From positions 1-30,274 of the forward strand of contig SMYQ01000070.1 in the NCBI GenBank assembly GCA_007050885.1: a stretch of DNA of 30,274 nucleotides, written 5' to 3'. The notes below the pieces were generated by a model, which saw only the letters and a program-made list of their open reading frames with translations, did no database searches and was not told where the DNA came from. A program made the translations under genes and the position numbers. Source of the stretch: Candidatus Bathyarchaeota archaeon (GTDB lineage Archaea > Thermoproteota > Bathyarchaeia > 40CM-2-53-6 > RBG-13-38-9). This document shows positions 1 through 30,274 of the stretch, one piece after another (within the stretch, counting starts at the first letter, position 1; each line of letters begins with the position of its first letter).

Positions 1-53
1 TCAAAAAGATCTGTTTTAATTAAAATAGAGGATTCTTCGATAGTCCTTTTCAC
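1..53 (-). CDS. Possible 5' end of a third gene in the homocysteine cluster (partial)
   Basis: Downstream of the NIL/ferredoxin gene, the minus strand has an open frame running off the left edge. From a GTG it reads VKRTIEESSILIKTDLF. Codons just before it (EIPKTF) also look coding, but a TGA lies a few codons further up and no ATG, GTG or TTG sits at a good distance from the strong AGGAGG that overlaps the previous stop. The start is therefore unclear. The short peptide is reminiscent of the N-terminus of UPF0280 proteins, whose genes often accompany this pair in archaea. That identification is a weak inference from about 20 residues. Confidence 0.3.
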   Translation of the reverse strand, partial: MKRTIEESSILIKTDLF

Positions 54-82
54 TTTAAATGTCTTCGGGATTTCAGATCCTC

Positions 83-466
83 CTATTCAGACAGTCTTAT
101 GGCTCTTGTTGGGCAGGCATCAACACAAGCTCCACAGTGTACACATTTGGCTTGCTCGATTTCCACGGTAAGATCACTTTGGGTTGAGATAGCATCAACA
201 GGACACACAGTTATGCAGTGCCCACAATCTATGCATTTGTCCCTTAGTATCTCTATGAAATGGCCTACTTGGACGTCTACACCCATTTGTTTGAATGCAG
301 AGATCACGTTCTCAGCTTTGTCATCTGGAACTTCTATGAGAACTTCTCCAGTACTCTCGTCAACTTCAGCTCTTAAGATGTTTATTGGGACTTTTGTGCG
401 TATAATTACTGAAGCTATTATCGGTTCAGAAGTCCTTTCCTTATCGAATCTCAAACGTGCTTTCAT
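83..466 (-). CDS. NIL-domain / 2x[4Fe-4S] ferredoxin, partner of aspartate-semialdehyde sulfurtransferase
   Basis: 127 residues. The N-terminal part (about 1-75) matches the NIL ligand-binding domain. The C-terminal part carries two ferredoxin-type cluster motifs, CIDCGHCITVCP and CVHCGACVDACP, each with the CxxCxxCxxxCP spacing of a [4Fe-4S] site. Proteins of this architecture (MA1822 of Methanosarcina acetivorans) work with the DUF39 enzyme encoded just upstream, probably supplying electrons or handling sulfide during homocysteine formation. The ATG lies 3 bases past the upstream stop codon, and its AGGAGAG ribosome site overlaps that stop, so the two genes are probably translationally coupled. 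Cytoplasmic. Confidence 0.9.
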   Translation of the reverse strand: MKARLRFDKERTSEPIIASVIIRTKVPINILRAEVDESTGEVLIEVPDDKAENVISAFKQMGVDVQVGHFIEILRDKCIDCGHCITVCPVDAISTQSDLTVEIEQAKCVHCGACVDACPTRAIRLSE

Positions 467-471
467 TTCAT

Positions 472-1971
472 TTACTCTCCTAGCAATCTGCTTATTTGTT
501 CACTCGTTACGATACCTAGGATCTTCTTTTCAGAGTCTACAACTGGTAGAGCGGATATATCGTGTTTTTTCAGTTTTCTTACACACGAGTCAATCGGTTC
601 CTCAGGTGAGGCGGTTACTACCTGGCGTGTTACTACGTTTGAAAGCTTTGCTTCTTTCTTGGCTACTGCTTTAGTGATATCAAATGATGTCACTATCCCT
701 TTCAAGATGCTGTCGTCGTCTACGACAACGACATGATTAACGTTCTTTTCTATGATTCTTCGAGCCACGGTCTCGGTGTCTTCATCAATGTTACAGGTCA
801 CTGTTGGAATCATTATGTTTTGGGCAAAAACTGCTTCCTTGGTGATTTTCATTGGTCTACAAACCTCTGTTACTGAAAGTCTTTGAGTTGGAGATGATAA
901 CAGAAATTTTCCATCATCTATCCATTTCTTCAGGATTGACGCTACTTCTTTGGCAATCTTTAGACTTGACAGAGGTTGAGCTGGGATTTCTCTTTCTTTT
1001 AACCTTAATTTTCCTGATTTTAGTTCTGCGTAATCAGTTTCTTTAAGTGAAGGTCTACCCCTTCTTGGTATGCCATAATCTAGCAGATTTGTTTTGATCT
1101 CCTCATCACTTATGCTTGTTTTCTTCGCTAGACCTTCATTAAGAATTGGTATTGGAATACCAAGTCCAACATACAGGCTGGTTCCATAATTGGTATATGT
1201 TGCTCCTCTGAGGAATTTTGGATCCATTTGTTTTAGATCTCCTTGAACCATAATCGTCCCAAATTTATTGACCGGGTCATGCTGTGTTCCATGACCTGTT
1301 ACGTATCCAATTCCACCTCCAAGAAAGATCCTTGTGCCGACTCCTATGGTTTCATAATCCGGATCATTTGTAAGTGGATTGAGCTCTCCTGCTCCAGAAT
1401 AGGAGACGTTACCATAATTTGGTAGAAGTTTGCCCATGTAGGTGTATATCACATCGTCTCTTCCATTAGTAGCAGCATTATACCTTTGATAGGCATTCCT
1501 GGGGTTGCATAAAATGGCTTGATTAACATCCTGCAAAGTGAACGTTGTCTTTACTGATTTCCTCGGATAACAGTCAGTTCCATATGCAGTGGCATCAAGC
1601 TCTATTTCTTTACCTGCAACTAGATCCTCTATGACATGTCCACCACCATAGTCAAATTTTCCTTCAGGATGCATTTTAGTAACTCCAAGATAAACGTCAA
1701 CAGCAGCATTTCCATGATAGGCTTCGACACCATTCAAGGTTACATGTTCCATTTTTATTGGCGGATCAGCATGACCGAAATTTAGGAACAAACCTGAGCT
1801 GCACATTGCTCCAAAAGTTCCAGTGGTTACGATGTCCACATCTTTAGCAGCAACCTCTATCCCGCTGCTCTTGACAATTTCAGTCATCTCTTCTGCAGTG
1901 ACAACATTTATTGTCCCTTTACTGATTTTCTCATTGATCTCTTCTATTGTTCGAATGTCCTTCAAGCTCAC
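472..1971 (-). CDS. L-aspartate semialdehyde sulfurtransferase (DUF39 homocysteine biosynthesis enzyme) with CBS pair
   Basis: 499 residues. Residues 1 to about 370 form the DUF39/HcyS domain, which converts aspartate semialdehyde and a sulfur donor to homocysteine in methanogens and other anaerobes. Residues about 387-499 are two CBS domains, a common regulatory add-on. Cys57 (GAMCSSG) and Cys134 (TDCYPRK) have the same spacing as the two cysteines I recall as functionally important in the M. acetivorans enzyme (Cys54 and Cys131). The start is GTG at 1971; a TTG two codons in (1965) has a better distance to the GGGATGA ribosome site and may be the true start. It pairs with the ferredoxin gene downstream. 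The aspartate kinase encoded in this window feeds the same precursor pool. Confidence 0.9.
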   Translation of the reverse strand: MSLKDIRTIEEINEKISKGTINVVTAEEMTEIVKSSGIEVAAKDVDIVTTGTFGAMCSSGLFLNFGHADPPIKMEHVTLNGVEAYHGNAAVDVYLGVTKMHPEGKFDYGGGHVIEDLVAGKEIELDATAYGTDCYPRKSVKTTFTLQDVNQAILCNPRNAYQRYNAATNGRDDVIYTYMGKLLPNYGNVSYSGAGELNPLTNDPDYETIGVGTRIFLGGGIGYVTGHGTQHDPVNKFGTIMVQGDLKQMDPKFLRGATYTNYGTSLYVGLGIPIPILNEGLAKKTSISDEEIKTNLLDYGIPRRGRPSLKETDYAELKSGKLRLKEREIPAQPLSSLKIAKEVASILKKWIDDGKFLLSSPTQRLSVTEVCRPMKITKEAVFAQNIMIPTVTCNIDEDTETVARRIIEKNVNHVVVVDDDSILKGIVTSFDITKAVAKKEAKLSNVVTRQVVTASPEEPIDSCVRKLKKHDISALPVVDSEKKILGIVTSEQISRLLGE

Positions 1972-2095
1972 TCATCCCATAATAACTATAACAGTGTTAT
2001 TTCGTCATATTAATACTTTGATGGTAAAAATATTCCTATAGGAATACCATAGAAATGAGACATATACACTACATAATTAGGACAGACATGTCTGT

Positions 2096-3088
2096 TCAGT
2101 TAAAATATTTCAGAGATTTTCGATCAAACCCAATACTATTATGATATATTCTTAGATCTTGAACAATTATCTTTTCTTTCAATTCCATCGCTTGATCAAA
2201 TGTGAGATTACGTCTTGTCTCAGGGTATATGAGAAGATTAGTCTCATAAGTAGGGTCCCGGCCAACTTCACTGGTCATTACCAGAACACTCCTATAGAAT
2301 GTAGTTTTCTCAAGCAAGATTGCCCTCAAAAGACGATCTATGGCTTTATCAGTATAGTCCATCTGAACGAATCTCTGCCAACCAAGAACAACCGATGCTC
2401 CTTTAACAATGAAAGAATCTGCGAGCTCAGCACTATAAAGACCTGAACAACCCGCTAAAACTATAACAGTATTCTGAAACTCTCCATTCATAGAATGGAC
2501 AAACTCAGGTCCTATGGAAAAATATATGTTAGAACCATTGATCTCTCGAGCGGGCACTACAAGATCAGTTAGCTGTTCAACAACATATTTGTGTTCATTA
2601 TAAGGCTCCCCAGTAAAGAGATAGACTGGATATCCTGTAACCGGATGATCTAATGGTAGAAGAACCTCGGCAGGAGTAGATTGATGAACTCTGAATACAA
2701 TTAGCCTATAACCCATCGATGGAATTCTCTTGTAAAGATCTAAAGTTACTTCGGAACCTGTGAAGATTTCAGGTGTTAAACCAACAGCTTCAGACATTCT
2801 GATGAATTCTTCCTTAAAGGACGGATTTGGATAATTAATTGAAAGTTGATCGATTAAAGCCGCCTTATTTGCAGATTGAGTTTCGGACGGCTGTAAAGAA
2901 GAAAACCAGCTTTGAACAGCGAAAACAACTACTCCAATCATAATTATGCCAAAAGCCGCTTCAGTAATTCTCTTTCCAGTTTTCCTCTTCGTAACCCGCT
3001 TTTTTGAGGATTTCATAATCGCAATCGAACTCAGATAGGAATTATCCTTTTTGAAGGTTATTCTTTGATTAAAATATCCCTTTTTCAT
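2096..3088 (-). CDS. Membrane-anchored protein with caspase-like (clan CD) signature
   Basis: 330 residues. A very basic N-terminus (residues 1-41) is followed by one membrane segment at about 45-60, so the rest probably faces outside. I see a possible caspase-fold dyad. A hydrophobic strand ends in His135 (RLIVFRVHQS). A second strand ends in Cys214 (VIVLAGCSG) and is followed by a helix and GASVVLGW, like the ACxTG...GA.SVVG pattern of CHAT and C25-type peptidases. The family is not one I can name. It is divergent from the Alba gene, sharing a 120-base region with a perfect dyad. Met25 is a possible later start. Fold assignment is inferred from motifs; proteolytic activity is untested. Confidence 0.6.
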   Translation of the reverse strand: MKKGYFNQRITFKKDNSYLSSIAIMKSSKKRVTKRKTGKRITEAAFGIIMIGVVVFAVQSWFSSLQPSETQSANKAALIDQLSINYPNPSFKEEFIRMSEAVGLTPEIFTGSEVTLDLYKRIPSMGYRLIVFRVHQSTPAEVLLPLDHPVTGYPVYLFTGEPYNEHKYVVEQLTDLVVPAREINGSNIYFSIGPEFVHSMNGEFQNTVIVLAGCSGLYSAELADSFIVKGASVVLGWQRFVQMDYTDKAIDRLLRAILLEKTTFYRSVLVMTSEVGRDPTYETNLLIYPETRRNLTFDQAMELKEKIIVQDLRIYHNSIGFDRKSLKYFN

Positions 3089-3122
3089 TCATGATAGCTA
3101 TTTCTTTATCTCAATAGCAAAT

Positions 3123-3144
3123 GATCCCATTATCACCTGGGATC
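3123..3144. promoter_or_regulatory. Perfect 7-bp inverted repeat in a divergent promoter region
   Basis: GATCCCA and TGGGATC face each other across 8 bases. The dyad lies about 13 bases upstream of the Alba TATA-like box and just upstream of the divergent membrane-protein gene. The position suits a transcription-factor operator acting on either gene. A chance repeat is possible. Confidence 0.35.
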
Positions 3145-3156
3145 GCTAAACTTATC

Positions 3157-3164
3157 TTTAAATC
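3157..3164 (+). promoter_or_regulatory. TATA-like box for the Alba gene
   Basis: TTTAAATC lies about 50 bases before the Alba TTG start. Initiation about 25 bases downstream would give a leader of roughly 20-25 bases containing the GGTGA ribosome site at 3197-3201. Confidence 0.4.
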
Positions 3165-3208
3165 TATGATAGGTTCAAGAGTACACATTAAACAATGGTG
3201 AAACACAG

Positions 3209-3553
3209 TTGGAAAGCAATACAGTCTTCGTTGGAAATAAGCCCGTAATGACCTACGTACTATCAGTCATCAGCCGTGTAAATAGCGGTGGCAACGAGGT
3301 TACATTGAAGGCCAGAGGCCGCGCTATAACCACTGCCGTCGATACAGCACAAATAGCAAAGAGGAGATTCATGAATACTTTGCAAATAGATGACGTCAAG
3401 ATAGGTACTGAAGAGGTCGAGACGCGAGAAGGGGGAAAGAGATCAGTCTCATCGATCGAGATTATTCTCAAGAATGAAGGAACAGCCCCTGCCAAGTCGC
3501 CTGAAGCGGCATCTGAAGCCGCCCCGGCATCCGAAACGGGTACCGCAGCATAG
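3209..3553 (+). CDS. albA: Alba, archaeal chromatin / nucleic-acid-binding protein
   Basis: 114 residues, of which about 90 form the Alba fold. It opens with the family hallmark VFVGNKPVMTYV, including the conserved GxKPxxxYV region where Alba Lys16 sits. This is followed by LKARGRAITTAVDTAQIAKRR, the RNA/DNA-binding helix region. Alba dimers coat DNA and bind RNA, and in some archaea are controlled by lysine acetylation. The start is TTG, with GGTGA 7 bases upstream; the ATG at 3195 is out of frame. The last 25 residues are an Ala/Pro/Glu-rich tail that the core fold does not need and that is probably disordered. Confidence 0.95.
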   Translation: MESNTVFVGNKPVMTYVLSVISRVNSGGNEVTLKARGRAITTAVDTAQIAKRRFMNTLQIDDVKIGTEEVETREGGKRSVSSIEIILKNEGTAPAKSPEAASEAAPASETGTAA

Positions 3554-3578
3554 TCCGCGAAGTTCGAGTCACAAAGGC

Positions 3579-3606
3579 ACCTGGAATACTAAGAACTTCT
3601 CCAGGT
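3579..3606 (+). terminator. Possible stem-loop after Alba
   Basis: ACCTGGA and TCCAGGT form a 7-bp stem around a 14-base loop, 26 bases after the Alba stop. The bases that follow are not a clean T-run, so termination is only suggested by position. Confidence 0.3.
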
Positions 3607-3692
3607 AGTTAGTTTAACCTAATTTGGAATATAGATATTTTTTCTGACTTTCATAATCAATGCTCGAAAAAATAGATTTGCTAAGACTTTAA

Positions 3693-3700
3693 TTTATACC
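3693..3700 (+). promoter_or_regulatory. TATA-like box for the aldolase-Fae gene
   Basis: TTTATACC, close to the archaeal box A consensus, is centred about 35 bases before the ATG at 3732. Initiation 25 bases downstream would leave a leader of about 10 bases, which fits the weak ribosome site seen before this start. Confidence 0.45.
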
Positions 3701-3731
3701 AATACTATTACCGGCTCCAAGTGATTCACTG

Positions 3732-5219
3732 ATGGTTTTCAAACCCAAAGGAGTAATGCCAGCGCTTGTCACACCACTTACCGATGATGGAAATAAAATT
3801 GATAAATCCCGTATAAAGACCCTTGTTGATTCAGTTATTGATGGCGGAGTATCAGCACTAGTACCATGTGGGACTACAGGAGAGTTTCAAAATCTCTCAA
3901 TAAACGAGAGAAAGATTACAATTGAAACCGTCATCGATCATACCAATGGTCGAGTCCCAGTAATCGCTGCAACAGGACATAGCAGTACCAAGACCACCAT
4001 AGAACTTACTCAACACGCAAAAGATGTTGGTGCTGAAGCCGCATTAGTAGTTACACCTTATTACCATAAACCTATGGACAGGGGAATCTACGAACATTAC
4101 AGAACTCTAGCTGAAGCAGTCGATCTACCAATAATTCTATACAATATTCCACAAGCAACAGGAGTCAATCTCAGCTGGCAAATGGTTGAAGATCTAGTTG
4201 AAATACCAAATATTATCGGTTTGAAGGACAGTAGCGGGGAACTCAAATACATGCTTAGTGTCCTTGAGAAGACTGGTACAAAATTATCAGTCTTATGTGG
4301 ACATGACGAAGTAGTTCTACCTGCTCTAGCCTCAGGCGCCTCAGGCATGATACTTGCAAGCGCAAACATCATACCAGATATTTGGGTTGAACTCTACAAA
4401 TCAGTAAACAAAAGGGATCTAGAAAAAGCTCGAAATACTCAACTTAGAATTCAAAAAATAACTAGGATTATTGCTAAAAGCGGTCCAGTTGGAGCAAAGG
4501 CAGCACTTAACATGTTAGGAATCAAAGTAGGTCCAGTTAGACTCCCCTTGTCCATTGGAGGCGAATTGACCTATGAAGAATTCGAGGAACTCAGAATTGA
4601 TCTTGAGAAAATTGGTAAATTAGAAAAGAAAATTATCAAACCATTTAGACTTACAACAAAAAGATCAATTGGTAAGAAGCTTGCACCAACTGGTTTAGAT
4701 GATCAAATCATAAAAAACCTCAAACTAAAGATTGGCGAATCACTTGCCGGTTCAGGATCCGAGGTTGCCCACGTCGAGATCATGATAGGTTTAAGGGAGG
4801 GCCCATTGGGTGAAGCATTCGCAAAAGCTAAAAGTACTCCCTCAGCTGGTCACGAACCCTTACTAGCAATACTAGAACCGAATTTAGCTGTTAAACCTAC
4901 TACAATGATCATTCCAACCGTTACGATAAAGAGCATGAGACAAGCCAGCATGGTTTATGGTCCTGCACAATCAGCTGCTGCAAAAGCAGTGATTGACAGT
5001 GTTAAAGATAGAACTCTTCCAGAGAAATATGTGGATGATCTAATAATAATCGCAAATGTCTTCGTTCATCCATCAGCAGTGGACAGAAAACGTGTCTACA
5101 TCAATAACTATAAAGCAACAAGACATGCTATCCGAAGAGCAATTGAAGGTAGACCGAAGATTGATGATCTTCTGAAATATAGCGAGATGTCGAAACATCC
5201 GTTTAGATATACACCCTAA
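3732..5219 (+). CDS. DapA/NAL-family class I aldolase fused to a formaldehyde-activating enzyme (Fae) domain
   Basis: 495 residues in two domains. Residues 1 to about 295 are a DapA/N-acetylneuraminate lyase-type barrel: GTTGE at 47-51, PYY at 109-111, Tyr137 in YNIP, and the Schiff-base Lys165 in GLKDSSG. The Arg that binds aspartate semialdehyde in true dihydrodipicolinate synthase (Arg138 in E. coli) is Ala142 here, so another pyruvate-type aldolase activity is more likely. Residues about 325-490 match Fae: IGESLAGSGSEVAHVEI contains the family's conserved active-site His (His347), followed by APN-like EPNLAVKPTTM, YGPAQ, VFVH and a C-terminal KHPF. Fae condenses formaldehyde with tetrahydromethanopterin. 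The fusion suggests an aldolase that releases or consumes a C1 aldehyde which Fae handles; the substrate is inferred. No frame disruption joins the domains. Confidence 0.9.
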   Translation: MVFKPKGVMPALVTPLTDDGNKIDKSRIKTLVDSVIDGGVSALVPCGTTGEFQNLSINERKITIETVIDHTNGRVPVIAATGHSSTKTTIELTQHAKDVGAEAALVVTPYYHKPMDRGIYEHYRTLAEAVDLPIILYNIPQATGVNLSWQMVEDLVEIPNIIGLKDSSGELKYMLSVLEKTGTKLSVLCGHDEVVLPALASGASGMILASANIIPDIWVELYKSVNKRDLEKARNTQLRIQKITRIIAKSGPVGAKAALNMLGIKVGPVRLPLSIGGELTYEEFEELRIDLEKIGKLEKKIIKPFRLTTKRSIGKKLAPTGLDDQIIKNLKLKIGESLAGSGSEVAHVEIMIGLREGPLGEAFAKAKSTPSAGHEPLLAILEPNLAVKPTTMIIPTVTIKSMRQASMVYGPAQSAAAKAVIDSVKDRTLPEKYVDDLIIIANVFVHPSAVDRKRVYINNYKATRHAIRRAIEGRPKIDDLLKYSEMSKHPFRYTP

Positions 5220-5299
5220 ATCCTAACCCTAGAAAAATATTATAATTCCAACAATAGAGTACTATAACTTGACATCAAATATGTACTCGTTTGATGATG

Positions 5300-7021
5300 C
5301 TACCTTGCTTCCTCACGTAAGGTAACTATTACACTATCGATAGTCTCTCTGGCTTTTTCGATTCTCTTATTATAATCCTTAGAAAGCGATTCATATGCAT
5401 CTTTACTAATTCGACCTGATCGATATTGGGTCGTTATCTGGTTGTTACTTACACGAAGACCTTCAAGTTCTGCCTCAGCTTTCTCGACTCTTCTTATCAT
5501 CTGATCATATCTTGGATCGACTGTCTTTAATTCACTTTTCAATGCAGCAAGAGTCCGGTTCAGCTCGCTGATTCTCATCTCAATTGATTTCCGTCTTCTT
5601 CGGTATTCATGTTTGGAAATTGCTCCTCTAGCAATTTCTTCACTTCCCTTCTCTAACTCAAATCTTAGGGCGATTTTTTCATCCTGTAAAGTTACGAATT
5701 TCTTAATTTTCTCAATTGGAACTTTGGTAATCAACTTCATTGGTCTCTTCATCAATATTGCGGCTCCAATGGCAAAAAGAATCATCTCAACAGAGAAAAT
5801 CCACCTTAGAGGACTAATTGAAGCCAAAAATATAGGATATTCATAATTCATTGTAAGATTCCTAATTTGACCAGGCATTAACATTCCAAAATCGTAGCAT
5901 AATAGTTCATTTCCATCTGCCTGAGTAATAGTTGAATTAGGATTACTAGACAAATATTCTATTTGTGCTTCTTTCGGAAGAGAGACATTAACAACAAATT
6001 GCTTAACAATGAGATCTTCAGTCTTTGCTAGATCAGTTGTAAATTGATAGTTATTCGGCCATTCTATCCTCTTTATAAGGTTCTCTAAAGGCATCCAATA
6101 TTCTATCATGAAATTGAAAGAATCATTCGTCTGAATTAGATTAAATCTCGGAGAGATTACTAGCGAGTCCGCTTTTACTTGTAGCCTATCTTGAATAGAT
6201 CCCGCGTTATCAAATGCTGATATTGGACTTACATTTTGGGGTCTCGCTAATGTTATACTATTAATTTGGGGCCCTAAGTTAATTACACGATAAAAGTCTC
6301 TTGAAATTAATTGCCCCGAAGATGTGATGGTAATCTGTCTTCTAATTGATTCAAAAGAGATTAATTCTTGAGATGGATTATTGAATTTGATCGAGATTTC
6401 CATATTGTTATAAGGTTCAAGTAGACTTTGAGTACTGGAAAGAGATTTCTGTCCCGAGATTTCGGTTTCTGTGAAAGTCTCATTCGGCCAGTCTACAAAT
6501 TCTGCGGTTGAGGGAAATATTATTACTGAGTCACAGGTCTCAGTCCACATTGGAAGTGTGGGGTAAGCATTAAAAGAGAATACATAATCTGTCCCATCGA
6601 ATGAAACCAGCCCAGAAAAAAGCCAATCTATTTGAAGTTCATATGTCTCTCCACCAGTAATCGGTTCTATCAAATTGCATCGCATGAATTGAGTTGAAGA
6701 GGTCTCATTCACCACTTTCTCTAAAGATATTTGTACACCTGCAGGTCCTATAGCCTGAACCGAAATCAGTCCATCAGAATACATTTTGTTGAATCCGAAA
6801 TCTAAAGATCCCACTGAAGTCGTACCATTATTCACCATTACTAGCGTATCTACAATGGTTGTCATGCCGTAATTGGAAACGGTCATATTTCTGCTTGCTC
6901 TGGAGACGTAGATCTCTTCTGAACAGCTAGAAAATGATAGCATGAAAGATACTGTTAGGAGTGAAATTAAGATCAAAGCTGGAATGCGAAGCAAATGTGA
7001 TCCCTTATGACATAGTCTCAA
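5300..7021 (-). CDS. Ribophorin I (OST1)-like membrane protein
   Basis: 573 residues, against about 600 for human ribophorin I, in the same order: signal segment (about 12-33), large beta-rich ectodomain, one membrane segment (about 405-424) and a cytosolic coiled-coil tail (about 440-573). Similar points recalled from yeast and human proteins include PRFNLIQTNDSFNFMIEYW for PRF...YNFTVGW, VSLPKEAQIEYLSSNP for LPEGA..IDSP, and NYEYPIF before the membrane segment. In the tail, LKSELKTVDPRYDQ and SGRISKDAYE resemble LQSRLKT..SD..DR and AGKLKKDTYIE. Nine NxS/T sequons lie in the ectodomain. Ribophorin I is an accessory subunit of oligosaccharyltransferase beside the ER translocon; here a role at the cell membrane in glycosylation or secretion is inferred. 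No other OST gene is in view. Identification is from memory of motifs, not alignment. Confidence 0.65.
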   Translation of the reverse strand: MRLCHKGSHLLRIPALILISLLTVSFMLSFSSCSEEIYVSRASRNMTVSNYGMTTIVDTLVMVNNGTTSVGSLDFGFNKMYSDGLISVQAIGPAGVQISLEKVVNETSSTQFMRCNLIEPITGGETYELQIDWLFSGLVSFDGTDYVFSFNAYPTLPMWTETCDSVIIFPSTAEFVDWPNETFTETEISGQKSLSSTQSLLEPYNNMEISIKFNNPSQELISFESIRRQITITSSGQLISRDFYRVINLGPQINSITLARPQNVSPISAFDNAGSIQDRLQVKADSLVISPRFNLIQTNDSFNFMIEYWMPLENLIKRIEWPNNYQFTTDLAKTEDLIVKQFVVNVSLPKEAQIEYLSSNPNSTITQADGNELLCYDFGMLMPGQIRNLTMNYEYPIFLASISPLRWIFSVEMILFAIGAAILMKRPMKLITKVPIEKIKKFVTLQDEKIALRFELEKGSEEIARGAISKHEYRRRRKSIEMRISELNRTLAALKSELKTVDPRYDQMIRRVEKAEAELEGLRVSNNQITTQYRSGRISKDAYESLSKDYNKRIEKARETIDSVIVTLREEAR

Positions 7022-7110
7022 TACTAATAGCAGGCTTACTCAGAATAGCTTGCTAATATATCTTATTGGAAGCCATATCTTGGCTTAAAGTATGGCATTC
7101 TAATTAGGCC

Positions 7111-8514
7111 TCATTTTACTTTATTAATTCTATCCAGTTGGGAATGGATTGCCTTGATAGTCTCTGAAACATCGTTCTCAGCGACAACCAATATTATTTG
7201 GGAAGTATGTGGAGCAAATATACCTCGTTTGATGTTGATATGTGGAATTGAACCTATAGCCACTGAGGCAACGCCAGGAGAAACTCTCATTTTATCACCA
7301 ATTAGTGTGACGATTCCCAGATCATATTCTACACTCATCTTGGCATCAAAGGATCTAAGTTGATATTCATGTTTCCTTATGAAATCAGCGTCAAGGATTA
7401 AGAAAGATCTTATGACATTACCAGTACCTACAACTTCTATACCCAGATCAATAAAATCATCATATCCTTCCCAGAGTCTGAGACAATCTTCAAGCGACCG
7501 ACTTTTCTCACTACTCATTGTAATAATTGCACAATTCTTTAATCCGGTAACACACTTGACGATTTGAGGATTAGGATCCTCTTTTTGGATCATTGCTTCA
7601 AGCCCGAGATCTTCCAATGTTGCGATCTTTATTGATAAATTATTTGACATAGCCAGTCTCACAGCAGCATTCTGTATTATTTTCATTCCAGATACAGTAG
7701 CCCTAGAAGCTTCATTATACGTCATTACTTGAACTCTCTGTAAAGGTTGGTCTTGCACGATTGCTGGATCTGCACTTTGAACAGGTGTTTCTTTAAGCAG
7801 TATCGTCTCTACTTCGAAGTAATCTCTTAAGAGACAGGATAGAAATACCGCAGTCAGGTCGGACCCTCCTCTTCCCAAGAGCGTTTCTAAATTATCGTGA
7901 GTTAAACCCAAGAAACCAGCGATAGAGACTACCTTGCCATCTTCAAGTAAACTGATAAGATTCTTTATCGATCTACGGCTTGACAAAATATCTGGCGTTG
8001 CGGACTCGAATTTGTCATCTGTAATGATTGGCCAATCCGATTTTTTCAAATGTAAAGAGTCAAAGTCATTCGATCGTAGAATATAACTCATCAGAGCCGA
8101 AGTTGGCAGTTCGCCACCACTTGTTAAAATTCTAGCTTTGATTGACCCTTCGAAACGTTTTTCGATCTTCTGGATAGCATCCTGTACAACTATTTTATAT
8201 TTATCAAGTTCTTTTTCAAATTCTTTGAGTAGGTCTTTACGCACATGATCCGATGCTAGTCCTAAATATGAACCGAATACAAAATCTAGACTATGTGTTC
8301 TACCTCGATAATCTTGGCCGCGAGCTTTAGCCTCACCTATCGCTTGAAGCCTATCTGTAAATCCTTTGGGAGCTGAAACAACAACTATCGGTCCAAAATT
8401 TTTAGCTTGTTTAATTTTGGATATACGTTTGATAATTAGAGGAATATTTGCACCAGATAAATCAATAAGGCTTCCACCAAACTTTAGAACAGCCGAACTC
8501 TTTAGTTGGGTCAA
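7111..8514 (-). CDS. Aspartate kinase (aspartokinase)
   Basis: 467 residues. The amino acid kinase domain begins VLKFGGSLID (KFGGS at 11-15), the nucleotide/aspartate site hallmark. It continues with SGGE (132-135), the family's SxGE motif, and GRGGSD at 214-219. The C-terminal 130 or so residues have the length and pattern of a pair of ACT regulatory domains (PGVASVAIGSIPHINIKRG), so feedback control by an end product such as threonine or lysine is likely. It phosphorylates aspartate, the first step to aspartate semialdehyde, homoserine and, through the DUF39 enzyme at 472-1971, homocysteine. Monofunctional: no homoserine dehydrogenase domain. Confidence 0.93.
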   Translation of the reverse strand: MTQLKSSAVLKFGGSLIDLSGANIPLIIKRISKIKQAKNFGPIVVVSAPKGFTDRLQAIGEAKARGQDYRGRTHSLDFVFGSYLGLASDHVRKDLLKEFEKELDKYKIVVQDAIQKIEKRFEGSIKARILTSGGELPTSALMSYILRSNDFDSLHLKKSDWPIITDDKFESATPDILSSRRSIKNLISLLEDGKVVSIAGFLGLTHDNLETLLGRGGSDLTAVFLSCLLRDYFEVETILLKETPVQSADPAIVQDQPLQRVQVMTYNEASRATVSGMKIIQNAAVRLAMSNNLSIKIATLEDLGLEAMIQKEDPNPQIVKCVTGLKNCAIITMSSEKSRSLEDCLRLWEGYDDFIDLGIEVVGTGNVIRSFLILDADFIRKHEYQLRSFDAKMSVEYDLGIVTLIGDKMRVSPGVASVAIGSIPHINIKRGIFAPHTSQIILVVAENDVSETIKAIHSQLDRINKVK

Positions 8515-8618
8515 AGATTAATCTCCAACATGAATTTGAATAGAATTAATCTGAAAAAATGGTACACAAATTAAAAAAATACCTTATATCGCTATGATAT
8601 TGAACATCTGTTTAGAGC

Positions 8619-9251
8619 TCATTCCTCTGATTTGATTCTTCCTTCAAGAACTTTTCTACTGATCTCCTCACCTTGTGGCAGCCGTATCTCTCTAGTAAAT
8701 CCCCAGTGGCTTGGCCCTTCGACAACACCTTTTCCGGCACAATACCAAGTTACTCGAGCAGGCCGTCCTTTGGCAATATCATCAATGTATTCCTTTAGAT
8801 CAAATTTTGCTCTATTCCTACACACAGGGCATCTCCATTCTAGATGTCCTGTCTCTTCATTAACGGATACGGGGTCTTCGACTCCAACCAGCCATTTTCT
8901 AAGCTTCTTGATAAGATCTGTCCTTCTTTTTGCTTCTTTAGCTTCAATTTCAGCTCTGTGACGCCTCTCTTCCTCCTGCCTTCTATCAAGTTCTTCTTTC
9001 GCACTAATTTTCAACTGTTTGGCATAGTCCTCAATGGACATTGAAGGTTTTTCATTTAGATAATTCCAGATTATCAGAATTTTCTGCTCTAAAGCACCTG
9101 GATAACTTGCGGTTGCGGGATATTCTGAAGAGAGCCTCTTAAGATGATGATCATTCAGATTCTTATATTCTACCATAGCGGAAAGCCCCAATATTGGTAT
9201 AATATACCGTTCGGTTTCTATATTAGAATGATATTCTGCTATTTCTAACAT
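8619..9251 (-). CDS. Unknown protein with helical charged middle and Cys-containing C-terminal domain
   Basis: 210 residues, family not recognised. Residues about 85-125 are rich in Glu, Arg and Lys (RRQEEERRHRAEIEAKEAKRR), likely a long helix or coiled coil. The C-terminal domain has CPVC followed about 28 residues later by WYC, so a zinc ribbon is possible, but only three cysteines are visible and a fourth ligand would have to be another residue. The N-terminus has no signal or membrane segment, so it is probably cytoplasmic. The domain ends EGPSHWGFTREIRLP, which looks well folded. It lies in the same orientation as aspartate kinase, with about 100 bases between. Confidence 0.6.
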   Translation of the reverse strand: MLEIAEYHSNIETERYIIPILGLSAMVEYKNLNDHHLKRLSSEYPATASYPGALEQKILIIWNYLNEKPSMSIEDYAKQLKISAKEELDRRQEEERRHRAEIEAKEAKRRTDLIKKLRKWLVGVEDPVSVNEETGHLEWRCPVCRNRAKFDLKEYIDDIAKGRPARVTWYCAGKGVVEGPSHWGFTREIRLPQGEEISRKVLEGRIKSEE

Positions 9252-9360
9252 AAAAAGTATTGATCATCTTTGCTCCTTGTCAAATAAGTTGATTTATCGT
9301 TTGGTGGGATTAGAAACGTTGAAAAACAACTCTTATCCGTATGATTCTTAGGTGATTAAT

Positions 9361-9489
9361 ATGGCTCTGATGTTACCATTGGGATATTCTCCATTCGGCA
9401 TGAGCATACCATACACTTACTATCCTTGGACACTACCAACCTATGCTCCAATGCCCTATTGGGGTATGCCCTACTATTGGTGGTGGTAA
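9361..9489 (+). CDS. Charge-free, aromatic- and proline-rich 42-residue microprotein
   Basis: The ATG at 9361 follows a good ribosome site (AGGTGA, about 5 bases away). The frame runs 42 codons to TAA, and a strong stem-loop terminator follows 10 bases later, so this is a self-contained transcription unit. By my count the peptide has 8 Tyr, 5 Trp, 1 Phe, 8 Pro and 5 Met, ends in YYWWW, and has no Asp, Glu, Lys, Arg or His at all. I know no family like this. There is no cleavable signal with charged N-region. Possibilities include a membrane-surface peptide, a structural or adhesive peptide, or a peptide substrate for modification; none is supported directly. The Ig-like gene that follows has a closely similar ribosome-site sequence. 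Confidence 0.6.
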   Translation: MALMLPLGYSPFGMSIPYTYYPWTLPTYAPMPYWGMPYYWWW

Positions 9490-9499
9490 TTCCACCTTT

Positions 9500-9535
9500 G
9501 CCAGCATAAACTAATGCTGGCGCTTTCTTTTTATA
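9500..9535 (+). terminator. Stem-loop plus T-rich terminator
   Basis: GCCAGCAT (9500-9507) pairs perfectly with ATGCTGGC (9514-9521) around a 6-base loop and is followed by GCTTTCTTTTTAT. It sits 10 bases after the microprotein stop codon, so it marks the end of that unit. Confidence 0.75.
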
Positions 9536-9575
9536 GCATAAGACATCCAATTCGGAAAAGTAAGGTGATGATTAG

Positions 9576-9887
9576 ATGGTCTGGTCAATGGTTAGAAATC
9601 CACGACAGATAAAACCTGGTGGAGAAAGCGTTTTTACTATAGAAATGGAGAAGAACAACGCCCCCTTAAAGGATATTGAAGTTACTTTCGAAATTGAACC
9701 TAAAGATGCAGGTACGATGAAAGCCGACAAGATCAAGACAGATGAGAAAGGCTGTGCTATAGCGATTTTTTCAGCATCTGAGAAGATTGACAAAGACTTG
9801 GACGTCAAGGTTAGAGCAAAATGGATGATGGATAACCAAGAAAAGAAAAGCACTATGATAGTGGAAGTAAGGCCAAATATCAATTAG
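9576..9887 (+). CDS. Small Ig-like (Big_1/invasin-type) domain protein
   Basis: 103 residues, a single beta-sandwich-type domain. KPGGESVFTIEMEKNNAPLKDIEVTFEI...DAGT...TDEKGCAIAIFSA...VKVRAKW is the pattern of bacterial Ig-like / invasin domains, in which a 'variable' strand is followed by 'T.DxxGxA'. No signal peptide or membrane anchor is visible, so secretion would need another route or the protein works inside. The ATG follows AAGGTGATGATTAG; the ATG inside GGTGATG is part of the ribosome site and out of frame. The same leader pattern precedes the Ig-like gene at 29657-30040. Function unknown; such domains usually mediate binding. Confidence 0.7.
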   Translation: MVWSMVRNPRQIKPGGESVFTIEMEKNNAPLKDIEVTFEIEPKDAGTMKADKIKTDEKGCAIAIFSASEKIDKDLDVKVRAKWMMDNQEKKSTMIVEVRPNIN

Positions 9888-10015
9888 ATTAAAATAGCAT
9901 TCCAGGTTCGGTAAATCAAGAAAAGTGAATTAGTGGGAACGCTAATACACAATAGTATAATTCTCAATCCATTATTCGATTGCGCGTCCTTCATTAGTTA
10001 GCCCAGTATACTACA

Positions 10016-10025
10016 TTTTTATATG
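10016..10025 (+). promoter_or_regulatory. TATA-like box for the cyclophilin-like gene
   Basis: TTTTTATATG is centred about 40 bases before the ATG at 10061. Initiation about 25 bases downstream would fall near 10045, which places a GTG at 10040 outside the transcript and supports the ATG start. Confidence 0.45.
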
Positions 10026-10060
10026 TTTGTAATAGTCAAGTGCTACGGAAAGTGAGTCGT

Positions 10061-10444
10061 ATGAGCACCAAAATCAAGATTCATACAGCAAGTACTGGAT
10101 ATGTAGAGGCTGAAATAATCGAAGAGAAAAATCCTGAGACATCTAAAGCAATCATAGATAGTCTTCCATTCGAATCGAGTGCTAGTACTTGGGGAGAAGA
10201 GGTTTACTTCAGCATTCCAGTAGATGTTAATGAAGAAAAATCCCAGCAAGAAGTAGAGATAGGAGATTGTGGATATTGGCCGTCTGGAAATTGTTTTTGT
10301 ATATTCTTCGGAAGAACCCCTGCCAGCAGTGGTGATAAACCAGTTGCTGCAAGCCCAGTTAATGTTTTCGGGAGAGTACTTGGGGATCCAAAAGTCTTCA
10401 ACAAAGTCAAAGACGGGGAGACAATTAAAGTAGAGAAAGCCTGA
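10061..10444 (+). CDS. Cyclophilin-like fold protein (TM1367/DUF369 type)
   Basis: 127 residues from the ATG at 10061, chosen over an in-frame GTG seven codons upstream because of the TATA-box position. The order of motifs fits the small bacterial/archaeal cyclophilin-like family: LPFESSASTWGEEVYFSIP, then DCGYWPSGNCFCIFFGRTP, and a C-terminal VNVFGRVLGDPKVFNKVKDGE. These proteins share the barrel of peptidyl-prolyl isomerases but lack the known catalytic arrangement. Their function is not established. Three Cys lie close together in the central strand pair (GDCGYWPSGNCFCIFF), which could bind metal or form disulfides. It probably forms a single-gene unit; the acyltransferase gene converges on it. 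Confidence 0.8.
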   Translation: MSTKIKIHTASTGYVEAEIIEEKNPETSKAIIDSLPFESSASTWGEEVYFSIPVDVNEEKSQQEVEIGDCGYWPSGNCFCIFFGRTPASSGDKPVAASPVNVFGRVLGDPKVFNKVKDGETIKVEKA

Positions 10445-10470
10445 AGGCTTAACAAATAATCTGGATAAAT

Positions 10471-11274
10471 CTAAGATCTATTTGAAGCCTTTTTATAACG
10501 TTCCTCAAGCAAGTTCTTCCAACTTGGAGGAACATGTTTGGCTACTCGGGCTGGAACACCAAAGCAGATGGAATTATCAGCTATATTTTCCGTGACGACA
10601 GCTTGAGACCCTATAACTGATCCCTTTCCGATGGTAACACCAGGCATTATTGTGGAGTTTGCTCCAATACTCGCTCCTTTCTTTATATTTGGGCCTTCAA
10701 GTTCTATTTCTAATCGCATTACATACCTATCGTTGGTTAATACACAATATGGCCCGAGAAATACGAAATCTTCTATTAGTGATTTTCTACAGATATAAGA
10801 TCCGGTCTGAATGGATACTCCTTTTCCTATTATTGTATTGCCATCAACAACAACATTTGTACCAATAAGTGAACGATTTCCGACACTAACGCCTTCCCTA
10901 AGTATGACGTTATGGCCAAGTTCAACTTCATCTCCAAGTGTAGAGTCAACATAGATTACTGATTTTGGTCTAATAATGCATTTTTTTCCAATGATAGAAG
11001 TCCCGGATACTCTATCTTCAATCGATTTGTCTTTGATTAGCTTTTCAAGATCTTGGCGTTTTGGATAACCGATAATACAATCTGCTCCGATATAGGTAGA
11101 ATCTTGAACGGTAGCATTTCCGTATAAAGTGACGTTTGCATCTAACCAAACATCATTACCTATTTTTGCAGGACCCAATATCCTAGTTCTAGAACCAATA
11201 TGGCAACCTTGCCCAATAGTTGCTTTGTCGCTTACTTGCGCTGATTGGTCAATATTTGTTGATGTTTTTGACAT
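10471..11274 (-). CDS. Left-handed beta-helix acyl/acetyltransferase (hexapeptide repeats)
   Basis: 267 residues almost wholly made of hexapeptide repeats ([LIV]Gx4), for example ATIGQGCHIGSRTRILGPAKIG at the start and KKGASIGANSTIMPGVTIGKG near 197-217. This coil pattern builds the left-handed beta-helix of acetyltransferases acting on nucleotide sugars, amino sugars or acyl carriers. The C-terminal GVPARVAKHV matches the 'GxPAkxi' end of sugar O- and N-acetyltransferases. The closest broad group is WbpD/LpxD-like enzymes. The substrate is unknown, with cell-surface glycan modification the likeliest role. The start ATG lies inside a dyad (11273-11310). It is divergent from the MoaD-like gene. 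Confidence 0.8.
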   Translation of the reverse strand: MSKTSTNIDQSAQVSDKATIGQGCHIGSRTRILGPAKIGNDVWLDANVTLYGNATVQDSTYIGADCIIGYPKRQDLEKLIKDKSIEDRVSGTSIIGKKCIIRPKSVIYVDSTLGDEVELGHNVILREGVSVGNRSLIGTNVVVDGNTIIGKGVSIQTGSYICRKSLIEDFVFLGPYCVLTNDRYVMRLEIELEGPNIKKGASIGANSTIMPGVTIGKGSVIGSQAVVTENIADNSICFGVPARVAKHVPPSWKNLLEERYKKASNRS

Positions 11275-11310
11275 AATCTCAGCTCAAGAATCATTTATGC
11301 TTGAGATTAT
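11273..11310. promoter_or_regulatory. Dyad overlapping the acyltransferase start codon
   Basis: ATAATCTCA (11273-11281) is the reverse complement of TGAGATTAT (11302-11310), and inside it CTCAAG (11283-11288) matches CTTGAG (11300-11305). On the minus strand this covers the leader and the start codon of the acyltransferase. It could be an operator in the divergent region or an RNA hairpin that hides the start codon. Confidence 0.35.
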
Positions 11311-11386
11311 CTTTTAGTAACCAAACACTTTAGGTTTATTAAAGTGAACAAAAGGACACTGATTATCGATTCAAGGAGATTCTCAA

Positions 11387-11692
11387 TTGAAAGCCAAGGT
11401 TAGATACTTCGCTGCTGTTAGAGAAATAACAGGAAAGCAAGAAGAAACTTTTGAGGTCATGGATAAGACTACCGTCAAAGATTTTCTACTGATGTTATCA
11501 GATAAATATGGGCAATCCTTACGAGATTATATTTTCATATCGGGTGCTGAGGAACCTGTATCCAATTTGAACTTCTTATTGGACGGAAACAATGTCTCTC
11601 TAATGAATGGAATGAAAACAACTCTGTATGAAGGTTGTACGTTCGCAATTATCCCTCCAGTTGGAGGAGGGTATACCCGATGTTGCCATTAG
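11387..11692 (+). CDS. MoaD/ThiS-family ubiquitin-like sulfur carrier with C-terminal extension
   Basis: 101 residues. KAKVRYFAAVREITGKQEETFEV is the typical MoaD opening (strand, then AxxREixG). A beta-grasp fold follows, ending in FAIIPPVGGG, the usual PPVxGG tail whose terminal glycine is thiocarboxylated for molybdopterin or thiouridine synthesis. Normally the protein ends at GG, but here six residues follow (YTRCCH), so a protease such as a JAMM/Rpn11-type enzyme may be needed to free the glycine. The start is TTG with AAGGAGAT close upstream; no ATG fits. The role in molybdenum cofactor is inferred and suits the molybdenum hydroxylase in this window. It could instead be a SAMP-like protein modifier. 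Confidence 0.85.
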   Translation: MKAKVRYFAAVREITGKQEETFEVMDKTTVKDFLLMLSDKYGQSLRDYIFISGAEEPVSNLNFLLDGNNVSLMNGMKTTLYEGCTFAIIPPVGGGYTRCCH

Positions 11693-11727
11693 GTTATTAT
11701 TGAGTTGATTTTGATCGGAGAGTTTTA

Positions 11728-13101
11728 TTGTTAAATTCAAACAATCAGACTCTTAGAAGAAATAAAGTAGAGTACAATCTTGACACAGTTGTTACTAAAA
11801 CCAATACCGTATATTATGAGAATTATGGATGTGCATCTAACAAGAGCGACATGGAAATAATGTTAGGTATTCTTGGCAACAATGGATACTCCATCACTCA
11901 AGATCCAAAAACAGCTTCACTCATTATTGTAAATACTTGTGCTGTCAAGCAGATCACCGAGGATAAAATTTTTGGAAAATTAAACAAGATGAAAAATCAT
12001 AGCAAACCGATAATCATAACAGGATGCCTACCTAAAATTAATCTACAGAGAATAGCCGATTCACATCTGGATCATTGCTCTCTTCTTGATCCGGCTTCGA
12101 TCGATAAGATAGACGATATAGCCAATAAATGCCTTCAAAACAGAGTACAAAACATAATATTTTCTAACCGACCTCCGAATAAACCATCACTACCAAGAAG
12201 AAGATTAAACAGCTATATAGAAATCCTTCAGATCTCAGAAGGATGTCAAGGAAAATGTTCCTACTGTTGTACACGGTTTGCTAGAGGAAGATTACACTGC
12301 TTCACACCTAAATCAATACTAAAACAAATTCAAAAAGCGATTGCAGAAAACAGTGTTGAGATTCAACTTACAGCACAAGATACGGCAAGTTACAATTACA
12401 GAGGCTACAATCTTTGTGATTTACTAAGAGATATCTCAGCCATTAAGGGCGATTTTAAAATAAGAATTGGAATGATGAATCCTGAGACAACTTTCAAATT
12501 GTTAGATGACATAATTCATGCATATGAAAACGATAAGATCTACAAATATTTACATGTGCCAATCCAATCTGGCTCAAATAGAATTCTTAAACTTATGAAA
12601 CGTAAAAACACTATTGATGATTTTCTCTCTATAGTAAGTATTTTTCGATCACATTTTCCTACAATATCAATAGCTACAGATATAATAGTCGGATTTCCAA
12701 CTGAAACTCAAGAAGACTTCGAAGAAACCCTAAATCTAATTAAACTTGTTAGACCTGATGTAATCAACATTTCAAAATATACTCCACGGCCTGGAACAGC
12801 GGCTTCCAAAATGAAACAACTTGACAGTAGGATTATCGCTTCAAGGTCACGCATATTATCTAAACAGGTTGGACACATCATTAAGACCCAGCACATGAAA
12901 ATGTTAGGATCTTATGAAGAGGTCTATCCAATTGAGAGAACCTCAACAGGTACTCTATTTTGTCGAACACACAATTACAAGAAAGCATTCATTCAAGATG
13001 TGGTTCCTATGGGAAAGAAAATAAGAGTTAAAATAATTGGAGCTCATCAACGCCGTTTGGATTGTAAAGTGTTAGATCCTAAGGCTCCACAGAATTCATA
13101 A
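11728..13101 (+). CDS. tRNA methylthiotransferase, MiaB/e-MtaB (CDKAL1) family
   Basis: 457 residues. An N-terminal UPF0004 domain has three cluster cysteines: Cys35 (ENYGCASNKSD), Cys71 (NTCAV) and Cys100 (TGCLP). A radical SAM domain has Cys173, Cys177 and Cys180 in GCQGKCSYCCTRFARG, the CxxxCxxC motif. A TRAM-like RNA-binding domain fills the C-terminal 70 or so residues. Archaeal members convert t6A37 to ms2t6A in tRNAs reading ANN codons, using two [4Fe-4S] clusters. The start is TTG at 11728 with CGGAGAG upstream; 35 bases separate it from the MoaD-like gene, so the two may be co-transcribed. Residue 181 is a further Cys directly after the radical SAM motif. Confidence 0.92.
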   Translation: MLNSNNQTLRRNKVEYNLDTVVTKTNTVYYENYGCASNKSDMEIMLGILGNNGYSITQDPKTASLIIVNTCAVKQITEDKIFGKLNKMKNHSKPIIITGCLPKINLQRIADSHLDHCSLLDPASIDKIDDIANKCLQNRVQNIIFSNRPPNKPSLPRRRLNSYIEILQISEGCQGKCSYCCTRFARGRLHCFTPKSILKQIQKAIAENSVEIQLTAQDTASYNYRGYNLCDLLRDISAIKGDFKIRIGMMNPETTFKLLDDIIHAYENDKIYKYLHVPIQSGSNRILKLMKRKNTIDDFLSIVSIFRSHFPTISIATDIIVGFPTETQEDFEETLNLIKLVRPDVINISKYTPRPGTAASKMKQLDSRIIASRSRILSKQVGHIIKTQHMKMLGSYEEVYPIERTSTGTLFCRTHNYKKAFIQDVVPMGKKIRVKIIGAHQRRLDCKVLDPKAPQNS

Positions 13102-13103
13102 AG

Positions 13104-13745
13104 TCATGTTTTAAGACGCCATTTGACTGCCGCCTTCATACGTCTCAATTGATTAACATTTCCTGTTGAACCACCCTCAGGACTTACGTCTCCTTTCCTT
13201 ATTGCATCAATGATTTCATCAATTGATGATGATTGTGATCTGATACTGGTATAGGCATCACCTACAGTTTCTAGTGTGTGTGAATCACTACCTCCAAGAG
13301 ATGAAACTCCCATCTTTTTTGCCGCCTTCTCAGCCAAATGTTTTGACAGAGTGTAAGGGTAGGCCTTCGAGTTGATTGTCTCTATTCCATCTAACTTTTC
13401 TGTGATTTGATCAGGTTTAATTCCCCCTCGAATAAGATCATAAGGGTGTGCAAGAATTGCAGCACCGCCACGGTCATGAATAATCCTTATTGTTTCATTA
13501 ACAGATAATCCAGCAACTATATCTCCAACTTGACCCAAACCTAAAAGATGTCCTTCTCTAGTGCTTACTTCTATTCCAGGTATGACTATTAATCCATCTA
13601 CTTTTTCATTAAAATATTTGTCATGATCAGTTATTGCAACACCATCAAGTCCTTTCGATCTTGAAATCTTCTGTAGATCCTTAATTTGAATTGAGCTATC
13701 GAAGGAGTTGATCGAATGGATATGAATATCTATTTTTAAATTCAT
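13104..13745 (-). CDS. PHP-domain metal-dependent phosphoesterase
   Basis: 213 residues. It begins KIDIHIHS, with His8 and His10 of PHP motif 1. It then has GVAITDHDKYF (motif 2), PGIEVSTREGHLLGLG (motif 3), AILAHPYD and GGSDSHTLETVG (motif 4). These are the metal ligands of the polymerase-and-histidinol-phosphatase fold, which hydrolyses phosphate esters. The substrate cannot be told: nucleotide 3'-phosphates, histidinol phosphate or others are known in the family. The gene starts 4 bases after the methionyl-tRNA synthetase stop and so is in its operon. The two downstream genes converge, leaving only 2 bases between stops. Confidence 0.88.
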   Translation of the reverse strand: MNLKIDIHIHSINSFDSSIQIKDLQKISRSKGLDGVAITDHDKYFNEKVDGLIVIPGIEVSTREGHLLGLGQVGDIVAGLSVNETIRIIHDRGGAAILAHPYDLIRGGIKPDQITEKLDGIETINSKAYPYTLSKHLAEKAAKKMGVSSLGGSDSHTLETVGDAYTSIRSQSSSIDEIIDAIRKGDVSPEGGSTGNVNQLRRMKAAVKWRLKT

Positions 13746-13749
13746 TTTT

Positions 13750-15429
13750 TTATCTGGGCACCACTGCTGGTTTCCAATTCTTCATTATTTCTGCAGAATC
13801 AACTTTGTGGAATAGAGGTTTGGGTTTACCTATTTTATGACCACTAGGTAATTGCATTTCACCTGCGTTAAACCAATTCTGTGTACTAACGTCTTCCTCT
13901 AAGGCCAGTTGCTTCCATATAAGCTGAGAAGTTCGTGGTAGAAATGGATAAAGAATAATCGCAAGATTGCGAACAAGCTGGGAACATACATTTATCGTAT
14001 TAGCTGCTGCCTGCTCATCACTCTTGATAAGATGCCATGGCTCCTTCCTACTCATATACTCATTTCCAGACCGAGCGAGATCGACAACTGCAAATAAGGC
14101 CTCTTTAAGTCTGAAACGATCCATTAAATCGCCAACCTTTGAAGGAACGTTCTTCCATATCGCTATGATTTCCTTATCCTGTTCAGAGATATCTTTCACT
14201 TCGGGTATACGACTTTCAAAGTTAGACTTGACAAATGTTAGAGTCCTATGGACAAAGTTACCCAAGATATCGTTTAGCTCGGTGTTTATGTGTCTCTCGA
14301 ATTCTCTCCATGTAAAATTGGCATCCTTCATCTCAGGTCTGATACTTATCAAAACGTATCTCCAGTACTCGGGTTCAGCAACTTCAAGAGCTTCATCCAT
14401 CCAAACACCTATCCTCCGACTCTTTGAGAATTTACCTTGGCCCTCGTAAAGAATAAATTCTGTCGACGATACTTGCCAAGGCAATACGTAGTTCTCTTCG
14501 GATGCTATTAGAAGAGCTGGAAAAATTATTGTATGAAAAGGAATATTATCTTTCCCAATAAAGTGTACATTTTTAGTTTGCTTATCCTTCCAATATTCTT
14601 TCCATAAATCTGGATTTCCTTTATTCTCAGAGAATTCGATTGAGGCTGATAAATATCCGAGGACTGCTTCCATCCAAACGTAAATCGTTTTACCTTCTGA
14701 ACCAGGAAAGGGTGAGGGAACTCCCCATTTATTATCGCGGGTTAATGCTCTTGGTTTTAGGCCTTCCTGAATCCATCTCAACGAAAAATTCTTTGCGTTT
14801 TCAGGTAATTGTTCATTGTTGATAAGATAATTTTTGATATCTTTCTCGAATCTGGGTAATTCAAAAAACCAATGAGTAGATGGTTGGATAGTTGGTTTAG
14901 AACCACAGAACACACAATGCCAATCTATTAGTTCAGTTGGATCAAGTACTCTGCCACAGTTATCACATTGATCTCCACGAGCACTTTCGAATTCACAATA
15001 TGGACATTTACCCTCAACAAATCTGTCTGGAAGAAACCTGCTGCATTTGTCGCAATAAGGAAGTTCAACTGTTTTCTTGGTTATATGATTATTCTCATAG
15101 AGTTTACGATAGAATGACTGAGAGAATTGAATATGAGTTGGAGATTCTGTTCTTGAATAATTATCAAATGATATTGAATATTTCTTGAGGAGTTCAAGTA
15201 TTAGATTATGGTATTTATCAGTTAATTCCTTTGGATTAATGCCTTTTCGTAAAGCTTCTACCTCTATTGGGGTTCCGTGTTCATCTGATCCAGTTACTGC
15301 AATGACATCCTCGCCTTTGAGACGTAGATATCTTGTGTAGACATCTGCTGAAAGTAAATGAATAAAAGTACCTAAATGAGGAACTGAATTAACATATGGC
15401 CACGCCGAATTTACAATCCATCTGCCCAA
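13750..15429 (-). CDS. metG: Methionyl-tRNA synthetase
   Basis: 559 residues. The class I signature sits in WPYVNSVPHLGTFIHL (HIGH as HLGT), and the KMSKS loop appears as KFSKSRR near residue 335. The zinc knuckle insertion has four CxxC-type pairs: CDKC, CPYC, CDNC and CVFC. This double-knuckle form is found in archaeal and many bacterial enzymes. DEHGTP and WMEAVLGYLSA are further MetRS landmarks. The protein ends after the anticodon-binding helical domain and lacks the C-terminal EMAP/Trbp111-like domain, which archaea often encode separately. It charges initiator and elongator tRNA-Met. First gene of an operon with the PHP protein. Confidence 0.97.
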   Translation of the reverse strand: MGRWIVNSAWPYVNSVPHLGTFIHLLSADVYTRYLRLKGEDVIAVTGSDEHGTPIEVEALRKGINPKELTDKYHNLILELLKKYSISFDNYSRTESPTHIQFSQSFYRKLYENNHITKKTVELPYCDKCSRFLPDRFVEGKCPYCEFESARGDQCDNCGRVLDPTELIDWHCVFCGSKPTIQPSTHWFFELPRFEKDIKNYLINNEQLPENAKNFSLRWIQEGLKPRALTRDNKWGVPSPFPGSEGKTIYVWMEAVLGYLSASIEFSENKGNPDLWKEYWKDKQTKNVHFIGKDNIPFHTIIFPALLIASEENYVLPWQVSSTEFILYEGQGKFSKSRRIGVWMDEALEVAEPEYWRYVLISIRPEMKDANFTWREFERHINTELNDILGNFVHRTLTFVKSNFESRIPEVKDISEQDKEIIAIWKNVPSKVGDLMDRFRLKEALFAVVDLARSGNEYMSRKEPWHLIKSDEQAAANTINVCSQLVRNLAIILYPFLPRTSQLIWKQLALEEDVSTQNWFNAGEMQLPSGHKIGKPKPLFHKVDSAEIMKNWKPAVVPR

Positions 15430-15600
15430 TATGAACCACCTCGTCTGTGAAGATAGAAATGATTGACTTTTAACACACCCTCTAACTCATTAAAATATTC
15501 TCTAAGATCATAACCTATCATAAAATTACACTCAAAAAATGTCCAACTTAAATACTTCCATCTCAAAGAAATTTATGAATAGTAGAATAGGTTAGGCAAA

Positions 15601-16014
15601 ATGGAAGACAAATATTTGAAATCTCTTGATAGAGCTCTGGAGAAGATACCTAAGAAGAGTATAAGCGCCGAACGTTTCGAAGAGCCGAAACCCGAGATAA
15701 TGGTTTTTGGAAGGTCAAAGACTATGGTAGCTAACTTCGCAGACATAGCGAAAAGACTCAACAGGGATCCACAACATATCTTAAAATTTCTCTCCAAAGA
15801 GTTAGCTACAAAGTGCAATTTTGATGGACAAAGAGTTTTCTTCCAAGGCAAATTTCAAGAAGAACCCATAACGCGACTACTACACATCTACATCACAAAT
15901 TATGTGGTCTGTCCCATTTGCCATAGACCAGATACAAAGGTAGAAAAATCAGGAAGATACCTTTCATTAGTATGCGAGGCTTGTGGAGCAAAATCACCAG
16001 CGAGACCATTGTAG
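15601..16014 (+). CDS. Translation initiation factor 2, beta subunit (aIF2 beta)
   Basis: 137 residues, the usual archaeal length. An N-terminal helix that binds the gamma subunit is followed by the central alpha/beta domain (IMVFGRSKTMVANFADIAKRL, ending in LCNF-like KCNFDGQRVFFQGKF). A C-terminal zinc ribbon has CPIC and CEAC. It is part of the aIF2 heterotrimer that brings initiator Met-tRNA to the small ribosomal subunit. The start is ATG at 15601. The DUF424 gene follows within about 10 bases, an arrangement common in archaea, so the pair is an operon. Confidence 0.96.
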   Translation: MEDKYLKSLDRALEKIPKKSISAERFEEPKPEIMVFGRSKTMVANFADIAKRLNRDPQHILKFLSKELATKCNFDGQRVFFQGKFQEEPITRLLHIYITNYVVCPICHRPDTKVEKSGRYLSLVCEACGAKSPARPL

Positions 16015-16024
16015 GGTCACTGAT

Positions 16025-16324
16025 TTGGAAAAAGTATTTGTAAAAAAATACTGTTGTGGAAAAGATATTCTTGTCGCTGTCTGTGACAAGGATTTGATAG
16101 GGAAAACTCTGAGAGACGGAAAAATAAAACTTGAAGTTAAAAAGGAATTTTATGGTGACCGATTAACAACTCCAGAAGAAGCTGCGAAAGCTCTTTCAGA
16201 GGCTAATACAGGAAATATTGTAGGTAAGAAGTCAGTGAAGATAGCAATAGAGAAAAATCTTGTTAATCCATCTGCCGTAATACATATTGCTGGAATACCA
16301 CACGTAAATATCATCAGACTTTAG
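16025..16324 (+). CDS. DUF424 family protein
   Basis: About 99 residues from TTG at 16025. The frame stays open back to 15983 inside aIF2 beta, but the family N-terminus fits the TTG start, which lies 11 bases after the aIF2 beta stop. Features are VKKYCCGKDILVAVCDKDLIGKTL and the central LTTPEEAAKALSEANTGNIVGKKSVKIAIE, ending HIAGIPHVNIIRL. This short archaeal family usually sits next to translation factor genes. Its function is not known, and a role in translation initiation is inferred from this repeated neighbourhood. The ribosome site (GGGTC) is weak, so translation may be coupled to aIF2 beta. Confidence 0.85.
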   Translation: MEKVFVKKYCCGKDILVAVCDKDLIGKTLRDGKIKLEVKKEFYGDRLTTPEEAAKALSEANTGNIVGKKSVKIAIEKNLVNPSAVIHIAGIPHVNIIRL

Positions 16325-16370
16325 TATTCACAACAAACAGCTTCGAATAATTGCATTATCGAGCAATACA

Positions 16371-16380
16371 ATATTTAATA
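16371..16380 (+). promoter_or_regulatory. TATA-like box for the small lipoprotein gene
   Basis: ATATTTAATA is centred about 38 bases before the ATG at 16414. The predicted initiation near 16400 would exclude an upstream TTG at 16351 and supports the ATG start. Confidence 0.4.
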
Positions 16381-16413
16381 GAAACTAAGAAGACAAAGAA
16401 ATATAGAGAAAAA

Positions 16414-16830
16414 ATGTCTAGATTAATTTATGAACAATTCAGCTATTCAAGTTTGTTCAATATTGCTATAATTGGAATTGTATTCTCTGGATGCTTTTCT
16501 CCTTACATATTTATCGATATGAGCATAGAAGCCCCGTCAACTGCATCTCTTGACCAAACATTCATCATTTCCGGTAATAGCTATTTATCGGCCGCTGAAA
16601 GAGTGAACCTATATCTCCTCGATAAAAAGGAGCCAATCGGATATTCCATTGTAAACATTAGACCACCATATGATTTCGAATTTGAGATAACAGTTACAAA
16701 AGACAGCCTCAGCGTAAATGGTGAAACATTCTATGAAGGATCAACTGAAGGCAAACCCTTTCATTTTTATGTAGTATCAACCACTCGCGGCTACAATATC
16801 AGTCCAATAATTTCTGTTACTATTGAATGA
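16414..16830 (+). CDS. Putative secreted lipoprotein with Ig-like domain
   Basis: 138 residues from the ATG at 16414. Residues 13-27 are hydrophobic and end IVFSGC, a lipobox-like site with Cys27, so the protein is probably exported and lipid-anchored. The remainder (about 35-138) looks like one beta-sandwich: MSIEAPSTASLDQTFIISGNSYL is the style of 'extracellular binding domain' openings, and YVVSTTRGYNISPIISVTI is its last strands. I do not recognise a family. No other gene is close on the same strand downstream. Confidence 0.65.
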   Translation: MSRLIYEQFSYSSLFNIAIIGIVFSGCFSPYIFIDMSIEAPSTASLDQTFIISGNSYLSAAERVNLYLLDKKEPIGYSIVNIRPPYDFEFEITVTKDSLSVNGETFYEGSTEGKPFHFYVVSTTRGYNISPIISVTIE

Positions 16831-16932
16831 TTAAACAACTAGAAACCGAAATACAACTCCTACAGCACTGTATCAATTATGATATAATTGATAATGAGAA
16901 TAAATCGAATTATAATCCATTAATCTAGATTG

Positions 16933-17043
16933 CTAATTTTCAATTTCCTGTTTACAGGCCTTACAAAGGTGAATGTGAAGATAGTAATCATCTTGATTCA
17001 GTGTTTGGCTACAATGAGGACAGAGCGACTGTTCCACTAACAT
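16933..17043 (-). CDS. 36-residue zinc-ribbon-like microprotein
   Basis: In the 435-base gap between the lipoprotein and nitroreductase genes, the minus strand encodes 36 residues from ATG. CPHC (residues 8-11) and CKAC (residues 27-30) are spaced as two zinc knuckles with 15 residues between, enough for a minimal zinc ribbon; His residues lie between them. A TATA-like ACTATAAGTA lies about 20-25 bases upstream, so the transcript would be nearly leaderless, consistent with the lack of a clear ribosome site. Single zinc ribbons of this size occur in archaea, with unknown roles. The rest of the gap (17044-17265) holds only promoter-like sequence for the nitroreductase. Confidence 0.5.
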   Translation of the reverse strand: MLVEQSLCPHCSQTLNQDDYYLHIHLCKACKQEIEN

Positions 17044-17202
17044 ATTACATCAACATAATACTTATAGTAATATCATTTAACCATTTCCGGTAATACTTTT
17101 TTCGTTCCCTTCAGGCAAGAGAGACATAACATCACATTAAAAAATCATCGAACTAAACCAATCTTTATTGAGTCAAGTTAGAACAATCGATTCGTTAAGA
17201 AC

Positions 17203-17240
17203 CTATAAAGATCTTTCCAAATATCAAAATACCCTATAAG
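17203..17240 (+). promoter_or_regulatory. Two TATA-like boxes before the nitroreductase gene
   Basis: CTATAAAG (17203-17210) and CCTATAAG (17232-17239) lie about 60 and 30 bases before the TTG start at 17266. The second could drive a nearly leaderless transcript, the first a leader of about 35 bases. Confidence 0.3.
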
Positions 17241-17265
17241 AAGAATAATTTTGAGGAACTGAATT

Positions 17266-17859
17266 TTGAATAGTAACTTATTTGATCTAGTTAAAAAGCG
17301 AAAAACAACTAGAATATTTGATAGTAGAGAAGTAAACCCTGAGGATTTGTTCTATTGCATAAAAGTCGCTGTGCAAGCTCCGTCTGGAGCAAATCGCCAA
17401 CCTTGGCGATTCATGATAATTGACGATCCCCTCCTGAGAAAAGAATTAAGAAAGAAATGTGAAGAGCAGGAAAAGATATTTCATGAAAATGTTAAAGCCG
17501 AATTGAAAGAATGGTTTAGATCAAAAGAGATCATGTGGCGTAAACCCCATCTGACATCTGCACCTAGTCTGTTGGCTATTTTTTCTGATCAAGATATGAT
17601 ATATGCTACCGAAAGTACCTGGTTGGCAATAGGCTACATATTAATAGCTATAGAAGAGAAGTCTCTATCAACAGTGACTTATACACCACCTCAACCAGAA
17701 GGTCTTCGAGAATTATTTAATACACCAGAAAATTTTAAGTTAGAAACAATTCTACCAATAGGTTACTCAGCAGATCCTAAACAAAAAGAGGAAAGACAAT
17801 TAACAGAGATGCTAATTTGCAGAAATCGTTGGAAAAAAATTAGCAAAAACGTAAGTTGA
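17266..17859 (+). CDS. Nitroreductase-family FMN oxidoreductase
   Basis: 197 residues. LFDLVKKRKTTRIFDSREV opens with the RRSxRxF-type FMN phosphate site. VAVQAPSGANRQPWRF is the family's 'ApSa.N.QPW.f' motif. ESTWLAIGYILIAIEEKSLSTV is the helix at the dimer interface, and LETILPIGYSAD is the closing 'ilpiGyp' strand. Members reduce nitro groups, quinones, flavins or halogenated rings with NAD(P)H. The substrate is unknown. The start is TTG with GAGGAA upstream. Probably a single-gene unit with its own promoter. Confidence 0.9.
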   Translation: MNSNLFDLVKKRKTTRIFDSREVNPEDLFYCIKVAVQAPSGANRQPWRFMIIDDPLLRKELRKKCEEQEKIFHENVKAELKEWFRSKEIMWRKPHLTSAPSLLAIFSDQDMIYATESTWLAIGYILIAIEEKSLSTVTYTPPQPEGLRELFNTPENFKLETILPIGYSADPKQKEERQLTEMLICRNRWKKISKNVS

Positions 17860-17992
17860 TATTGAAATACAGAACACCTTAGGCTTCAAAGAATTAATTA
17901 TGTTTAATCTAAACCTTTATCTGCAGTACTGAGCTCATGGTTACCAAATTAGATCCTCAATATCAATAACTAATACGGAGCCTAAAACGAAA

Positions 17993-18298
17993 ATGGGAAA
18001 GAAAAAAGTACTAAGCGAAGGAGAGCTAAAAGACCTAGTCTCTCCTGGACCAGGTCAAGTTGTAGGATTTGTCACACAACTACTCGGATTTGATAGAGTT
18101 CGGGTAAAATGTGCTGATGGTTATGAAAGGCTCTGTAGAATAAGAGGGAAGATGAAAAGAAGAGTCTGGGTTAGACTCGGCGACGCGGTTTTGGTTGAAC
18201 CTTGGGACTTTCAGTTCAAAGAACGTGGAGATATTCGTTGGCGTTATACTAAGAGTCAAGTACATACTCTAAGAGAACGAGGTCATATTCCAGCATAA
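17993..18298 (+). CDS. Translation initiation factor 1A (aIF1A)
   Basis: 101 residues. GQVVGFVTQLLGFDRVRVKCADG is the S1/OB-fold of eIF1A, followed by CRIRGKMKRRVWVRLGDAVLV, the conserved 'RIpGKmrkrvWi..GD.vlv' block, and DIRWRYTKSQV. It binds the A site of the small subunit and helps scanning and start selection. First gene of a five-gene run (aIF1A, RIO1, KH protein, Top6B, Top6A). 12 bases separate its stop from the RIO1 start. Confidence 0.95.
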   Translation: MGKKKVLSEGELKDLVSPGPGQVVGFVTQLLGFDRVRVKCADGYERLCRIRGKMKRRVWVRLGDAVLVEPWDFQFKERGDIRWRYTKSQVHTLRERGHIPA

Positions 18299-18310
18299 TA
18301 GGGAGAGATT

Positions 18311-19114
18311 TTGAAAAAAACTGTTGATGACAAAGTACGAGAGAGACTAAGACATAGAGAAAGAAGACAAGACACTGAAAGGCGCATGCGTAAGAAAAGA
18401 AGCGAAGACATGCAGGTATTTGAAGAGGTCTTCGACAAAACTACTCTAATGACAATCTATAGTCTCATGAACAAAGGTTACATCCAAGATATTTTTGGAG
18501 TTCTTAGATCAGGCAAAGAATCTAGATTATATTGTGGAAGAGGTCCAGGAAACATCGATATTGCAATCAAAGTATATTTGACGACATCATCTGAATTCAA
18601 ACAGGGAATGCAAAAATACATCGACGGTGATCCCAGATTCAAACGGATTGATCGTAGTACAAAATCTCTTATTTATCTGTGGGCACGAAAAGAATTTGAC
18701 AATCTTAAAGATGCACAAGAATCAGGAGTCAATGTTCCAAAAGGAATAGTCATGGAGAAGAACGTACTCATAATGGAATTCATAGGAGAGAATGGTCAGC
18801 CAGCTCCTCTTTTAAGAGAGGCAAATTTGGAAGATCCAGCAAGGACATTTGATCAATTGATTGAAAACATAACGAAATTATATAGGCAAGCTAGACTCGT
18901 GCATGGAGACCTTAGTGAATATAACATTATGATCTGGAAGAAGAAAGTTGTTATTTTTGATCTTTCTCAAGCAGTCAGATTAGAACATCCTATGGCAAAA
19001 AATTTTTTGAAGCGAGATTTATCGACTATGATAAAATATTTCACGAATGCGGGGATACAGATTCCAGAACCTGATGAATTATACAGGCAAGTTGTAGGTG
19101 AGAATGCAGACTAA
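18311..19114 (+). CDS. rio1: RIO1-type atypical serine/threonine kinase
   Basis: 267 residues. A basic N-terminal helix region (1-32) precedes the RIO domain. Landmarks are SGKESRLYCG (68-76, the Ser-Gly-Lys-Glu nucleotide loop), Lys87 in IAIKVY, HGDLSEYN (198-205) with catalytic Asp200, and FDLSQAV (216-222) with metal-binding Asp217. RIO1 kinases take part in late maturation of the small ribosomal subunit, matching the Dim2-like KH gene that overlaps its end by 11-17 bases. The start is TTG with GGGAGAG upstream. Confidence 0.95.
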   Translation: MKKTVDDKVRERLRHRERRQDTERRMRKKRSEDMQVFEEVFDKTTLMTIYSLMNKGYIQDIFGVLRSGKESRLYCGRGPGNIDIAIKVYLTTSSEFKQGMQKYIDGDPRFKRIDRSTKSLIYLWARKEFDNLKDAQESGVNVPKGIVMEKNVLIMEFIGENGQPAPLLREANLEDPARTFDQLIENITKLYRQARLVHGDLSEYNIMIWKKKVVIFDLSQAVRLEHPMAKNFLKRDLSTMIKYFTNAGIQIPEPDELYRQVVGENAD

Positions 19115-19673
19115 ATTTAATGTGACTATTCCGCAAGATAGAATCGGGGCGCTTGTAGGCGAAGAGGGCAAAATAAAACAGAGCATAGAAAGCACGTTCA
19201 AAGCCAAACTCAACATCGACAGCGAAAGCGGAATTGTAGAATTAACACTTACATCTGAAGAAGGTGATGCTGCTTCCTTGCTAAAAGCACGAGATATAGT
19301 AACTGCTATAGGAAGAGGTTTTTCTCCCGATCGAGCATTTGGGCTTAGAGATGACGAGATAATTCTAGACGTCATAGATCTAAGAGAGATATTCGGAAGA
19401 AATGATGACACCATTTCAAGAATCAAAGGCAGAGTAATCGGTCGAGGGGGAAAAATACGAAAGCTTATAGAAGAATTAACAAAGACTGACGTATCAGTAT
19501 ATGGACATACAATATCTTTGATAGGCGATTATGATTCCATCTCAATAGCAAGAGAAGCGATATTAATGCTATTGGAAGGTAAACAGCACTCAACAGTCTA
19601 TAAATTCTTAAGGCAACGTAGACGTGAGCAGAAAATTAAAAGAATAACAGAATTGTGGGAACCGACAAAGTGA
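19104..19673 (+). CDS. KH-domain ribosome-assembly protein (Dim2/Pno1-like)
   Basis: 189 residues from ATG 19104; a GTG two codons upstream is possible but lacks a ribosome site. Two KH-type regions are present: IPQDRIGALVGEEGKIKQSIE near the start, and ISRIKGRVIGRGGKIRKLIEELTKT in the centre with the RNA-gripping GRGG loop. Eukaryotic Dim2/Pno1 binds the 3' end of small-subunit rRNA with the Nob1 nuclease and Rio kinases; archaeal proteins bind aIF2 alpha and 16S rRNA. The start overlaps the RIO1 stop, so the two proteins are made together. C-terminal RQRRREQKIKR is basic and likely touches RNA. Confidence 0.93.
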   Translation: MQTKFNVTIPQDRIGALVGEEGKIKQSIESTFKAKLNIDSESGIVELTLTSEEGDAASLLKARDIVTAIGRGFSPDRAFGLRDDEIILDVIDLREIFGRNDDTISRIKGRVIGRGGKIRKLIEELTKTDVSVYGHTISLIGDYDSISIAREAILMLLEGKQHSTVYKFLRQRRREQKIKRITELWEPTK

Positions 19674-19728
19674 TTATAAAATTCTGGCACTCATCAAATT
19701 TCGATTTAGCAAAAAGGTGATGTCTAAT

Positions 19729-21252
19729 ATGTCTGAGACCTTTCAAGAAATTAGTCCTGCAGACTTCTTCTATCGAAATAGAGACATTGCAGGATTCACT
19801 AATCCATCTAGAGCAATATACTCGACAATAAGAGAATTAGTAGAAAATTCTCTAGATGCCTGCGAAATTAACGGGATCCTCCCAGAAATCTACATTAGAA
19901 TTTCACCAGAAAAAGAACCCATCTCCGATCCAAGCATCTACAAAATAAGAATTGAAGATAATGGAATAGGCTTACCATCTAACGTTATTCCTTCAGCTTT
20001 CGGTCAGGTCCTTTTCGGATCAAAATATAAACTCAGACAAACTCGGGGAACATTTGGATTAGGCGGAAAAATGGCAGTACTCTACGGACAGATCACAACT
20101 CACGGACAATCAAAAATCATTTCAAGCATTGGCGATTCCAAAAGTCATGAATATACTCTAACAATGGACATCCAAAAAAATAGGCCAATAGTGATCAAGA
20201 ATAAGACACACCAAAATAAATCCCGATGGCACGGAACAATTGTAGAATTTACAACTGAAGCTGACTACTCAAGAGCAATGGCAAAGATACTCGACTACCT
20301 CAAACAGACAGCGATTGTCGTGCCATATGCAAATCTTACATTTGTGGATCCGAGAGGAAGATTTTACAAATTCGATCGAGCAACAACTTTGATGCCTAAA
20401 CCTCCAACCGAGACTACACCCCATCCACACGGTATAGACATTGAAACATTGAAACGAATGATTGAAGCCACGAATTCAAGAACAATGAAAGATTTCATGA
20501 AGCGCCATTTTCAGAGGGTTGGCGAATCCACAGCAAGAAAATTTCTTGAATTCGCAGATATTAGCTATAAAAGAAAACCGAAAAATCTCTTACAGGAAGA
20601 AATCGTAAAATTTGTAAATGCGGTTAAGAATTATGAGGGATTTTTATCACCAGATGCAACTTGTCTATCTCCTTTAGGTAAAGAGCTTCTAACTACAGGG
20701 ATTAAAAAAGAACTTAATCCAGAATTCACAGCCGTACATCAGAGAAGACCAGCAGCCTACTCGGGCTATCCTTTCATCGTGGAGGTCGGAGTAGCATATG
20801 GTGGCGATATTCCAAAATCAGATGGAATTCTACTTTATCGATTTGCAAATCGAATACCTCTGCTTTTTGATGAAGCCAGTGACATTTCTTACAAAGTAAC
20901 TAACGACATGATGAATTGGAGACATTACAGAGTTGTACCAGACACCCCACTTGCGGTTTTCGTGCATATATGCAGTACCAAGATCCCATACAAAACCGTG
21001 GGTAAAGAATTTATTGCAGATAGACCTGAAGTCGAACATGAGGTAATTAATGCTTTAAGAGAAGTCGCTAGACATCTCTCACACTTTTTATCAAAGAAAC
21101 ACCATATGGAAAGAGAAAAGAAAAGACTTGACGTGTTCTCAAAATATTTACCAAAGATCGCTAGATTCTCAACCAAGCTCGCTAAGAAGAAAAAGATTCC
21201 AGATGTTAAAAAACTCATGAGGAGTGCAGCAAGATATGCCAAGGAAGAGTAA
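19729..21252 (+). CDS. top6B: DNA topoisomerase VI subunit B
   Basis: 507 residues from ATG 19729, the start that leaves a normal 7-8 base gap after GGTGAT; the ATG nested in GGTGATG is too close. The GHKL ATPase domain shows LVENSLDACEI (N box), DNGIGLP (G1 box) and GTFGLGGKMAVLYGQ (lid with Walker-like glycines). A helix-two-turn-helix domain (HGIDIETLKRMIEA through ESTARKFLEFA) and the transducer domain follow. Together with subunit A it makes ATP-dependent double-strand breaks with 2-base overhangs to remove supercoils and links. It overlaps the start of top6A. Confidence 0.96.
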   Translation: MSETFQEISPADFFYRNRDIAGFTNPSRAIYSTIRELVENSLDACEINGILPEIYIRISPEKEPISDPSIYKIRIEDNGIGLPSNVIPSAFGQVLFGSKYKLRQTRGTFGLGGKMAVLYGQITTHGQSKIISSIGDSKSHEYTLTMDIQKNRPIVIKNKTHQNKSRWHGTIVEFTTEADYSRAMAKILDYLKQTAIVVPYANLTFVDPRGRFYKFDRATTLMPKPPTETTPHPHGIDIETLKRMIEATNSRTMKDFMKRHFQRVGESTARKFLEFADISYKRKPKNLLQEEIVKFVNAVKNYEGFLSPDATCLSPLGKELLTTGIKKELNPEFTAVHQRRPAAYSGYPFIVEVGVAYGGDIPKSDGILLYRFANRIPLLFDEASDISYKVTNDMMNWRHYRVVPDTPLAVFVHICSTKIPYKTVGKEFIADRPEVEHEVINALREVARHLSHFLSKKHHMEREKKRLDVFSKYLPKIARFSTKLAKKKKIPDVKKLMRSAARYAKEE

Positions 21253-22345
21253 GAAGAAACAACGTAAAGGAGCAGTAAAAGAAAGAAAGGAGAAGGTTAT
21301 CTCTTCCCTCCAAGACTTTGGAGAGAAAGTATATGACCAGATAGTCTCAGGAGAGTTGCCATGGACAAAAATGCCCAGTAGATCAATAAACAACATCTTC
21401 TATGATGAAAAGCTCAGACAATACATCTTAGGAGATAGATCTGTAAAACGGAGTGCCAGAAATGTAAGACACATTAGACCTCTTACACAGCTCATATGGA
21501 CAGGTATGTTTGCTGATGAATTAAGTCGGCAAAGTAAAACCAGCACATTAAGAGATGTATACTACTCGGCGCAAGCATATGAAATGAGCTTTACAGACCA
21601 GCAAGAGAGTGACAATCTAATTACGGATCTTGAGACTGTGATAGGCTATTCAAGAGAGGATTTCAATGTATTCCCCGAAGAGAGGAGCGCAATCTTCGGC
21701 GATCTCACTGTTGAATATACGCTCCCAGGATATGAAGGAAAAAAACTTAACCTTACATCACACCCTGACGGAATGATGATCGGTCCTGCATTGACCAGCT
21801 CAGAACTTGTCAGCTGCAAAGCCGACAAAGTGATAGCTATAGAGAAAGGGGGACTCTTCACACGATTCATCGAAGAGAAAGTTCATACAAAACACAAAGC
21901 TCTACTCATCCATACAGCTGGACAGGCCCCCCGTGCAACCAGAGGTTTTCTAAAAAGATTAAATCGAGAACTCAAACTTCCCGTATATATCTTTACAGAC
22001 GGAGATCCATGGGGCATGCACATAGCCATGGTCATAATATCAGGCTCAGCAAATGCAGCTCACCTAAGGGACCTGAATACACCGGACGCCAAATGGTTTG
22101 GTGTATGGGCAACAGACATTGTGGATTACAAACTTCCCAGCGACCCACTCACTGAACTTGATGTAAAAAGACTTCACGAATTAAAGAAAGACCCCAGATA
22201 TGAAGGTAAACTCTGGAAAAAAGAAATTGATACATTCGTTAAAATTAAGAAAAAAGCTGAACAGGAAGCTTTTAGCAGATACGGACTTACATATATAGTC
22301 GATGAATACTTACCCGCAAAGCTAGAGATCGCAGAATCACTCTAA
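21236..22345 (+). CDS. top6A: DNA topoisomerase VI subunit A (Spo11-like)
   Basis: About 369 residues from ATG 21236; an in-frame GTG at 21224 is less well placed. A lysine-rich N-terminus precedes the winged-helix (CAP) domain, where TLRDVYYSAQAYE carries the YY pair whose second Tyr matches the DNA-cleaving tyrosine of Spo11/Top6A. The Toprim domain has a Glu at EKGG and YIFTDGDPWGMHIAMVI, the DxD metal site. Its frame starts inside top6B (17-base overlap), giving balanced synthesis of the A2B2 enzyme. It ends the aIF1A-RIO1-KH-Top6BA run. Confidence 0.96.
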   Translation: MPRKSKKKQRKGAVKERKEKVISSLQDFGEKVYDQIVSGELPWTKMPSRSINNIFYDEKLRQYILGDRSVKRSARNVRHIRPLTQLIWTGMFADELSRQSKTSTLRDVYYSAQAYEMSFTDQQESDNLITDLETVIGYSREDFNVFPEERSAIFGDLTVEYTLPGYEGKKLNLTSHPDGMMIGPALTSSELVSCKADKVIAIEKGGLFTRFIEEKVHTKHKALLIHTAGQAPRATRGFLKRLNRELKLPVYIFTDGDPWGMHIAMVIISGSANAAHLRDLNTPDAKWFGVWATDIVDYKLPSDPLTELDVKRLHELKKDPRYEGKLWKKEIDTFVKIKKKAEQEAFSRYGLTYIVDEYLPAKLEIAESL

Positions 22346-22517
22346 TTAAGAAATCCAAGCTTTGAATAGACGATTAAATAATTTCAACAAATCCACCAGA
22401 ATTCATTAGTTCGAAAAATCCAAGATTGTGGTGTAGGGTATAGCAAAATGTCATATAGAGCGAGGGTTATTTTAAGTTAAATAACATTCATTTTCTTAAA
22501 GAGGATCTGACTCTAAA

Positions 22518-23102
22518 TTGGATATTCCACCCATTCTTCTTGGAGCAATTTTTCTAGTAATAATTTTAGCAGCAATTTTAATACCACGTCTCGTGAAAAA
22601 AATCAGAGGGCCAATTAAATGGAGAAATATTCTAATCATTGTGATCATAATTCTAATCGCCCTTGGAATTTTTTATTTAGTTACACAAATTCCTAGCGAA
22701 CAAATAGAATTGACTGAAGAACAGAAAGAGATCGATCTATTCCTACTGAATTATTATGATGGACTGCGTAACATGTCTTCTTCTAGAATTGTCGATTTAT
22801 TCACAGAAAATGCCATAGTTGTTTCTTCTGAAGGAACCACCTATAAAGGAACTAAAATGATAAAAAGATATTATGATGAAAAATTCATACATCTTGACCG
22901 ATTTGACGTTGTATATGAGGTCTCTGATATTAAAATTGAAGATGGATTAGCCAAAGCAGTGTACCACGTAAAGGAAAGAGAATATATCACTGGAGCTACA
23001 TTATGGCCTACCAAAGGTTTAAGACAAGAATTCACATTGGTCAAGCAACAAGGTTCTTGGAAGATCAATGGATTAATTATTAGTCATGAACAAATACAGT
23101 AA
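22518..23102 (+). CDS. Membrane-anchored NTF2/SnoaL-like domain protein
   Basis: 194 residues. Two membrane segments (about 5-23 and 37-57) are joined by a basic loop (PRLVKKIRGPIKWRN), which by the positive-inside rule puts the loop in the cytoplasm and the C-terminal domain outside. Residues about 65-190 look like the SnoaL/NTF2 cone fold: EEQKEIDLFLLNYYDGLRNMS, VDLFTENAIVVSSEGTTYKG and a last strand ending GSWKINGLIISHEQ. Such domains bind small ligands or partners; this one's role is unknown. The start is TTG at 22518 with GAGGAT about 12 bases upstream. A hairpin follows the stop. Confidence 0.75.
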   Translation: MDIPPILLGAIFLVIILAAILIPRLVKKIRGPIKWRNILIIVIIILIALGIFYLVTQIPSEQIELTEEQKEIDLFLLNYYDGLRNMSSSRIVDLFTENAIVVSSEGTTYKGTKMIKRYYDEKFIHLDRFDVVYEVSDIKIEDGLAKAVYHVKEREYITGATLWPTKGLRQEFTLVKQQGSWKINGLIISHEQIQ

Positions 23103-23111
23103 CACGCGTGG

Positions 23112-23145
23112 TATGAGAAAAGAAGTCATTGATGACTTTCTCATA
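23112..23145 (+). terminator. Hairpin after the NTF2-like gene
   Basis: TATGAGAAA (23112-23120) pairs with TTTCTCATA (23137-23145), and inside it GTCAT pairs with ATGAC across TG, leaving a small AGAA bulge. It lies 10 bases after the stop codon. No T-run follows, so it may protect the 3' end rather than terminate. The rest of 23146-23370 shows nothing I can support. Confidence 0.45.
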
Positions 23146-23370
23146 AGAGCTATCTCAAATTGGTCTGTTATCAAGAAATTACTATCAAAATAAATTAACC
23201 AAGTTGAGTTATCAAAAAAATAAATTCTATTTTAGAAAGCCTGAAGTTAACCAATCTACATATTTTAATTGCATCGGATAGAAACGTGCACTTTTAGTCA
23301 TAACTCGAGAAAAAGTAAGCTAATAAGCCAATAAATAAGAGAAGGACTACTTTTGGTTTTCTATATGAAG

Positions 23371-23637
23371 TTAAGCAAATTTGGGTGCTCCCCAAAAGAT
23401 TTTATTTTTATCTTTACATTTGGGACATTCATGTTCTGATTCAATGACTTCATCATCAGATGTTTTTTGGATGTCTGAATTACTGCTGTCACTTATTGGT
23501 GAAGGAACTTCGAATGCTGTTTTTGATTGCGCTGCAAAGATATGTTTATCGTCGGGTGAAGAAACTTCAAACCTATTTCTACAATTTTTACATAATAATA
23601 TAGTAAATCGTCCTCGACTAGAATTAAAGTCAACCAA
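23371..23637 (-). CDS. Small protein with two zinc knuckles
   Basis: 88 residues from TTG at 23637. CKNC (residues 17-20) and CPKC near residues 74-77 are set about 53 residues apart, and the stretch between is Ser/Asp/Glu-rich and likely disordered. The knuckles may fold together as one zinc ribbon with a long insert. ILLCKNCRNRFEV is a common zinc-ribbon opening in archaeal proteins. No ATG and no clear ribosome site are visible, so the start is uncertain. Function unknown; protein or nucleic-acid binding is typical. Confidence 0.55.
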   Translation of the reverse strand: MVDFNSSRGRFTILLCKNCRNRFEVSSPDDKHIFAAQSKTAFEVPSPISDSSNSDIQKTSDDEVIESEHECPKCKDKNKIFWGAPKFA

Positions 23638-23772
23638 AATGTGTCACATATCAAGATGTTAATTAGCAATTTATCTGCTTTTCATCATTTATTTTGGATA
23701 GTACTACCATAATTGTTAGTTATTTGTGTTTATGATACTGAATGCATATGTAATCTTAAATGCTTACTTATA

Positions 23773-23789
23773 ATCACATCGTATGTGAT
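23773..23789. promoter_or_regulatory. Candidate operator for the molybdenum hydroxylase operon
   Basis: ATCACAT-CGT-ATGTGAT is a perfect 7-bp dyad with a 3-base centre. It lies 28 bases upstream of the TATA-like box of the hydroxylase operon, where an archaeal activator would bind. No second copy is seen nearby. Confidence 0.5.
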
Positions 23790-23817
23790 CGTGTTATCAA
23801 TTTGGCTCTTATCGGCA

Positions 23818-23825
23818 TATAAAAA
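23818..23825 (+). promoter_or_regulatory. TATA box of the molybdenum hydroxylase operon
   Basis: TATAAAAA in the context GGCATATAAAAACG is the best TATA match in the 290-base gap before the operon. Initiation about 25 bases later leaves a leader of roughly 80 bases before the TTG at 23931. Confidence 0.5.
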
Positions 23826-23930
23826 CGATTCGTATTACGGCAACCGTTATATTCCTTTGACGACGATTCTGAGACTTGCCATATAGGCAAAAATGGGAGA
23901 ATTTGAAAAAAGAGCGAGGAAAACATAAAA

Positions 23931-24560
23931 TTGACTGAAGAAAAGAAACCCGAGAAAAAAGGCGTTTCAAGGCGAGGATTCATTCAAGGAGCAGTAGCAG
24001 GACTTGTCGTGGGAGCAGCCGCAACATACGGCGCAACCACAATGATGCAACCAACAACACCAGGACCAACACCAACAACCCCGACAGGAGAAGTAGTCGG
24101 TCCAGCAGAATCTCAAACGATCACAATGACGATAAACGGTGTCACTGTTAATAAGAGTGTCAAAGCACGATGGACACTACAAAAATATATCCGTGACATT
24201 GTCGGACTCAGGGGAACACCTGAAGCATGCGATAACGGTGGATGTGGAAATTGCACCGTTCTGGTGAATGGAAAACCCATTCTTTCTTGTAGCATGCTAG
24301 CTATGGATTGCGCTGGAGCAGACATAACCACGATAGAAGGTTTAGCATCAGGAGGCACACTATCATCAATACAGCAATCATTCATCAATAATACTGCTTT
24401 TCAGTGTGGAGGCTGCACACCAGGATTTATTTTGTGTGGAAAAGCACTGAAAGATAAGAAATCTAGTCCATCTGAAGATGAGGTTAGAGAAGCTGTATCT
24501 GGAGTCCTATGCCGTTGTGGAACGTATGAAAGAGTAGTAAAAGCGATTATGGAGGCATGA
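23931..24560 (+). CDS. Molybdenum hydroxylase, [2Fe-2S] subunit with Tat signal (PaoA-like)
   Basis: 209 residues. The N-terminus has a twin-arginine motif (VSRRGFIQG, residues about 12-20) followed by a small-residue hydrophobic stretch, so the folded enzyme is likely exported. After a Thr/Pro linker come the plant-type cluster motif (CDNGGCGNC, later Cys in PILSC) and the second cluster domain (CGGCTPGFILC and CRCGTY), as in xanthine dehydrogenase family small subunits. It passes electrons from the Mo centre to FAD. E. coli PaoA also carries a Tat signal. First gene of a three-gene operon; the start is TTG with GAGGAAA upstream. Confidence 0.93.
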   Translation: MTEEKKPEKKGVSRRGFIQGAVAGLVVGAAATYGATTMMQPTTPGPTPTTPTGEVVGPAESQTITMTINGVTVNKSVKARWTLQKYIRDIVGLRGTPEACDNGGCGNCTVLVNGKPILSCSMLAMDCAGADITTIEGLASGGTLSSIQQSFINNTAFQCGGCTPGFILCGKALKDKKSSPSEDEVREAVSGVLCRCGTYERVVKAIMEA

Positions 24561-24565
24561 TATAA

Positions 24566-26986
24566 ATGGGAACACGTTTTGTTGGAAGTCTTGAACCCTT
24601 CAAGGATAAGATGGCAGAACAAGGTTATTCTGGCTTACGATATATGGCTCAAAGAGAATTAGACGTCAATGGAACAGCTATAGTGACAGGCAACGTAAAA
24701 TACACATCCAGCGTACAGGTACCAGGTTGCCTTTACACAAGATTTGTAAGAAGTCCCTATGGTAGCGCAAAAATCACAAGCTTGGACACTAGTAAAGCTG
24801 AAAATATGCCTGGTGTAGTCAGGGTTTTTACTGCAAGTGATCCTGAATTCGCAGGAAACATGTACTTAGGCGACATACCTCTTCTGACTGAAGGTGAGGT
24901 ATTCTTCGATACCCAGCCAATAGTAATGATAGTTGCCGAGACCCAAGAAGCAGCCGACGACGCGGCACACGCAGTAGAAGTCAAATATGAAGTAATGGAT
25001 GCTCTGACCGATCCAGTAGCAGCTCGTGATTTGAATCCACCTAAAGTAACTCATACACCGAGATTGATCACTCCACCTTTCGAAGCTGAAAGACCAAACG
25101 TAATCAATTGCTTCTATGTCAGAAGCGGTGACATTGAGCAAGGATTCGCAGATGCAGATGTTATAATCGAAGAAGAGATTACAACAGAAGCAGATCCACA
25201 CGGATACCTAGTACCAATAACTGCAACAGCCCAGCCACACGGTGACGGAACAATGACCCTATGGGTCGACGTCCAGAACATACACCCAGTCCCATGGCCA
25301 ACAGCAGCCGCAGCAGCAGGAATACCCTTAGACAAACTCAATGTAATAGGCCCTGACGTTTGTGCTGGCGGTTTCGGAGGAAAGAACTGCGGTACACCAG
25401 GACCATATGCTGCAATAGCTGCAAAAGCAACAGGAAGACCTGTAAGAGTAGCCTTTGACGATAACCGTTTACAACATGCAACAAGACCATGGAACGTATG
25501 CCAAATCAAAACAGGAGCCAAAAATGATGGAAAATTCACAGCAATCGACGTAACATTCAACATTGGTACACCATATGCAGTATTCAGCCTCTCTGTCATG
25601 GAAAGAGCAAGAGAAGCAATAACCTGCACATACCATTGGGGTCACAGAGACCTATACGAAAGACCAAACGTCATGTTCACCGCATACGACTCATACACTA
25701 ATCATGTTGAGACGATGTCCTACAGAGGCTTTGGAGTCTTAGAATCAACATTTCCAATGGAAACAATGATCAACATGTTAGCTGAAAAACTTGGCATGGA
25801 CAGACTTGAGATAAGACTATTGAACCTCACCAAAGAAGGTGAACGCAGCGCCCAGAACGAGATCATCAGAAGCATGGGAGCAGAAGGAGTCCAGAAGAAA
25901 GTCTATGAAATGATGCAAGCATGGGGACCCAAACCATCCGTCCCAGAACCATGGGTCGTAGGAAGAGGATTCTCAGGAGCTAACAAATACTCACAAGGAG
26001 ACATGGTACACAACCTAATATTCCTCAAGCTAAGAGCAAATGGAATCGTAGACATCATAGCTGACTCCATGGACATAGGACAAGGCATGAACACCGTCTC
26101 AAGACAGATTACCGCAGAAGGAATGAATATACCCATAGAAAATGTACGAAAAGTAGAAGTCAACACAGCATATGTCCCATGGACAAGCGACTCATTCTCC
26201 AGCTCAGCAACAGACGATATGGGCCAAGCCGTAGTCGATGCATGCAAGAATGCTAAAGCAAAATTATTTGAATGGGCTGCACCAAAACTCGGCACCAGCG
26301 TATCAAACCTAGAGACCGTCGACGGCATGATACAAGTAAAGGGCAACCCTGAGAGCGCAATATCATGGGGAGATGCAATGGCACCACGTCCACACACAAT
26401 CGTTCAAGGTTCAAAGAACTGGCCTGACGGCGCACCAAACGACTACGATGGACCAGGAACAAACGACTACTACACAGGACAAGCACTAGGACCATACTTC
26501 AGACTAATCATGCACATGAACTTCATGGCACAAGCTTATGAAGTCATGATAAACAAGGAGACAGGCGAAATGAAGATTACCAAATGGATTGGTGGAAACG
26601 ACGCACTACCTGTGAATCCAACCTTGCTAGAAGGACAGATCATAGGTGGAGGACTATACCACGGTGGATCAAACGGAATGTATGAAGAAAACATCTATGA
26701 CAATGGATCTATAATGACCAAGACATTAGTCGACTGGAAGATGCCAACGATACTTGACTTTCCAAAAATGGATGACATACACACCGCAGTAGTACCAGTC
26801 TGGGGCGAATACTTTGGAACACCAAGAGTAAACTGTCCATTCGGAGCAAAAGGTGTCGGAGAAGGAGTAGACTGCGCATCACCATCAGGACTAGTAAGCG
26901 CAATACACGATGCCATTGGGGTCTGGATCAAAAATGCACCAGCTGCTTCACAGAAGAGAATACTGGAGGCCTTAGGGAAGGCATAA
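24566..26986 (+). CDS. Molybdenum hydroxylase, Mo-cofactor subunit (xanthine dehydrogenase family)
   Basis: 806 residues. GGFGGK (268-273), SYRGFG (385-390), MDIGQGMNT (502-510) and KGVGEGVDCASPSG (762-775) are the cofactor and active-site motifs. Glu766 in GVGEG is the expected base that activates the Mo-bound hydroxyl. The SYRGFG loop has no Cys, so this is not the carbon monoxide dehydrogenase type. The family hydroxylates aldehydes, aromatic acyl-CoAs or N-heterocycles; the substrate cannot be told here. It has no signal peptide and would be exported by hitchhiking on the Tat-bearing small subunit. It starts 3 bases after the small-subunit stop codon. Codon use is biased to AAC, GAC, GGA, CCA, unlike nearby genes, suggesting high expression. 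Confidence 0.93.
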   Translation: MGTRFVGSLEPFKDKMAEQGYSGLRYMAQRELDVNGTAIVTGNVKYTSSVQVPGCLYTRFVRSPYGSAKITSLDTSKAENMPGVVRVFTASDPEFAGNMYLGDIPLLTEGEVFFDTQPIVMIVAETQEAADDAAHAVEVKYEVMDALTDPVAARDLNPPKVTHTPRLITPPFEAERPNVINCFYVRSGDIEQGFADADVIIEEEITTEADPHGYLVPITATAQPHGDGTMTLWVDVQNIHPVPWPTAAAAAGIPLDKLNVIGPDVCAGGFGGKNCGTPGPYAAIAAKATGRPVRVAFDDNRLQHATRPWNVCQIKTGAKNDGKFTAIDVTFNIGTPYAVFSLSVMERAREAITCTYHWGHRDLYERPNVMFTAYDSYTNHVETMSYRGFGVLESTFPMETMINMLAEKLGMDRLEIRLLNLTKEGERSAQNEIIRSMGAEGVQKKVYEMMQAWGPKPSVPEPWVVGRGFSGANKYSQGDMVHNLIFLKLRANGIVDIIADSMDIGQGMNTVSRQITAEGMNIPIENVRKVEVNTAYVPWTSDSFSSSATDDMGQAVVDACKNAKAKLFEWAAPKLGTSVSNLETVDGMIQVKGNPESAISWGDAMAPRPHTIVQGSKNWPDGAPNDYDGPGTNDYYTGQALGPYFRLIMHMNFMAQAYEVMINKETGEMKITKWIGGNDALPVNPTLLEGQIIGGGLYHGGSNGMYEENIYDNGSIMTKTLVDWKMPTILDFPKMDDIHTAVVPVWGEYFGTPRVNCPFGAKGVGEGVDCASPSGLVSAIHDAIGVWIKNAPAASQKRILEALGKA

Positions 26987-27002
26987 AGGAGGATAAAGAA
27001 AA

Positions 27003-27875
27003 ATGAGAGCTTTAGCACCAGTAAAATACTACACAGCAACCTCAGTTAAAGATGCATGCCAAGTACTAAATCAGGCCGCAGGAAAAGGCAAAGTCTTAGC
27101 CGGCGGATCCGACATAGTAGACTGGCTAAGAAAGAGATACATGCCTACACCAGAAGTTCTAGTCGACATTAAGAAACTAGGTCTCGATACAATCGAAACT
27201 AAAGAAGATGGAGTTCACATCGGAGCTACAGCCAAGCTGTCTGATCTAGGTACAGCAGGCATACCAATGCTCGAAGAAGCTGCAAGAAAAGGTCCATCAC
27301 CTCAACTACAGAACCAAGCAACAGTCGGCGGTAACGTATGCCAAAACGTATGGTGTTGGTACTATCGACTGAAAGATTGGAACTGTTACAGAAAAGGTGG
27401 ACCCATATGTTTCGTCCCTGGTGGCCGAAACCAGTTCCACGCAATAATGGAGCAGAAAGTATGCAATGCAATTGTTCCTGGAGACGTATCCGTCGCTTTG
27501 ACAGCCTTAAACGCTAATGTAAACATCGCTGGAATGGAAGGATCAAGAACTGTACCTATGAAAGATTTCTATATAGTCTTAGGTAACGTCTTGAAACCAG
27601 ACGAAATCATAACAGACATAGTCGTACCTGAGAAACCAAGCAAGGGAGTATTCCTTAAAAGCAGAACCAGAGGAGCAATCGATTTTGCTACTGCAAGCGT
27701 TGCAGCTGCAACAACTAGTCAAGGTACAACTGTAGCCCTTGGCGGAGTAGCACCAATAATACCATCCGGTACACCTGACGAAATAAAATCAGCAGTAAAC
27801 AACGCAACACCACTTAGCGAGAACAGATACAAGATAAACATAGTCAAGCATCTGCTTAGTCAAGCAGGTGTTTGA
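27003..27875 (+). CDS. Molybdenum hydroxylase, FAD subunit with Cys-rich [4Fe-4S] insertion (PaoB/HcrB-like)
   Basis: 290 residues. VLAGGSDIVDWLRKR is the FAD pyrophosphate loop, and NQATVGGNVCQN is the second FAD motif. Between them and the middle of the protein lies a Cys-rich segment: Cys113, Cys118, Cys128, Cys136 and Cys154 (RLKDWNCYRKGGPICFVPGG...HAIMEQKVC). E. coli PaoB and 4-hydroxybenzoyl-CoA reductase beta subunit carry an extra [4Fe-4S] cluster in an insertion at this place, with a similar Cys spacing and the 'HAI' stretch. A GGAGG ribosome site precedes the ATG by about 9 bases. A terminator overlaps the stop codon, so the operon ends here. Confidence 0.9.
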   Translation: MRALAPVKYYTATSVKDACQVLNQAAGKGKVLAGGSDIVDWLRKRYMPTPEVLVDIKKLGLDTIETKEDGVHIGATAKLSDLGTAGIPMLEEAARKGPSPQLQNQATVGGNVCQNVWCWYYRLKDWNCYRKGGPICFVPGGRNQFHAIMEQKVCNAIVPGDVSVALTALNANVNIAGMEGSRTVPMKDFYIVLGNVLKPDEIITDIVVPEKPSKGVFLKSRTRGAIDFATASVAAATTSQGTTVALGGVAPIIPSGTPDEIKSAVNNATPLSENRYKINIVKHLLSQAGV

Positions 27876-27902
27876 ACACCTTTCCCTTTTTTTCTTTTTT
27901 TT
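27866..27902 (+). terminator. Intrinsic-type terminator overlapping the last stop codon of the operon
   Basis: AGGTGTT (27866-27872) and AACACCT (27875-27881) form a perfect stem that includes the TGA stop. It is followed by a run of T with only a few C (27882-27902). In archaea the T-run alone can stop RNA polymerase. Confidence 0.8.
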
Positions 27903-27934
27903 TAATAATCACATTTCTTATGAGAAGAATAGAA

Positions 27935-28420
27935 TTATTCAGCTCCTTCTGATCCTATTGGCGGATATACGATTAATATAGATGCAGGTTCTAAGTACGA
28001 TTCTCCACTTACCCATACTGCTGTAAGTAAAACTTCGTCCCTGCCTTCAGAAATTACATGTACTTCCAGTGTGGCCTCACCCTGTACAAGATTTATTTTA
28101 CTCTCTTTTAATTCAAGAATTTTTGAAGGTGCAAGAGTTACTTCTATTACATCATTCCTGGTCCTATCTACATCACCATTTTCATCTATAACCCATATAC
28201 TAATTTCAACGATATTCGTAGTAATCACGTGTATTCCTTTGAAGCGCGCGCCTATAGTCATTTTCAATGTTCGACTTTGTTCTTTTGAAGCCTCTGTCTG
28301 CGGGACGTAATAATAATAAATGGAAGTTGAAATTACCATAGTTATAATTATTAAACCAAAAATTGACTGTGCTAATTCAACTTTTCTCCATCGAGGTAAA
28401 CCACGAAGTTTCAAATTCAA
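27935..28420 (-). CDS. Membrane-anchored Ig-like protein (paralog of 29657-30040)
   Basis: 161 residues. One membrane segment (about 20-38) after a basic N-terminus puts the rest outside. The single beta-sandwich (about 55-150) follows the invasin/Big_1 pattern: ISIWVIDENGDVDRTRNDVIEVTLAP then GEATLEVHV and LLTAVWVSG. The same blocks occur in the Ig-like gene on the other side of the polyferredoxin: ISIKAITDEGKVDNSRDDEIELSI, GEVEATLR and ILTARWISG, so the two are paralogs. It is downstream of the polyferredoxin by 22 bases and probably co-transcribed. A binding or assembly role for the polyferredoxin is inferred. Confidence 0.75.
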   Translation of the reverse strand: MNLKLRGLPRWRKVELAQSIFGLIIITMVISTSIYYYYVPQTEASKEQSRTLKMTIGARFKGIHVITTNIVEISIWVIDENGDVDRTRNDVIEVTLAPSKILELKESKINLVQGEATLEVHVISEGRDEVLLTAVWVSGESYLEPASILIVYPPIGSEGAE

Positions 28421-28442
28421 TTTTCCTTCAAACCTCTTTGTA

Positions 28443-29597
28443 TTAGAATCGAAATATTGATGGTAGTATTAGAATTGATATAATAAACCATGCATACCAT
28501 GATGTAGCCGCTGCTATGGATAGAGGTATTAACCAAGATCTAGCTCGTAATTCAGTACCTCTAACATGGACATCTATACAATCCACAGGACATACTTCTA
28601 TACATCGATGACATTTGATACAATCAATGTTAGGTTTTCCAGATTTTTCTATAGACTCTCGGGTCATTGCATATGTTTCACATACGTTTATGCATTTATT
28701 ACATTTGATGCAAATATTTTTATCAACTTTCACGTGAAATGGAGTAATTTTCTCTATAAAATTTATTATTGCACCTACCGGACATATCACCATACAGAAC
28801 CATCTTTTCTTATTCATAAATGGCAAGATACCAACAAACACAATTGATACTAATATGAAGACAATTCCAATCCAAAGGAACTGAACAAGGAAAACCCAGC
28901 AGACAATACATATGAGAGGAACCGCAAATGCTATTGCGAGTAATAATATTCCTATTGCTACTCCATACTTTACGTCTTTAACCTCTTCCCTAAGACCATC
29001 AATATTTTGCTCGCCAGAGGTAGATTTTTTCATGAAACTTGACATTTTCCATCTCACTTTCTTACCAGACATGCACCCTTGCACAGTTCCTCCGAAGAAA
29101 CAGATCCAGCCACAGAATCCTCTACCCAGAACAAGAGCTGTAACCAAGAAAGGTATGAGATATAATATTCCCAACTGAAGAGTAGAGGGTAATTTTACTA
29201 CTGCTTCAATATATTCGAACCTACCAAAAACAGCAAGCCCTAACATAATTTCTGGCATAGCCCTATTGCAGGGTACGAGAGTTGTACCAAGTGTTGGTAG
29301 ACCCTCATAATAGTAGACTTTTGTATGACTCCATACCCAAACCGCCAGGTTATCCATACCAATATAATTAAAAATTACAAACGAACCAACCCACATTAAA
29401 ATCGCATAAGAAACCAAATAGAGGTACCTTACTCTCTGAACCGAACGAAATCTCAATAATGCAAATGTCGCAATTCCAAGACCCAACCCCATCACAATAC
29501 CTAGTACAAAAGATGGCCTGTAGTGAAGATAGAAAGAATATACTCCAATCAGTGTACTGACTGTTATAGCGTTGATTAGATTTGTGGCTGGTCGCAT
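28443..29597 (-). CDS. NapH/NosR-like membrane polyferredoxin
   Basis: 384 residues with six or more membrane segments (including about 8-27, 31-50, 58-82, and a pair near 215-255). GRGFCGWICFFGG is the 'GfCGWxCP' type motif of NapH/NosR/CcoG proteins, VCWVF and CMVICPVGAI give further conserved cysteines (CxxxCP). Two [4Fe-4S] motifs, CIKCNKCINVC and CIKCHRCIEVCP, lie before a last membrane segment. These proteins pass electrons between quinones or ferredoxins and exported redox enzymes. It converges with the Tat-exported molybdenum hydroxylase operon, so a role in its electron flow is a reasonable inference but not shown. Flanked by two Ig-like paralogs. Confidence 0.85.
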   Translation of the reverse strand: MRPATNLINAITVSTLIGVYSFYLHYRPSFVLGIVMGLGLGIATFALLRFRSVQRVRYLYLVSYAILMWVGSFVIFNYIGMDNLAVWVWSHTKVYYYEGLPTLGTTLVPCNRAMPEIMLGLAVFGRFEYIEAVVKLPSTLQLGILYLIPFLVTALVLGRGFCGWICFFGGTVQGCMSGKKVRWKMSSFMKKSTSGEQNIDGLREEVKDVKYGVAIGILLLAIAFAVPLICIVCWVFLVQFLWIGIVFILVSIVFVGILPFMNKKRWFCMVICPVGAIINFIEKITPFHVKVDKNICIKCNKCINVCETYAMTRESIEKSGKPNIDCIKCHRCIEVCPVDCIDVHVRGTELRARSWLIPLSIAAATSWYAWFIISILILPSIFRF

Positions 29598-29656
29598 TAT
29601 CTAATCATCATATCATAAGGTCATTTTTTTCTTAAATTTGAATCGTTAGCGCGCAC

Positions 29657-30040
29657 TTAATGAGAACCGATCATATGACTTACTCGAACCTTAGCTAGAG
29701 GAGACTTTCCACTTATCCATCTGGCCGTCAGTATTGCAACCTCAGGTAAAGAACCTGACCTTAACGTAGCTTCGACTTCACCATTAACTAGTTTTAGCTG
29801 TAATTTCTTTGATTTATCTGAAAATCGTAAACCACTTTCAGGATTTATTGAAAGTTCTATTTCATCATCTCTGGAATTATCTACCTTGCCTTCATCTGTT
29901 ATGGCTTTGATTGAAATGCTCTTTTCACGGTTTTTACCTATTAAAGACAAGAATATGGCTAGTTTAGTTGCTTCAGGTGTCTTCTCTTCTTTGGACTCAT
30001 CCTTCTCTTGAGTATTTGGACTTTGATTGTCTTCAGTCAT
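29657..30040 (-). CDS. Small Ig-like domain protein without membrane anchor
   Basis: 127 residues from ATG at 30040, chosen because it lies 8 bases after GGTGA; two upstream in-frame ATGs are nested in or before that site. The first 25 residues are polar (Asp, Glu, Ser, Asn, Lys). The rest is an Ig-like domain (ISIKAITDEGKVDNSRDDEIELSI, GEVEATLR, ILTARWISG) paralogous to the membrane-anchored protein at 27935-28420. No signal peptide is visible. It lies 59 bases upstream of the polyferredoxin in the same direction. Confidence 0.7.
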   Translation of the reverse strand: MTEDNQSPNTQEKDESKEEKTPEATKLAIFLSLIGKNREKSISIKAITDEGKVDNSRDDEIELSINPESGLRFSDKSKKLQLKLVNGEVEATLRSGSLPEVAILTARWISGKSPLAKVRVSHMIGSH

Positions 30041-30213
30041 CCTAATCATCACCATTGATTACTCAATCGCGATATTTGTAACTATTAAACTTGACTTTTT
30101 TTGTTATCTGTTTTTTAAGTAATTGTAGCAAGAGATATCAGAGTTTAAACATGGATTTTTTGATAGTTATTATAGCGTAAATTTACCGATCCATAACTTA
30201 GGGATAGCACGCT

Positions 30214-30274
30214 TTAAAAAATAAACAATTCTTCAATTGTGGTCTTTAGAGCCTTTGCTACATCATGTGCCAAT
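30214..30274 (-). CDS. C-terminal end of a small XRE-family regulator (partial)
   Basis: The minus-strand frame entering from the right edge ends LAHDVAKALKTTIEELFIF and then TAA. This is the usual last helix of short Cro/C1-type helix-turn-helix regulators in archaea ('..LAxxIAKxLxxxIEELF'). Only about 19 residues are visible, so the DNA-binding helix and the rest lie outside the window. The stretch 30056-30213 between it and the Ig-like gene shows only AT-rich, promoter-like sequence. Confidence 0.65.
   Translation of the reverse strand, partial: LAHDVAKALKTTIEELFIF

Follow-up and report, generated by a model that had tools for sequence, protein, structure and literature searches.

A widespread archaeal fusion of a pyruvate aldolase with formaldehyde-activating enzyme, and its possible part in an aspartate-independent route to homoserine and threonine

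The stretch of DNA under study, here called the window, comprises 30,274 nucleotides of contig SMYQ01000070.1 and is assigned to a Candidatus Bathyarchaeota archaeon. As claimed in an earlier note made from its sequence, it holds a single reading frame in which a class I aldolase is joined to a formaldehyde-activating enzyme (Fae). The features relevant to this gene, all on the forward strand, are the following:

3687..3698, + strand: putative TATA-like stretch CTTTAATTTATA lying 5' of the fusion gene, proposed from its letters only
3732..5219, + strand: aldolase-Fae fusion gene, an ATG-started open frame of 495 codons encoding 495 aa (Pfam and NCBIfam domains)
3744..4562, + strand: class I pyruvate-aldolase domain of the DHDPS/NAL family, residues 5-277
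4155..4157, + strand: codon of Ala142, at the presumed site of the DHDPS substrate Arg (91-row fusion alignment)
4224..4226, + strand: codon of Lys165, the Schiff-base lysine (invariant, 91/91)
4635..4718, + strand: flexible linker, residues 302-329 (pLDDT <50 in the predicted model)
4731..5204, + strand: Fae domain, residues 334-491 (PF08714, 198.3 bits; TIGR03126, 205.5 bits)
4770..4772, + strand: codon of His347, presumed active-site His of Fae (invariant, 91/91; aligned with 1y5y)

Both domains lie far above their cut-offs. A Pfam scan of the window protein placed the DHDPS match (265.4 bits, cut-off 22.1) at residues 5-277 and the Fae match (cut-off 27) at residues 334-491, the latter covering 158 of the 159 profile positions, so that the Fae domain is as complete as had been claimed; the corresponding NCBIfam model was also passed (cut-off 118). 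The same scan revealed no Hps (OMPdecase) domain in the protein. Among the NCBIfam aldolase models, the dapA equivalog TIGR00674 was passed (256.1 bits, cut-off 206.15), and the models for NAL and KDG aldolase gave scores under their cut-offs. The top structure matches were DHDPS enzymes, this structure-based comparison being confined to the aldolase half, while the Fae half was compared by sequence. Close relatives of the window protein are present at full length at three loci (L001-L003).

Three other parts of the window may be mentioned. At 83-1971 a homocysteine-biosynthesis protein (PF01837 with CBS domains) stands beside a NIL/ferredoxin protein; this pair, separated from the fusion by two genes, presumably uses aspartate semialdehyde in sulfur transfer. 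A divergent aspartate-kinase-like protein, scoring under the NCBIfam aspartate kinase cut-offs, is encoded at 7111-8514. Finally, a three-gene molybdopterin hydroxylase set resembling 4-hydroxybenzoyl-CoA reductase or xanthine dehydrogenase, under the equivalog cut-offs, was found at 23931-27875, and its iron-sulfur subunit starts with a twin-arginine-like SRRGF signal.

The active sites were examined in an alignment of 91 members, consisting of the window protein and 90 homologues chosen from 240 listed. In the aldolase half, K165, Y137, Y111, G47, T49, G50, E51, D192 and E193 are invariant in all 91 fusions, and the same holds for H347, Y409, Q413 and H446 in the Fae half. The residues named in the earlier note, i.e. 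Lys165, Tyr137, the GTTGE motif (residues 47-51), Ala142 and His347, are all in place, and in the solved Fae structure 1y5y the residue aligned to His347 is the EVAH-motif His, which we take to be the active-site His. As the catalytic residues are invariant in the aligned fusions, both halves look active. A further alignment, of 26 rows with the window protein among them, shows the loss of the Fae His only in one copy of a tandem pair in genome G023 (see below).

Position 142 is taken here to correspond to Arg138 of E. coli DHDPS, the Arg that binds the carboxylate of the semialdehyde, and among the 91 fusions it is occupied by Ala (45), Cys (24), Val (14), Thr (6) or Leu (2). The loss of the substrate Arg, proposed previously for the window protein, therefore extends to every aligned fusion (Arg 0/91), and since Arg never occurs there the aldolase is seemingly not made for aspartate semialdehyde. 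The small, neutral pocket wall would rather suit a small aldehyde. On the other hand, the GxDE motif (residues 190-193, including D192-E193) presumably resembles the sugar-binding residues of N-acetylneuraminate lyase (NAL), by which likeness a larger aldehyde could be the substrate.

The fusion was looked for in other archaeal genomes, as the earlier note had suggested. Both Pfam domains were present in 240 of 240 homologues among the matches listed, i.e. the best 120 for the window protein and the best 120 for a distant member. The named homologues among these matches are mostly Bathyarchaeota/Bathyarchaeia, to which the search with the distant member adds Promethearchaeota, Hodarchaeales and Odinarchaeota; a single entry (P0170) is placed under the bacterium Desulfaltia and was taken for a mis-sorted contig. 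Of 121 sampled genomes of the class, which do not include the window's own, 30 carry the fusion, as 28 near full-length genes and two pieces at contig ends (G004, G047), leaving 91 genomes without it. The DapA matches of three genomes were considered as further fusions and rejected: those of G042 and G105 (frames of 721 and 496 aa) and of G079 are ordinary single DapA-like proteins whose frame is extended upstream. The earlier note had also considered that the fusion might occur only here, through an assembly error; instead it is widespread, and its homologues come from several source collections and many assemblies. An assembly or annotation artefact is therefore ruled out by the 240 two-domain homologues listed together with loci from many assemblies, and we give it practically no weight. 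The fusion is a real and widespread enzyme family with two predicted active sites.

Two of the 30 fusion genomes show altered copies. The frame of G119 (L045:2501-3850), counted among the 28 near full-length genes, carries one in-frame TGA in its Fae half; in the same genome ThrB, ThrC, HomDH and aspartate kinase (AK) lie side by side, with ASADH on the same contig. G023 harbors two fusions in tandem, and in the second copy (L063:4702-6099) the Fae half is shortened and its active-site His lost, the aldolase half being kept. A tree of 39 rows resolved into two main groups, A (99/96) and another that unites B with Asgard (100/100); both G023 copies have long branches and fall outside these groups. 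The window protein groups with those of G001, G002 and G003 (100/100) within sub-group A1 (96/92), while sub-group A2 as a whole is weakly supported (80/41).

The fusion genomes are poor in two enzymes of the aspartate route to homoserine, a depletion that is a new observation. ASADH (archaeal, E <1e-40) was found in 7/30 fusion genomes compared to 72/91 others (p 6e-8), and HomDH (PF00742) in 8/30, of which six are full, one is a contig-edge piece (G117) and one is truncated (G071), compared to 64/91 others (p 3.5e-5); these Fisher tests treat the genomes as independent, and their p-values are inflated by kinship. With a second HomDH profile, made from 10 Bathyarchaeia HomDHs of which six come from the fusion genomes themselves, matches of at least 48 bits were obtained in 8/30 fusion genomes (again six full, the truncated G071 and the contig-edge G117) and 66/91 others (p 2e-5), matches of 23-37 bits, which occur in many genomes, being counted as other dehydrogenases. 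The two enzymes are both absent from 19/30 fusion genomes and from 11/91 fusion-free ones, and one or both are kept in the remaining 11 fusion genomes, including G002 and G003, which are among the three closest kin of the window. Since the genomes are MAGs lacking completeness values, some of the absences will be assembly gaps; among those of at least 1.5 Mb, HomDH was present in 7/20 fusion genomes and 49/63 others, and ASADH in 6/20 and 55/63, respectively.

Homoserine kinase of the GHMP type (ThrB) was found over its cut-off in 10/30 fusion genomes and 49/91 others, and all ten of these fusion genomes also have threonine synthase (ThrC) over its cut-off. Among the genomes with ThrB, HomDH was present in 3/10 with the fusion versus 42/49 without, and ASADH in 3/10 versus 45/49. 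Six of the ten fusion genomes (G006, G009, G023, G027, G055 and G091) combine ThrB and ThrC with the absence of both HomDH and ASADH; ThrB without either enzyme was also found in two of the 49 fusion-free genomes that have ThrB (G042 and G051). That HomDH and ASADH are often absent while one third of the fusion genomes retain ThrB-ThrC speaks for the synthetic direction in some lineages.

On the fusion tree the absences turn up in two places. The fusion genomes with neither enzyme comprise 8/8 of A2, 8/11 of group B, G001 (A1) and G023, as well as G047, which is not in the tree. Among the near kin of the window in A1, no HomDH or ASADH was found in G001 by profile search, whereas G002 and G003 keep ASADH and have HomDH beside MetX. 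In seven of the eight A2 genomes (G010, G033, G063, G069, G077, G083 and G118) neither MetX nor a GHMP homoserine kinase over cut-off was found. In four of these seven (G010, G033, G077 and G083), frames of 478-499 aa match the threonine-synthase model over cut-off at 209-234 bits, though they may be paralogues; G063, G069 and G118 have no match over cut-off. With no MetX, no such kinase over cut-off, and ThrC matches that are either possibly paralogous or missing, these seven genomes have no established user of homoserine. Overall, MetX was found in 6/30 fusion genomes and 13/91 others.

Gene order was read from chosen loci, which also served for AK; the maps keep the longest of overlapping frames, so that a longer false frame can mask a gene, as happened in L118 and L130. 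Genome G006 lacks both HomDH and ASADH, and there the genes for homoserine kinase (298 bits), threonine synthase (376 bits) and Asn-tRNA ligase come in this order after the fusion (L042). Such a string would be expected if the fusion makes a homoserine precursor; it was encountered in this one case only. At the chosen loci of five fusion genomes (G055, G009, G027, G091 and G053), ThrB-ThrC stands without AK, ASADH or HomDH beside the pair; in G023 the contig stops within ThrC. Fusion-free genomes show the order ThrB-ThrC-AK-ASADH-HomDH in three cases, G032, G120 and G082, the last with just a 93-aa AK-like frame in the place of AK. However, a bare ThrB-ThrC pair was likewise found in five fusion-free genomes (G018, G042, G051, G094 and G105), picked for having no HomDH and two of them at contig ends, and this layout therefore marks the loss of HomDH rather than the fusion.

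A possible HomDH remnant and a truncated HomDH were seen along the way. In the fusion-free genome G042, a stretch resembling the HomDH C-terminus (32.9 bits) lies beside ThrC at C27:30806-30934 (L132), and looks like another way of losing HomDH. In the fusion genome G071, the truncated HomDH (L117:5650-6390) faces an intact ThrB-ThrC pair.

A recurrent neighbour was a gene of about 430 aa, here called c2. Of 30 loci, taken from 29 genomes and the window, eight have it near the fusion and six directly beside it (L041:9113-10411, L046:4659-5945, L047:11193-12476, L052:4386-5669, L054:10209-11255 and L061:10133-11437). It is divergent from the fusion in four A2 loci and directly 3' of it in two B loci, with a 4-bp overlap in L061. 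The c2 protein has no Pfam or NCBIfam match, sequence searches of the PDB gave nothing at E <0.1 and its predicted fold model is poor (mean pLDDT 42.2); it represents a conserved, large archaeal protein family.

The nearest known design is Fae-Hps, in which Fae also shares a chain with an enzyme that forms or splits a carbon-carbon bond to formaldehyde, and which occurs within this class too, often alongside the fusion in one genome. A separate further Fae place was identified in 20/30 fusion genomes, one of them a fragment, and all eight proteins scanned were Fae-Hps. The reactions of Fae and Fae-Hps are reversible. The two designs differ in that Fae is N-terminal or central in Fae-Hps and C-terminal in the fusion, and in that the partner is an OMPdecase/HUMPS-type barrel in the former and a Schiff-base DHDPS/NAL barrel in the latter; their Fae parts share 43-52% identity. 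In several Fae-Hps proteins of Bathyarchaeia an additional N-terminal stretch precedes Fae, which starts at residue 92-96 (L010:1228-2682, L068:3767-5245, L025:1225-2682, L028:796-2262 and L038:1216-2682); elsewhere it starts at residue 56-58 (L020, L053) or 7-10 (L005, L006, L011, L023). Human HOGA (4-hydroxy-2-oxoglutarate aldolase, 3s5o), another aldolase considered, lacks a Fae domain and releases glyoxylate, not formaldehyde. Mch, a marker of the tetrahydromethanopterin (H4MPT) branch, gave strong matches in 25/30 fusion genomes and a weak piece in G023, compared to 55/91 others in the sample.

The proposed chemistry has an engineered counterpart. According to the available part of a review, the sequence from pyruvate and formaldehyde through 4-hydroxy-2-oxobutanoate (HOB) and homoserine to threonine has been made to work in engineered E. 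coli by means of a promiscuous aldolase, HOB being described as a non-native metabolite of this host (PMC8879981). The synthetic homoserine cycle in the same text (HOB aldolase, HOB aminotransferase, ThrB and ThrC) follows the reaction order proposed here; it is engineered, its aldolase is the promiscuous RhmA, and the part seen names neither Fae nor H4MPT in it (PMC8879981). No title or abstract opening searched named a DHDPS-Fae fusion, most subscription papers and supplementary tables being outside this scope. An archaeal fusion survey names Fae/Hps and Hps-Phi in the portion available, and the terms dapA, dihydrodipicolinate and formaldehyde are absent from its main text (PMC11237513); in similarly partial form, one further paper held nothing related to a DHDPS-Fae fusion (PMC8498564) and another mentioned Fae alone (PMC9723716).

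Taken together, we assign a probability of about 0.5 to the reading that the fusion would be a bifunctional Fae/HOB aldolase which in some lineages replaces the aspartate route to homoserine, its substrate, direction, transamination step and pathway role being inferred. Against this reading count the 11 fusion genomes that keep HomDH, ASADH or both, the 11 fusion-free genomes with neither, among which G042 and G051 nevertheless have ThrB, the seven A2 genomes without an established homoserine user, the TIGR00674 score and the GxDE motif. The main competitor is the same reaction run in reverse, with HOB, derived from homoserine or another source, being cleaved to pyruvate and formaldehyde and Fae loading the C1 unit onto H4MPT. 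This would parallel Fae-Hps, which is thought to work in this way in ribose synthesis and whose fused Fae might catch formaldehyde at once, as suggested in the accessible parts of two papers (PMC5241800, PMC5244752). In the window's lineage homoserine could be in surplus, since G002 and G003 keep HomDH, and a serine/threonine-dehydratase-like gene follows the fusion of G063. Nevertheless, most fusion genomes have no detectable HomDH or ASADH, and so little homoserine to cleave, and ThrB and ThrC are kept in 10/30 of them, which makes this reading rather unlikely. The idea of the earlier note thus holds in part: HOB is probably the most sensible C1-linked substrate, but against its cleavage as a source of C1 units the gene absences favour synthesis in some lineages.

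Other readings change the substrate. The aldolase might act on a sugar acid or larger aldehyde like NAL or KDG aldolase, with Fae scavenging stray formaldehyde or serving another route and the two fused for co-regulation; the missing DHDPS Arg, the NAL and KDG model scores (both under cut-off) and the invariant D192-E193, whose counterparts presumably contact the sugar in NAL, would fit this. It is nonetheless distinctly unlikely, as both sites are intact in 91/91 fusions across Bathyarchaeia and Asgard, suggesting coupled chemistry, and residue 142 is always small or hydrophobic. Ketopantoate synthesis from 2-oxoisovalerate and formaldehyde in place of PanB would use the same C1 chemistry and is in line with the lack of PanB in 14/30 fusion genomes; yet PanB is found in the other 16, including G001, G002 and G003, and in 32/91 fusion-free genomes, and this absence of complementarity led us to reject PanB replacement as a general rule and to consider the idea very improbable. 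Still less credit is due to an ordinary DHDPS bearing a Fae tag, despite the TIGR00674 score, the DHDPS-like top structure matches, the database names and the aspartate-kinase-like gene in the window. The fusion shares with DHDPS (DapA; PF00701/TIGR00674) the fold, Lys165, Tyr137, Tyr111 and the GxTGE motif, but not the substrate Arg (missing in 91/91). DapB is absent from all 30 fusion genomes and present in 28/91 others (p 1.2e-4, again inflated by kinship), making lysine synthesis an unlikely role, and ASADH is found in only 7/30; lysine synthesis was rejected on the lack of Arg at position 142 and of DapB.

In the favoured Fae/HOB aldolase reading, the C-terminal Fae domain would interconvert methylene-H4MPT and formaldehyde, and in the N-terminal Schiff-base aldolase the Lys165 enamine of pyruvate would add reversibly to this formaldehyde to give HOB, the joining of both domains in one chain presumably keeping free formaldehyde low. 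HOB would then be transaminated by an aminotransferase to homoserine, and homoserine converted to threonine via ThrB and ThrC, which would constitute an aspartate-independent route in lineages without the aspartate-semialdehyde route. For group B, and for part of A2, the homoserine bypass is a good hypothesis. In the lineage to which the window belongs we infer the same reaction, but it may run either way there, the aspartate route being retained in G002 and G003. The full proposal, that archaea make homoserine and then threonine from pyruvate and an H4MPT-borne C1 unit via a fused Fae-HOB aldolase, and that several lineages thereby dropped ASADH and HomDH, is put forward tentatively, at slightly under even odds. 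As an enzyme, the fusion most likely acts as an aldolase on pyruvate and formaldehyde in concert with the C1 carrier, in which case it is misnamed in databases.

If the proposal is correct, many archaeal database entries called 4-hydroxy-tetrahydrodipicolinate synthase would carry the wrong name, and a ready-made enzyme would be available for a step that engineers have carried out with a borrowed, promiscuous aldolase. The fusion would also represent a natural reaction, forming a carbon-carbon bond, by which C1 units of the archaeal H4MPT branch are brought into amino acids while aspartate is bypassed, in two large uncultured groups of archaea.
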